Shown piece after piece: positions 1-64,000 of a stretch of DNA of 64,000 nt (positions are counted from its first letter, which is position 1; every line of letters begins with the position of its first letter). The stretch is from an uncultured Kangiella sp. (GTDB lineage: Bacteria > Pseudomonadota > Gammaproteobacteria > Enterobacterales > Kangiellaceae): the NCBI GenBank assembly GCA_950096615.1, contig CATNCP010000006.1, positions 1 to 64,000 on the forward strand. The letters are read 5' to 3'. Both the position numbers and the translations under genes were made by a program. Under the pieces are notes generated by a model. It did no database searches. It saw only the letters and a list, made by a program, of their open reading frames with translations, and was not told the DNA's origin.

Positions 1-105
1 TATTTTGAGATTTCTTTCTTGAAAAGATGAAGAAAAATCATGCTTAGCTTATGATTGTCAGCAAAGTTTCATCAGATGAACGGCTTGGTTTCAGGTAATA
101 ATTTC

Positions 106-1458
106 ATGCATATTCATATTTTAGGCATTTGCGGCACTTTCATGGGTGGGATTGCTTTGCTGGCTAAGCAGCAGGGGATTTCGGTCAGCGGTAGTGATCA
201 AAACGTATATCCACCCATGAGTACTCAGCTGGAAGAGCAGGGAATAACGCTGATTCAGGGCTTTGATCCGAAGCATATTCCAGAGCATACCGACTGTGTG
301 GTGGTGGGAAATGCGATGTCGCGTGGTAATCCGTCGGTGGAGTATGTGCTGGAACAAGGGCTGAACTATCGTTCGGGGCCACAGTGGTTGTCGGAGAATA
401 TTCTAAACGATAAGTGGGTGCTGGCGGCTTCGGGGACTCATGGCAAAACCACCACGGCGAGTATGACCGCTTGGATTTTGGAATATGCCAACCTTAACCC
501 GGGCTTTTTAATTGGCGGCATTCCTGAGAACTTTGGACTATCGGCACGCTTAACTGATTCGCCGTTTTTTGTGGTTGAGGCCGACGAGTACGATACGGCT
601 TTTTTCGATAAGCGATCTAAGTTTGTGCATTACCGTCCTCGAACTTTAATCATGAATAACCTTGAGTTTGATCATGCGGATATCTTTAAGGATATCGACG
701 CCATCAAAACCCAGTTTCACCACTTAATCAGAATCGTGCCGGGCAATGGTTTAGTCATTTACCCTGAAGATGAGCAGTATTTAAAAGACGTTGTGGAGAT
801 GGGCTTTTGGTCTGAGAAAGAGCTGATTGGCCCGGAAGAAGGGTGGCAGTTTAAGTTACTTCAAGAAGATGGCAGTCATTTCGAGGTCTTCTTTGCCGGA
901 GAAAAGCAGGGAGAGGTGAACTGGGAATTGATAGGTATGCACAATGTGGTTAATGCGTTGGCCTCCATCGCTGCGGCGCGTCATGCTGGCGTACCAGCGC
1001 ATCATTGTTGCGATGCTTTGTCTGAATTCCGTAATGTGAAACGTCGAATGGAGCTGAAGGGCGAAGCAGGCGGCGTGGCTGTATACGATGATTTTGCTCA
1101 TCACCCCACAGCGATACAAACTACCTTGACTGGATTCCGTAAAAAAGTCGGTGATAAAAAGATCATAGCGATTGTTGATTTGCGTTCAGCGACCATGCGC
1201 TCGGGGATTCATCAAAACACCCTGATACCGACGCTGGAAGAGGCAGACGAAGTGATCATTCACAAACCTGCTGAGTTTGACTGGCAGTTTCCCGAGCAAC
1301 AACTTGAAAAGCTACGAAGCGTCCAGATATTAAATGACGTCGAGACCATTCTGCATGCGGTTTCAAAGATGGTACAATCAGGTAACCAAATTCTAGTCAT
1401 GAGCAATGGCGGCTTTGGTGGAATCCATGGCAAGTTACTGGAGCTACTAGCTGAATGA
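106..1458 (+). CDS. mpl: UDP-N-acetylmuramate:L-alanyl-gamma-D-glutamyl-meso-diaminopimelate ligase
   Basis: Mur ligase family [24 protein letters not shown]-terminus, [16 protein letters not shown]-binding motif. ATG at 106 fits better than the ORF start at 55. Confidence 0.93.
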
Positions 1459-2078
1459 GCACAACGAATCACTCTGCAATAACCTTGGCCATTACTGGCG
1501 CTTCTGGCGCGCCTTATGCGCTAAAGTTGTTGCAAGAATTGACCCAGCATTATCAAAAGGTTTACTTGATGTTATCCAGCGCTGCGCGAGTGGTATTAGC
1601 CACTGAATGCGGCGTACAGGTTAACAAGTCGCCCAGCGTCATTGAGCGTGAGCTTGCAGAGCAGCTATCCATTGATGCGGGAGCGATAGAGGCATTTTCC
1701 AGTGATAACTGGATGTCTCCTGTGGCAAGCGGTTCGAGCGCGCCAAAGCAAATGATCGTGTGTCCTTGCAGTACAGGGACCTTGAGCGCTATTGCTCATG
1801 GCGCTTCGGATAACTTGATCGAGCGCGCAGCTGATGTGGTGATGAAAGAGCGAGGGCAGTTGATCTTAGTGCCACGCGAAGCACCTTTTAATACGATCCA
1901 TTTAGAAAATATGACGCGCTTGTCACAGATGGGCGTAACCATCATGCCCGCATCACCGGGTTTTTATAATGAACCAAAGTCGATCGATGATTTAGTCGAC
2001 TTCATGGTGGCCCGTATTCTTGATCATCTTAATTTAGAGCATAGCCTGGGGCATCGTTGGGGCTATAGCGGTAATTAA
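1455..2078 (+). CDS. ubiX: flavin prenyltransferase UbiX
   Basis: [45 protein letters not shown] overlap with mpl. Confidence 0.93.
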
Positions 2079-2107
2079 TTTACACATTTCATAACGAAGA
2101 GTTTCTA

Positions 2108-3043
2108 ATGACAAAAGCATTATCGATTAAAGACTTATGCAAAACCTATGATAATGGCACGCAAGCCTTAAAAGGCATCAACCTTGAAGTTGAGCAGGGC
2201 GATTTCTTCGCGCTGCTTGGGCCGAATGGTGCAGGTAAATCCACCGCCATCGGTATCATCAGTGCGCTCGTCAATAAGAGCGCAGGTAAAGTCGAAGTGT
2301 TCGGCCACGATATCGATACTGACCTAACCAATGCCAAGAAGCAGTTGGGGTTAGTGCCGCAAGAATTTAACTTCAATATGTTTGAAGGTGTTGAGCAGAT
2401 TATTGTTCAGCAAGCCGGTTATTACGGTATTTCGCGCAAAGAAGCGAAAAAGCGTGCGCAGCCCATACTTGAGCAACTGGGTTTGTGGGACAAGCGTAAT
2501 TCACAATCGCGAGAATTGTCTGGCGGTATGAAGCGTCGCCTAATGATTGCGCGTGGCCTGATCCATGAGCCTAAATTATTGATTCTTGATGAGCCGACGG
2601 CAGGCGTCGATATTGAGCTGCGTCGTTCGATGTGGGACTTCATGCAAGATCTAAATCGTGAAAAGAAAACCACGATTGTGCTAACCACGCACTATTTAGA
2701 AGAAGCCGAGAGCTTGTGCCGTAATATTGCCATTATTAATCATGGCGAAATTGCTGAGAATACCAGCATGAAAGGACTGCTAGCGAAGTTGGATATGGAA
2801 ACCTTCGTATTGGATACGACTGGTTTGCCTGAGAAAATGCCTGAGCTGAACGGCTACGAGGTTCGAGTTCGCGACGAAAGTACGCTCGAAGTTGATGTGC
2901 ATAAGGGCGCTGGCGTTAACGGCGTATTCCAAGAATTAAGCAAGCATGATATTACGGTCTTAAGCATGCGAAACAAAGCTAACCGTCTTGAGGAGTTATT
3001 TGTGCGTCTGGTTGAAAATCCACATGGAGGGCCGAAGTCATGA
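2108..3043 (+). CDS. ABC transporter ATP-binding protein (ABC-2 type exporter)
   Basis: Walker [10 protein letters not shown], signature LSGGMKRRL, Walker [11 protein letters not shown]. Confidence 0.92.
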
Positions 3044-3801
3044 ATTTAGTCGCTTTCCAAACCATTGTTGTTAAAGAGATTACTCGTTGGACTCGTATCT
3101 GGTCGCAGACCTTATTACCACCAGCGATTACCATGACCTTATACTTCGTGATATTTGGTAACTTAATTGGCTCAAGAGTGGGCGAGATGGATGGCTTCGG
3201 CTATATGGAGTACATCGTGCCGGGCTTGATCATGATGTCGGTCATTACGAACTCGTACGGTAACGTGGTGTCGTCGTTCTTTAGCTCCAAGTATCAGCGC
3301 TCGATTGAAGAAATGATGGTCTCGCCCGTATCGAACTGGGTCATTCTGGCTGGTTATGTTGGCGGTGGTGTCCTGCGTGGCTTGTTCACTGGCTTAATTG
3401 TCACCATTGTCGCTTCGTTCTTTGTCGATTTGCAGATTCACAACTTCTGGGTTGTGATTAGTGTGGTGCTATTGACCTCTATCTTGTTTGCAATTGGCGG
3501 TTTAATTAACGCGGTATTCGCCAAGAAGTTTGATGATGTGGCCATCGTGCCGACTTTCATTCTAACGCCACTGACGTATTTAGGTGGTGTGTTCTATTCG
3601 ATTAGTTTATTGCCTGAATTCTGGCAGGGTGTCTCAAAGCTAAACCCTATCATTTATATGGTCAATGCTTTCCGTTACGGTTTCTTAGGTAAGTCTGACA
3701 TTCAGATTGGTATCGCTTTCGCTATTATTCTCGTGTTTATTGCGATACTGACTAGCTTCGCCATGTACTTACTAAACAGAGGTATAGGCTTGCGTGCCTA
3801 A
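3040..3801 (+). CDS. ABC-2 type transporter permease
   Basis: Overlaps the ATPase gene; multi-TM protein with ABC2 membrane features. Confidence 0.9.
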   Translation: MNLVAFQTIVVKEITRWTRIWSQTLLPPAITMTLYFVIFGNLIGSRVGEMDGFGYMEYIVPGLIMMSVITNSYGNVVSSFFSSKYQRSIEEMMVSPVSNWVILAGYVGGGVLRGLFTGLIVTIVASFFVDLQIHNFWVVISVVLLTSILFAIGGLINAVFAKKFDDVAIVPTFILTPLTYLGGVFYSISLLPEFWQGVSKLNPIIYMVNAFRYGFLGKSDIQIGIAFAIILVFIAILTSFAMYLLNRGIGLRA

Positions 3802-4399
3802 TACCGAGAATACAGGAAGCGACAACCAAGTCCTTCCAGTTTTTCCGCTTCAGCGGGTCGTCTTTCCGGATAGCGTGCTGCGATTACAAATTTTCGAGCA
3901 ACGCTATCTGGATATGATTGCTCGACAGCTTTCCAGCAATCAAGGCTTTGCTACTTGCCTGATTAAAAAGGGCAATGAGACTGGCATTCCCGCGACGCCA
4001 TTTACCTACGGCACCTATGTCGAGATTGTCGATTTTGATCAGCGTGAAGATGGAATCTTGCTGATCACCTGTCTTGGTCGTCAGCGTATCAAGATTAACT
4101 CCAGTTCAGCATTGCCTGACAATCTGATCAGCGCCAATGTCTCTTTCCTCGATAATTTGCCACAAGAATTGATCAGTGAGCAGCAACATGAGCTGATCAA
4201 CTTATTGACTGATTTAGGCAAACACCCTCAAGTAGAAATTTTAGATGCGCCTGAGCGCTGGCAACACATGGACTTTATTGTAGAGCGGCTTACCGAGTTC
4301 TTGCCAGTATCCGAGCCACAGAAACAGGCTATCTTAGAAGAGAGCTTGTTGGAAACCCGAATAGCTATGCTGTATCAGATGCTCGCGTGGTTGAAGTAG
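3794..4399 (+). CDS. LON peptidase substrate-binding domain protein
   Basis: LPVFPLQRVVFPDSVLRLQIFEQRYLDM, typical LonN-like domain; GTG start. Confidence 0.85.
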   Translation: MPNTENTGSDNQVLPVFPLQRVVFPDSVLRLQIFEQRYLDMIARQLSSNQGFATCLIKKGNETGIPATPFTYGTYVEIVDFDQREDGILLITCLGRQRIKINSSSALPDNLISANVSFLDNLPQELISEQQHELINLLTDLGKHPQVEILDAPERWQHMDFIVERLTEFLPVSEPQKQAILEESLLETRIAMLYQMLAWLK

Positions 4400-4477
4400 C
4401 TTAAGGTCGTCGTTTTAGAAAGTCGTGTTAGTGGTGCTCGTCGAGGGCCGACAGGGAAATTTTCTTGATGCAAAAAA

Positions 4478-4620
4478 AGAGCCCACCAGGTGGTGGGCTA
4501 ATGGCTTGCGCATTGATAAACTTAATTTTCCAAATTAACTTGTCTGAGTGTAGGGAAGACAATGATGCTCAAACATGGGTATAGATTAACTGTATTAATT
4601 CATTTTTTCTATACCGTACA
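4478..4620 (-). ncRNA. candidate small RNA with intrinsic terminator
   Basis: Perfect 8-bp stem AGCCCACC-AGGT-GGTGGGCT (4480..4499) followed on the minus strand by TCTTTTTTT. Upstream inverted repeat GGTATAGA/TCTATACC and a TTAACA-N16-TATAGA promoter-like element. No ORF. Confidence 0.3.
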
Positions 4621-4814
4621 ATGTAATAATGTTAACTAATCCACGTTTAGAAGTGATTGTTTTTCAAGGGAATGTAAATTTTTCTGACAGGTTATGCAGT
4701 GGTGACTTAGCCCTGAAACCACATCTGCATTAAAGAGTATTTGATAAGAATTTTTAATGCAAATTTGAGTCGTTTGTTGAGTGTTCAAGCTCAACTTGTA
4801 AAGAACAGGCAATA

Positions 4815-4840
4815 AAAAGGCACCTTCAAAGGTGCCTTTT
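4815..4840 (-). terminator. rho-independent terminator of fabV
   Basis: AAAAGGCACC-TTCAAA-GGTGCCTTTT directly downstream of the fabV stop. Confidence 0.8.
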
Positions 4841-4864
4841 ATGTACTGCTATCGATGTTGCGAA

Positions 4865-6040
4865 TTAGACGATAGGGCTGGTGTCTTTATCGTAATCCAC
4901 GCTATCAACTTCAAAGCCAAACAGCTTGAAGAACTCATGCTGATAACCTTTGTAGTCTGAAATCTCGTCAATATTCTCAGTAGACGCAATCTCCCATAGA
5001 CGCTCCACTTCTTCCTGAATCTTGTCGTCTAATTCTTTTAAGTCGACACGGAAGCGACGAGTATCATCATAAACAGCATCATCGCCAAACATTTGATCAG
5101 CGATAAGCTCACGAATTTGTTCGATTGGTCCTTCGTGGACACCATTTTCCTTCATGACCTTGTAGAGTAATGAAATATAGAGTGGCATCACAGGAATCGC
5201 CGAGCTGGCTTGAGTCACCACAGCTTTCAATACTGAAACGTTAGCAGTGCCGTTGTATTTCTCTTGAAGTTTTTCATGAATCGCATGAGAAGCACGATCC
5301 AGGTCTTCTTTAGCTTTACCAATCGTCGCATGGCCGTAAATAGGCCAAGTTAGCTTTTTACCGATATAAGTGTAAGCCGTTGTTTTAACGCCTTCAGCCA
5401 ATACGCCAGCTTCGTCTAGAGCTTTCATCCAAAGCTCCCAGTCTTCGCCGCCCATAACTTTAATGGTGTTCTGAATATCTTCTTCAGTTGCCGGATCGAT
5501 AGAAATATCGTGAACCAAACCTTTATCGGTATTCAACGTTTTCTCAGTTACCGCTTCACCGATAGGCTTCAACACCGACTTATAAACGTCGCCAGAATCA
5601 GGATCTTGGCGGCGCGGAGAGGCCAACGAATAAACCACTAGGTCAATCTTGCCCATCTCTTCTTTAATGATTTTAATCGCGTCTTCTTTCGCTTGGTGCG
5701 AGAACGCATCGCCATTAATTGACTTGTTCCAAAGTCCCGCTTCATCAGCCGCAAGCTCAAAACCACGGTTGTTATACCAGCCCGCCGTTCCTGTCTTCTT
5801 CTCTGACGCTTCTTTCTCGAAGAATAAGCCCAGTGTTTTAGCACCATAGCCAAAGGCTGACACAATACGTGACGCCAAGCCGTAACCGGTTGAAGAGCCA
5901 ATCACCAACACATTCTTCGGCCCTTCGCCTGTTGGCTTATTATTCTTAATGTATTCAATCTGCTCATTGACGTGAGCGATACAACCCTGAGGATGCGCCG
6001 TGGTACAAACGAAACCACGTACTTTCGGCTTAATAATCAT
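4865..6040 (-). CDS. fabV: trans-2-enoyl-CoA/enoyl-ACP reductase FabV
   Basis: MIIKPKVRGFVCTTAHPQGC; VLVIGSSTGYGLASR; YTYIGKKLTWPIYGHATIGKAKEDLD. Confidence 0.96.
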   Translation of the reverse strand: MIIKPKVRGFVCTTAHPQGCIAHVNEQIEYIKNNKPTGEGPKNVLVIGSSTGYGLASRIVSAFGYGAKTLGLFFEKEASEKKTGTAGWYNNRGFELAADEAGLWNKSINGDAFSHQAKEDAIKIIKEEMGKIDLVVYSLASPRRQDPDSGDVYKSVLKPIGEAVTEKTLNTDKGLVHDISIDPATEEDIQNTIKVMGGEDWELWMKALDEAGVLAEGVKTTAYTYIGKKLTWPIYGHATIGKAKEDLDRASHAIHEKLQEKYNGTANVSVLKAVVTQASSAIPVMPLYISLLYKVMKENGVHEGPIEQIRELIADQMFGDDAVYDDTRRFRVDLKELDDKIQEEVERLWEIASTENIDEISDYKGYQHEFFKLFGFEVDSVDYDKDTSPIV

Positions 6041-6199
6041 AAAAATACAACTCCAGATAAAAATATGGCGCTATTGTAACGTTTTTTTAGGGCAAAGGGG
6101 TACTACCAGATAACGCACCAATAATTTGAAACAATCGTGTTTTTTAGGGATTTAGAAATAAGGATAGCGAGAGAAGTGTTAAGCTGGGGGTGAATTCTT

Positions 6200-6574
6200 G
6201 TGAATATTGATGTGGAGTGCTTAATGAATTGGTTGGAAATGACGGAGTCTGAGGTATTGGCGATTGCAGAACCGATTATGGATAACTTAATGCAAGCTTC
6301 GACAGATATTGATTACGAGCGCCATGTCCGCGACTTTAGCGACAATATGAAGCGCATCGTGACGGAAGAAAATTTTGAACAGCAGTGTAAAAGCTATCAA
6401 AAGGTTTTAGGCTATTTTGCAGACAGAGAACTGATGGGCGTTGTTCGAAAAGCAACGGATGCACGCCTATATTGGAAGCAGTGGTACACGATATCGGGCA
6501 ATGAATATTTGGCTTTTCTGCACTTAATGGTTCAGGATGGCGATATCAAAGTGGTCAATGTTTCCGTGTCCTAG
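6200..6574 (+). CDS. hypothetical protein
   Basis: Intact 124-aa ORF followed by a terminator hairpin; no recognised family. Confidence 0.6.
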   Translation: MNIDVECLMNWLEMTESEVLAIAEPIMDNLMQASTDIDYERHVRDFSDNMKRIVTEENFEQQCKSYQKVLGYFADRELMGVVRKATDARLYWKQWYTISGNEYLAFLHLMVQDGDIKVVNVSVS

Positions 6575-6593
6575 AATTGTGTTGTGAATAAAG

Positions 6594-6614
6594 AAAGAGG
6601 GCGAGGCCCTCTTT
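6594..6614. terminator. bidirectional intrinsic terminator between convergent genes
   Basis: AAAGAGGGC-GAG-GCCCTCTTT with flanking A/T runs. Confidence 0.75.
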
Positions 6615-6636
6615 TTTGTAGCGGTAAGAAGTGTGT

Positions 6637-7359
6637 CTAGTTCCAGCCAGCAAATCTAAAGCCACCAACACCATTAGCGATGAAAGCCGCGGTATAAGTA
6701 TTGCTGTCGAGCCAGCTAACCTTGAACTTAGCGTAGATTTTAACCTGAGGCTGAGCGTTATCCTTGGTACCAAGGTTTGATGGTGCTGTGACTTCAGCGT
6801 GCGCATCGAGTCTGAATGAAAAACCAACATGGACTTTAACGACGTTAAAGTGAACTGCTGGCAGGTAGTGGCCATTTGCAATATCAGGCTTTGATGGGGT
6901 GGCGTAATAAGTACCTTCTAAACGCGATGTGGTATCGACTAGAATCCAGTCTTTAATAATCGAGTCATGTACATAAAAGCGTACATCCGCACTCTTACCT
7001 TCGCGAGCTTTCTGGTAATCCAAAGGATCCGTGCCTTTGATGATAATTGAGGTGGTAGTGTCTTTGGTATTGCTTACAGCTTTATTATCTTTAATAAAGT
7101 CCCAAGCAAACTTAGTGACTTCCAACGCCGTTTTGGCAGGGTCAGATTTACCTTCTTGAAGCGTATGTATCTCTTTAGCTTCTGGAGTAACCCATTGCTC
7201 GTTTACTAGCTGTGTCTTTAAACCTTTCTCAAAGTCGCCATCTTCTGGGACATCAAGCACTTCATATTCACGAGTTAAGAGAGTTTGACCATTGGTCACA
7301 TCTTCTAATACGGCAACTAATTTTTGCCCTTTATATATAGTATTTTCTGGCTGATTCAT
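6637..7359 (-). CDS. hypothetical protein, no recognised domain
   Basis: 240-aa ORF with upstream purine-rich RBS and a terminator downstream; no obvious signal peptide. Confidence 0.7.
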   Translation of the reverse strand: MNQPENTIYKGQKLVAVLEDVTNGQTLLTREYEVLDVPEDGDFEKGLKTQLVNEQWVTPEAKEIHTLQEGKSDPAKTALEVTKFAWDFIKDNKAVSNTKDTTTSIIIKGTDPLDYQKAREGKSADVRFYVHDSIIKDWILVDTTSRLEGTYYATPSKPDIANGHYLPAVHFNVVKVHVGFSFRLDAHAEVTAPSNLGTKDNAQPQVKIYAKFKVSWLDSNTYTAAFIANGVGGFRFAGWN

Positions 7360-7547
7360 ATTTCTGCTCCTTCAGTTGGTGGGTTGTAGTTTATGAGTAA
7401 GCTACTCTTATATTTATACGCCGAGAGCCTTATGTTGCCTATCGCCCTTATGGGTTAACCCTTTCAGAGCATTAAATTTACGTTCGCTAAGATATTGTTT
7501 TAACTCACCAAATTCTGATACTTTAGTCCTAGTTCATATTAAGAGTC

Positions 7548-9269
7548 GTGATAATGAAGAAAGGAACAGGCTGTTTAACGGTTTTTGGAGGCATATTCTT
7601 TATTGCCGGTCTGGCAATATTTATTTGGGGAGTGATTGCCAGCGTTAACGTCTGGCGAGCCCAAGACTGGTCTATGGTCGATGCCGAAATGGTCAACTTG
7701 GAGCAAGTTTCTTCTACCGACGACGGCAGCACGACCTATGGCGTAAAAGGCTCCTATCGATACCACTTTAATGGCAACGACTACCAATCGAACCAAGTGA
7801 CCTTTTATTCTGGCACTGACAATATCGGCGACTATCAGCAGCAACTCTATCGGAACCTACAGCGTGCAAGCAACCTGCAGAGACTCAAAGCCTACGTAAA
7901 CCCAGAAAGCCCACAGGAAAGCGTACTGGATCGAACCATGCGCTGGGGAATGCTGGGCTTTTACTCAATCTTCCTACTAGTGTTCGGCGGTGTTGGCCTA
8001 GGGATCATGTTGTGGGGACGCTGGGGAGCGAAGCGACTCGCTGAAAAAGAAGTTTTACAGGAAGCGCATAGCGAAGAACCTTGGTTATGGCGCAAAGAGT
8101 GGCAGGGCAATGACTTCAAGTGCCAAACCAAAAGTGCATTTAAAGTCATGCTCGGCTTCGCCATTATTTGGAATCTGATTTCTCTACCGGGCACCATCGG
8201 AGTCCTTCACGAAGGGAATTATTTTAAGGAGCCCTTGCAGCTTTTGGTGTTCTTATTCCCTTTAGTTGGTTTAGGAATGATTGTCATGACCGTGATTTAT
8301 TACCGCCGGGAAAAAGCGTTTGGCGACTCAAAGCTGGTGTTGGAGCAAACGCCTTTGGTCATCGGCGGACGTAATTCAGGAAAAATTATTATCAATGGCG
8401 AGCTCAAAGAGCGGGAAGTGATGCTAACCCTAAGTTGCCAGAAAGTAACGCGTCGTCGTAGCGGCAAAGAAACCAGAACCACGACTAAGATTTTATGGCA
8501 GGACGATCAAAGGCTTTCGGTACAGCAGCATCAGTCACAACAGTTTGCCGTAGATTTTGAAGTGAAGATTCCAGAAGGGTGGCCAGAGTCGAGCGATTCA
8601 GATGTTAATAATAGAATTGAGTGGATTCTAAAGGTTGAGCAAAAGCAAAAAGGGCCAGATTTACAGCTCATGTTTGAACTGCCAGCGTTTGTCGTTGCTC
8701 ACAGGGTAGAGGTTGAGCCGCCACAAGAAGATTTATTTAGTGAGCAAGGTTCCGACGAAACAGCACCTTCCAAAGGCGGTGACTGGCGATACCTTGATGT
8801 TATTGAGTCTTTTTCTAATTATGGAAAAGAGTATTATTTCAGGCCATTCCGACATAAAACACTGGGGATTTCGACATTAATTTTTGGTCTGGTGTTTTTC
8901 TCTATTGGGCTAGGTATCTTCATCGCTGATACCAGTTACCTTTTCCTAATAACCTTTGGCGCAGTGGGACTTTTACTATTTTTCATTGGACTGCATGTAT
9001 TGCTCTTTAAAAGTAAAGTTGCCGTAAGTTCAGGAGTGCTAATCTGCAGAAAAGGGGCGCTACTCAATAAAACCTATCGCTTCAATAAAAGCGACATATC
9101 GAAAATTACACGTGCTAGTAACATGAGTTCAGGCGATAAGCAGTATTACCATATTGCTGTGAACACTAAAGATGGCCGCAAGGAAACTATAGCAAAGTAC
9201 CTTCTTAACTCGAATGACGTGGATGACTTTATTCATCAACTAAATACTGAGTTGGGAAGTTACTCATAG
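7548..9269 (+). CDS. DUF3592-like membrane protein
   Basis: N-terminal TM, extracytoplasmic domain and second TM as in DUF3592 proteins; further TM pairs. Start GTG 7548 or ATG 7554. Confidence 0.65.
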   Translation: MIMKKGTGCLTVFGGIFFIAGLAIFIWGVIASVNVWRAQDWSMVDAEMVNLEQVSSTDDGSTTYGVKGSYRYHFNGNDYQSNQVTFYSGTDNIGDYQQQLYRNLQRASNLQRLKAYVNPESPQESVLDRTMRWGMLGFYSIFLLVFGGVGLGIMLWGRWGAKRLAEKEVLQEAHSEEPWLWRKEWQGNDFKCQTKSAFKVMLGFAIIWNLISLPGTIGVLHEGNYFKEPLQLLVFLFPLVGLGMIVMTVIYYRREKAFGDSKLVLEQTPLVIGGRNSGKIIINGELKEREVMLTLSCQKVTRRRSGKETRTTTKILWQDDQRLSVQQHQSQQFAVDFEVKIPEGWPESSDSDVNNRIEWILKVEQKQKGPDLQLMFELPAFVVAHRVEVEPPQEDLFSEQGSDETAPSKGGDWRYLDVIESFSNYGKEYYFRPFRHKTLGISTLIFGLVFFSIGLGIFIADTSYLFLITFGAVGLLLFFIGLHVLLFKSKVAVSSGVLICRKGALLNKTYRFNKSDISKITRASNMSSGDKQYYHIAVNTKDGRKETIAKYLLNSNDVDDFIHQLNTELGSYS

Positions 9270-9466
9270 GCTAAGCATTGTTAGGAGATTACCGCTTTGG
9301 TTAGGTCCATAAAGAGTTGTATACGTTTACATGTTTCTATTAAAAATTGATATTAATCAGTGGGATATCTATACTTCATTCTGGCTTGCCTAAGACGATG
9401 ACTAAAGATTTCGTCTTAACATTAATAAAACCATTAAAACTTAATAAATTATAATTCGGGGAATTT

Positions 9467-10315
9467 ATGAATTTTACCAAAACTCTTGGCGCATTAAGCG
9501 TGTCGGCTTTACTTGTAGCGTGTGGTGGTACTGAAGATCCTAAAGCATTTGGTGAGAGACTGTTTGAACAGTTAAAACAAGGTCAATCAGAAGCTATTAT
9601 CGAACTTAATGCAAATGAAGATGATTACTACTGGTTAATATCCGAAGGCAACAAGCAAAAAGCGACCAGCAAAAAGCCTAGCCCACAAGAGGTTAGTCAG
9701 CGGGTGGCAAAACAAAAGCGCAAAACTAGCGAAGCCGTAAATGAAATCATTGCTTACGGCAAGATGAACGGTGGCTGGGACAACGCAACATTGGCCAAAG
9801 TTGAGTTTGATGAGCTGGAAGAAGGGGATCTAAAGCAAGACATTACCCTTCATATTGACATCGATGGTAAACAGTACCGCGTTTTATTTGATGATGTAGC
9901 GTCAACCGACCGAGGGCGCGTATTGACCGATGACCCACGTTGGTTAGGTTTATCGTATGATCCAAAGTTTGATGAGTTGATCGGCGAAAAGCTTAATATT
10001 AAACCCAACAACGTGTTTGTCAGTTGTAAAACACCGCTTCATGTAACGAGTCTGGATATATTGCTCAGAGGTAAGTCGAATAATGCCGAGGTTACTGAGT
10101 TTTTAAATAGCGGAAAATGCACAGCCAATAAGTCCGCTTCAGCAGTTACGGTAACCATTGAAGAGCTTGGCGAGTACACTCTAAGAGCAAAAGAGTTGTA
10201 TTCGAAGGGGCAGGGTGAGTTTCCTTTTGAGAAAATAAAAATCAACTTTGAGATCGATGGACAAAAGAAAAGTGGTTGGACTTATACTCGTTGGCTTGCA
10301 GATCAAGCGCAATAA
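9467..10315 (+). CDS. putative lipoprotein, hypothetical
   Basis: Lipobox-like SALLVACGG; good RBS (gggga). Confidence 0.7.
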   Translation: MNFTKTLGALSVSALLVACGGTEDPKAFGERLFEQLKQGQSEAIIELNANEDDYYWLISEGNKQKATSKKPSPQEVSQRVAKQKRKTSEAVNEIIAYGKMNGGWDNATLAKVEFDELEEGDLKQDITLHIDIDGKQYRVLFDDVASTDRGRVLTDDPRWLGLSYDPKFDELIGEKLNIKPNNVFVSCKTPLHVTSLDILLRGKSNNAEVTEFLNSGKCTANKSASAVTVTIEELGEYTLRAKELYSKGQGEFPFEKIKINFEIDGQKKSGWTYTRWLADQAQ

Positions 10316-10329
10316 CAAAGTCTCTCTTC

Positions 10330-10354
10330 AAAAGCCGTGTTTAGCACGGCTTTT
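10330..10354 (+). terminator. intrinsic terminator
   Basis: AAAAGCCGTG-TTTAG-CACGGCTTTTTT. Confidence 0.8.
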
Positions 10355-10586
10355 TTGTAACGCTCCATGGTATCGGCGCAGATCATTGACCACATCAGCC
10401 AATCTTTGTTAGACAAACTGGGATTAAGCCTTTCATAAGCGTCAACCACTGTTTATAATTCACACAGGCCAAAAGCCGATTTCTCTGCCTTACTGCGTGT
10501 GATATCTCAGTTCTGAAGGTAGCTCAACAAGACCGAAGCATTTTCACTGTATGAATGCCTTATCTCGAATATACTAGGATACCATC

Positions 10587-11969
10587 ATGAGTCACGCCGC
10601 CTTTAACACCTTACCGCTGAAACAAGAGCTAATCGCTAACCTTGCCGAGTTAGGCTTCGAGGGCATGACGCCGATCCAAGAGCAAGCCTTACCGCATGTG
10701 TTAGAAGGTAAAGACGTTATCGCGCAGGCGAAAACAGGCTCCGGTAAAACAGCCGTGTTCGGTCTCGGGATGCTACAAAAATTAGAGCCGAAAAATTTCT
10801 CGGTGCAATCGGTGGTGATGTGTCCGACCCGTGAACTGGCGGAGCAGGTGGCGGAAGAAATTCGCCGTCTAGCGCGACCCATTCCTAATATTAAGGTTTT
10901 AACCTTATGTGGTGGTACGCCGCTCAGACCGCAGGCTGATTCGTTAAAGTTCGGTGCTCACATTGTCGTCGGTACGCCTGGACGAATTATGGATCATCTA
11001 GAAAAACAAACCCTAGATTTAGATTCAGTGACCACATTAGTTCTGGATGAAGCCGATAGAATGTTAGACATGGGTTTTGAAGACGCCATGGAAGCTATCG
11101 TCGCCGAGGTCCCACGTGCTCGTCAGACGTTACTGTTTAGCGCCACTTACCCTAAAGAGATCCAATCTATCGCCGATCACATCATGGTCGAAGCGGTGTC
11201 AGTCAAAGCAGATGAACAGCAAAGTAACCCCAGCATTGAGCAAGATTTTTATCGCATCAGCGACGAAGGCGAGCGCGACGTAGCCGTGAGATTATTACTG
11301 CTACAACATCGCCCAGACTCCACCGTGATCTTCTGTAATACGAAACGTCATGTTAAAGACCTAACTCAGTATTTAAAACATAGTGGCTTTAGCGTCCTAG
11401 CGCTGCATGGCGATCTCGATCAAAAAGAACGTGACCAAGCCCTTGTCCGCTTCATAAACAACAGCGTCTCAATCATGGTTGCCACCGACGTCGCCGCTCG
11501 TGGTCTCGATATCGACTCGCTCGACTTAGTGATTAACTACCACATCGCCAGCGACCCAGAAGTCCACGTCCACCGTATAGGTCGTACTGGACGTGCAGGA
11601 AATAAAGGCCATGCCTGCTCGATAGTGATTAATAAAGAAAAGCACAAACTCAAACGTCTTGGCGAATATTTAGGGCAAGACATTGAAACCTTCGGGCTAC
11701 CCGACACCAAGTTGCTAAACCAACCAACCTACAAAGCTCCAATGTCCACCATCCAAATCGACGGCGGGAAAAAACAAAAGCTCCGCCCCGGCGATATACT
11801 CGGCGCTCTGACAGCAGACTACCGCATCGAAGGCAACGACGTCGGCAAAATCCAAATCGCCAACAGCTGGGCCTACGTCGCCGTCAAAAATGACATCCTC
11901 GACGCCGCACTACAACTCCTCAATGGCGGCAAAATGAAAGGCAAGAAATTTAGAGCAAGGAAGATTTAA
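10587..11969 (+). CDS. dbpA: ATP-dependent RNA helicase DbpA
   Basis: DEAD-box motifs AKTGSGKTAVF, VLDEADRMLDMGF, HRIGRTGRAG; C-terminal DbpA RNA-binding domain (KLRPGDILGALT). Confidence 0.93.
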   Translation: MSHAAFNTLPLKQELIANLAELGFEGMTPIQEQALPHVLEGKDVIAQAKTGSGKTAVFGLGMLQKLEPKNFSVQSVVMCPTRELAEQVAEEIRRLARPIPNIKVLTLCGGTPLRPQADSLKFGAHIVVGTPGRIMDHLEKQTLDLDSVTTLVLDEADRMLDMGFEDAMEAIVAEVPRARQTLLFSATYPKEIQSIADHIMVEAVSVKADEQQSNPSIEQDFYRISDEGERDVAVRLLLLQHRPDSTVIFCNTKRHVKDLTQYLKHSGFSVLALHGDLDQKERDQALVRFINNSVSIMVATDVAARGLDIDSLDLVINYHIASDPEVHVHRIGRTGRAGNKGHACSIVINKEKHKLKRLGEYLGQDIETFGLPDTKLLNQPTYKAPMSTIQIDGGKKQKLRPGDILGALTADYRIEGNDVGKIQIANSWAYVAVKNDILDAALQLLNGGKMKGKKFRARKI

Positions 11970-12021
11970 GTAAATGTCTCTGTCTCCAACAGCTTTATAG
12001 AATTATTGAGGATTAAACTTT

Positions 12022-12600
12022 ATGAAATACATAGTGTTGATAACGTTACTCGTCTCAGTAATGCATTATTCTAGAGGGGAGCAATTACACGAAAATTTGA
12101 TGATGCAAAGCCGTATTTATACCGAAGGTTATTATAGATACTTTGATTTAAACTCAAGCAGCAACCACGACTTATATTTTTTACAGACTGGAACTGCAAA
12201 TTCAGAAACAAAGCTGTATTTATATAACTTTAAGGATAAAAAAATAGATGGTTTACATTCTCTAGGAAAGCCATTTAAGGACCAGTTCTATGATATTCTC
12301 AAAACCTCACCAAAATTAATGTTTGCCGAAGCAGCTAATCTAATTGAAGTAGAAAAATTTGAGTTTAATAGTTCAAACTGCTCAGAAGCATTTGAAATGC
12401 TTAGTTATATAAATCTCCCCTACGATGCGGAGGAAGTAAAACCTCTTGAAATCAAGTTTGACGCGCCGAGTTATATTGTTCAACAGAGAAGGGGAAGAGA
12501 GGAGCTCATGATTGAGACGATATCCACACATATTAGCTCTGTGACTATAGTTAAAGAACTACTAGCAGTAAATAAGTTACTTGATGGATGTATAAAATAA
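12022..12600 (+). CDS. hypothetical exported protein
   Basis: Signal peptide-like N-terminus; AT-rich. Confidence 0.5.
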   Translation: MKYIVLITLLVSVMHYSRGEQLHENLMMQSRIYTEGYYRYFDLNSSSNHDLYFLQTGTANSETKLYLYNFKDKKIDGLHSLGKPFKDQFYDILKTSPKLMFAEAANLIEVEKFEFNSSNCSEAFEMLSYINLPYDAEEVKPLEIKFDAPSYIVQQRRGREELMIETISTHISSVTIVKELLAVNKLLDGCIK

Positions 12601-12712
12601 TAAAGCCAAACCATTGCTATAAAGAAGATTACTGTGTAGTAAATGCAGTCAGCTCAATGGAAATAGAAAGAAATTGTGTGCTGGCCCAATATTTATAGGT
12701 AGAGGTAACGAT

Positions 12713-13228
12713 ATGAGATATTTTGTTATTACTATACTTTTGATTAACTCTTTAGGTTGCGTTGCTGATCCTAATGTTATTTTTTTGTCAAAGGATGAAT
12801 TGGAGTCAAGCTCAAGCGCTCCTGATAATGAAAGTATAAAAGTCGATATGATGCGCAAGCTAATTCTAGAGTCCAATTTTCATAATGGTGAAATTGTTGA
12901 CTACTATTATGGTTGTGACAATTTAAAGACTATGGAGCCGAAAACGTTTTTTGTAAGCAGCCAATCAATGGCACAATTGTCAGGAGTTTACGATGTATTT
13001 GATTGGGGGGTTATTTCGGAAACAACTTGTAAGAGTACAGTTAACTTTAACGATCTTTCGATGAATGAATTATGGCTACAGTCATGTGCCCAGGCTTCAG
13101 TTCTATCCTTAATATCAAATATGGAAGACAGGCATGAAGTGGATAAGAAAATTGATTATGCGCAATGGTGTATTCTCAAAAGCGATAAAGGTCAAATGAC
13201 TATAAAGCAGCTTGTTAAGTTTCGATAG
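12713..13228 (+). CDS. hypothetical lipoprotein
   Basis: MRYFVITILLINSLGCVAD lipobox; start at 12713 preferred over 12674. Confidence 0.5.
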   Translation: MRYFVITILLINSLGCVADPNVIFLSKDELESSSSAPDNESIKVDMMRKLILESNFHNGEIVDYYYGCDNLKTMEPKTFFVSSQSMAQLSGVYDVFDWGVISETTCKSTVNFNDLSMNELWLQSCAQASVLSLISNMEDRHEVDKKIDYAQWCILKSDKGQMTIKQLVKFR

Positions 13229-13374
13229 CTATTAGAAACGTAGGGTGCGTTATCAATGCACCTTTTTTATATCTCCACAAATCAGTCCATATCACCAAGT
13301 GGGTTATAAGGTTTTGGCCCTGGAGGTTAAGTTAGAGTGTTGTTTTATGCTTAATAAATAAGTGGCACCAAAAG

Positions 13375-13406
13375 AAAGGGCTGTAGAGATATCTCTACAG
13401 CCCTTT
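13375..13406 (-). terminator. intrinsic terminator, 32-bp perfect palindrome (original downstream terminator of tRNA-Met)
   Basis: AAAGGGCTGTAGAGAT|ATCTCTACAGCCCTTT, then CTTTT on the minus strand. Confidence 0.7.
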
Positions 13407-13456
13407 ATATATGGTAGCTATGGGTGGACTTGAACCACCGACCCCAGCATTATGAA
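13406..13456. repeat. attL: 51-bp direct repeat, partial tRNA-Met 3' half
   Basis: Identical to 21525..21575; contains the tRNA-Met 3' half from anticodon loop to CCA. Confidence 0.93.
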
Positions 13457-13596
13457 AGCGATCTGGTCATGAATCTGTATGAAATTTAATCAATCTAATT
13501 TCTTTGTAAATCGCTATAAAATCAATAAAAACAATGCTTTATAAAGATGTCTTGTTTCATGGGTGTTCATCTTTTATTCAGCTAAATTCATCTATA

Positions 13597-13618
13597 TTGG
13601 ACTTACGGTGGACTTACG
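13597..13618 (+). repeat. tandem repeat TTGGACTTACGG/TGGACTTACG (putative integrase arm or regulatory site)
   Basis: 22-bp sequence identical to 21454..21475, just upstream of int. Confidence 0.8.
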
Positions 13619-13633
13619 AAATGTTTAAAAACG

Positions 13634-14875
13634 GTGAAAAAACGGATAACCAAGGCATTAGTAGAAGAATTAGAGCCAAAACCCCGTCCTTATGAAGTGC
13701 ATGATGATGAGATGACAGGGCTGTTAGTTAGGGTTCAACCAACTGGCAAAAAGAGCTATTACTTTACCTATAGAAACTCACAAAACCTTAGAAGAAGAAT
13801 TAGGCTTGGTACGGTCGATAACATGACGCCAGCTAATGCCAGATCGGTTGCTCAACAAAGATACTCAGACATCATGAAAGGGATTGATGTTCAGAGTGAA
13901 AAGGTTAAGCAAAGAAAGGAAGCCGAAGCTACAAAAAATAGAAGGCTTGGTGCGTTTATTGATGAACTGTATGAGCCTTGGATATTAACCCACCATAAAT
14001 ACGGTAAAGGCACTATGTCCTTAATCCGTTCGCGTTTTGCTTGCTTCATGAATACCCCGTTAGAAGAGATAACTGTAAGAAGGGTTGAGGCATGGCGTAA
14101 AGATCGTTTGGGCGACGGCATCAAGCCGACCACAGTTAATAGGCAAGTCGCTTCTCTTAGAGGTTTGCTGACTAAAGCAGTTGAATGGGAAGTTATCTCT
14201 GAGCATCCCTTACAAAAGCTTAAGGCATTAAAAACGGGTACTACCCCATTAGTGCGGTACTTGTCACCCGGTGAAGAAACCCGGTTATATAGGGTACTTA
14301 GTGACCGGGATACCGCATTAAAAGAAGAGCGTCAAAGGGGTAATGAATGGCGTAAACAAAGAAACTACCCCTTGTTACCCGATCTAACACCCCATGCTTA
14401 TGGGGATCGAATGTCTCCAATGATTATTTTATCGCTTAAGACCGGGTTAAGACGCGGTGAGTTGTTCGCTTTAACATGGCATGACGTAGACATGAATAAC
14501 CGGGTTTTAACCGTAAGAGCAGAGAATGCTAAGTCTAGTAGAACCCGTCATATACCGCTTAATAATACCGCATACACCGCTTTAAAAGCATGGCATGAGC
14601 AATGCGATAAAAGTAATCCTTTAGTATTTCCATCCCATAACGGAACGAAACTAACAAATGTTAAGAAGTCATGGGCTTCCATACTAAAGCAAGCAGAGAT
14701 ACCTAACTTTAGGTGGCATGACATGAGGCATGACTTTGCCTCAAAACTGGTTATGAATGGCGTACCGCTTAATACGGTGCGGGAGCTATGCGGTCATGCT
14801 GACATGAATACAACATTAAGATACGCACACCTAGCACCAGAGCATAGGGCTGATGCGGTAGCAACATTAGGTTAA
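13634..14875 (+). CDS. tyrosine-type site-specific integrase
   Basis: Arm-binding N-domain; TGLRRGELFALTW and WHDMRHDFASKLVMNGVPLNTVRELCGHADMNTTLRYAHL catalytic motifs; GTG start. Confidence 0.95.
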   Translation: MKKRITKALVEELEPKPRPYEVHDDEMTGLLVRVQPTGKKSYYFTYRNSQNLRRRIRLGTVDNMTPANARSVAQQRYSDIMKGIDVQSEKVKQRKEAEATKNRRLGAFIDELYEPWILTHHKYGKGTMSLIRSRFACFMNTPLEEITVRRVEAWRKDRLGDGIKPTTVNRQVASLRGLLTKAVEWEVISEHPLQKLKALKTGTTPLVRYLSPGEETRLYRVLSDRDTALKEERQRGNEWRKQRNYPLLPDLTPHAYGDRMSPMIILSLKTGLRRGELFALTWHDVDMNNRVLTVRAENAKSSRTRHIPLNNTAYTALKAWHEQCDKSNPLVFPSHNGTKLTNVKKSWASILKQAEIPNFRWHDMRHDFASKLVMNGVPLNTVRELCGHADMNTTLRYAHLAPEHRADAVATLG

Positions 14876-14887
14876 ATAGGAGGATAT

Positions 14888-15559
14888 GTGAATAAGAAAA
14901 TTGATAATCCGCTGGAAGTCTTTGGGCAAACTTTAGATAAGTTCTATGAAACTAGTTATAACCAAGCTAAAGATAGATATGAAGAATATACCAACAACTC
15001 TAGTTTATTTGTGCAAAGAGTGGCTAATTATTTTAAAGCTGATACATGGCTTATTGATAGAGAAGCTATACCGTTGTTAATGGGCGTTATACCAACTGAC
15101 TGGCCTAGTTTAAGAAAAGACTTTTATACAGAGGACGTAAAAAAATGTATAAAGTCGGATTATTTAACTAGCTTGAAAGTCTTAAATCCAGAGGCTAAGC
15201 TCTCTGACTGGCGAATTAAGAAAGAGGACTTCATAGATTGGGTAGAGGCTAAAGAATTCCCTAAACCTAGAGTGTTTAGCGGGGCAATAAAAGAGTATTT
15301 ACAGAAAGCTAGTACAAGCCATATCAAGCCAAGAAAAGCAAAGAAATACTCAGAGGATCGCGAGTTAATGTTTCGAGCCGTTGTTGCAGTTTTGGTTAAG
15401 TTCCCAGAGCAGTGCAAGACTGCTGGAAAAGTAAGTGCGCCTAAAGTAGCTAAGGTTATAGATGAAAAGTCTTTAATATGGTGGCCTGATGGAGAAATTC
15501 CATTTAATCAACAGACTATGGCAAGGCACATTAGAGATGCAATAAGCACTCTTGAATAG
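14888..15559 (+). CDS. hypothetical element protein
   Basis: 223-aa ORF with AGGAGG RBS and GTG start immediately after int. Confidence 0.7.
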   Translation: MNKKIDNPLEVFGQTLDKFYETSYNQAKDRYEEYTNNSSLFVQRVANYFKADTWLIDREAIPLLMGVIPTDWPSLRKDFYTEDVKKCIKSDYLTSLKVLNPEAKLSDWRIKKEDFIDWVEAKEFPKPRVFSGAIKEYLQKASTSHIKPRKAKKYSEDRELMFRAVVAVLVKFPEQCKTAGKVSAPKVAKVIDEKSLIWWPDGEIPFNQQTMARHIRDAISTLE

Positions 15560-15579
15560 TTAGCGATCAGATCGCTAAC
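15559..15579. promoter_or_regulatory. perfect inverted repeat, putative operator
   Basis: GTTAGCGATC-A-GATCGCTAAC between the 14888 gene and the AlpA-like gene. Confidence 0.5.
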
Positions 15580-15655
15580 GTTAGGGATCACACATTTCAA
15601 CATAATAAATTCTAGTATCTGCTCCATACATTCAATTACATATGGAGCAGTTACC

Positions 15656-15862
15656 ATGAATCAAAATTCACGAGAATCATTATTAACCCCTAAAGAGGTT
15701 TCTGAAATCTTAGGGGTTACTGAACACACCTTAGCAGTATGGCGTTGTGAGAACCGCTATCCATTGCCTTATATCAAAGTAGGGCGGTATATACGCTATA
15801 GAAGCAAAGACTTATCAACCTTCCTTGATAATCAAACAGTACAAGGAGGTTATGATGCCTAA
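15656..15862 (+). CDS. AlpA/excisionase-like helix-turn-helix protein
   Basis: LLTPKEVSEILGVTEHTLAVWRCENRYPLPYIKVGRYIRYRSKDLSTFL, MerR/AlpA HTH_17 type. Confidence 0.85.
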   Translation: MNQNSRESLLTPKEVSEILGVTEHTLAVWRCENRYPLPYIKVGRYIRYRSKDLSTFLDNQTVQGGYDA

Positions 15863-16832
15863 TCAACATATCCCTACTACTAACCGAGAAGCAGAAGAGT
15901 TTGATGGTAATTGGGAAAAGGCTGAGCATGATATTGCACCAGCATTTAAAGTCTCGAAGATTGGTGAGTTCTTAAAAAAGAAGATACCACCTAGAGAGTT
16001 ACTATTAGCACCATGGCTACCAAGACAAGGTTTAGCAATGGTTTATGCACCAAGGGGAGTAGGTAAAACACACTTTGCTTTAGAAGTAGCTGTGGCACTA
16101 GCTACTGGTGGCGAGTTCTTAGGTTGGAAAGCACCTAAAGCAGTCAAAGTTTTATATATTGATGGCGAGATGCCTTCTGCTGACCTACAAACAAGACTAA
16201 AACAAATACAAAAACGTACCGGGTCAATACCAGGTGATAATTTGCGAATAATGACACCGGATGAGCAAAGCGGGGCAATGCCTGATCTATCAGATCCTTG
16301 CTCTTTAGCACGACTAAAACATTTTACAGATGTAGATCTAGTTGTTGTTGATAACATTTCAACGCTTTGCCGTACTGGTAACGAGAACGAGGCTGAAAGT
16401 TGGAGAATAACTGAAGGGTGGGCGTTAAGACTAAGAGCTGAGGGTAAGTCAGTATTGTTTGTACATCACTCAGGAAAGGCTGGAGGACAGCGTGGTACAA
16501 GTAAACGAGAAGATACGTTAGATACAGTTATAGCACTAAAGCACCCAGATGATTATAAACAGTCTGATGGAGCACGGTTTGAAGTCCACTTTGAGAAAGC
16601 TAGAGGCTTTAGTGGCGAAGATGCTGAGCCAATAGAGGCAATGTTAGCTATTGAAGAGAAAGAAGGCTATCAGTGGAAATGGCAAAGAAAAGAGGATGCT
16701 GTATTAGGTAAAATTAAGAAGCTACACAGCGAAGGACTGAATCAAACTGAAATAGCTGAACAACTTGGTGTTAGTAAAGCAACAATGAGTAGGAAAATGC
16801 AATATTTAAAAGCCAAAGGGAAGTTAGACTAA
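15852..16832 (+). CDS. RepA/RecA-fold AAA ATPase (plasmid RepA-like helicase) with C-terminal HTH
   Basis: MVYAPRGVGKTHFALEVAVAL, VLYIDGEMP, LVVVDNIST, FVHHSGKAGGQRGTS; C-terminal GLNQTEIAEQLGVSKATMSRKMQYLK HTH; AAGGAGG RBS. Confidence 0.85.
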   Translation: MMPNQHIPTTNREAEEFDGNWEKAEHDIAPAFKVSKIGEFLKKKIPPRELLLAPWLPRQGLAMVYAPRGVGKTHFALEVAVALATGGEFLGWKAPKAVKVLYIDGEMPSADLQTRLKQIQKRTGSIPGDNLRIMTPDEQSGAMPDLSDPCSLARLKHFTDVDLVVVDNISTLCRTGNENEAESWRITEGWALRLRAEGKSVLFVHHSGKAGGQRGTSKREDTLDTVIALKHPDDYKQSDGARFEVHFEKARGFSGEDAEPIEAMLAIEEKEGYQWKWQRKEDAVLGKIKKLHSEGLNQTEIAEQLGVSKATMSRKMQYLKAKGKLD

Positions 16833-17194
16833 GTTTCATAGTTTCACTTGGATAGAAAGAAACAATGCAACTGCGCATTAATTGTACTATTGTAAAAAAA
16901 TGTGACCTAGTATACATTGTGTGCAGGGTAGCAAAACGAATGAAGTAAATTAAAAAAACTACTTGTAGCCACTGTAAGAACTCTCCAGTAGAGAGAGTGC
17001 AATCATAAATTAGGCTAAAATAGATAGGGTAGAAAAAAAACTGCAATATTATAAGGATGAGATGGTTTTAGAAAGAGCCACCACTTAAATAAAGCCATTA
17101 GTATTGATATAGATATAAATAGAGAAAGATTATTAAATTAATACCAAGTCTAAGGAAGGGGCTTAATTTAAATAATAAAAGAGGAAGTTAAGAA

Positions 17195-19300
17195 GTGCTA
17201 AGTAAAAACAAACTAACAAGTTTATATGAGCTTTATGGATTTGAAGTAAAGGGAACTATCAATAAAAACATTATGGTTTTCGCATTACACTCTGGACATT
17301 ACTACAATGCAGACGTTGTTCCACTAACCAATGATGTAAAAGATAATGAGTTAGATGAAGTTTTTAATTCATTTAAAAAATCTGGATATGCTTGCAAGGT
17401 AAGAAAGTATGAAAGTATAGAAAAAGCAGAAAAGGAGTTGTTCAAGGGTTTTTTTAATCTGGATGTAACAAGGGCGAAACTAAAAAAAACTTATGAAGAA
17501 TATACAAAATCAGTAGTTTCTGTTTACTCAAATGACGCAGAATATAAGTATATAAACAGCAAGTACTACATTAATGACAAGGAAGCAAGTGGTACGCTTA
17601 TAGAAAATGTTGGTAAGAAAATAAGTTCAAAAGGTTCCGTTCTGTTTTTGATAGAAGCTGCAGCCGGATATGGTAAAACTAGTTGCGCATTTGAACTGGT
17701 TAATTATATTTTAGAAGCCTATAAAAATACCATTCCCCTTTTTACCGAACTTTCAAGGAATAGGAAGGCAAAAATATTTAGATATGTATTGCTTGACGAA
17801 ATAGAAAGAAGCTTTCCACTGTTGCGTTCTAGCTTGGTAAGCGAGCAAATTAAGCAAGGTAATGTTCCTGTTATTCTAGATGGATTTGATGAGCTTTTGC
17901 ATGAAAATGACGATTACACTGATTATGAAAAAAGTGAGTCTATGCTGGAAACTATCAGCCAGTATCTAGTTGATGATGCAAAAGTAATACTAACAACAAG
18001 AAGAACTGCAATATTTGATGGAGATAAGTTCCATGAATGGATTGAGGAGCATAAAAATGATTTTGATGTAGTAAGAATTCGCATTGATCAACCATCTGTG
18101 AAAGACTGGCTATCAGAAGAAAGATATGAATTAATCCAGCAAGCAGGATTTCCAATTAAAAACCTGTCAAACCCAGTATTACTTTCGTTCCTTAGATGCA
18201 TACCTGATAAAGACTATAAAAAGGTAATAAAAGACACAACAAAAATTGTGGATAGATACTTTGAATCAATGTTGGATAGGGAAATGACTAGACAAGATTT
18301 AAAAATGACACCAGAAGGACAGTACGCGGTACTTAAATCACTAGCTAAGGATATGATCGATTATAACTATACTTCAGAGTCAAAGGAAAATATTGCAGAG
18401 GTAATTCTTCAGGAAAACCAAGCATTATTAGAAATCACAAGAAAGAATTACTCTGCGGATACTAGGCCTACTTTGGATGAGTTAGTAAATAAATTGTCAA
18501 ATCATGCTTACTTAGATAAACAAACTACGGACAACAATATTGGTTTCGTGAATGAATTTGTATTGGGCAACTTTAGTGCTGATATTATGCAGGAGCATCC
18601 AGAAAATGAATGGTCAGGTGAAGGAACATTTATAGAACCTGCTGTTCTGTCATACGTTCCTAGAAGTGACGAAGAAAAAAAGAAACTTTGGAATGCTATA
18701 AAGTTTGCAAATAATTTTTTAGATGTTAACGAACAAATTCTGAATGATATTAGACTGAATAATAAATTAACTATCGATATTCTTGGGGAAGGTGTTAATG
18801 AAATAAACTTTGAAGGTTTAGCTGTTGCAGAAAACACCTATATAAAAAATAGTGTTTTTTCAAATTGCATCTTTAGAAATGTCACTTTTAATTTAGAAAA
18901 CATCACGGGATCTTCATTTGTTGAATGCTTATTCTATGATTGCGAAGTGGAAGGAATTGAAGAAAAGCCAGATATATATTTCTATGGTTGTACCTCAAAC
19001 AATGAAATTTTGAACCAAATATTTGATGAAGATGTTGAAACTGACTATAAGTCTGATGAGGTTGATGATTGTGACATTTTTGTATTAAGAGCTTTTAAGC
19101 CTGTTGGTAGTGAGAAAATACATAAGCATCGCCCAATTAAAGCTATTTGCTCTAACCATAATAAGTATAGTCCTAAACAAATATTTAAATCTATACAAAA
19201 ACTGAAGAAAATGGAATATCTTCTTACCCCAGATAAGAAGTCTTTTGTTGAGTTTAACTTTGAGTATGTATCACAAATCAAAGAAATGCTAGGTGAATAG
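17195..19300 (+). CDS. NACHT/STAND-type NTPase with pentapeptide-repeat-like C-terminal region
   Basis: Walker A EAAAGYGKTSCAFELV, Walker B VPVILDGFDELLHE, sensor-like KVILTTRRTAIFDG; later NSVFSNCIFRNVTFNLENITGSSFVECLFYDCEVEG. Confidence 0.8.
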   Translation: MLSKNKLTSLYELYGFEVKGTINKNIMVFALHSGHYYNADVVPLTNDVKDNELDEVFNSFKKSGYACKVRKYESIEKAEKELFKGFFNLDVTRAKLKKTYEEYTKSVVSVYSNDAEYKYINSKYYINDKEASGTLIENVGKKISSKGSVLFLIEAAAGYGKTSCAFELVNYILEAYKNTIPLFTELSRNRKAKIFRYVLLDEIERSFPLLRSSLVSEQIKQGNVPVILDGFDELLHENDDYTDYEKSESMLETISQYLVDDAKVILTTRRTAIFDGDKFHEWIEEHKNDFDVVRIRIDQPSVKDWLSEERYELIQQAGFPIKNLSNPVLLSFLRCIPDKDYKKVIKDTTKIVDRYFESMLDREMTRQDLKMTPEGQYAVLKSLAKDMIDYNYTSESKENIAEVILQENQALLEITRKNYSADTRPTLDELVNKLSNHAYLDKQTTDNNIGFVNEFVLGNFSADIMQEHPENEWSGEGTFIEPAVLSYVPRSDEEKKKLWNAIKFANNFLDVNEQILNDIRLNNKLTIDILGEGVNEINFEGLAVAENTYIKNSVFSNCIFRNVTFNLENITGSSFVECLFYDCEVEGIEEKPDIYFYGCTSNNEILNQIFDEDVETDYKSDEVDDCDIFVLRAFKPVGSEKIHKHRPIKAICSNHNKYSPKQIFKSIQKLKKMEYLLTPDKKSFVEFNFEYVSQIKEMLGE

Positions 19301-19301
19301 A

Positions 19302-20177
19302 ATGTATAATAATAATGCTGTGGCTAGGCAGATACAAAATGATATCGAGCGTGAGTTGAGTAAGTTAGGTTTGCTGTGTAGAGTTTTTTCTCGACAAAAG
19401 TCCGAGCAATCATTAATGAAGAAAATTAATAAAGAAAAGGGGAAATACAGCTTAACTGGGAAGAAAATACAGGATATGGTTGGTGTAAGGGTTGTACTAT
19501 ACTTTCTAGACGATATAGAAATAGCTTGCAAAAAATTAGACAAGGTTTTCAAAAAAAACTCTGAGTCAATTGATGAAGCGTCTACTGACAACTTTGGTCC
19601 GACGAGGTGTAATTATATATACTACTTACCAGAAAAGGTTTTGCCTGATTGCCAGTTCTTGAAAACCGGTATGCCTATTGATAATACATTTGAAGTTCAA
19701 TTTAGAACAACGCTTTCTGAAGGGTGGCATGAAGTAGAACATGACTTAAGGTATAAATGTAAAGAAGACTGGAATAGTTATGATGATTACTCCAGGGCTT
19801 TAAATGGTATATATGCTACCTTAGAAACCTCTGATTGGAGTATGTTACAAATATTTGAATCTTTAGCTTATAACCATTATAAAAAGAAGCATATAGAAGC
19901 TTTGCTCAGGAGTAAGTTAAGGTTAAGACTGCAAGATACTCTAACGGAAGATTTAAAATCAATTATACATAATAAAAATTTGTATAAAGAGATATATAGG
20001 TTAGACAGAAAAAAAATCTTAAGCAAGCTTCTAGTGCATAATTTCTCGATTCCAATAACTATGGATAATATCATTTATGTGATGAACTTTTTCTTTTTTG
20101 AAGACCCTGACATTTCCGAGGCCATGCCTGTAGCATTAAAAGGAGACTTTGAGAGTTTGGTAAGTAGAGTGGCTTAA
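19302..20177 (+). CDS. RelA/SpoT-fold nucleotide pyrophosphokinase (small alarmone synthetase-like)
   Basis: RVFSRQKSEQSLMKKI, IQDMVGVRVVLYFLDD, FEVQFRTTLSEGWHEVEHDLRYK match synthetase core motifs. ATG 19302 (GTG 19293 possible), coupled to the upstream stop. Confidence 0.85.
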   Translation: MYNNNAVARQIQNDIERELSKLGLLCRVFSRQKSEQSLMKKINKEKGKYSLTGKKIQDMVGVRVVLYFLDDIEIACKKLDKVFKKNSESIDEASTDNFGPTRCNYIYYLPEKVLPDCQFLKTGMPIDNTFEVQFRTTLSEGWHEVEHDLRYKCKEDWNSYDDYSRALNGIYATLETSDWSMLQIFESLAYNHYKKKHIEALLRSKLRLRLQDTLTEDLKSIIHNKNLYKEIYRLDRKKILSKLLVHNFSIPITMDNIIYVMNFFFFEDPDISEAMPVALKGDFESLVSRVA

Positions 20178-20349
20178 TTGTACTAATTTATATTACTTAT
20201 TCTATATTGTTTTTGTGGGTTTGGGTTACACTAAAGTTTATTACATGGGGTGAGAGATTTAGTAGCTAGTTGTCTTTAAAAAATAGATGATACTGTGTTT
20301 TTTCTATTTGATTAAGTTGCTCGTGCCAGTTTTTTTAACTGCTTTTTTA

Positions 20350-21003
20350 CTAATCCGGCATAATTTGTAAGTGCTCCCCCACAGCCTCTAATGTTTTTAA
20401 ATTTTTAATATTTACCGCATCAAAGCCTTGACGTAATTGTGTGCGCATAAGGTGACTAAAAGCATCTGTATTTGTGAAATCAGGATCTAACCACATACTT
20501 AAGTCGCTTTCAGGTATCATCAACGGCATAGCTTTTTTGTGAATATCCGCTAACTTATTGTGAGGTGGGATGGTAATCATAGAGGCAGAATAAACGGGGT
20601 TTTCAGGTTCGCCCCATTGCTTAAATAGCCCTCCAAAGTATATTGGGCTTTCATCTACAGGTTTAAGTAAGTGATAGACTTTATTCATCCCTTCCACAAA
20701 CCCACTAGCGGGAATTAGACATCTAGTTTCACGGTAAGCCTTTGTAAAAGACTTTTTAAACCCTTTACCTTCATACCATCGGCTGTTAAAGGAAGTGTAC
20801 TTGCTAGCCTTCCATTCTCCTGACTTATTCTCTAATAAAAACTGCCACATTGCTTTAATGACATTGTTAGCCTGACCGTCATTCATGACTATCTGTACTG
20901 GCTTATAACAACGAAATGTTCCTAGCTCTAATGGTACTTGTAAATCCAGAGTTTTCTCGACCTTTTGGGCAGGTTTTTTTGTCAGTTCAATTAGCCCACA
21001 CAT
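20350..21003 (-). CDS. SOS response-associated peptidase (SRAP/YedK/HMCES family)
   Basis: MCG N-terminus, RCLIPASGFVEG, ASMITIPPHNKLADIHKKAMPLMI. Confidence 0.88.
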   Translation of the reverse strand: MCGLIELTKKPAQKVEKTLDLQVPLELGTFRCYKPVQIVMNDGQANNVIKAMWQFLLENKSGEWKASKYTSFNSRWYEGKGFKKSFTKAYRETRCLIPASGFVEGMNKVYHLLKPVDESPIYFGGLFKQWGEPENPVYSASMITIPPHNKLADIHKKAMPLMIPESDLSMWLDPDFTNTDAFSHLMRTQLRQGFDAVNIKNLKTLEAVGEHLQIMPD

Positions 21004-21005
21004 AG

Positions 21006-21350
21006 TTATCTACCCTTTGCTTTGACTTTGTCCACTTTGTTACGCCTATTATCAATGTAATCATACATTTTTAATGCCTGTTGTCGAAAGCGACCAGCTA
21101 AATATACACCTGCTACTTCAAAACCAATAAAAGCTATGGATGTACCTATTGAGAAGCGCTTCAAAATATCTATAAGGTTTAAAGGGGATGCAGAGGTTCC
21201 ATCAAAGTAAAATCTCATGATGCTGATTAATGGAATAAAAATAATAAGTGAAATAAATGCAAATAAAATGTTATTCGATATCTTGAGTAATGAATCTGCG
21301 CTTTTCTCTAATCTAAGAAGGCTTATACTGTCCCATTTTTGCGGTTTCAT
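21006..21350 (-). CDS. hypothetical two-TM membrane protein
   Basis: Two hydrophobic segments (ILFAFISLIIFIPLISIM; TSIAFIGFEVAGVYLA); 2-nt gap to the SRAP start. Confidence 0.65.
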   Translation of the reverse strand: MKPQKWDSISLLRLEKSADSLLKISNNILFAFISLIIFIPLISIMRFYFDGTSASPLNLIDILKRFSIGTSIAFIGFEVAGVYLAGRFRQQALKMYDYIDNRRNKVDKVKAKGR

Positions 21351-21453
21351 CTTGTCCCTCAGTTTTATGTCTAAAAAAACATATTATCTAACCTGTAAAT
21401 GGTCGTTTTGGGAAGAGATAAGTATAAAAAAAGAGGTGTTTTTTTAATTTACG

Positions 21454-21475
21454 TTGGACTTACGGTGGACTTACG
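21454..21475 (+). repeat. second copy of tandem TTGGACTTACGGTGGACTTACG
   Basis: Identical to 13597..13618. Confidence 0.8.
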
Positions 21476-21491
21476 TTTTTTCAGGCAATAA

Positions 21492-21522
21492 AAAAGGGTT
21501 ACGAAAAATGACGTAACCCTTT
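21492..21522 (-). terminator. element-borne intrinsic terminator downstream of tRNA-Met
   Basis: AAAGGGTTACG / CGTAACCCTTT stem, loop AAAAATGA; TTTTTTATT on the minus strand. Confidence 0.8.
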
Positions 21523-21524
21523 GA

Positions 21525-21575
21525 TATATATGGTAGCTATGGGTGGACTTGAACCACCGACCCCAGCATTATGAA
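21525..21575. repeat. attR: 51-bp direct repeat inside tRNA-Met
   Basis: Identical to 13406..13456. Confidence 0.93.
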
Positions 21576-21607
21576 TGCTGTGCTCTAACCAGCTGAGCTA
21601 CATAGCC
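21531..21607 (-). tRNA. tRNA-Met (CAT)
   Basis: ggctatgtagctcagctggttagagcacagcattCATaatgctggggtcggtggttcaagtccacccatagctacca; cloverleaf with encoded CCA. Confidence 0.96.
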
Positions 21608-21691
21608 TTAATTCAGTGGCGCGTATTTTCGTGATTTCGGGGCTTTATGTCAAGCCTTTGGAGTGAAAATATACGCCTTTTTTGTCATCTG

Positions 21692-22783
21692 TTATACGTT
21701 GAAGCGGAAGTGCATGACGTCGCCGTCTTTGACGATGTAGTCTTTGCCTTCTAGGCGCCATTTTCCGGCTTCTTTAGCGCCTGCTTCGCCGTTCCCTGCG
21801 ATGTAGTCGTCATAAGCCACGACTTCGGCGCGGATAAAGCCTTTCTCGAAGTCTGTGTGAATCACGCCAGCGGCTTGCGGTGCTGTGGCGCCGACTTTAA
21901 CCTGCCATGCGCGAACTTCTTTTTCACCTGCGGTGAAGTAGGTCTGTAACTCTAGTAAGTTGTAACCAGCGCGGATTACGCGGTTTAAGCCTGGCTCTTC
22001 TTGGCCTAGGTCGGCTAGGAAGTCGATTTTGTCTTCGTCGTCTAGGGCGGCGATTTCAGATTCGATAGAGGCACAGATAGGTACCACTTCGGCGTTTTCT
22101 GAAGCTGCGAACTCACGTACTTGGTCCAATAATGGATTATCTTCAAAACCGTCTTCGCTGACGTTGGCGATGTACATGGTCGGCTTAATCGTGATCAGCT
22201 GGAACTTGCGCATGAGTTTACGCTCGTCTTTGTCCAAGTCCATGCTGCGAAGGGCTTTACCTTCGTCGAGGCAGGCTTTTGATTTCTCTAACAGCTCTAA
22301 TTCAATTTTAGCGTCTTTATCGCCGCTTTTGGCGACTTTGGCGGTTTTGATGATGCGTTTTTCAACGGCTTCTAGATCAGCCAGCGCAAGTTCTGTGTTA
22401 ATGGTATCGATGTCAGCCAGTGGATCAACTTTGCCGTCAACGTGCACGACGTCGTCGTTGGCGAAGCAGCGAACCACGTGGGCGATAGCGTGCGTTTCAC
22501 GGATATTGGCGAGGAACTTGTTACCTAAGCCTTCGCCTTTTGAGGCGCCCGCTACTAGGCCTGCGATGTCTACGAATTCCATCGTAGCTGGCAAGATCTT
22601 CTGTGGCTTAGCAATCGCTGAAATAGCGTCTAAGCGCGGATCAGGGATTGGCACCACGCCGGTATTCGGTTCAATCGTACAGAAAGGGTAGTTTGCAGCG
22701 TCGATGCCTGCGTCTGTCAGTGCATTGAAAAGTGTTGATTTTCCAACATTGGGCAAGCCCACGATTCCACAATTTAGTGCCAT
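21692..22783 (-). CDS. ychF: redox-regulated ATPase YchF
   Basis: [24 protein letters not shown]-terminal TGS-like domain. Confidence 0.96.
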
Positions 22784-22809
22784 GTTACTTCTCTCTACGA
22801 TTGATTGGG

Positions 22810-23403
22810 TTATTCAGCGCCTGCTTTTACGCTGTGTAATCGATGTACGGCTTTGTCCCAGTCGCCACTTAATAGCGTTGGGGTTTCGCGTACCGCTTCG
22901 TCGATTGCTAAATTGATTGCATTACGATCGTCTGGACTTGGCTTACCGAGCACATAGCCTGTGACTTGGCTTTTATGACCTGGGTGGCCAATGCCGACGC
23001 GTAGTCGCATAAATTCTTTGTTGTTACCAAGTTTACTGATGGTGTCGCGTAAACCGTTATGACCACCATGTCCGCCACCTTTTTTAAGTTTTAGCGTTCC
23101 TGGGTCGATATCGAGTTCGTCATGTGCGACAAGGATTTCCTCAGGATTAATTTTATAAAAACTAGCGACGGCTTGAATGGCTTTACCGCTTAGGTTCATA
23201 AAAGTGGAGGGAATCAGTAATTTGATATCTTCAGAGCCAATTAAGCCTTTGGCGAATAGGCCATGAAACTTACTTTCGACTTTGAAGGGGATATTATAAG
23301 CCCGTGCCAGTTCTTCGACATACCAGGCACCAGCGTTATGACGGGTATCTTGATATTGTGAGCCTGGATTGGCCAGGCCCACAATTAACTTGATGCTAGA
23401 CAT
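22810..23403 (-). CDS. pth: peptidyl-tRNA hydrolase
   Basis: [40 protein letters not shown]. Confidence 0.95.
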
Positions 23404-23442
23404 TATTCAGTCTAACTGAAAACGTTCAGTTAGAACGAAGAA

Positions 23443-24132
23443 TTAATCTTCGTTCTTGTCTTCTGAATCGCCTTCGTCACCTTTCTGTTCGCTAGCTGGA
23501 ACTTCCGTTTCATCAACGTCGTCCGCTTCGTCTTCGTCAACTTCTTCAACAGCTGGCGGTACCATGTTAGCAACAGTTAGGTCGTTATCTTCAACATCGC
23601 CGTGCATGAAGGCTACTAGCTCAACGCCTTCTGGCAACGTGATTTCACTCAAGTGGATAGAATCACCGATGTTCATTTCGCCAAGATCCACTTCAATGTA
23701 CTCAGGTAAGTTACGTGGACGACATGAAATCTCAACCGTTGTTAATTGGTGAGACATTACGCCACCGTCTTTCTTACCAGGTGCTGCGTCTTCGTTGATG
23801 AAGTGTAATGGAACGTTTGCTTCCATGTTTTCACCACGAACGATGCGCTTGAAGTCAACGTGCAATAATTTTAGTTTGAACGGGTGACGCTGAAGGTCTT
23901 TGATAAGAACTTCTTCAGTTTCGCCATCGATCACTAAGTTGATGATTGAAGAGTATGCTGCTTCATCATCCAACATGTTGTTGATTTCATCGTGTTCTAG
24001 GGTAATTGACTTAGCGTCTTCTTTACCACCGTAAACGATTGCAGGGATCTTGTCCGCAAGGCGACGTAGGCGGCGGCTCGCACCTTTCCCTATATCGCTG
24101 CGTGATTCAGCTTTTAATGTAAAATCGCTCAT
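23443..24132 (-). CDS. rplY: 50S ribosomal protein L25 (Ctc family)
   Basis: MSDFTLKAESRSDIGKGASRRLRR; L25/TL5 domain; acidic tail. Start 24132 preferred. Confidence 0.94.
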   Translation of the reverse strand: MSDFTLKAESRSDIGKGASRRLRRLADKIPAIVYGGKEDAKSITLEHDEINNMLDDEAAYSSIINLVIDGETEEVLIKDLQRHPFKLKLLHVDFKRIVRGENMEANVPLHFINEDAAPGKKDGGVMSHQLTTVEISCRPRNLPEYIEVDLGEMNIGDSIHLSEITLPEGVELVAFMHGDVEDNDLTVANMVPPAVEEVDEDEADDVDETEVPASEQKGDEGDSEDKNED

Positions 24133-24311
24133 TGTGTTTCTCCACAAGTTGAGTAAATAAATGGTTAAGCCTTGCGACCAGGCTCAACCCGAAAAAATCG
24201 GACGCGAATTATACCGTGATCAAGAACTAAGAAGCTAGCCTATTTCGGCATAATTTCAAGGTTTTTTGGGGGTTTTAGGTTTATTTCGGAGTATTCAGCC
24301 TAAAAATGCAA

Positions 24312-24335
24312 AATCCCGCGGCAATGCGCGGGATT
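24312..24335 (-). terminator. intrinsic terminator downstream of prs
   Basis: AATCCCGCG / CGCGGGATT stem with a minus-strand T-run. Confidence 0.75.
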
Positions 24336-24396
24336 CTGAAACTTTATGAGTCTGTTTTTAGTATTAGAGCTGAGTCTAAAAACTTAGTCCAAGAGC

Positions 24397-25344
24397 CTAG
24401 TCTAAGAACATGGTCGAAATCGACTCTTCAGTATTAACACGACGAATTGACTCGCCTAAAAGCGGTGCTAAGTCGAGAGTTTCAATACGGTCACACGATT
24501 GAGCTTCCTCACTCAACGGAATCGTATTGGTAATGACTAAGGCATCGAGGTCTGAGTTATTCAGGTTATCGATTGCTTTACCCGATAGTACCGGGTGAGT
24601 TGCGTAGGCTGATACGCTGTTGGCACCATTGTCTTTCAGCGCTTTCGCTGCCTGACATAGGGTTCCAGCGGTATCGACCATGTCATCCACGATGACACAA
24701 TCACGACCACTTACGTCACCAATGATGTTCATCACACCAACTTCGTTGGCACGTGGGCGACGTTTGTCAATAATCGATAGGTCGGCATCGTTTAAACGTT
24801 TTGCGATTGCTCTAGCACGAACAACACCGCCAACATCTGGAGAAACAACCATCAGGTTTTTGCCAGATTGTGATGCGATATGGTCAAGAAGTACTGGAGT
24901 AGCGTAAACGTTGTCTACCGGAATGTTGAAAAAGCCCTGGATTTGGTCGGCGTGTAAGTCAACCGTCAGTACGCGGTCAAAACCGACGCCACTGATCATG
25001 TCAGCAACCACTTTTGCACTAATCGGAACACGCGCTGAGCGAACTCGGCGGTCTTGACGTGCGTAACCAAAGTAAGGAACAACCGCTGTAATACGCTTGG
25101 CAGATGCACGCTTAAGCGCGTCAGCCATAATGATCAACTCCATCAAGTTGTCATTCGTAGGCGCACAGGTTGATTGAATAATGAAAACGTCTTTACCACG
25201 AACATTCTCAAGGATCTCAACATTACATTCGCCATCGCTAAAGCTAGACGAGTTGATTTTACCAAGAGGAACTTTGAGATAGGTAGAGATACGTTGAGCG
25301 AGATCAGGAGTGGCGTTACCACTGAAAAGCATTAAATCTGACAT
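24397..25344 (-). CDS. prs: ribose-phosphate pyrophosphokinase
   Basis: [49 protein letters not shown]. Confidence 0.96.
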
Positions 25345-25409
25345 CGGAAAGCCCTGTGTTTTGCCCCAAATTCACAAGCAGAGAGTTGATGTTGAAACGT
25401 AAAGAAAAA

Positions 25410-25484
25410 TGGCAGGGGTAGCTGGATTTGAACCAACGAATGGCGGCATCAAAAGCCGCTGCCTTACCGCTTGGCGATACCCCT
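25410..25484 (-). tRNA. tRNA-Gln (TTG)
   Basis: aggggtatcgccaagcggtaaggcagcggcttTTGatgccgccattcgttggttcaaatccagctacccctgcca. Confidence 0.95.
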
Positions 25485-25497
25485 GCAATGTTGCACC

Positions 25498-26370
25498 TTA
25501 AATCAGCGGTGAAGTGTTAATACCTCGTGCTGTTAAGGTTAGCCAGCGCTGCTTGCACAGTGCCGCTATTTTACGGACTTCTCGCTCTTTGTCAAAGGTT
25601 AAGAACACACAACTTCCAGTTCCTGTCAGCGTTGCTTTTCCAAATTTACTAAGAAACTCAAGGGCTTCGCGTACTTCTGGATATAGCTTCGCGACAAGAG
25701 GCTCAAAGGCGTTGTAACCAAGTTCTAAACTTGCCTCTGTGCGAGAGGCGCGTAATTTAATCGGTTTATTGTCTCTTGTCAACGCTGGATGCGAAAAAAT
25801 TTTCGAAGTGTTTATTTTTACATCAGGATAGACAATTAAGTACCACTTTTCGGGTACCTGGGTCTCGGTTAAAATTTCACCAATACCTTCCGCCCACGCG
25901 GTTTTACCTTTTACAAATACAGGAACATCGGCACCTAAGTTTTTGCCGATGTCGCAGAGTTGTTGATTAGACAGGTTTAGCTGCCATAACCGATTTAAAG
26001 CAACTAGGGTGGTCGCTGCGTCAGAACTACCACCGCCAAGACCTGCGCCCGACGGTAATTTTTTATCGAGTTTGATATCAGCGCCTTGGTGTTCTTCTTT
26101 ATAAGGATCCAGCGCACGCGCTGCTTTGATGATTAAATTATCGACGCTAGGCACTTCATCATATTCAGATTGGAGTGTGACTTGGCCTGAGTCATTGGAT
26201 TTAATCCAAATATCATCACCGCAGTCTAGGAGCTGAAAAAGCGTCTGTAACTCGTGGTAACCGTCGTCGCGACGACCGAGAATTCTGAGCTCAAGGTTTA
26301 ACTTGGCTGGAGCGGGCCAGTAGGAGTATCCCTGCTGGTTGGTGTCGCCAGTGGAGTGCGTGAAGGTCAT
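25498..26370 (-). CDS. ispE: 4-diphosphocytidyl-2-C-methyl-D-erythritol kinase
   Basis: PAPAKLNLELRILGRRDDGYHELQT; LPSGAGLGGGSSDAATTL. Confidence 0.95.
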   Translation of the reverse strand: MTFTHSTGDTNQQGYSYWPAPAKLNLELRILGRRDDGYHELQTLFQLLDCGDDIWIKSNDSGQVTLQSEYDEVPSVDNLIIKAARALDPYKEEHQGADIKLDKKLPSGAGLGGGSSDAATTLVALNRLWQLNLSNQQLCDIGKNLGADVPVFVKGKTAWAEGIGEILTETQVPEKWYLIVYPDVKINTSKIFSHPALTRDNKPIKLRASRTEASLELGYNAFEPLVAKLYPEVREALEFLSKFGKATLTGTGSCVFLTFDKEREVRKIAALCKQRWLTLTARGINTSPLI

Positions 26371-26373
26371 CAG

Positions 26374-27060
26374 TTAATCTCCGCTGGGCGCTATTTCCCA
26401 AGAACGGATGGAGAGGACGATTTTGTTTTTGCCCTGCGCTCCATTGTTTTGAACGATGCGGATCTTATCCGGCATTTTTAAACTGATGGTCTTATCGTCG
26501 CTTTCATCAGTACCAGTTCTGGGCAGCTCAGCGTCGTCATAACGAATATAGTCGACCACGTAATCCAGGTATTTGATTTGTTGCAAGGTACCGTCGGCAT
26601 TGATCAGTAGATTGCTTTTATTGATACCCGTGGGCAATCCTTTGATCCAGTCTTGCATCAGGGTTACTGGAATATCCCAGCCCGAAACGCCGTATAGGAG
26701 TTGTCGAGCGTCAAAACCTTCATAATGCTCGTCATCCCCCGTGTCTAAAGTGCTGAGATGGGGCTGTACTTTAAGAATCATGTAGGTCTGGCCAAAGGCG
26801 CCATACATACGAAAGGTGAAGCGGTTCGGTTCTTGCTGCTGCCATAAGAAGTTAGATGAAAAACTATCGTCAGGGTGCGTGATGCCGATTCGGCCTTTAA
26901 GTTGGTACTGCTCAAAAGTTTTTAGGAGCTTGTAATGTTTCTGCCACAGCGGATCGTCCCAAACGGTAGTTTCTTGTTTTACAGGAATTGTTTCGCAAGC
27001 AGCTACAAAGAAAATGATAAGTGTGGCTAGGAATAGATTTTTTATTGCTTTTATAGGCAT
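26374..27060 (-). CDS. lolB: outer-membrane lipoprotein insertion protein LolB
   Basis: Lipobox FFVAACE; LKGRIGITHPDDSFSSNFLWQQ; position upstream of ispE. Confidence 0.9.
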   Translation of the reverse strand: MPIKAIKNLFLATLIIFFVAACETIPVKQETTVWDDPLWQKHYKLLKTFEQYQLKGRIGITHPDDSFSSNFLWQQQEPNRFTFRMYGAFGQTYMILKVQPHLSTLDTGDDEHYEGFDARQLLYGVSGWDIPVTLMQDWIKGLPTGINKSNLLINADGTLQQIKYLDYVVDYIRYDDAELPRTGTDESDDKTISLKMPDKIRIVQNNGAQGKNKIVLSIRSWEIAPSGD

Positions 27061-27111
27061 AAAGGTTCGTCAGTAATAGGGTTTGTTCGGATTGCGGAAG
27101 TGGTTTTTAGA

Positions 27112-29088
27112 TTAATGCTCGGGCAAGTTTGCTTCCGGAAACCGTCTGAGTGTCCGCAAAATATACTGGTTATTAGGGTTCATCCGCAAGGCTTTTTGCC
27201 AAACAGCGATAGCCCGCTCTTGTAAGTCCATGCTCCATAGTACCTCACCCAAGTGTGACGCAATTTCGGGGGTCGCTTCCTGTTCGTAGGCCATTTCAAG
27301 GAATTTGAGCGCTTCATCGTAATTGCCTAAACGGTAATGAACCCAGCCCATGGAGTCTTGAATGGCGACATTGTCTGGTTGTTCTTGGTAGGCGCTTTCG
27401 ATCAATTCTTTCGCTTCATCCAGCGAACGGTTTAAATCGGCTAGGGTATACCCCAGCGAGTTTTTGGCATGGTGATGGTCTGGGTCGATCTTTAGCACTT
27501 GGCGCAAATCACGTTCCATCGAGCTGTAATACTCCAACGGTTCAGCCGCCAATGCTTTGCTATAAAGTAATTCAACGTTGTCTGGATGTTTCGCTGCGGC
27601 TTCTTCGATCAGCTGGTAAGCGATGAGGTAGCTGTTGCGGCCCTGTAAAAAGTTTGCGCCTATTAAAGTGATATCCACTTTAAGCTGTTCGTTCTCGGTA
27701 TTGTCCCGCAGGGTTTTTACCGACTGAATAAACTCTGTAACTGACTGAGTTTGGTTCAACAGCTGTAGCTTGAGGTAAAACAAAAAGGGTTTATCGGGGC
27801 TGACCTGTAGTGCAGAGGTAATGCGTCGCTCGGCTTGCTCATAATCCCCAGCTTGAGTTAGCAGGTTAATTTCAAACTCAAGCAGACGTTGACGATCGTC
27901 GAGGCCAACTTTCCGCTGCGCTTGACGAAGACTGTTCACAGACGCCTGCATCATATCTTTCTCAGCGTATAACTGCGCCAGCTCAGTCCGTGCCGTCATG
28001 TAATAGCGGCCAACAGGTACCATTTCATAACAACTGTAGGCTTTAATAAAATCATTCACACGAGCAGCAGAGTCAGCACAGTAGTAACTGCTGATTTCTT
28101 TTTTGTAGTTGTTCTTCGCTAACAGCCAGAAATGCTCACTTGCTTTACTATAATTCTTCATCGCGTAATAGCTACTGGCCTCTAAGAACAAGGTTTGTTG
28201 ATCTTGTGGGCGCTCCTCAAGTACTCGATTGAAGGCGATTAAGGCCTCTGAAAAGCTGCGTTGAGTATAGAGTAGTTCGCCAATTTTGTAGGTTTGTTCG
28301 AGCGATAGCTTATTGTGCTCAAGCACTTGGCTTAAGTATTGCTGGCGTTGTTCATTGGAGTGAAGAGCGAGTGCCTCACCTTTTAATTCGATGGCCGATA
28401 AAAAATTAGGGCGCTTAGCCAAGGTGTAATCAAGTAGCTGTTGAATTCGCTCGAACTGCTCCAGAGGCTGACTCGATTTTAAGTGTAAATAGGCTTCGGC
28501 AGTGGCTATATGGGGTGATTCAAGCGGAGTATTCACCTGCTCAAAGAAGCTTATGAAATCGGCTTCCTCTTGAAAGCTGGCCATGCGAAGCAGCTCATAC
28601 AGTTTTTCGTCCTCATTCTCAGGGAGTAGAGGCAGAAGCTGGTGTAAGTATTTTTTTGCTTGTTCCGTTTTATTCTGAGCTAAGCTGGCAATTAGAGCAA
28701 TTTTGTAAGCGTTTTTATCGTCTGGAGCTGACGCCATCCATAACTCAGTCGCTTCTAGCGAGTTATTGTAGTCCCGCTCAATGAGGGCAACCATGGCTGC
28801 TCTGGACGACAGTTCTTTACTACCGGTTTGTTCAGCGGCGTAAAAATAATTGCTCTGCGCCACGTCGTATAACTTTTGCTTGTTGGCGATATCAGCCAAC
28901 AAAATACTAAAGTACAGCTGGCTACGATCCTCGGCAGATAAATTCGCCACAGAAGGATGCTCCGGCGCGTCTGGCGTGCTGGATTCTGTGGGTGTTTCAA
29001 TCTTTTGAGGCTGTGTGGTGGTGCAGGCAGCAAGCAATACACAGCAGGTTGAAACGAGTAGGGTTTTAGCCGAGAAAAGTGTGTTCAT
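27112..29088 (-). CDS. tetratricopeptide repeat lipoprotein
   Basis: LVSTCCVLLAACTT lipobox; multiple TPRs. Start 29088 preferred. Confidence 0.85.
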   Translation of the reverse strand: MNTLFSAKTLLVSTCCVLLAACTTTQPQKIETPTESSTPDAPEHPSVANLSAEDRSQLYFSILLADIANKQKLYDVAQSNYFYAAEQTGSKELSSRAAMVALIERDYNNSLEATELWMASAPDDKNAYKIALIASLAQNKTEQAKKYLHQLLPLLPENEDEKLYELLRMASFQEEADFISFFEQVNTPLESPHIATAEAYLHLKSSQPLEQFERIQQLLDYTLAKRPNFLSAIELKGEALALHSNEQRQQYLSQVLEHNKLSLEQTYKIGELLYTQRSFSEALIAFNRVLEERPQDQQTLFLEASSYYAMKNYSKASEHFWLLAKNNYKKEISSYYCADSAARVNDFIKAYSCYEMVPVGRYYMTARTELAQLYAEKDMMQASVNSLRQAQRKVGLDDRQRLLEFEINLLTQAGDYEQAERRITSALQVSPDKPFLFYLKLQLLNQTQSVTEFIQSVKTLRDNTENEQLKVDITLIGANFLQGRNSYLIAYQLIEEAAAKHPDNVELLYSKALAAEPLEYYSSMERDLRQVLKIDPDHHHAKNSLGYTLADLNRSLDEAKELIESAYQEQPDNVAIQDSMGWVHYRLGNYDEALKFLEMAYEQEATPEIASHLGEVLWSMDLQERAIAVWQKALRMNPNNQYILRTLRRFPEANLPEH

Positions 29089-29322
29089 CCGTCTAGTATA
29101 AAAGATTCCAATAAACTTTTTGTGAATATGCTCCACATAGTTAAAACAGAGTATCAGGAATGGTGGCTGAGTACAGTGTAAAAATGTAGTTTTTACCAAT
29201 GTTTAAAATTAGCAGACATCTTGAAGCGGTGTTATAATTCGCGCCAATTGCATGCCTTTAGCATTTTAGTGAGCCATGCCGCGCCTTTTGTGAGTGACCT
29301 TTTTGATAGCTGTTTCAAACCT

Positions 29323-30591
29323 ATGTCTTTGATTGTTTTAGGAATAAACCATAAAACTGCACCGCTTGCCATCCGTGAGACGGTTGCTTTTGCCGATCAT
29401 GAGCTCGGCGAAATCATGGCTGAGGTCAAGCAGCAAACTCAGGGTTCTGAAGTGGCATTGTTGTCGACTTGTAATCGTGTTGAGTTTTATTTGTCAAATG
29501 AGTCGCAAGAACACCAGCAAATAAAAACCCAGTTGTTGGGCTGGCTCAAGGCTAAGAAAGCGCTTAATGATGAGTTGGACGACGTCATTTATTACCATAA
29601 AGGTGTAGACGCCGTGAAGCACTTGATGAAAGTGGCGAGTGGCCTAGACTCGATGGTACTTGGCGAGCCACAGATTTTGGGACAGCTCAAAGCTTGTTAC
29701 CAGAAAGCGAAGCGCGCAGGCACGGTAGAACAGGTGATGGAGCGGTTGTTCCAGAAAGCGTTCGCCGCAGCGAAGCGGGTACGTCATGAAACTGACATTG
29801 GCTCGAACCCTGTGTCGGTGGCTTATGCCGCGGTAACCTTAGCCAAACATATATTTGCGGACTTTTCTAAACTAACCGTTTTGTTTGTCGGTGCTGGTGA
29901 AACCATTGAACTGGCAGCGCGTCATTTGGAACAAAGTGGCGTTAAGCAAATGGTCATGGCGAATCGAACGCTAGCCAATGCGCATAAACTGGCTGATGAG
30001 TTTGATGGTAAAGCGGTTGGTCTTGATGCTATTCCTCACTATTTAGCACAAGCTGATATTGTGATCAGTTCGACCGGAAGCATGTTGCCGATTATTGGCA
30101 AAGGCATGGTCGAAACTGCCATTCAGGAACGCCGTCGTAAGAGTATGTTCATGGTCGATTTAGCAGTACCACGCGATATTGAAAGCTCGGTGGCAAAGCT
30201 GGATGATGTTTACCTTTATAGTGTCGATGACTTAGAAGGTGTTATTCAAGAAAACCTGCAGGCGCGGCAAGAAGCAGCTGAAGAGGCGCTGGTTATCTTG
30301 GATGAGTTCGCAGAAGATTTTGAGAAGTGGCACGCAGGTCGCCAAAAACATGATACAGTCCGTGAGTTGCATCAGGTCTTTGCTGAAATTGCACAAGCTG
30401 AATTGGAGCGCGCCAAGGCTCAGCTAAAAAATGGTAATGATATTGAAGCGGCGTTAGAGCATTTCTCACACCGCTTGACCAAGAAATTCTTACACCAACC
30501 GATGGTTTGGCTAAGAGAAGATGACGAGGAATTGGATCGTCACGACATTACTCGTCAACTGTTTCAGCTTGACAAAAACTCAGATGATTAA
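29323..30591 (+). CDS. hemA: glutamyl-tRNA reductase
   Basis: MSLIVLGINHKTAPLAIRE; LLSTCNRVEFY; start 29323 preferred. Confidence 0.96.
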   Translation: MSLIVLGINHKTAPLAIRETVAFADHELGEIMAEVKQQTQGSEVALLSTCNRVEFYLSNESQEHQQIKTQLLGWLKAKKALNDELDDVIYYHKGVDAVKHLMKVASGLDSMVLGEPQILGQLKACYQKAKRAGTVEQVMERLFQKAFAAAKRVRHETDIGSNPVSVAYAAVTLAKHIFADFSKLTVLFVGAGETIELAARHLEQSGVKQMVMANRTLANAHKLADEFDGKAVGLDAIPHYLAQADIVISSTGSMLPIIGKGMVETAIQERRRKSMFMVDLAVPRDIESSVAKLDDVYLYSVDDLEGVIQENLQARQEAAEEALVILDEFAEDFEKWHAGRQKHDTVRELHQVFAEIAQAELERAKAQLKNGNDIEAALEHFSHRLTKKFLHQPMVWLREDDEELDRHDITRQLFQLDKNSDD

Positions 30592-30653
30592 GTAAAACAT
30601 TACTTTAATCATTGTTTTATAAAGAATTATACCGATAGGAACAAAGAAATAGC

Positions 30654-31745
30654 ATGTTGCAGGATTCTGTCAGTCAAAAACTAGAAGGTCTGGTTGATCG
30701 CCACGAAGAGCTTGAAGCTTTGTTGGGCGACCCAGAGATTATTTCTGATCAAAATAAATTTCGCGACTTGTCGAAAGAATATTCTCAGCTGGAAGAAGTG
30801 GTTAAAGCTTTTCAGGATTATCAGGAAGCGGTTGAAAATCTGCAAAATGCAGAGGAAATGCTGAAAGACGACGATCCCGACATGCGAGAAATGGCTCAGG
30901 AAGAGTTCAAAGCATCTAAAGCTACCATTGAGCAGCTTGAAGTTGATTTACAGAAATTGCTATTACCGCGTGACCCGAATGATGACAAGAATACCTTCCT
31001 TGAGATTCGTGCGGGTACTGGTGGTGATGAAGCGGCTATTTTCGTTGGCGATTTATTCCGTATGTACAGCAAGTATGCGGAAAAGAAACGCTGGCAAGTA
31101 GAAGTCATTAGCGAAAGCCAGAGCGAGCAGGGCGGCTACAAAGAAATTATTTTACGTATTGTCGGCGATGCTGTTTTTTCACACTTAAAGTTTGAGTCGG
31201 GCGCACATCGTGTACAGCGTGTGCCAGAAACCGAATCGCAAGGTCGTATTCATACCTCGGCGTGTACCGTGGCGGTGATGCCGGAAGCGGATGAAGTCGA
31301 TGCGATTGATATTAATCCTGCAGACCTAAAAGTCGACACGTTCCGTGCATCGGGAGCGGGTGGTCAGCACGTGAATAAAACCGACTCGGCGATTCGTATT
31401 ACGCACTTACCAACCGGCGTGGTTGTGGAGTGTCAGGACGAACGTTCGCAACATAAAAACCGCGCTAAAGCGATGTCAGTATTACAGTCGCGCTTGCAGG
31501 CTGCCGAAGAAGCGAAACATCAGTCTGAGCAGACTGAAATGCGTCGTAATTTAGTGGGTACGGGCGATCGTTCGGATCGAATTCGTACTTATAACTATCC
31601 ACAAGGCCGCATGACCGATCACCGCATTAACCTGACTTTATACAAGCTTGATGAGATTATGGAAGGCGATATAGATCAAATTCTTGAGCCTTTGGTACAA
31701 GAGCATCAAGCCGACCAGTTAGCAGCGCTTTCGGGCCAGTCTTAA
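30654..31745 (+). CDS. prfA: peptide chain release factor 1
   Basis: [25 protein letters not shown] (GGQ motif). Confidence 0.97.
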
Positions 31746-31764
31746 ACCGCTCTACCACATCACC

Positions 31765-32604
31765 TTGAACAAAACTGTTGAACACATTCTCGCTTGGGCT
31801 GTTTTACAGCTCAAGATGTTTGACACGGCTAAACTCGATGCCGAAGTGTTACTCGCCGAGACTGTTGAGCAAAACCGAACCTGGCTAAAAACTTGGTCTG
31901 ATAAAGAGTTAACACCGGCACAAATGCTTGCGTTCGAAAAGAAGATCGAGCGTCGACGTAACGGTGAGCCTGTCGCTTATATTATTGGGCAACAAGATTT
32001 CTGGACCTTGTCGTTGAAAGTAACCTCTGCAACCTTAATACCACGCCCTGAGACAGAGCATTTAGTTGAGTTGGCTTTAACAAAAATTGCTCGGGAAGAT
32101 AATCACCGAGTTGTTGATTTAGGCACGGGTACTGGTGCTATTGCGCTGGCGGTTGCGTCTGAAAGACCTAAAGCAGAAGTATGGGCTATGGATTTGAGCG
32201 CAGATGCTCTTGTCGTCGCTGAGCATAATCGCCAGAAGTACGAGCTGGATAATGTAACCTGCCATCAGGGGCATTGGCTGCGTGACTGGCAGGGCGAGCC
32301 TTTCGACTTAATCATTAGTAATCCGCCTTATATTGACCAAGATGATCCGCATCTTCACGACCTGACGTTTGAGCCAACAACGGCTTTGGTCGCGGCAGAG
32401 CAGGGTTTGTACGATATTAAAGAGATTACCCAGCAAGCAACAACTCACTTAACACCTTTGGGCTGGCTGATGTTTGAACATGGCTATGATCAGGGACCAG
32501 ATGTGAGGAAGATTCTTCAGAATCATGGTTTTGTCGAGGTTGAGACATTGAGTGACTATTCAGGACATGATCGCGTCACTTATGGGCAAAAGCCGGAACT
32601 TTAA
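31765..32604 (+). CDS. prmC: peptide chain release factor N5-glutamine methyltransferase
   Basis: LIPRPETEHLVE; VVDLGTGTGAIALA; DLIISNPPYID; TTG start. Confidence 0.95.
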   Translation: MNKTVEHILAWAVLQLKMFDTAKLDAEVLLAETVEQNRTWLKTWSDKELTPAQMLAFEKKIERRRNGEPVAYIIGQQDFWTLSLKVTSATLIPRPETEHLVELALTKIAREDNHRVVDLGTGTGAIALAVASERPKAEVWAMDLSADALVVAEHNRQKYELDNVTCHQGHWLRDWQGEPFDLIISNPPYIDQDDPHLHDLTFEPTTALVAAEQGLYDIKEITQQATTHLTPLGWLMFEHGYDQGPDVRKILQNHGFVEVETLSDYSGHDRVTYGQKPEL

Positions 32605-32809
32605 CGATGAAAGCGGGTCTTTCTAAGAGTGTCTGGGGATAAAAGTTACACCAAGTCGCCAATCTGTGAAAATAATCTTATATGCTAGGCTTTTAAGCTT
32701 GCCGAGTTTGACGAGTATTGTTAGAGTAACGCGATTGAGAATATTCTCACAAGCCTTGTCGCTATTGGTTTTAAGCCCTTTTGAATGACAATTATTTTAA
32801 CGAATTTGA

Positions 32810-33886
<1,077 letters not shown>

Positions 33887-33904
33887 TAGAACAAAAATTC
33901 CATT

Positions 33905-33933
33905 AAAATCGGGCACTTAGATTGCCCGATTTT
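33905..33933 (+). terminator. intrinsic terminator between mreB and mreC
   Basis: AAAATCGGGCA-CTTAGAT-TGCCCGATTTT. Confidence 0.75.
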
Positions 33934-34018
33934 TGTATGTATTACCTAAAAATTGCTAAACTAAAGTCTATTAACGTGGACTAACCATAAGAATTTACTC
34001 TCTCGGGAGGAGTAGGCC

Positions 34019-34924
34019 ATTAAAAATCTATTCGCACGAGGCCCATCACTGGTGTTGCAGCTGGTGTTAAGCTTGATTTTAGCTGCTATTTTGATGGTAC
34101 TTGATTACCGCTATGATTATCTAAGTAGCGCCCGTAAAGGTGTATCCACGGTATTGGCGCCGATCTACTTTTTAGCCAACCTGCCGAATGAAGTCGCTTC
34201 ATGGGCAGACAGCAATATCGTTAGTCGCAATGATCTACTCAACGAAAATCGACGTCAGAAAGACGAACTACTGATCCTTAAAGCTCAGAATCAGAGGTTA
34301 ATCGGTTTAGAGTCTGAGAACGCAAGGCTTCGCTCCTTATTGGGTTCGTCGCGGACGCTTCGTGGTAAACGTGTTATTGCGGAAGTGCTGAATATTGATA
34401 GCAGTTTGTTTGCAAACGAGCTGTTATTGAACAAAGGCAGTCTTGATGATGTGTTTGTGGGGCAGCCTGTAGTGGATGCCGAAGGTATTATGGGGCAGGT
34501 AGTCGAAGTGTCTACATCAACTTCTCGTATGATTCTGCTCAACGATCAAAAACATGCTATTCCTGTTCGAGTCGATAGAAATGGTGTGAGGGCGATTGCT
34601 CAAGGTAATGGGCGCACGCTTTATTTAAGACATTTGCCAAACACCATTGATATTGAAGAAGGTGACATGCTTTTGAGTTCGGGCTTGGGGCAGAAGTTTC
34701 CTGATGGTTATCCTGTGGCTAAGGTCATTTCAGTGATACGACAGTCTGCTCAACCTTATGCGGAAATTCTTGCGGAACCAACCGCTAACATTAATCGTGC
34801 TAATCATGTCCTGCTGTTATGGCCATATCATGATCCTGAAAAAGCTGCTAAAACAAAGCCGGCTGAAGAGCAAGGTGGCGATGAAATTGCAGATGCAATA
34901 AAGGAGGCGTCCGATGCAGAATAA
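34019..34924 (+). CDS. mreC: rod shape-determining protein MreC (probable ATT start)
   Basis: MreC family ORF. In-frame extension I/M-KNLFARGPSLVLQLVL restores the conserved MreC N-terminus; GGGAGGAG RBS just upstream of ATT 34019. Confidence 0.88.
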   Translation: MKNLFARGPSLVLQLVLSLILAAILMVLDYRYDYLSSARKGVSTVLAPIYFLANLPNEVASWADSNIVSRNDLLNENRRQKDELLILKAQNQRLIGLESENARLRSLLGSSRTLRGKRVIAEVLNIDSSLFANELLLNKGSLDDVFVGQPVVDAEGIMGQVVEVSTSTSRMILLNDQKHAIPVRVDRNGVRAIAQGNGRTLYLRHLPNTIDIEEGDMLLSSGLGQKFPDGYPVAKVISVIRQSAQPYAEILAEPTANINRANHVLLLWPYHDPEKAAKTKPAEEQGGDEIADAIKEASDAE

Positions 34925-35402
34925 ACAGAAACGCGGTACTTGGGTCATCATCCTTACCTTCATTATCGCCTTAATTCTGACGGTTATTCCTTTGCCAGAA
35001 TCTTGGTTGCCATATCGTCCAGACTGGATATTTTTAGTGTTTAGTTACTGGGTGATGGCATTACCACACCGGATCGGTTTGTTGTGGGCTTTTGTTTGGG
35101 GCCTTATTGTTGATGCCTTGTTAGGAAGTACCCTTGGGTTACACAGCTTTACCCTGTGCGTGATTGCTTTTATCTTGCAGTTGAATTACCTCAGAATACG
35201 CATCTACCCGATTTGGAAACAGGCCCTGACCATGGGCGGCATAGCATTGCTGTATTTAGCGCTGGTGCTTTGGCTATCGAGAATAACTGGTAGTCCAGAA
35301 AGTACTTGGACCTACTGGATTTCAGCTGCGATTGATGCGGTGCTATGGCCATGGTTATTTATTTTACTCCGTGACATCCGACGGTATTTTAAGGTGCAAT
35401 AA
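34914..35402 (+). CDS. mreD: rod shape-determining protein MreD
   Basis: Multi-TM MreD features; follows mreC. Confidence 0.93.
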   Translation: MQNKQKRGTWVIILTFIIALILTVIPLPESWLPYRPDWIFLVFSYWVMALPHRIGLLWAFVWGLIVDALLGSTLGLHSFTLCVIAFILQLNYLRIRIYPIWKQALTMGGIALLYLALVLWLSRITGSPESTWTYWISAAIDAVLWPWLFILLRDIRRYFKVQ

Positions 35403-35403
35403 G

Positions 35404-36009
35404 GTGAGTACGAATTACTCAAAAATATATTTAGCCTCAGGCTCTCCTCGAAGAAAGGAGTTACTGACACAGCTTGGGGTTAATTACATTCAAATTGCTA
35501 ACGACTTTGATGAAACTCGTTTAATAAATGAATCGCCACTTGATTATGTAGAGCGGGTCGCTCTGGGCAAAGCTCAGTCAGCACTTGAGTCACTGGATAA
35601 CCTTGACAAGCTGCCAGTGTTGAGCGCAGATACGACGGTGATTCACGATGGGGAGCCGTTAGGCAAGCCGGAGAATCTTGAGCATGCTGCTGAACTGCTG
35701 TTGCGATTAAGTGGCGAGCGACACACGGTTATGTCGAGTGTTGTGTTGGCTGTGAATGGTGATTTCTTACAGAAAACCGTTGAAACAAACGTAGTGTTTG
35801 CGGCATTAAAAGAAAAGACTATTGAGGCTTATTGTCAAACCCAAGAACCTTTAGGAAAAGCGGGCGGTTATGCCATACAGGGAATTGGTGGTAGCCTGAT
35901 AGAGTCGATTAGTGGGAGTTATACCAATGTTGTTGGGTTGCCTGTTTATGAAACGCGTCAGCTACTTGAACAGGCCAAGGTTCAGTTTGCGTTAAGCGGG
36001 CTGGGTTAG
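35404..36009 (+). CDS. Maf-like nucleotide pyrophosphatase
   Basis: IYLASGSPRRKELLTQLGVNY; VLSADTTVIHDGEPLGKP; GTG start at 35404. Confidence 0.93.
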   Translation: MSTNYSKIYLASGSPRRKELLTQLGVNYIQIANDFDETRLINESPLDYVERVALGKAQSALESLDNLDKLPVLSADTTVIHDGEPLGKPENLEHAAELLLRLSGERHTVMSSVVLAVNGDFLQKTVETNVVFAALKEKTIEAYCQTQEPLGKAGGYAIQGIGGSLIESISGSYTNVVGLPVYETRQLLEQAKVQFALSGLG

Positions 36010-36031
36010 TCTGGAGTGAGGTTGTTATAGC

Positions 36032-37525
36032 ATGCGCGATGAAATTTTAATTAATATCACCCCTCAAGAAACGCGAGCTTCTATTGTCGAAAATGGTGTA
36101 TTGCAGGAACTGCACATTGAACGCACCGAAAATAGAGGTATCGTCGGCAATATCTACAAAGGCGTTGTAAAACGCGTTATGCCAGGTATGCAGGCTGCAT
36201 TTGTCGATATCGGTCATGAAAAAGCCGCCTTCCTTCATCTCGCTGATATTGTGACGGACAAAGCAGAAGGCAGTAAGCAAGCTATTGAAGGTGCGCAACT
36301 TCTAGATAAGCAGCAGGCACAAGAAACTGATATTAAATCCGTATTGCATGAAGGTCAGAAAATTATTGTTCAGGTAATTAAAGATCCGATCAGCAGTAAA
36401 GGAGCTCGACTCACAACTCATATTACGATCCCATCTCGTTACTTAGTATTAATGCCTGACACTGAGCATGTGGGGGTTTCCCAGCGAATTGATGATCAAG
36501 ATGAGCGAGTGAGATTGCGCGAGCTGTTGGAAGAACACGAAGATCTTGATAATGGCTTTATCATTCGTACCGCCGCAGAAGGCGCCAGCGAAAAAGAGCT
36601 GGTCCGAGATGCGCTGTTTTTGGCGAAGCTTTGGAAAGGTGTGACCGAGAAGTCTAAGCAAGTAAAGGCGCCAGGATTAGTTCATGAAGACTTGAGTTTA
36701 GAGCTTCGAATTATGCGCGACATATTTGAAGATGATGTCGAGCGTGTTCGTATTGATGATAAGACAACTTTAGAACGTATTGTTAGATTTGTTCAGGAAT
36801 TTCTACCTGATATGGAAGGGCGGATTGAGCTGTATGAGAGCGAGCGTCCCATTTTTGATCTTTATAATGTTGAAGAAGAAATCAAGAAAGCTTTAGAGCG
36901 AAAAGTTCAGCTGAAGTCTGGTGGCTATTTAATTATTGATCAAACCGAAGCTATGACCACTGTTGACGTAAATACAGGAGCTTTTGTTGGGCATAAGAAT
37001 TTAGAGGAAACTATTTTCAGGACGAACCTCGAAGCTGCTACAGCACTGGCCCGACAATTGCGCTTAAGAAACCTCGGTGGAATTATCATTGTCGATTTCA
37101 TTGATATGAAAGAAGAGGAACATAAGCGACAAGTTCTACGGACTTTAGAAAAGCTGCTCGAAAAGGACCATGTCAAAACACAAATCACAGAAGTGTCATC
37201 GCTGGGTCTGGTTGAAATGACGCGTAAGCGTTCTCGTGAAAGTTTAGAGCGTTTACTGTGTGAGCCTTGTCAGCAGTGTAATGGACGCGGTTATGTGAAA
37301 ACAGCGGTAACTGTTTGTTATGAAATCTTCCGAGAGTTGAGTCGTGCGGCACGAACTTACGATGTACAAAAGTTTTTGGTGTTGGCGAGTCAGGAAGTCG
37401 TGGACTGTCTACTGGATGAAGAAGCGAGTAGTCTCGGTGATCTGGAAGTCGAAATTGATAAACCTATTAAACTGCAGGTAGAGAGCCTTTATTCTCCGGA
37501 GCAGTTTGATGTGGTCTTGATGTAA
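36032..37525 (+). CDS. rng: ribonuclease G
   Basis: ILINITPQETRASIVENG; RNase E/G S1 and catalytic domains; CEPCQQCNGRGYV zinc-link. Confidence 0.95.
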   Translation: MRDEILINITPQETRASIVENGVLQELHIERTENRGIVGNIYKGVVKRVMPGMQAAFVDIGHEKAAFLHLADIVTDKAEGSKQAIEGAQLLDKQQAQETDIKSVLHEGQKIIVQVIKDPISSKGARLTTHITIPSRYLVLMPDTEHVGVSQRIDDQDERVRLRELLEEHEDLDNGFIIRTAAEGASEKELVRDALFLAKLWKGVTEKSKQVKAPGLVHEDLSLELRIMRDIFEDDVERVRIDDKTTLERIVRFVQEFLPDMEGRIELYESERPIFDLYNVEEEIKKALERKVQLKSGGYLIIDQTEAMTTVDVNTGAFVGHKNLEETIFRTNLEAATALARQLRLRNLGGIIIVDFIDMKEEEHKRQVLRTLEKLLEKDHVKTQITEVSSLGLVEMTRKRSRESLERLLCEPCQQCNGRGYVKTAVTVCYEIFRELSRAARTYDVQKFLVLASQEVVDCLLDEEASSLGDLEVEIDKPIKLQVESLYSPEQFDVVLM

Positions 37526-37536
37526 CTGGATTCTTA

Positions 37537-40500
37537 ATGGCCAAAACATTGACACGATTATTTAGGCGTTTTCTAACCTCAGTCTTATGGTTAGTGTCAA
37601 TCCTTGTCATTATTTTCGTTTTATTCTTGTCAGTCGTGAAACTGACCCTCCCTTATTGGACTGATAATAAAGAGCGCATGGTTGCGTTAGTTGAAGAACA
37701 AATTGGAGGCTCATTTGATTATGACACGTTGGAAGTTGATTGGTCTGAATTTAAACCGAGCATCTTTATTGATGGAGCCACATGGAGTAGCCACAGTAAA
37801 GCTCAATCCTACCACGCAGATAAAACTTACGTCGTTTTAAAGTTTTGGGAAAGTTTATTTAACGGTTATTTAATCACAGAAACCATTGAGGTCAATCAGG
37901 CAAACGCTGAAGTCTTGATGTCGGAACTGCCACAAGACGAAGATCCACTTTCAATAGATTTTAGTGTGTTGCTTAAACGTTATCCTGAAATCATCGATCA
38001 AGAATCTATAAAGTTTAATAATTTCACGCTTAACCTGCACAAAGACGATAAAGTTCGAACGGTACAATTTAACTCCATTGACTTCACCAAGCTTGGCAAG
38101 CAACGACAGCTAGTCATAGAGTCTCAAAGTTCTTTTGCATCAGAAGCAAGAATTATTATTGAATCGACAGGGCAGCCATTCGACAAAAATAACCCAATCA
38201 AAGTCTACGGACTGTTAAGAGACTTTGATGTTATCGATAGCACTGACTTTTTTGAGTTGCCACAAGGTATCCCAGTAGAGCTGGCTGATACTGAGTTCTG
38301 GCTGGAGTATGAAGGCGAAACACCTAAGTCTGGACGGCTGTTATTCTCAGCAGCAAGCACCAGCTCGCGGGTTGCAAAGCTTGATGCTGAAATTAATTAT
38401 CAGACAGATGGCAAGCTGTCGATATTTTCCAGTGACCAGTTCCATGTTGTTGAACGTAGCGGTGAAGGGCAGTTAAAAAATTACGACAGTTACTTCAAGT
38501 TAGTGAGACGCGAAACATCTGCCACCAATATTGACTGGCTTTTAGAGGCAGAAAACACCCCTATTGGTTATTTCATAACGTTAGCCAGCCCTTTTATGCC
38601 GCTGGACCTCAGCGAACCATTGAGAAAAATTCAGCCACAGGGCGAGTTAGTGACGCTAGATATAGAAGCGCAGCAGACGGATAAAGGAATAGTTCCAAAG
38701 TATGGTAATGCTGAATTAATTAATGTATCCAGCGTAGAAAGTGTGTTGTCACCAAAGCTTCAGCTGGATCGCATCACGATTCGAGACGAAGGAGAAGGCT
38801 GGAGAGTAAAAGCTAGTGCCTCAAATAACCAAATCGAGTGGCGCGAAGCTTTTATAGAGGCCATCCCTGTTGAGCGTCTGGTGGTTGATTCTTGGGTAAG
38901 TTTTGTTGACCGACCGCTGATTAAAATCAATCAATTCACTCTTAATAATGACGATGTCAACGTAGCTATCAATGGTGCATTGAGAGTTTTAGATGATGAT
39001 GTGAATATATCGATATACGGTGAATCAAGTGATATTAACATTGCTGAACTTGGAAAGTATTGGCCGAGAAATGAGATGGAGGAGGATGTCCTTGAGTTTC
39101 TCGACATGGCTTTGATCAGCGGTGACATTGAAATAGCAACACTAACGTGGCGTGGTAACTTTGACGATTTCCCTTATCAAAACAATGAAGGGCAATTTGA
39201 TATCCAGGCAAGCGTAGAAAATAGTACTTTTAAATTTGACTCGGATTGGCCAGTAGTAGAAGGCTTATCTGCAAAGGCGCACTTTTCCAACAACCAAATA
39301 TTTTTAACGGCAAGTGACGGGAGTATTTTGGGTAATGGCTTTGACAATGTCGAAGGGGTTATCGAGTCAGTATTCACCGAGGGGTCGGTACTTAAGTTAG
39401 AGCTCAACAACCAAGTCGCGTTTGAGCCGTATCAGTCTTTGTTTTTGAACTCTCCTTTACAAGAATGGTTAGGAGAGGAATTATTGGACCTAAGGTTTAG
39501 TGGGCAACTAAAGAATAATCTAAAGGTCACTGCGCCACTTAGCGAAGATAGTCCAGACACTACTTTGGAAGGAGTTATTACCTTCGCCGGTCAAGATATT
39601 GAGTTACAAAGCTATTCACTCGGACTTCAAGGTTTGCAAGGAGAGTTACGTTACACCGAAAAGGGTGCTATCTCAGAAAAGCTTGATGCGACTCTATGGC
39701 ACAGTCCTGTGGCTATTGATATTGCAGTTGATGAGTATACTGAAAATGATGATTTGGTAAATATCAATGCAAGCTCTAGCTTTGATGTCGCTAAAGCGGT
39801 TGCTTCTTTGGATATGCAGCTTCCCATTTACGTAGAAGGTAATAGTGCAGTCGATTTACATTACCGCCAAGATAGCGAAGGCGCTGAGTCAATGATAGTT
39901 CGAAGTGACTTAGAGGGGACTGAGCTTAATGGACCTTCCTGGTTGAGTAAAACAAAAGAAGAAAAAAGCCCCTTCTTAGCGACGTTATATCGCAGTAATA
40001 ATCGAATCCATGCCCGAACGATTTATAGGGATACGGTATCCTCTCAACTCAATTTTGGAGTGGGCAGTCCGGAAGATATTAATGGTGTAATTGCTATGGG
40101 GGACCTGGCCACTCATTCGATTAAGGTGCCTGAACAGGGTGTCGCAATTGAAGGGTTTTTTGGCGAAATCCATAGTGATGAATGGTTGAATAGTTTGCAG
40201 GTTAAGAAAGAGGGGGACTTCTACTGGCCTGAATGGATTGATCATATATCAATTCGAACCGCACTGTTTACTATTGCGGGGCAATCGTTGCATGACGTGG
40301 TATTTACCGACTCGTTGCTAGAAGACGAGAGTGTACGGTTTAACGTTGAGGCAAAAGAAGGCTTCGGAAATCTCACCTTGTATGCAGATGGTCGGAAGCA
40401 TGTCACGGTCGAAAAATTAGACATAGAGCTCGACTCATTTAGTAGACTGTCGACCTCAGAAGTGAGCATCAATAAAACATCATTAGATAACTGGCAACTT

Positions 40501-41424
40501 GAATGCCTAAGTTGCAAGATCAACGGCATTGATACCGGTAAGTTAACCCTAGTCTCCAATTTAGAGAAAGGAGTCGTGGTGGTTAAGGGTGACAGTCAAA
40601 TTGAAGGGCAGTTGTCTGCATATTTAGAAGGACGTTGGCAAAGGCAAGAAAGTTCGGTCAACATTGATTTCACCACACAAAATACGGGGCAATTATTAAA
40701 GCTCTGGGGCTTTGGTGATGGGATTGAGGGTACAGAAACCACCGGCGCCATCGAACTGTCTTGGAATGGGGGATTCCATGATATTAGCTTGAAAAACCTT
40801 AACGGAAGCATAAAGCTAGAAACTGGTGAAGGTGTGGTCAAAGAGTTAAGTGACCGTCAGGCGAGAGTATTCAGCTTATTCTCACTACAAAGTGTAAGAC
40901 GAAGACTGTCTTTAGACTTTAGTGACTTGTTTGAAGACGGATTCTTCTATGACAAAATGAATGGTGAGTTTACGATTAAAAATGGTGTGGTTCACAGCGA
41001 TAACGTCTTCATTGACGGCACTGCCGCAGATGTTAGAGTGAAGGGCTCGATCGATTTAGTTAACCAGACGGTTAATCAGAACGTCACCGTGGTGCCAAAG
41101 CTTGGTTCCAGCTTGCCAATATTAGCTGGCTGGGCGGTAGAACCAACCACTGGCCTCATCATGTTACTGGTCAATAAAATATTTGAACCTGTGATCGATG
41201 TGGTGGTGAGCATTGAATATAAAGTTAGCGGTGACTTAACTGACCCTCAAGTCGTTGAGGTTAGTAAGAAGTCTAAAGAAGTCGCTGTGCCAGAATCTGA
41301 GCAAGAGTCTGAACAAGAGTCCGAACAAGAATCTGAGCAACAGCCTGAGAGCGAGCAGCTTGAGCAGGATGCTGAAGAGCTTCAAGGTAATCAACCAGTT
41401 GATAATGCGGGAGGGGACAGTTAG
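37537..41424 (+). CDS. yhdP: YhdP-family (AsmA-like, DUF3971) phospholipid transport-type protein
   Basis: 1295 aa, N-terminal TM, AsmA-like C-terminus; conserved position between rng and tldD. Confidence 0.9.
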   Translation: MAKTLTRLFRRFLTSVLWLVSILVIIFVLFLSVVKLTLPYWTDNKERMVALVEEQIGGSFDYDTLEVDWSEFKPSIFIDGATWSSHSKAQSYHADKTYVVLKFWESLFNGYLITETIEVNQANAEVLMSELPQDEDPLSIDFSVLLKRYPEIIDQESIKFNNFTLNLHKDDKVRTVQFNSIDFTKLGKQRQLVIESQSSFASEARIIIESTGQPFDKNNPIKVYGLLRDFDVIDSTDFFELPQGIPVELADTEFWLEYEGETPKSGRLLFSAASTSSRVAKLDAEINYQTDGKLSIFSSDQFHVVERSGEGQLKNYDSYFKLVRRETSATNIDWLLEAENTPIGYFITLASPFMPLDLSEPLRKIQPQGELVTLDIEAQQTDKGIVPKYGNAELINVSSVESVLSPKLQLDRITIRDEGEGWRVKASASNNQIEWREAFIEAIPVERLVVDSWVSFVDRPLIKINQFTLNNDDVNVAINGALRVLDDDVNISIYGESSDINIAELGKYWPRNEMEEDVLEFLDMALISGDIEIATLTWRGNFDDFPYQNNEGQFDIQASVENSTFKFDSDWPVVEGLSAKAHFSNNQIFLTASDGSILGNGFDNVEGVIESVFTEGSVLKLELNNQVAFEPYQSLFLNSPLQEWLGEELLDLRFSGQLKNNLKVTAPLSEDSPDTTLEGVITFAGQDIELQSYSLGLQGLQGELRYTEKGAISEKLDATLWHSPVAIDIAVDEYTENDDLVNINASSSFDVAKAVASLDMQLPIYVEGNSAVDLHYRQDSEGAESMIVRSDLEGTELNGPSWLSKTKEEKSPFLATLYRSNNRIHARTIYRDTVSSQLNFGVGSPEDINGVIAMGDLATHSIKVPEQGVAIEGFFGEIHSDEWLNSLQVKKEGDFYWPEWIDHISIRTALFTIAGQSLHDVVFTDSLLEDESVRFNVEAKEGFGNLTLYADGRKHVTVEKLDIELDSFSRLSTSEVSINKTSLDNWQLECLSCKINGIDTGKLTLVSNLEKGVVVVKGDSQIEGQLSAYLEGRWQRQESSVNIDFTTQNTGQLLKLWGFGDGIEGTETTGAIELSWNGGFHDISLKNLNGSIKLETGEGVVKELSDRQARVFSLFSLQSVRRRLSLDFSDLFEDGFFYDKMNGEFTIKNGVVHSDNVFIDGTAADVRVKGSIDLVNQTVNQNVTVVPKLGSSLPILAGWAVEPTTGLIMLLVNKIFEPVIDVVVSIEYKVSGDLTDPQVVEVSKKSKEVAVPESEQESEQESEQESEQQPESEQLEQDAEELQGNQPVDNAGGDS
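41289..41348 (+). repeat. 12-bp coding minisatellite (SEQE repeats) at the YhdP C-terminus
   Basis: Repeats of gagtctgaacaa-like units encoding ESEQESEQESEQESEQ. Confidence 0.8.
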
Positions 41425-42242
41425 TGAGCGGAAAGACTATTAATATTGGACTGATTCAAATGTCATCTTCCAGCGTGGTTGAGGATAATTTACAGCGAGC
41501 TGAAACATTAATACGAGCATCTGCCAATGACGGCGCTGAAATGGTTGTGTTGCCAGAAACTTTTGCGCTGATGGAAAAGTACAATGGTCAGAAACTTAGC
41601 TTTGTAGAGAAGCATGGAGAGGGGCCGATTCAAGACTGGATGCGACGCGTAGCGAAAGAGAATAAGGTGGCCGTGGTCGGCGGAACAATTGCCATTGAGT
41701 CAGGTATCGAAGAGCGACCTTTTGCACGCTGTTACGTCTATGATGCACAAGGCAAGTCGATGACACACTACGATAAGATTCACATGTTTGATGTGGCAGT
41801 TAAAGACGATGAGGTTTATTCTGAGTCTGACAACACACTTGCAGGCGGTGAGGTTGAAACTTTCGATATGAATGGAATCAACTTTGGTCTGTCGGTTTGT
41901 TACGATCTCAGGTTTCCTGAGCTCTATAGAATGTATCAGGAGTCAGCTGTGGATGTTATTCTTGCTCCGTCAGCTTTCACGTTGAAAACAGGTGAGGTTC
42001 ATTGGCAGCTTTTATTGCAGGCAAGAGCCGTTGAGAATTTATGTTTTGTTGTGGCTTCTAATCAAACTGGAGAGCACGACAATAAACGTAAAACCTATGG
42101 CCATAGTATGTTTGTTGGACCGTGGGGAGATGTACTCGGTGCTATGGGTAGTGAAGAAGGTTATATCAATCACAACTTGAACATCGAGCAAATAGATACA
42201 ATTAAAAAGCGCTTCCCTGTTCATACTCACAGGCGACTTTAA
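41424..42242 (+). CDS. carbon-nitrogen hydrolase family protein (Nit1-like)
   Basis: VVLPETFALM, YDKIHMFDV, SVCYDLRFPELYR catalytic triad motifs. Confidence 0.92.
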   Translation: MSGKTINIGLIQMSSSSVVEDNLQRAETLIRASANDGAEMVVLPETFALMEKYNGQKLSFVEKHGEGPIQDWMRRVAKENKVAVVGGTIAIESGIEERPFARCYVYDAQGKSMTHYDKIHMFDVAVKDDEVYSESDNTLAGGEVETFDMNGINFGLSVCYDLRFPELYRMYQESAVDVILAPSAFTLKTGEVHWQLLLQARAVENLCFVVASNQTGEHDNKRKTYGHSMFVGPWGDVLGAMGSEEGYINHNLNIEQIDTIKKRFPVHTHRRL

Positions 42243-42291
42243 AAAAGCTGCTGTTATCAGCGCTTGTGACAATAATAGTTTAAGGTAAAGA

Positions 42292-43734
42292 ATGACAAGT
42301 ATTATAGATCGTGTCGAAAGTCATCTGTTTAAAGAATCGAACCTTTCGGTGGATGCTATCAAACAAGCTATCGAATCGATGGGGCGTTTTCAGCAAGACT
42401 ATGCGGATATATTCTTACAAGAAGTCGTGATGGAGTATTGGCAGCTTGAAGACGGTCTTGTAAAAGATGCTAGTTTTAACCTCAATAAAGGACTCGGTAT
42501 TAGGAGCATTGAGGGTGAGAAAACAGGGTTTTCATACGCTAATCAATTTGAATTAACGGCTTTAAATAATGCGCTAACCGCTGCTACCAGCATCAGCAGA
42601 GCCGGGCAATCTAAAGCGGTTAGTTTTAATCAGCCTTCGAGCTCAACCAGCTTATACACCGAGAAGAACACCTTAGCCGGGGTAGACCAAGCTCATAAAA
42701 TTGCTCTGCTTCGCCAGTTAGATGCCACCGCTAGACAGCTAGACGAAAAAGTTAAGCAAGTTATCGTAAGTTTATCTGCAGCTGATGAGCATATGTTGGT
42801 TGCTGCCATCGATGGCACTTTAGCTGCTGATATTAGACCGATGATTCGTCTCAACGTAACGGTGGTTGCCGAGAGTGCTGGTCGGCGTGAACGCGGTAGT
42901 GCCGGTATGGGGGGACGATACGACTGGCATCATCTAATCTCATTAGATTTAGAAAGTTTAGCAAAAAAAGCAGTAGACCAAGCCGTGGTCAACTTAGATG
43001 CGGTTGAGGCTCCAGCTGGCACCATGGAAGTCGTACTTGGCAATGGCTGGCCCGGTGTACTGTTACACGAAGCTGTAGGGCATGGATTAGAGGGCGACTT
43101 TAATCGCAAAGGGTCATCAGCCTACGCTGGACGAATTGGTGAGAAGGTAGCATCAGAATTATGCACGGTTGTTGATGATGGCACTTTGCAGGGGCAAAGA
43201 GGCTCATTGAATGTTGATGACGAGGGTACTCCAACGCAATCAAACGTTTTGATCGAAAATGGTGTTTTAAAGGGCTACATGCAAGACAAGCATAACGCTA
43301 GATTGATGGGGCAATCGCCGACCGGTAATGGACGACGAGAATCCTATGCACATCTACCTATGCCTCGAATGACCAATACTTTAATGTTAGGCGGAAGTTC
43401 TGAGCCTGCTGAAATCATTGCTAGCGTTAAGAGGGGTATTTATGCACCTAATTTTGCTGGCGGGCAGGTAGATATTACTTCTGGAAACTTTGTATTCAGT
43501 GCCAGCGAAGCTTACTTAATTGAAGATGGTAAATTAACCGCTCCTATTAAAGGGGCGACTTTGGCTGGTAATGGCCCTGAAGTGTTGAAATACGCCAGCA
43601 TGGTAGGGAACGATAGTCAGCTCGATCCGGGAATTGGTATTTGTGGCAAAGATGGTCAGAGTGTTCCGGTGTGTGTCGGTCAGCCGACGCTAAAGGTGGA
43701 TAAGCTGACCGTGGGTGGAACGCAGGCGGGATAG
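42292..43734 (+). CDS. tldD: metalloprotease TldD
   Basis: [27 protein letters not shown] HExxxH motif. Confidence 0.96.
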
Positions 43735-43741
43735 CGCTAAC

Positions 43742-44269
43742 TTAATGGTGTTCGTCGCTGAATTCAGCGTGATCTCTTAGGTAACGATAAAGCTCACGTT
43801 GATACTTTGGCGGTTTATCCAATTGTTGCTCTTTGCTTGCGTTTCGAACCAACTGTCGTAATTGCTGACGGTCAAGGTTGTTAGCGATTTTTAATAATTC
43901 AAAAGTCGCATCATCACCTTCGGAAAGTAAGCGATCGCGCCAGTGCTCACACAGCTTTTCGCGCTGAACCTCTAAGGTATGTTGCTGATTATCAAGCATG
44001 AGTCGCTGCTCGATGGCATCGACATCTTCGTTACGGAGAAGCTTGCCAATATATTTAATATGGCGCTTGAGCCCAGTGTGATGATTGATCTTTGCAACCT
44101 CATTGAGCGCATGTTTTAGAGTTGCAGAAATAGGCAAATCTTGCCATTGATGTTTTGGCAATTTGCTCAGGCGCTGACCAAGAGCTGTTAGCTCTAGGAG
44201 TTCTTTTTTGACTTGTGACTTGGACTTTTCTTGGCCCATGTCATCGTACTCGTCAAAGTGCTCAGTCAT
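43742..44269 (-). CDS. darP: ribosome-associated protein DarP/YjgA
   Basis: SKSQVKKELLELTALGQRLSKLP; located between tldD and pmbA. Confidence 0.92.
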   Translation of the reverse strand: MTEHFDEYDDMGQEKSKSQVKKELLELTALGQRLSKLPKHQWQDLPISATLKHALNEVAKINHHTGLKRHIKYIGKLLRNEDVDAIEQRLMLDNQQHTLEVQREKLCEHWRDRLLSEGDDATFELLKIANNLDRQQLRQLVRNASKEQQLDKPPKYQRELYRYLRDHAEFSDEHH

Positions 44270-44360
44270 ACAATCAGTTAGTTACTTGGCTTTGGTTTAT
44301 GATAACGTTTTCCAGAGATGAGTGGTAGCGAGTAAACAGTAAATTAATTATTGATGTAAG

Positions 44361-45740
44361 GTGAAACGATTGACTCAACGTGACAATGAACAGTTAACTC
44401 TGGTGCAAATTGCTGAACAACAAAAGCAAACGGCACAAACAATGCAGCATATTGCAGAAACTTTGATTGACCGAGCGAAGGGTGCCGGTGCTGATGATAT
44501 TGAAGTTTGGAGTTATAACACGATTGGTAATAGCGTCGAAGTTCGTAATAACGACCTGGAGACATTAGAGTTTAATCAAGACAGCCACCTAGGAATTAAT
44601 GTCTACTTTGAGCAAAGAAAAGGCACTGTTTCGATTAATGATTTAACCGAATCCGCCGCCTTGCAAGGCCTTGAGGCCGCTTGCAATATCGCTAAGTTTA
44701 CTGAGCCTGACCCGTATGCGGGATTGGTTGAGGCCAACCGCATGGCTTCTGAGTTTAAAGATTTATCGTTGGATCATCCTTTTGCCTTAACCATCGACGA
44801 TATGGTTGCTGCAGCCAAAGAGGCAGAAGCTTCCGCATTGAATAGCCAACATATCAAGCAATCTGAAGGAGCTAATTTTTATAGCCACCGTTCGGTTTCT
44901 TGTTATGCCAATAGTCATGACTTCTGTGGTTTCAATCAAACGACGCGTTACAGCCTTTCCAACGTATTGATTGGACAAACTGAAAAGGGCATGATTCGAG
45001 ACGGTTACTATACGTTAGGTAGGGAGTACGGTGATTTATTAGCACCTGAAGCTGTGGGAACACAGGCTGCAGATAGAATCCAGGCTAAGCTTAAATTAGG
45101 TAAGTGTAGCTCTGGGAAGTTTCCTGTGGTGTTTAACCCCGAAGTGGCGCGAGGATTATGGTCGCACTTATTAGGTGCTTTAAAAGGTGGTGCCCTGTAT
45201 CAGCGCTCATCTTTTATGCTTGATAAATTAGGACATAGTATTCTGCCGAAAGATATCACCATTATGGAAGATCCTTTTATATTAAAAGGGCTTGGTAGCT
45301 CAAACTATGACAGTGACGGTGTTGCTACTGCTAAAAGGACTATTGTCGATCAAGGTAAGTTGGATGGGTACTTTTTGAGTGGCTATTCAGCCAGACGTTT
45401 AGGGATGGAAACGACGGGCAATGCAGGAGGCATACACAATATCCTTATTGAGTCACCACAACAATCTTTAGACGCGATGCTTAAGCAGCTTGGTACCGGA
45501 TTGCTGGTTACAGAGGTTATGGGACAAGGCGTTAATATCGTAACGGGTAATTACTCTCGGGGCGCCAGTGGCTTTTGGTTTGAGAATGGCCAAATTCAAC
45601 ACTATGTTCAAGAGATCACTATTGCTGGAAACTTAGAGGATATGTTTCAGTCTATCATCGCGGTAGGTAGCGATGTGGATGGTCGTTCCAGTATTTTAAC
45701 AGGCTCAGTAGCTATTGATGGCATGACAATTGCCGCATAA
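44361..45740 (+). CDS. pmbA: metalloprotease PmbA/TldE
   Basis: TldE family; RSSFMLDKLGHSILP; NIVTGNYSRGASGFWFENGQI. Confidence 0.95.
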   Translation: MKRLTQRDNEQLTLVQIAEQQKQTAQTMQHIAETLIDRAKGAGADDIEVWSYNTIGNSVEVRNNDLETLEFNQDSHLGINVYFEQRKGTVSINDLTESAALQGLEAACNIAKFTEPDPYAGLVEANRMASEFKDLSLDHPFALTIDDMVAAAKEAEASALNSQHIKQSEGANFYSHRSVSCYANSHDFCGFNQTTRYSLSNVLIGQTEKGMIRDGYYTLGREYGDLLAPEAVGTQAADRIQAKLKLGKCSSGKFPVVFNPEVARGLWSHLLGALKGGALYQRSSFMLDKLGHSILPKDITIMEDPFILKGLGSSNYDSDGVATAKRTIVDQGKLDGYFLSGYSARRLGMETTGNAGGIHNILIESPQQSLDAMLKQLGTGLLVTEVMGQGVNIVTGNYSRGASGFWFENGQIQHYVQEITIAGNLEDMFQSIIAVGSDVDGRSSILTGSVAIDGMTIAA

Positions 45741-45758
45741 ATTCGCGGGCTGTGCAAG

Positions 45759-47138
45759 CTAGCCAAAGAAGTAGGTTGCTAATCCTAATAGGGCGAAGAA
45801 CCCCGCTACGTCGGTGACCGTTGTTAGAACAACACCGCCGGCGATAGCTGGATCGATGTTGAGCTTTTTCAAGATAAGCGGAATACTCGCTCCGCTCAAT
45901 ACGCCGGTAACGAGATTGAACAACATGGCGCCGCCGATAGTAATGGCGAGATGTAAATGATTAATACCGGACTCTTTGTAATAAGAAAACGCATAAACCA
46001 ATGTTGAGATCGTTAGCGCCCAGATAATACCGTTAATAATACTCACAGCGAGTTCTTTCTTTAGAAGGTAAGACTGGTTACCATCGCTAATGTGGCCTAG
46101 AGACATACCGCGAATAACTAGGGTTAACGTTTGCGTTCCAGCAATGCCTCCCATGCTTGGTACGATTGGTAGTAAGACTGCAAGTAAAGTGACTTTACCG
46201 ATGGTACTTTCAAAAAGGCCAATCACCAGAGCCGCCAGAATCACTGTTAATAAATTAATACCCAGCCAAATGGCACGCTTGCGGGCCGTTACCATGATTG
46301 GACCAAATGTGTCTTCTAATTCATCCAAACCGGCCATGGACATCAACGAGTGATCGGCTTCTTCTCGGATAACGTCAACGACGTCATCAATGGTAATACG
46401 ACCTAACAGTCGTCCTTCTTCGTCCAACACTGGTGCTGAAACCAAGTCATGACGTTCGAAGATTTGGGCCACTTCTGTATCTTCCATATCCGCAGGAATG
46501 GTAAACATCTCTTCGTCTACAATCTGTGTGATCGAGGTATCAGGATCACAGGTTAAGATGGCGCTTATAGGAACGGAGCCGATAAGTACGTCACGCGAAT
46601 TGACCACATACAGGTGGTCAGTATTCGGTGGCATGCTGCCTCGAATTCTCAAATAACGCAGCACCACTTCAACCGAAACACGCGGGCGGATCATGATGGT
46701 GTCAATGTTCATCAAACCGCCAGCGGTATCTTCTGGGTAAGTTAACGCGTGCTCAATCAGCGCACGATTCTGCTCATCAAGAAGTCGTAGTACTTGATTA
46801 CTGACGTTATGCGACAGATCACCGAGAATATCCACCACATCATCGGTATCTAAGTCAGCAAGAGCATTTGCCAGCTCTTGTGGCTGCATGTTTTCGATGA
46901 AGTTTTGACGAATCTCGTCATTCAGGTGTTGTAGTACATCACCCTCACGTTCCTTATCCAGCAGCTGCCAAATAACGTTACGTACACGGGGTGGTGTGGA
47001 TTCAAGAAGGTGCGCAATATCCGCTGAGTGTAATTCTTCGAGCAGGTTGCGAACGGGGATTAAGTGACCACTATCAAGCGCTGAGTTTAGGAGCTGTAGC
47101 TGCTCTTGACGAGTCTGATTGTTTTGATTCTCAGCCAA
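45759..47138 (-). CDS. mgtE: magnesium transporter MgtE
   Basis: MgtE N domain, CBS pair, five-TM C-terminus. Confidence 0.95.
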   Translation of the reverse strand: MAENQNNQTRQEQLQLLNSALDSGHLIPVRNLLEELHSADIAHLLESTPPRVRNVIWQLLDKEREGDVLQHLNDEIRQNFIENMQPQELANALADLDTDDVVDILGDLSHNVSNQVLRLLDEQNRALIEHALTYPEDTAGGLMNIDTIMIRPRVSVEVVLRYLRIRGSMPPNTDHLYVVNSRDVLIGSVPISAILTCDPDTSITQIVDEEMFTIPADMEDTEVAQIFERHDLVSAPVLDEEGRLLGRITIDDVVDVIREEADHSLMSMAGLDELEDTFGPIMVTARKRAIWLGINLLTVILAALVIGLFESTIGKVTLLAVLLPIVPSMGGIAGTQTLTLVIRGMSLGHISDGNQSYLLKKELAVSIINGIIWALTISTLVYAFSYYKESGINHLHLAITIGGAMLFNLVTGVLSGASIPLILKKLNIDPAIAGGVVLTTVTDVAGFFALLGLATYFFG

Positions 47139-47239
47139 AGTCCTTGCCTCGTTAGTGGTTGATTTTACTGCTTATTCTAACGTAGCTAGAGGGCCTTATC
47201 CAGCGAGATTTGGTGCTGGGGCCTTTTCTTCATCAAGGT

Positions 47240-48088
47240 TTACATTTTATTGAGGCGGCTATGTTCCACAGAAATGTTTGGGTAATGCTGCTTAAGGTAA
47301 TGCCCAAGAGTTTCTACCATGTAAACTGAGCGGTGGCGACCGCCAGTACAGCCGATAGCACAGGTGAAGTAACTGCGGTCCTGTTTGCTGAACTCGGGAA
47401 TCCATGTGGTAAGGAAGACTTTTAATTGCCAGGTGTACTCCATGACCATCGAGCTTGAGGATAAGTAATCCACGATCTCCTGATCCTTGCCTGTGAAGTC
47501 TCTAAGTTCTTCTACCCAGTAAGGGTTGGGTAAGCAGCGTACATCAAAGACAAAGTCAGCGTCTTTAGGCGCGCCATGCTTAAAGCCAAAAGAAACCAAC
47601 CTAATATCCATCTGTGGAGCTTTATTAGAACTCACACGCTCTCGTACACGCTCGCGTAAATCGTGAGGCGTCAATTCTGAGGTGTTGATAACAAGATCAG
47701 CTAACGCTCGAACTGGCGCCAATAATTTATTTTCTTCATGAATAGCATCGCGTAGTGAGTAACCCTGCTTGGTTAAAGGGTGTCGGCGACGGGTTTCACT
47801 GAAACGCTTCAGTAATATATTTTCGTCAGCATCGATAAAGAGAATCCGAGCATGTGGTGCCGCGGCTTTAATTTTCTCCATTTCACCTGAGAACTGCTCT
47901 AAGTCCGAAGGGTTTCGGGCATCCACGCTAATTGCAATTAACTCATTTTTTAGAATATGGTCGTTGATGACGTTTAGCGTTAACCCTAAAGGCAAGTTAT
48001 CAATACAGTAATAGCCAGCGTCTTCCAGCGCTTTGAGTACAACGGATTTACCAGAGCCTGACCTTCCGCTGACAATAACAAGTTTCAC
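47240..48088 (-). CDS. rapZ: RNase adapter protein RapZ
   Basis: IVSGRSGSGKSVVLKALEDAGYYCIDNLP; CAIGCTGGRHRSVYMVE. Confidence 0.96.
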   Translation of the reverse strand: MKLVIVSGRSGSGKSVVLKALEDAGYYCIDNLPLGLTLNVINDHILKNELIAISVDARNPSDLEQFSGEMEKIKAAAPHARILFIDADENILLKRFSETRRRHPLTKQGYSLRDAIHEENKLLAPVRALADLVINTSELTPHDLRERVRERVSSNKAPQMDIRLVSFGFKHGAPKDADFVFDVRCLPNPYWVEELRDFTGKDQEIVDYLSSSSMVMEYTWQLKVFLTTWIPEFSKQDRSYFTCAIGCTGGRHRSVYMVETLGHYLKQHYPNISVEHSRLNKM

Positions 48089-48591
48089 GAAGCTTCTTCC
48101 TTAGTACTATATTCTTTAATGGCATGTTCAATAATATCAAATAATGCTTCATTATTGTGAGCATTTCTGATTTGAGCACATAACGTTTTGTTATCAAAAA
48201 TGGGTTTAATTCGCTCAATGCCTTTTAAATCTCGAAAGTCCAAGTCCTCAGGAATGAGTAACCCAAACATAATATCCACGTCTTCTTTATCAGAGGCAAA
48301 AAAATCAACGCCTTGCTCTAGTGTAGCTAAAATGGCTACAGGCTTTTCACAGGAGGCTAGCCGACCGTGAGGCAGGGCAATGCCATTACCAATGGCGGTA
48401 CAGCCTAACTGCTCACGTTCAGTAAATGCCTGAAGTATTTCAAAGGAATCGAGCTCTGGATCATTTTTACTGAAGAGGTTTGCGATTGCTTGTAGAGCTT
48501 TTTTTCTGCTGGTCGCTTGTAGCCCGAGTTGGCATCGCTCGGGCGCAATAGTGTCTAAAATGTGCATGACCTGGGTCTTTGTTTCACTCAT
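48085..48591 (-). CDS. ptsN: PTS IIA-like nitrogen regulatory protein PtsN
   Basis: EREQLGCTAIGNGIALPHGR; start 48591 preferred. Confidence 0.94.
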   Translation of the reverse strand: MSETKTQVMHILDTIAPERCQLGLQATSRKKALQAIANLFSKNDPELDSFEILQAFTEREQLGCTAIGNGIALPHGRLASCEKPVAILATLEQGVDFFASDKEDVDIMFGLLIPEDLDFRDLKGIERIKPIFDNKTLCAQIRNAHNNEALFDIIEHAIKEYSTKEEAS

Positions 48592-48694
48592 AAAACAACT
48601 CTGCTGGGCGCTGCTTTTCTTCCAGCTAGGCATGAAAAGTGGTTAATAGTTTGCTCTATTGAGCACTTTTTATAACAACGCTGGGCGGAAAAAA

Positions 48695-48719
48695 AGCCTC
48701 AGCCCTTTGGGTTGAGGCT
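48695..48719 (-). terminator. intrinsic terminator downstream of hpf
   Basis: AGCCTCAGCCC/GGGTTGAGGCT with a minus-strand T-run. Confidence 0.75.
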
Positions 48720-48838
48720 AAAATATGATCACTCTAGTGTTGTAAGCTCTTGATTTAGAGTGATTAAATAATAACATCATACGCCTCGGTTGACGATATT
48801 ATAAACACAACAGAGGCGCATATTTATTGGAGGAAAAA

Positions 48839-49147
48839 CTAGTGACGAGTCATTTTCTCCTTATGCTTTATCACCTGTCGGTCTAACTTATCAATCAATA
48901 AATCAATCGCAGCATACATATCTTCTGATTCACTGTTGGCGAATATTTCAGCGCCATTGACGTGGACGGTCGCTTCTGCAATCTGACGAATTTTTTCAAC
49001 ACTTAAAATGACATAAACATTGTTAATATGATCAAAGTGTCGTTCTAGTTTTGAGAACTTCTCGTCAACGAATTCTTTTAGTGGTTCTGTAATGTCTAAG
49101 TGACGCCCGGTAAGATTGATTTGCATAATAAACTTTCCTTCTATCAT
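48839..49147 (-). CDS. hpf: ribosome hibernation promoting factor
   Basis: MQINLTGRHLDITEPLKEFVDEKFSKLERHFDHI; start probably MQIN slightly downstream of 49147. Confidence 0.94.
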   Translation of the reverse strand: MIEGKFIMQINLTGRHLDITEPLKEFVDEKFSKLERHFDHINNVYVILSVEKIRQIAEATVHVNGAEIFANSESEDMYAAIDLLIDKLDRQVIKHKEKMTRH

Positions 49148-49609
49148 TAATTTAATGGATAAATGTAATCACAACATGGTGAGTTACGGAGTCTAAGGTG
49201 GGAAGGTTCCACACGAAGACAGGAATGTAATAATTGAATTACTAAAGGTATGACGTTGATACTTTTTGATAGTTCACCTCCTAGGTAAGGTTGGAGAAAA
49301 CTGTGATAAAAAAGCTGTGTAAAAAGAAATTTAGGGGTAACAGAGTTTGGCTTAAACAAATTCTTTGGTTTTGATTTGAACCAAATGCGAGGGGGGGTGA
49401 GTTGTAGGCGTTTAGTTGTTGCCACGTAAGCCAATAGTTTCCTTTTATATTACCCTTTAATTACAAGTTACCTTGAGATGCATCATCTTGCAAGGCTTAT
49501 TATTTATCTGGGGATTAGGAAACTATTTTCAATGGTTTGATGGAGATTATCTATAAAGCACAGCCAGTTTGGTTGGGCTAATCAGAGCAATATGATCTGT
49601 ATGTTAGGC

Positions 49610-50335
49610 TTACATTTTAAAGTGTTCGCCGAGGTAACGTTGTCTAACTACTGGATTTTCAAGAATTGTGTCCGTATCACCATCGGCAATGATACTACCG
49701 CTATCAACAATGTAAGCTCGCTCACACACATCTAAGGTTTCACGAACGTTATGGTCGGTAATTAAAACACCAAGCCCTCGATCTTTAAGTTGCATGATAA
49801 TACTTTTGATTTCAATCACTGAAATAGGATCGACGCCAGCAAATGGCTCATCTAGTAAAATAAACTTAGGGTCATTAGCTAAAGCGCGAGCAATTTCGAC
49901 TCGACGGCGCTCACCGCCAGACAAACTCATACCCAGGCTTAAGCGGATATGTTCAATGTGGAATTCTGCTAATAACTCGTCTAGCTTTTCTTCCCGCTCT
50001 TGTTCATTCAAGTCCTTTCGAAGCTGCAAAATGGCCATGATGTTATCTTGAACCGATAACTTTCGAAAGATAGAAGCTTCCTGAGGAAGGTACCCAATAC
50101 CTTTCTTGGCGCGAGCATGCATCGCTGCTCCGGTGATATCTTCGTCAGCCAAAAAGATCTGACCCGCATCAGAAGGCACCAATCCTACGATCATATAAAA
50201 AGAAGTCGTTTTGCCTGCACCATTAGGACCGAGAAGGCCAACGATTGACCCTTGATCGACTTCTAACGAAACACTTTCAACAACTTTTCGTGTTTTATAA
50301 CTTTTAGCTAGATTCTGTGCTCGTAAAGACGTCAT
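49610..50335 (-). CDS. lptB: LPS export ABC transporter ATP-binding protein LptB
   Basis: [36 protein letters not shown]. Confidence 0.96.
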
Positions 50336-50337
50336 GG

Positions 50338-51156
50338 TTATTGCTTGCCTTCTTCTGTGTCAGTTAGGGCGTCCTGTGATTCATCAACAGCAGATTCTGT
50401 CGTATCGCCAGCGGCTTCTTCTAACGCTTTTTCGGTTTCTGTTTTCTGCTGTTGTGGTTCATCTTGCCAGTAAAATTCAGTCACTACAGGCTGTGAGCCA
50501 TCCGCACTTTGGTCAGCGGAAATACGTTTGGTTTGCCCATCATAAGTCAGTAAGGCTGCTGATGTGTTAGAAGAGCCTTGGCTCAATTTTACAGACCCTA
50601 CGAGCTGAGTTTTACGATCCTTACCGTTAGAACGTAAGGTATCCGCTATCGCAGTAATTTCAGTTTGACTCGGTTGCTTCAAAATAAACTTAGTCGGATT
50701 GCCAGTTAACACAAAGCTAAAGCCTTTAGTGATTCTTTGGTTTGCACGGAGTTTATTGCCAAGTAGGGTGAGCTTATCTTGTTCAGAAGTTTGAACAATC
50801 TGGATGTCGCCGTCAGCTGCAAGTTCTCCAGTTTTTTGCTCGTAACTGATGCTAGGTGCTTCAATATCGGTAGTTTCACCAAACTGATCAACATAATGAA
50901 TCTTCACAGGTGTGCCTTCTGCGGTAATGGTGCCAGCATCTTCACCTTGCTTAATTAACTTGTCCGCGTAGATCACCATCTGACCATGCTCATAAACCAC
51001 GTTATTCTCATAGACAATAGTGGGTGTTTCTTTTGAGGCATCCAAATAAGAGTTATCCGCCTTCAAGCGAGACTTCTCGAACTGAGCAGCCGCTAATGGC
51101 TGGCTTATGACGAGAGAGCCCACAAATATTGTAAAAAAGATAAAGAGTCTGTTCAT
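50338..51156 (-). CDS. lptA: LPS transport periplasmic protein LptA
   Basis: OstA-like domain, signal peptide, gene order. Confidence 0.92.
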
Positions 51157-51713
51157 AGTTCTTCTGAAACAACCTGAGATTTAAATTCTATAGTATTCGC
51201 TTTTAAGTCAGCGCTCATGCCGGTAGCAGTCTGACGAAAAATCGTGTTATTTAACTCAACTTCTGAGTCTGTGAATGCAGTTTGTGTGGTGAAATCGACT
51301 TTTAACGTTGGCATGGACAAAGTCATTTCAGGGTTTGGATCTTTTGTGTTCATGGTAATTTTGACATCACCGGTTAGCTCAAGTTGCTCGCTGAGCTCAT
51401 TGCTGAGGGCTTTCTGGGCTGAAACTTCCCAGTTTTGATCCGGCGTCATCATTTTGAACTCTGGATTTTCCATGCGAGTTTGCATGATGTCTTTAAAATG
51501 TGATGTTTTGTCACTGGTGAATTTTCTAACTCGTTGGCCATCCAAATTGAACTCCAACGTCGAGGTGTTCACCAGATAATAGTCTGGGTTATTGTCAGCA
51601 GCGACAAAGTCAGGCTTTTGTTCCACAGAACTATCCCAAAGAAAGGCCACTACAAATGCTGCAGGCACTAATAGCCATAATATTTGGCGACCTTTCAAAA
51701 ATCTCATCAACAA
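51153..51713 (-). CDS. lptC: LPS export protein LptC
   Basis: LptC features and gene order between lptA and kdsC. Confidence 0.9.
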   Translation of the reverse strand: MLMRFLKGRQILWLLVPAAFVVAFLWDSSVEQKPDFVAADNNPDYYLVNTSTLEFNLDGQRVRKFTSDKTSHFKDIMQTRMENPEFKMMTPDQNWEVSAQKALSNELSEQLELTGDVKITMNTKDPNPEMTLSMPTLKVDFTTQTAFTDSEVELNNTIFRQTATGMSADLKANTIEFKSQVVSEEL

Positions 51714-52246
51714 TACTCCTGGTGCAGTTTTTCAAGCAAGCCTTTACTCTCAAGAATCAGGTCAGTGATTTCACGAACAGCACCGAAGCCACCATTGTTC
51801 TGAGTTGTCCAGTCTGCTTTTTGGCGCACAAACCAGTGCCCATCTGCTACTGTAACACCGAGGCCTGAACGCCGCATTAATGGCAAGTCAGGCAGGTCAT
51901 CGCCGACATGACATACTTGGCTGGGTTCAAGCGATAGAGTGTCGCACAGCTCTTCATAAGCCGCGACCTTATCCGATTGACCTTGATAACAGTGCTTTAT
52001 ACCCAGTTCACGGCACCGCTTCTCGACGATTTCAGAACGTCTGCCGGTGATAATAGCGACTTGAATTTTGTGATTCATCAAGCTTTTTAAACCCAGCCCA
52101 TCTTTGATGTTAAAGGTTTTCAGTTCTTCGCCTTGGTTGCCAATAATGACTTGGCCATTGCTGAGCACACCATCAACATCGCAAATGAGCAGTTTTATCT
52201 CGTGGGCTTTGCGTAGCAAGTCTTGTGAATAGGTTGGTTTACTCAT
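51707..52246 (-). CDS. kdsC: 3-deoxy-manno-octulosonate-8-phosphatase KdsC
   Basis: KLLICDVDGVLSNGQV HAD motif; CHVGDDLPDLPLM. Confidence 0.95.
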   Translation of the reverse strand: MSKPTYSQDLLRKAHEIKLLICDVDGVLSNGQVIIGNQGEELKTFNIKDGLGLKSLMNHKIQVAIITGRRSEIVEKRCRELGIKHCYQGQSDKVAAYEELCDTLSLEPSQVCHVGDDLPDLPLMRRSGLGVTVADGHWFVRQKADWTTQNNGGFGAVREITDLILESKGLLEKLHQEYC

Positions 52247-53227
52247 CTATACCACTCCTGCCTTCAGCAAATCATGCATGTGTACTGCACCGACCGGCTT
52301 GTTGTGTTCATTAACCACGATTAAACAGGTGATACTATTACGCTCCATAAGCCCCACCGCATCGACCGCAAGCGCGTCAGCAGTAATGGTTTTACCACCA
52401 GTTGTCATGACGCTTTCAATCGGAGTGTCGACATTGATGCCTTTTTCAAACGCTCGGCGTAAGTCGCCATCGGTGAAGATACCGAGTAAATGTTTGTTGT
52501 CATCAAGAACTGCAGTCATACCCAAACGTTTGTCGGTGATTTCCAATAAAGCATCTTTGACTGACGTTTGTGGTGTTACAGCAGGGAAGTTCTCTGCGGT
52601 GTGCATCAGGTCTTCAACATGGAGTAATAAGCGCTTACCTAGACTGCCGCCTGGGTGTGACAAGGCAAAGTCATCAGGCGTAAAGCCTTTCGCTTCCAGC
52701 AAACTTACTGCAATCGCATCGCCAAGCGCTAATACCGCTGTGGTAGATGCGGTGGGAGCAAGGTTATGTGGACAAGCTTCCTGTTGCACTTTTACCGTTA
52801 AATGCACTTCACTGGCTTTTGCCAAACTGGAGCTAGGGTTGCTGGTAATGCTGATCAGTGGAATATCACGACGTTTGATGACAGGAATTAAGGAGGTGAC
52901 TTCGTGAGTTTCACCAGAGTTTGAAAGAGCAATGACCACGTCACGCTCTTCGATCATGCCCAAGTCACCATGACTGGCTTCCGCTGGATGTACAAAAAAT
53001 GCTGGAGTGCCAGTGCTGGCGAAGGTCGCAGCCATTTTGCCACCAATATGGCCAGACTTGCCCATACCAATGACAACGACTTTGCCCTGGCAATCGATAA
53101 GACGCTGGCAAGCAGTCACAAAGTCATCGTTTAACTGCTCTTTTAATTGTTCTACGGCTTGGCTTTCAATACTGATCACGCGCTCAGCGCTTTGCAGTAG
53201 CTGTTCTTTAGTCGGCGTATGACTCAA
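52247..53227 (-). CDS. kdsD: arabinose-5-phosphate isomerase KdsD
   Basis: SIS domain VVVIGMGKSGHIGGKMAATFASTGTPAFFVHPAEASHGD plus CBS pair. Confidence 0.95.
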   Translation of the reverse strand: MSHTPTKEQLLQSAERVISIESQAVEQLKEQLNDDFVTACQRLIDCQGKVVVIGMGKSGHIGGKMAATFASTGTPAFFVHPAEASHGDLGMIEERDVVIALSNSGETHEVTSLIPVIKRRDIPLISITSNPSSSLAKASEVHLTVKVQQEACPHNLAPTASTTAVLALGDAIAVSLLEAKGFTPDDFALSHPGGSLGKRLLLHVEDLMHTAENFPAVTPQTSVKDALLEITDKRLGMTAVLDDNKHLLGIFTDGDLRRAFEKGINVDTPIESVMTTGGKTITADALAVDAVGLMERNSITCLIVVNEHNKPVGAVHMHDLLKAGVV

Positions 53228-53272
53228 ACTATGCTCCCTAACTATTTGGCTTATATGGCTTTTTTGTCGCTT

Positions 53273-54262
53273 TTATAGAACAAAGAACCGAACTATATAA
53301 TACCCTAGGAAGACCGCAACTAAAATAGCGCCCTCAATACGGTTGATTTTGCCTGGCCCACGGAAGCCGTAAGCCATAATAGCCATAGCAATAATAAGGC
53401 CTAACATCAGTGGATAGTCGATGTTTAAAATATCTTTTTCGATGGCTGGCGCTGCGATGGCTGCTGGAATACCTAGAACACCAAGCAAGTTGAAAATGTT
53501 GGAGCCGATGACGTTACCAATGGCAATTTCGTGTTCGTTTTTTAGAACACTAGCAACGGAAGCGCCAAGCTCCGGTAAGCTCGTACCAAGCGCAACAATG
53601 GTTAAGCCAATCACTGTTTCTGAAACGCCGAAAGCTAAGGCGATACCACTGGCGCCTTCGATTAATAACTTCGAGCTACCAACCAGTAGGACCAAGCCTA
53701 AGATAACCCAAAACGTTGCTTTACCCGTAGGCATGCCTTCTGGCAACTCCTCAATCATTTCATCGACCATAGGGTCATGCTCTTTACGAGACTGCATTCC
53801 GACGCGAACTAACCAAAAAAAGTAAAGTACTAGCGCAGTCAATAGAATAAAGCCTTCAACATGACTCAAGCGTAAATCCCAGAAGAAGATAAAGGCAGCG
53901 GCCGAGCTTAAGAAAAGGATAGGGATTTCTCGTTTCAATAAACCTGAGTGAATCATTAGCGGTCGCACGAGGGCGGTAATCCCCAGCACCAAGGCAATGT
54001 TCGTGATGTTAGAGCCTAAAGCGTTACCAATCGCTACCTCTGGCCCACAATCTGGCTTATCAGGGGCGCAGGTTTTTAATGAATCGAGAATAGAAACGAA
54101 AATTTCTGGGGCAGACGAACCAATAGCAACAATAGTCAAACCGACGATGAGACGTGAAACGCCAAGGTTGCGAGCTATAGCCGCTGCACCGTCCGTGAAG
54201 CGATCTGCGCTCCACATCAATAGAGTAATACCGATAACGATATACGCAATATTTTCTAACAT
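53273..54262 (-). CDS. calcium/sodium antiporter (YrbG family)
   Basis: Duplicated alpha repeats VGLTIVAIGSSAPEIFVS / IGLTIVALGTSLPELGAS. Confidence 0.94.
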   Translation of the reverse strand: MLENIAYIVIGITLLMWSADRFTDGAAAIARNLGVSRLIVGLTIVAIGSSAPEIFVSILDSLKTCAPDKPDCGPEVAIGNALGSNITNIALVLGITALVRPLMIHSGLLKREIPILFLSSAAAFIFFWDLRLSHVEGFILLTALVLYFFWLVRVGMQSRKEHDPMVDEMIEELPEGMPTGKATFWVILGLVLLVGSSKLLIEGASGIALAFGVSETVIGLTIVALGTSLPELGASVASVLKNEHEIAIGNVIGSNIFNLLGVLGIPAAIAAPAIEKDILNIDYPLMLGLIIAMAIMAYGFRGPGKINRIEGAILVAVFLGYYIVRFFVL

Positions 54263-54616
54263 GAGGACCTTAATGGACTATTCTAGTGACTATTATAGGA
54301 TCAGTAAGCATTGGTATTACAGTAGCAAAGTGTAACTAAGATTTGCTAGCTAAACGCCCAGAAACTATAATTTTAGCGGGCTATTGTACTAGGTCACTGT
54401 TGGCTTGTCATTACAAGCTGATGACGCTAACTACTTCGGCTTTCTGTGAGGAAAGTGGTGTAGAATAGGTGTTTATTGGGCGGTTTTGAGGTAAAATCGC
54501 GCCACTTTAGAGTCATATTTGATAGCTCTGTAGCCTTTTTCGGGCTTTAATTCGTCAACATCTGACGTCATACTGTGAGCTCATCAGTCATTTATCAGCA
54601 ACAAAAGAATTTCCTA

Positions 54617-54862
54617 ATGATAGAAGAGATTAAACAATTAATTGAAAAAGAGATTAATACCACTGAATTACGTGTCGATGGTGACGGTAGTCACTACCAA
54701 GTCATCGTTGTGAGCGATCAGTTTGATGGTTTGCGTTCAGTGAAAAAGCAACAGATGGTCTATGCAGCAGTCAATGAGCATATCGCAAGCGGTGAGATTC
54801 ATGCACTGACTATTAAAGCTTACACTCCTGCTGAGTGGGAAAAAGCAAAATTATTTGTGTAA
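54617..54862 (+). CDS. ibaG: BolA family protein IbaG
   Basis: VDGDGSHYQVIVVSDQFDGLRSVKKQQMVYA; next to murA; start 54617 preferred. Confidence 0.92.
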   Translation: MIEEIKQLIEKEINTTELRVDGDGSHYQVIVVSDQFDGLRSVKKQQMVYAAVNEHIASGEIHALTIKAYTPAEWEKAKLFV

Positions 54863-54894
54863 ATAGAACCGTAACTGTTGGCAAACGTATCTAA

Positions 54895-56163
<1,269 letters not shown>

Positions 56164-56202
56164 CGCTTTATTGGTATTGAGTTGAAAGTTATTTTAACAT
56201 AG

Positions 56203-56229
56203 AAAAAGGCGCCTCTGAGGCGCCTTTTT
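56203..56229 (+). terminator. intrinsic terminator of murA
   Basis: AAAAAGGCGCCTC-T-GAGGCGCCTTTTT. Confidence 0.85.
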
Positions 56230-56257
56230 TATTGGCATAGTCCGTTCGAGTTTTGTG

Positions 56258-57418
56258 CTAACTTCTTTGTCCGAGGGTAATTTCTTGGTTCAGCATTTCG
56301 TCACCGCGCATAAACTCTATATCGACGGAGCTTTGTGGAGGCAGGTTCCAAATCGCTGAGATGAGGTCAATACTGTTGTATATCGGCTCGCCATTTACCT
56401 TAGTGATAATGTCTAGCGGCTTTAAGCCTGCTTGATCAGCGGGGCCTTCAGTATTGATACCGGTGATGACTATGCCTTTGCCGTACGGGAGTTGGCCGAT
56501 GCGGCTTTGCAACTGCTGCTTTTGTTCTGGCGTTAGAGCCAGCTCCAAGCTGATCGAGTCTAGATTGATAGTCATGTCACCATCCAGACCTAACCAACCG
56601 CGACGCACTTGACCATGTTCTTTCAGCTGTTCGACAACATGGGCTACATTATTAGCGACAATGGCATAGCTTTGGTAAAGTTTATCGCCTTGCTCGCTCT
56701 GAGTACTGAGCGACGTAATCCCAACAAGCTCACCCCTAGCATTCACCAAAGCGCCGCCAGAGTTACCTGGACGTAGCGCTGCATCAGTTTGGATGTAGTG
56801 GCTGACTCGTGAGAAAAACTTAGAGCTGATAATGCCCTGAGTAACGGTTTGATTAAAGGCCATGTTTGGCGTACCAATAGCAAACACCCAATCACCGACT
56901 TGGCTAGAGTCGCCCTCTGGAAGCGGCAAGTAATGACTTGGTTCTGCATCAACTTTAATTAACGCAATGTCCGAGTCTACATCAACACCGACAATCTCAG
57001 CTTTAAGCTGTTGCCCCGATTTAAGCTCGACAATGATGGTCGAAGCTTTATCTAATACATGGGCATTGGTAACCAGGTGGCCGCTGTCATCAATAAAAAC
57101 ACCTGAGCCATTGTTCAAAAAGGCACAGGCGTTGGTTTCTGGCGGTAGCGCCTGTAGCCGAGAGCTGCAAGCTTCGCTATTAAGAGGAAAGGCTTGTGAG
57201 CGTGCTTTAATACCGACTACGGCAGGGGTCACATTCGCCAGCATATCGGCAAAACCATGCTGGGCTTTCGGGCTTTCGACCACGGGTTGAGTTTTCTGTG
57301 GTGGCTGCTTTTCTTGACTGGAAAAGCGATCGGGCATGAACACAATAAATAATGCTGCGATACCTAGGCCAATTAATAAATATTTAACAATGAACCCTAA
57401 AAATTCGAGTAATTTCAT
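56258..57418 (-). CDS. S1C family (DegS/HtrA-like) serine protease with PDZ
   Basis: TNAHVLDKA, DIALIKV, TDAALRPGNSGGALVNARG. Confidence 0.92.
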   Translation of the reverse strand: MKLLEFLGFIVKYLLIGLGIAALFIVFMPDRFSSQEKQPPQKTQPVVESPKAQHGFADMLANVTPAVVGIKARSQAFPLNSEACSSRLQALPPETNACAFLNNGSGVFIDDSGHLVTNAHVLDKASTIIVELKSGQQLKAEIVGVDVDSDIALIKVDAEPSHYLPLPEGDSSQVGDWVFAIGTPNMAFNQTVTQGIISSKFFSRVSHYIQTDAALRPGNSGGALVNARGELVGITSLSTQSEQGDKLYQSYAIVANNVAHVVEQLKEHGQVRRGWLGLDGDMTINLDSISLELALTPEQKQQLQSRIGQLPYGKGIVITGINTEGPADQAGLKPLDIITKVNGEPIYNSIDLISAIWNLPPQSSVDIEFMRGDEMLNQEITLGQRS

Positions 57419-57432
57419 GTTGCTCTCATGTT

Positions 57433-58158
57433 TTATACTTTTGTAGCTGATTCATTCTGAGTTGATTCAGCACTTTTATCTTTGTTATCACTGTCGCTAC
57501 CATCTCGCTCAAAGCCTGGGGCGCTAGGCTTTGTCGCTTCTTCTTTAGCGAGGTCGCTAAACTCTGACTCTTTTATCTGAGGATCGTTCGGATGGTAGTC
57601 ATCATCCATATCACCATCTGCCCAGTCTTTGGGCGGCGATACCTCAATATCCAGGTCGGGCTTGGAGTCACTTTCCGCGGCATCATCGCTGCTACTGTCC
57701 GTGTCCGCCACTTCACCTGTCTCAGCAGAGGCAGCTTCATTTTCACGAATAAAGTATTCTTCTTCATGGCTTTTTTCATCGGCAGCATCAGCTGCAAGAT
57801 CTTTGCTTAAGTGTTCTTCAGCATCAATAACCTCAGCAGCACTCGCTTCAGAGGGCAGCGCCTCTTGTCCGACAGGTGCCGATAACTTCACTTTGAATTC
57901 TTGCTTAGTGAGCTTGTTGGCGCCGGATGCTAGGTGTTGATAGAAGGCTTTGTACTCTTCGGTGAGGTTTGAAAACAAGCGTGCGGTTTCGTCAAAGTGC
58001 TCGTCAACGCCAGATTTTAGTTCGTCCAGCTCCTTATCCTTTGACTCCAATTCTTTGGACAGCTCTTTGGTGCCTGTTGAAAGTCCATGCCAGCGGCCAA
58101 TGAAGAAAGCTGCTACGGCAGCGATTAGGATAAGAATAATACTAAGAACAGGTGACAT
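57433..58158 (-). CDS. DUF1043/ZapG (YhcB)-like protein with long acidic tail
   Basis: N-terminal TM plus FFIGRWHGLS...DEHFDETARLFSNLTEEYKAFYQHLASGA. Confidence 0.85.
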   Translation of the reverse strand: MSPVLSIILILIAAVAAFFIGRWHGLSTGTKELSKELESKDKELDELKSGVDEHFDETARLFSNLTEEYKAFYQHLASGANKLTKQEFKVKLSAPVGQEALPSEASAAEVIDAEEHLSKDLAADAADEKSHEEEYFIRENEAASAETGEVADTDSSSDDAAESDSKPDLDIEVSPPKDWADGDMDDDYHPNDPQIKESEFSDLAKEEATKPSAPGFERDGSDSDNKDKSAESTQNESATKV

Positions 58159-58284
58159 TCAGGATATCCTTTTTAACTGTGTTATCGACAAGTGTTTGTC
58201 GTCGTCTGCTTTCTGCCAAAATTGCAGAAATCTGTGCTTTACGCTTATGATACACAAATTATAAGGCAAAGTTCGAGTAGAATA

Positions 58285-58983
58285 ATGACACACAATACGC
58301 GTTTTTTGATGATTCTTGGGGTACTTTTTAGCATCGTCTTTATTATCTGCGCTATAAACCCTCACGATAGGGCAGATTGGATGTTGGAAAATGTGCTAAC
58401 AGTACTTTTCGTTATTGGTATCGTAGCCACTTATAAAGTGTTTCCTTTATCCAAAATTTCATACAGCTGTATTTTTATCTTTTTGTGTTTGCACGAAATT
58501 GGCTCTCACTATACCTACGCCAAAGTACCTTACAATGATTGGACGTTAGCAGTGTTTGGTTCTGAGCTGAATAGCTGGTTCGGCTGGGAGCGTAACCATT
58601 ATGATCGCTTGGTCCACTTTTTATATGGCTTGCTTTTTGCGTACCCGATTCGAGAAGTGTTTGTTCGAGTGGGCAACGTTAAAGGGTTCTGGGGATACTT
58701 CCTACCATTGGACTTAACCATGTCGACGTCGATGATCTTTGAGTTGATAGAGTGGGGCGCTGCTGAATATTTTGGTGGTGACTTAGGGATCGCTTATCTC
58801 GGAACCCAAGGCGATGTATGGGATGCACACAAAGATATGGCCTTAGCCAGTATTGGTGCTTTAATCACCATGTTGATAGTCGCTGGTATTAACTTTAAGT
58901 GGCAGCGTGATTTTGCTAAAGAGTGGAGTGATTCTTTTACTGTAAAAGATAATCGGCCGCTCGGCGAGCACGACAAAATATAG
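58285..58983 (+). CDS. DUF2238 (YjdF-like) membrane protein
   Basis: HEIGSHYTYAKVPYN; NHYDRLVHFLYGLLFAYPIRE; GTQGDVWDAHKDMALA. Confidence 0.88.
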   Translation: MTHNTRFLMILGVLFSIVFIICAINPHDRADWMLENVLTVLFVIGIVATYKVFPLSKISYSCIFIFLCLHEIGSHYTYAKVPYNDWTLAVFGSELNSWFGWERNHYDRLVHFLYGLLFAYPIREVFVRVGNVKGFWGYFLPLDLTMSTSMIFELIEWGAAEYFGGDLGIAYLGTQGDVWDAHKDMALASIGALITMLIVAGINFKWQRDFAKEWSDSFTVKDNRPLGEHDKI

Positions 58984-59166
58984 CTAACACATTGTTAATA
59001 AAGGATATGCTGAGTTGATTTTATTGTTTTGTGAGTTGTTTCACGAAAAAACTGGATTCTATTAAAAAGTGTAAAAGATGGCTTTTTTAAGCTCCAATCG
59101 CTAGATGATGGCGACATCTTGAGATAGCCTGAAAGTCCACTTTAAGAAAAACAGCAGGTGTTGATT

Positions 59167-59511
59167 ATGAAAACACAACTAGCCATTACAACAATTTTTG
59201 CATTAGCATTTTCGGCAAGCGCAACAGCGGTTGGTGTTAAAAGCCAAGTGGAGGTTGAGAAAAAGCTGGAAGTGCAAGAATCAACTGAAAAGGCGATGGA
59301 AAAAGCCCAAGAAGAACGTGAAGCGGCAAAGGAGCGTGCGGAAGAGGCTAAAGAAAGAGCTGAGCGCGCTAAAGAGCGTGCCGCGGAAGCAAAAACCAAG
59401 GCTGAGGTTAAATCCGAAACCAAAGCTGAAGTTTCTGAGGAAGAGAAAGATGCTCGCATCCGCTCTGATGTTGAAGCTGAATCAGAAACTAGTTTAGAAG
59501 ATGAAAAATAG
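59167..59511 (+). CDS. exported Ala/Glu/Lys-rich low-complexity helical protein
   Basis: Signal peptide-like LAITTIFALAFSASATA followed by E/K/R/A heptad-like repeats; terminator downstream. Confidence 0.65.
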   Translation: MKTQLAITTIFALAFSASATAVGVKSQVEVEKKLEVQESTEKAMEKAQEEREAAKERAEEAKERAERAKERAAEAKTKAEVKSETKAEVSEEEKDARIRSDVEAESETSLEDEK

Positions 59512-59557
59512 TAAGCAACATTAGCTATTCACTATTCATGGTGCTCTTACGAGTACG

Positions 59558-59582
59558 AGGAGTCCTTCGGGGCTCCTTTTTT
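59558..59582 (+). terminator. intrinsic terminator with TTCG tetraloop
   Basis: AGGAGTCC-TTCG-GGGCTCCTTTTTTA. Confidence 0.8.
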
Positions 59583-59703
59583 ATGTCTGGTAGGTTTGTA
59601 TGTGAGAGACAACTGCAGAGCCTTCAGTGACAAAACTTGCTAGGTTCCATGACCGCGCAAAACATGCGAAAATGACGCCATAAGCCTTTATTCCTACATC
59701 ATT

Positions 59704-60342
59704 TTGAGCAAAGACAAGTTTATTATTGAAGGTGCCGTAGGCGCTATCGAAGCAACTTTGGACGCCCCTGAAGGCGATGAGCGTGATGCTATAGCGATTT
59801 GTTGCCACCCACACCCGGTACACGGTGGGGCAATGACCAATAAAGTAATTCATACGGTTTCACGGACATTATCCAGCCTTGGCATTCCTTCTATTCGCTT
59901 TAATTTTCGCGGCGTTGGTGCTTCAGAGGGCGAGTATGATGAGGGGCGTGGTGAGCAGCAAGATCTGATTAAAGTTATCGAGTGGGCGCAGGAGCAATAT
60001 CCTGGCCGTCCGCTATGGTTAGCAGGATTTAGCTTCGGCTCTTGGATTGCTGCATTACAAGCCAAAGCTCAAAGCGCGCAGCAACTGATTTCAATTGCAC
60101 CGCCTGTCAATCGATTCAGCTTTGACGACTTTGTGATTCCTGACTGCCCTTGGCTAGTGGTGATGGGCGATGCCGATGAAGTCGTTGACCCTGACGCTGT
60201 TTTTAATTGGATTGATGAACTGGAGCCGCAACCAGAGCTGATTAAAATGTCAGGAGCTGGTCACTTTTTACATGGAAGGTTGGTGGAGCTTCGTGAAGAG
60301 TTAGAGTCGGCTCTGCAACCTCACTTACCAGAAAAGCGCTAA
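59704..60342 (+). CDS. alpha/beta hydrolase
   Basis: [49 protein letters not shown] start. Confidence 0.9.
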
Positions 60343-61430
60343 TGACACCTCTTGAAAAGTACCAACAAGACTTAGCCGCTGGCTTTAGCAAAGATCCTGC
60401 TCAGGAAGAAGCCGTCCATGCGTTGCAAAAAGTCTACGATGATTTAATGGAGTCACGACCTTCGTCTGGCTTTATGCAAAAGTTAACGCGTTGGTTATCT
60501 GGCGACAGCCAGCCTGTAAAGGGCTTGTATATGTGGGGTGGCGTTGGCCGCGGTAAAACCTATCTTATGGATACTTTCTTCAATCTTCTGCCGCTTAAGG
60601 CAAAAGTCAGGCTTCATTTTCACCGCTTCATGCATGAAGTACACAATGAACTTAAGTCCTTGGCTGGCGAAAAGAACCCCTTGATTAAAATTGCTGATCA
60701 GTTGGCGGAGCGAGCGAAGATTATTTGTTTCGATGAATTTTTCGTGACTGATATTACCGACGCCATGATTCTGGGTAACTTGTTTGAAGAGTTGTTTAAG
60801 CGTCATGTGGTGCTGGTGGCTACTTCCAACATTCCGCCTGAACGATTGTATTGGAATGGTTTACAGCGTGAACGGTTTTTACCAGCAATTGAGCTGATTC
60901 AGGAAAACTGTGAGGTGTTGAATGTTGATGCGGGCGTTGATTACCGCATGCGAACGCTGGAACAGGCGGAGATTTACCATTACCCGCTAGATAAAGCAGC
61001 CAATGCTAATATGCGCGAGTATTTCAAACAGCTTGCTGCGACCGAAGGGCAAGACAACTGTAAGATAAAGGTTGATGGTCGTTTGATTGATACGGTTAAG
61101 TTATCGGATAGTGTTGTTTGGTTCACCTTTGAGGCGATTTGCCGAACCGAACGTTCAGCGTCTGATTATATTGAAATCTCACGCGGCTACCACACTGTCT
61201 TTGTGGGCCAAGTGCCGCAGATGGATGACTCCTTAAATGATGCTGTACGACGTTTTATTGCTTTAATTGATGAATTTTACGAGCGTCATGTAAAGCTGAT
61301 TATCTCTGCTGCAGTGCCGATGGAAGAGCTTTATACCGGCAAAGGACTCGCTTTTGAATTTAAGCGAACCCTGAGCCGACTACAAGAAATGCAGAGCACT
61401 GATTATTTAAGCCTAGAGCACCTAGCTTAG
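60342..61430 (+). CDS. zapE: cell division protein ZapE (AFG1-like ATPase)
   Basis: [46 protein letters not shown]. Confidence 0.95.
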
Positions 61431-62905
61431 CTTTTGCCTTTACTTCGGGGTGGCTTTGGACGAGAATTCACGCTAACCCCAAGTAGGGTGATGATAATAA
61501 TTCCTAAAACAAATAGTCCTATTACAATATCCCTAATATCTCGACCCAAACCGTCAAGGAAGCTGGCTTTGTGTAACACTGAAAAGCTCATACTTTCTAA
61601 CAGCTGCTGATTACTCACTGTTTTACTCAGAGATTGCGCGGTTGGATCAAAAAAATAGGTGTTGGTTTCAGTTTCCACTCGAAATGTTGGCAGCTTTTTA
61701 TCAATAAAACCGTACTCGTGATTAAAGTGTGGCTGTAAACGAACATTCTTAATCACTTCTTTGTGTCTGACGTTACTGAGTAGGCTTTGTAGATAAAGAG
61801 CTTGCGTACTCGCTAATTGACCATCCACGGCCACTTCGTGTGGGAAGTAACTGACATTTCCTCGGATTAATTTTTTGCCTGCCCCATGCTGATGATTACC
61901 GTGACGAGGTGCAGCTTCGGTCAAGTGATGCAGCTGTAACACTGGCTGATTATGAACGGAGATGAGCTGAATTTGTTGAATATCCATCGTTGGTGTTTGT
62001 GCAATAAATTGTTGCCATAGCTGAATATAATCCTGCGGCTTGATCGGGGAAGCCTCTTGTAGCTGCTTATTCTGGGATGAGTCGTTGATAACTACCAATT
62101 TATTCAACGCATGAAACCCGCCGGAAAAACTAAAAGCCAGAGCGGCAAAACATACGAAAAGTCCAATATAGCGATGGGCACGCCGTGACTTGCTACCTTT
62201 ATGCAAGAGGCCTCGACGCCAACGGTGCAGGGTAATGTAGACCCCCAGTAAAGCGCTTAGGAAAAGTGTGAGGGTGACTAGAAGCATCAAACCATAGCGA
62301 ACAGTTTCATTAGGAATAAAATCCCATGAATGAAGGTGCGAGAACCATTTGGTATAAAAAGACTTATAGTCATTGCTGACACTGGCTAGTTGCAAACTTT
62401 GGACGTCGAGATAAACGCTGGTGTTTATGTCGTCGTCGAACTGTATTTTGTAAGCAGGTAGGTAGCGGTTAACGCTCGGGTAGTCGTAGTTAAACTCAAA
62501 TACCGTACTGATTGAGCTGACTTTTGTTTGCGGTAACCCTGTGTAAGTGGCACCAATACTGGCTAGATACGACTGGTGAAAATCTGGGATGGCGTTGCCG
62601 GTAGATGCGTCATAGTACTGCCACTGGTCACCAGTTTTGATGGCAACCACGGGCGTATCAGTATGCCGATTCAGGAGCAGTGCATCGTCAGCGAAGGGGA
62701 CGGCGGCTAAGGTTCGACTCACTGCAGAGAGCTGCTTAAGGTCGAGAGGCAACAAGGGTTGCTGGGCTTGTGCCATTGGTTTTATGCGACTCATGATGGG
62801 GTGAGCAATACCGCTCAGTCCCCACATAATAGTGACTACGGCAAGAGCCAGCCCGAATCGTTTGTGCCAACGATGTGCTTTTAAGTGAAGCGATGATTGA
62901 TTCAT
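61427..62905 (-). CDS. PepSY-associated TM helix domain protein
   Basis: Four TM segments, [24 protein letters not shown]; beside a TonB-dependent receptor. Confidence 0.85.
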
Positions 62906-62916
62906 AGGACTCTACC

Positions 62917-64000
62917 TTAAAAGCTGACGCGAAAGCCCAGATAGGTAGTTCTGGGTTTCCCTGGGGTGTAAGTCGGCCCCCATTTGCTGGTTGTTTCAGC
63001 GTATAGTTTGTCCGTGGCGTTTAAAATATTCAGGTATAACTCTAAGTCGTCGTTGAGGTAGTAATTAGCACGGACATTAAGAAGGCTGTGTCCTGAATAG
63101 CGCTCAGTGTTAGCTTCATTGACAAAGTAGCCGCCCATATCAACGCCCTCTAATTCAATGCGGCCACCATTAAGCAGTTCAGGCGTATAAGCTAAGCGCA
63201 AATTAGCGTAATGCGAAGGCGCTAGAGGTATGCGGTTACCGCTGAAGTCATCGCTGTCAGAGACTTGCCATTGCTGAAATTCGTGACGTGAGGTGGTGTA
63301 GGATAATCCCAACTGCCAGTTCGTGGCGAAATAATAGTCCATACCAAATTCTAGCCCTTGGTGGCGCGTTTCACCGACATTGGCGTTTCGTCGGCTACCG
63401 TCTGCTGATGATAGGCTAACGATGTCATCAGTTTTTTCTAAGTGGTAAAAGGCGAGCTCAATGTTGATGTTATCTGTGAGATTACCTCGGATTCCTAAGT
63501 CGAAGCTGTCGGCGACAACTGGCTTTAGGTTGGTTGAGTCGACGGTTGAGCCAGAGCGGAAAAGCTGCCCAGCACTTGGGATACGGAAAGCGTTTCGGTA
63601 TGAGAAATAGCTACTGAGATTGTCTGATAGCTGATAGGTTAGCCCTAGCTTTGGGCTAAGGTGGTTCATGCTTAGCTGAGAATCTGCTGGACGCAGGTGA
63701 ATACTATTGTTCGTGACAGTGCTGAGGTGATTGTCGTAATCGTACTCAACATAATCATAACGTAACCCTAAGCTGAGTCTTAGATTCTGCGTAAGCTGTG
63801 ACTCAAGGTGGGCATAGGGAGCTAATGACTTAAAGGTCACATCGTAATCGTAAAGCAACCCAGCTCCGCGGTAAGCCAACCAATAATTACCAGCATCATT
63901 ATCGGTGCGCTCAATATAAGTTTGCTCGGTATAACCTTCGCTATGATCTAAGTCGACTCCTACTATCCATAAACCTTCTAGCGCTGTGGATTCTTGCTGA
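62917..64000 (-). CDS. TonB-dependent receptor (5' part beyond the window)
   Basis: C-terminal beta-barrel motifs ending TPGKPRTTYLGFRVSF. Frame stays open to the window edge (...EGLWIVGVDLDHSEGYTEQTYIERTDNDAGNYWLAYRGAG). Confidence 0.92.
   Translation of the reverse strand, partial: QQESTALEGLWIVGVDLDHSEGYTEQTYIERTDNDAGNYWLAYRGAGLLYDYDVTFKSLAPYAHLESQLTQNLRLSLGLRYDYVEYDYDNHLSTVTNNSIHLRPADSQLSMNHLSPKLGLTYQLSDNLSSYFSYRNAFRIPSAGQLFRSGSTVDSTNLKPVVADSFDLGIRGNLTDNINIELAFYHLEKTDDIVSLSSADGSRRNANVGETRHQGLEFGMDYYFATNWQLGLSYTTSRHEFQQWQVSDSDDFSGNRIPLAPSHYANLRLAYTPELLNGGRIELEGVDMGGYFVNEANTERYSGHSLLNVRANYYLNDDLELYLNILNATDKLYAETTSKWGPTYTPGKPRTTYLGFRVSF

Follow-up and report, generated by a model that had tools for sequence, protein, structure and literature searches.

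Positions 17195 to 20177 of the window, the 64,000-nt stretch of DNA from an uncultured Kangiella sp. that was analyzed, encode a NACHT-type STAND NTPase followed at once by a RelA/SpoT-fold (RSH-fold) synthetase. These two genes appear to constitute a sensor-effector module, most likely for defense against phages or other mobile elements, that is carried as exchangeable cargo and whose synthetase is activated in trans. We assign this reading a probability of roughly 0.62. The pair looks like an undescribed anti-phage system. If this interpretation is true, NLR-type sensing and alarmone-type enzymes are joined in one portable operon that is found across bacterial phyla.

The two genes as one conserved unit

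The NTPase gene (17195-19300, + strand) starts with GTG and encodes 701 amino acids. Its TAG stop codon (19298-19300) is separated by 1 nt (19301) from the ATG of the synthetase gene (19302-20177, + strand; 291 aa), and an alternative in-frame GTG start at 19293 overlaps the end of the NTPase gene. The first-pass annotation had described this arrangement, with the synthetase ATG at 2 nt past the last base of the upstream stop and the overlapping GTG, and its positions and strand for the open reading frames and NTPase motifs are likewise correct.

Comparison with related loci shows that the NTPase and synthetase genes are one conserved unit. Searching 85,462 species genomes with an alignment of the synthetase produced 372 relatives, of which the best 80 were inspected; because these are the highest scoring, they are a biased sample. 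An NTPase of the same type (635-740 aa) lies directly upstream in 70 of these best 80 of 372, and the remaining 10 consist of three truncated or broken NTPases, one contig edge, and six orphans. The best 80 span Pseudomonadota, Bacteroidota, Bacillota, Campylobacterota, and Myxococcota. The gene distance is at most 20 nt in 69 of the 70 pairs, often with a 4-nt overlap. The distance matrices of the two proteins are also correlated (Mantel r 0.86), with none of 2000 permutations giving a value as high.

Conservation of the pair in unrelated elements, which had been raised earlier as a point to check, is observed as well. Pairs are found on Klebsiella, Yersinia, and Pantoea plasmids, in prophage-like contigs, and in an Escherichia coli island integrated at ssrA, and all six plasmids with the NTPase also carry the synthetase. 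Scans of viral contigs that started from each gene returned the identical seven contigs; with a single synthetase sequence as query no viral contig was recovered, and it was the synthetase alignment that gave the seven. No NTPase homologue was detected in INPHARED phage records. Chance adjacency of the two genes was set aside in light of the pairing frequency in the best 80 of 372 relatives, and the possibility that the pair is mere operon noise of the island was also considered and set aside.

Protein domains and an altered acceptor site

The assignment of the upstream protein to the NACHT clade of STAND NTPases, proposed in the first-pass annotation, is supported by sequence motifs and by a predicted structure. 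The Walker A (AAAGYGKTS, aa 155-163; 17657-17683), Walker B (VILDGFDELL, aa 226-235; 17870-17899), and sensor-1 type TTRR (aa 267-270; 17993-18004) motifs all lie on the + strand. Among 74 homologues, G158, G160, K161, and T162 of Walker A, the D229-G-F-D-E233 segment of Walker B, and T267 and R269 are invariant, and the NACHT-clade signatures (Walker A GxxxxGK[ST], Walker B hhhDGhDE, the sensor-1 Arg, and the Pro of the NP-hhh motif) are all present and invariant. The Pfam NACHT profile gives the window NTPase 19.4 bits versus a cut-off of 26.7, and it matches 44 of 47 NTPase homologues at E≤0.01 (best 6.7e-9). An AlphaFold2 model (pLDDT 86.2, pTM 0.68) compared with the PDB by Foldseek has the NACHT domain of NLRP3 as its top match (E 8.5e-9), followed by ORC/Cdc6 and the plant resistosome ZAR1, although whole-chain TM-scores of these matches are low.

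At its N terminus, the NTPase carries an NA-iREase2 domain (aa 6-127; 17210-17575, + strand; Pfam PF22723, E 2.1e-33), which is found in all 47 homologues and which we propose to be an adaptor. Pfam names this family "NACHT-associated inactive Restriction Endonuclease 2," and the homologue alignment contains no conserved D/E/K catalytic set in the domain (the best D/E/K/Q/H column is E79, at 78%). Because the domain is called inactive, the enzymatic effector of the pair is probably the synthetase.

The variable C-terminal part, the proposed sensor, is rich in helices and includes a pentapeptide-repeat-like beta region (aa 547-585; 18833-18949, + strand) that is a weak match in the window protein (E 0.0066). 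Pentapeptide-like repeats are present in 29 of 47 homologues, and the NTPase profile matches solved pentapeptide proteins; a PDB sequence search with the NTPase itself gave only pentapeptide proteins and chance matches. Homologues share on average 52% pairwise identity in the NACHT core, compared with 32% in the N-terminal domain and 22-25% in the C-terminal regions, with 25% for the pentapeptide-like region. A conserved core coupled with a divergent C terminus is the pattern expected if the C terminus meets changing triggers. This pentapeptide-like region, the dead nuclease-like N terminus, and the altered G-loop described below were not part of the first-pass annotation.

The RelA/SpoT fold that had been suggested for the downstream protein is supported by Pfam (PF04607, E 3.4e-14; 53.5 bits versus a curated cut-off of 27) and by Foldseek, which matches an AlphaFold2 model (pLDDT 93.8) to RelQ/RelP (5dec, 6ex0; E 3e-7) and more weakly to CapRel (9erv, 7ztb). 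Nine residues are invariant in all 86 synthetase relatives: R31, K33, S37, and K41 of the ATP-donor motif RxKxxxSxxxK (19392-19424, + strand), D58, R63, and E131, Q133, and R135 of the catalytic EVQxR motif (19692-19706, + strand). By motif position, the invariant residues correspond to the ATP-donor-binding residues of FaRel2, which are R64, K66, S70, K74, R95, E145, and Q147 (PMC11782079).

The G-loop is different. The usual FGYxSxH is replaced by F98-x-[PAV]-x-R-x-N104 (19593-19613, + strand), such that the Tyr is absent from all 86 family members, with P, A, or V at its position, and the His of SxH is replaced by an invariant Asn (N104). The register of this comparison comes from hhalign to FGY-type relatives (99.8% probability), which places Tyr opposite P100 and His opposite N104, and is ambiguous against RelQ/RelP profiles. 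A first simple alignment to RelQ/RelP had taken F98 as the G-loop aromatic residue; this assignment was rejected, since hhalign makes F98 the preceding F. Across the family, residue comparison shows an intact ATP-donor site coupled with an acceptor site that is changed in every member. The earlier likening of the enzyme to CapRel thus holds for the RSH fold and the ATP-donor residues, but does not extend to the G-loop Tyr (Y155 in CapRel), whose substitution Y155A abolishes phage protection (PMC9712102).

Given the absence of the G-loop Tyr, it would be premature to assume that the enzyme carries out either (p)ppGpp synthesis or tRNA pyrophosphorylation. Adenosine 3'-pyrophosphokinases have GxN where guanosine enzymes and RSHs have SxH (PMC12226406), and the match of N104 to this motif hints at a non-guanosine acceptor. 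However, of the adenosine-enzyme signatures (syn2 RYT, syn3 GxN, syn4 YH), the synthetase shares only the syn3 Asn. Its syn2 (GVR) and syn4 (EVQ-hydrophobic-R) follow the usual RSH pattern, and the adenosine reading is weak for this reason. On balance, the residue pattern slightly favors a non-guanosine acceptor. The retention of the ATP side and the rewiring of the acceptor side in every member make it a testable question what else the RelA fold can modify.

The loss of both Tyr and His in 86 of 86 relatives, together with the effect of Y155A in CapRel (PMC9712102), could instead mean that the synthetase has lost catalysis and acts only as a regulatory or structural partner, in which case the NTPase would be the whole defense protein. 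We regard this as very unlikely, because invariance of the nine catalytic and donor residues in 86 of 86 relatives is unexpected in a dead enzyme, and because the only other catalytic-type domain of the pair is "inactive" according to Pfam.

A 609-aa homologue from Lachnospira eligens (L006:5914-7743) consists of the synthetase with a C-terminal extension of ~300 aa. An adenosine deaminase gene lies 3 nt upstream of it.

Island cargo, gene loss, and a proposed role

An 8.1-kb island integrated in a tRNA-Met gene carries the pair as cargo, which agrees with the earlier description of the pair as AT-rich and situated mid-element: GC content is about 32% in the region of the pair and about 45% on either side of this region. 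The island is bounded by 54-nt direct repeats that are 98% identical. The left repeat (13406-13459) is a copy of the 3' part of the tRNA, and the right repeat (21525-21578) lies within the tRNA-Met gene (21531-21607, - strand). Four island genes, all on the + strand, precede the pair. They encode a tyrosine integrase (13634-14875; Pfam Phage_integrase, E 1.4e-32), a backbone protein with no Pfam match that is conserved in the G007 island described below (14888-15559), an HTH_17 excisionase/AlpA-like protein (15656-15862; E 5.6e-10), and a backbone RepA-like AAA_25 ATPase with a C-terminal HTH (15825-16832; E 3.1e-31). Scans of the sequence for promoters and terminators found fewer sites than in shuffled sequence.

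A gene at 20350-21003 (- strand) that matches phrog_1599, and that may encode an SRAP/YedK-type protein judging by its sequence, lies within the repeat-bounded island both here and in G007. In congeners without the island this gene is found across the tRNA-Met gene, and it is a doubtful member of the island. Just outside the left repeat, at 12022-13228, are two AT-rich small open reading frames with signal-like N termini.

Another genome of the genus, G007, carries an island at the same tRNA-Met with an integrase that is 99% identical. The window island matches the G007 backbone with 94% DNA identity up to position 16870, where the match stops. The slot that holds the pair here is occupied in G007 (L132:8272-13022) by a cassette encoding an MBL-fold protein of 354 aa, a Prok-E2_A+ThiF+JAB fusion of 752 aa, and another two proteins that have no Pfam match. 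The MBL-fold and fusion proteins match PADLOC models. Because the slot holds another conflict-type cassette with such matches, this exchange supports a defense role for the pair. It is the best evidence for defense that we have, and it is guilt by association. The G007 cassette looks like a ubiquitin-like conflict system, perhaps one whose layout is likewise undescribed.

In a third genome of the genus (G009), the tRNA-Met site is empty and there is no island. The NTPase is found in none of 19 same-genus genomes, and NA-iREase2 is detected in 1 of 399 genomes of a phylum-wide sample that is too sparse for counting. Type I restriction-modification genes are neighbors at some paired loci; most of the 70 paired loci adjoin ordinary genes, and thus enrichment in defense islands is modest. 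Taking sequence and context together, we consider it likely that the pair functions in defense.

Synthetases of this family also occur alone. In the 48 genomes examined, NA-iREase2 is absent from all six that have an orphan synthetase, which belong to Parabacteroides, Dysgonomonas, Tannerellaceae, Prevotellaceae, and Blautia; the other 42 have one NA-iREase2 NTPase each, the exceptions being one further sub-threshold match and one gene interrupted by stop codons. The tree places orphans among paired synthetases, with four changes, and they show that the enzyme can persist without the NTPase. All orphans (L079, L080, L082, L087, L078, L089) keep the catalytic residues and the rewired G-loop, and in Bacteroidales and in Blautia they adjoin housekeeping genes.

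The housekeeping neighbors of Bacteroidales orphans, and the fact that RSH-fold proteins are classical stress enzymes, would suit a non-defense role in stress or metabolic signaling, with an alarmone produced by the synthetase and adjusted by the NTPase according to a cue from the cell. This role appears unlikely. Two long RSH proteins (739 and 750 aa) are already present in the host, the distribution is patchy (0 of 19 congeners, 1 of 399 in the phylum-wide sample), and the pair is integrative-element cargo that is swapped in G007 and frequently decays in E. coli.

This decay was observed in the ssrA-integrated island, which carries the pair in 66-67 of 5426 E. coli genomes; the E. coli pair consists of WP_000944877.1 and WP_000282312.1, and the Klebsiella-type pair was not found in E. 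coli genomes. The NTPase has a frameshift at residue 347 in strain TUM3755, is 5'-deleted in H3, DLI.5a, and ML35, and is interrupted by IS2 in RM10410, and in each of these strains the synthetase is 100% identical to an intact copy. The 5' deletions, which remove aa 1-220, 1-235, or 1-363, may also silence the synthetase. Conversely, strains 300709, ETEC1716, and ETEC4090 have an intact NTPase and a synthetase with a premature stop or frameshift, and in further strains both genes are broken. Either gene can be lost first. In this island (L145-L159), each of the two genes has been inactivated independently at a high rate, which suggests that the pair is costly or that selection to keep it is weak.

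These natural mutants bear on the possibility that the pair is a toxin-antitoxin system, in which a toxSAS-like, constitutively toxic synthetase would be countered by the NTPase as antidote. Such a system would account for an upstream partner gene with overlapping or adjacent starts and for carriage on plasmids and islands, and RSH-fold toxins are known in toxin-antitoxin pairs (PMC11782079). However, single-gene losses in both directions argue against the NTPase as antidote and fit a system that needs both parts, and an intact synthetase beside a broken NTPase points to an activator rather than an antidote. Synthetases in genomes that lack the NTPase, coupled with the size (700 aa) and full STAND motifs of a partner unlike known toxSAS antidotes, also make this explanation quite unlikely. 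The NTPase is probably the activator of the synthetase. Because roughly 1% of the complete E. coli genomes contain the pair, natural single-gene nulls included, the proposal is testable in laboratory E. coli.

Under the defense reading, the C-terminal region of the NTPase would recognize an infection signal, and the protein would bind ATP and oligomerize as is typical of the STAND class. The nuclease-like domain, being dead, would act as a docking adaptor, rather than as a nuclease, that turns on an otherwise quiet synthetase in trans. The activated enzyme would then move pyrophosphate from ATP to a 3'-OH, with an adenosine-type or other non-guanosine acceptor being more probable than GTP or GDP, and growth of the infected cell would stop. 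More tentatively, the pair might be a phage-triggered, NLR-gated RSH-fold pyrophosphokinase whose acceptor (a nucleotide, an RNA end, or another 3'-OH) is not used by described alarmone synthetases or toxSAS.

Comparison with known systems

A match to a named defense family, which the first-pass annotation had listed as a refuting outcome, was not obtained within PADLOC 2.0: neither gene has a full-length match to any of its systems. The NTPase gave no PADLOC family, including Avs and other named systems, at E≤0.1, and the synthetase matches the candidate PDC-S33 (E 8e-6) over residues 7-84 only. In the NCBI annotation, the two genes are named separately, by domain. A system combining NACHT and RelA/SpoT proteins was not found in the open-access papers searched, nor is one mentioned in the main text of the DefensePredictor paper.

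The closest counterparts of the NTPase are bNACHT25 and bNACHT32, which share a central NACHT NTPase, a nuclease-fold N terminus, and a variable C-terminal sensor region (PMC12169576). They require an active nuclease in cis, and D48A abolishes defense (PMC12169576). In contrast, the window NTPase lacks the catalytic PD-(D/E)XK nuclease that is the hallmark of bNACHT clade 6 (bNACHT25-like); no catalytic set is conserved in its nuclease-like domain, and the next gene encodes an RSH-fold enzyme as a separate protein.

CapRel and the toxSAS enzymes FaRel2 and PhRel2 have in common with the synthetase an RSH-fold pyrophosphokinase and the same ATP-donor residues. However, CapRel combines sensor and toxin in a single chain, and toxSAS have small antidotes, adjacent or fused, whereas the partner here is a STAND protein of ~700 aa (in 70 of the best 80 of 372 relatives) and the G-loop Tyr is missing. 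RelQ and RelP, the closest solved folds (5dec, 6ex0), have a GYRS.H G-loop that is absent from the synthetase, and they have no NTPase partner. Apk2 of MuF proteins resembles the synthetase in having Asn for His at syn3 (GxN versus RxN; PMC12226406). Nevertheless, Apk2 enzymes are phage-linked polymorphic toxins with IapK/Aph1 immunity and no NACHT pair, and they differ from the synthetase at syn2 and syn4.

The N-terminal domain of the NTPase belongs to a family already catalogued in Pfam, whose PF22723 entry names the domain and makes no mention of a synthetase partner. What appears to be new is a putative STAND-type defense system with an RSH-fold effector that would act in trans and has an unusual acceptor site.
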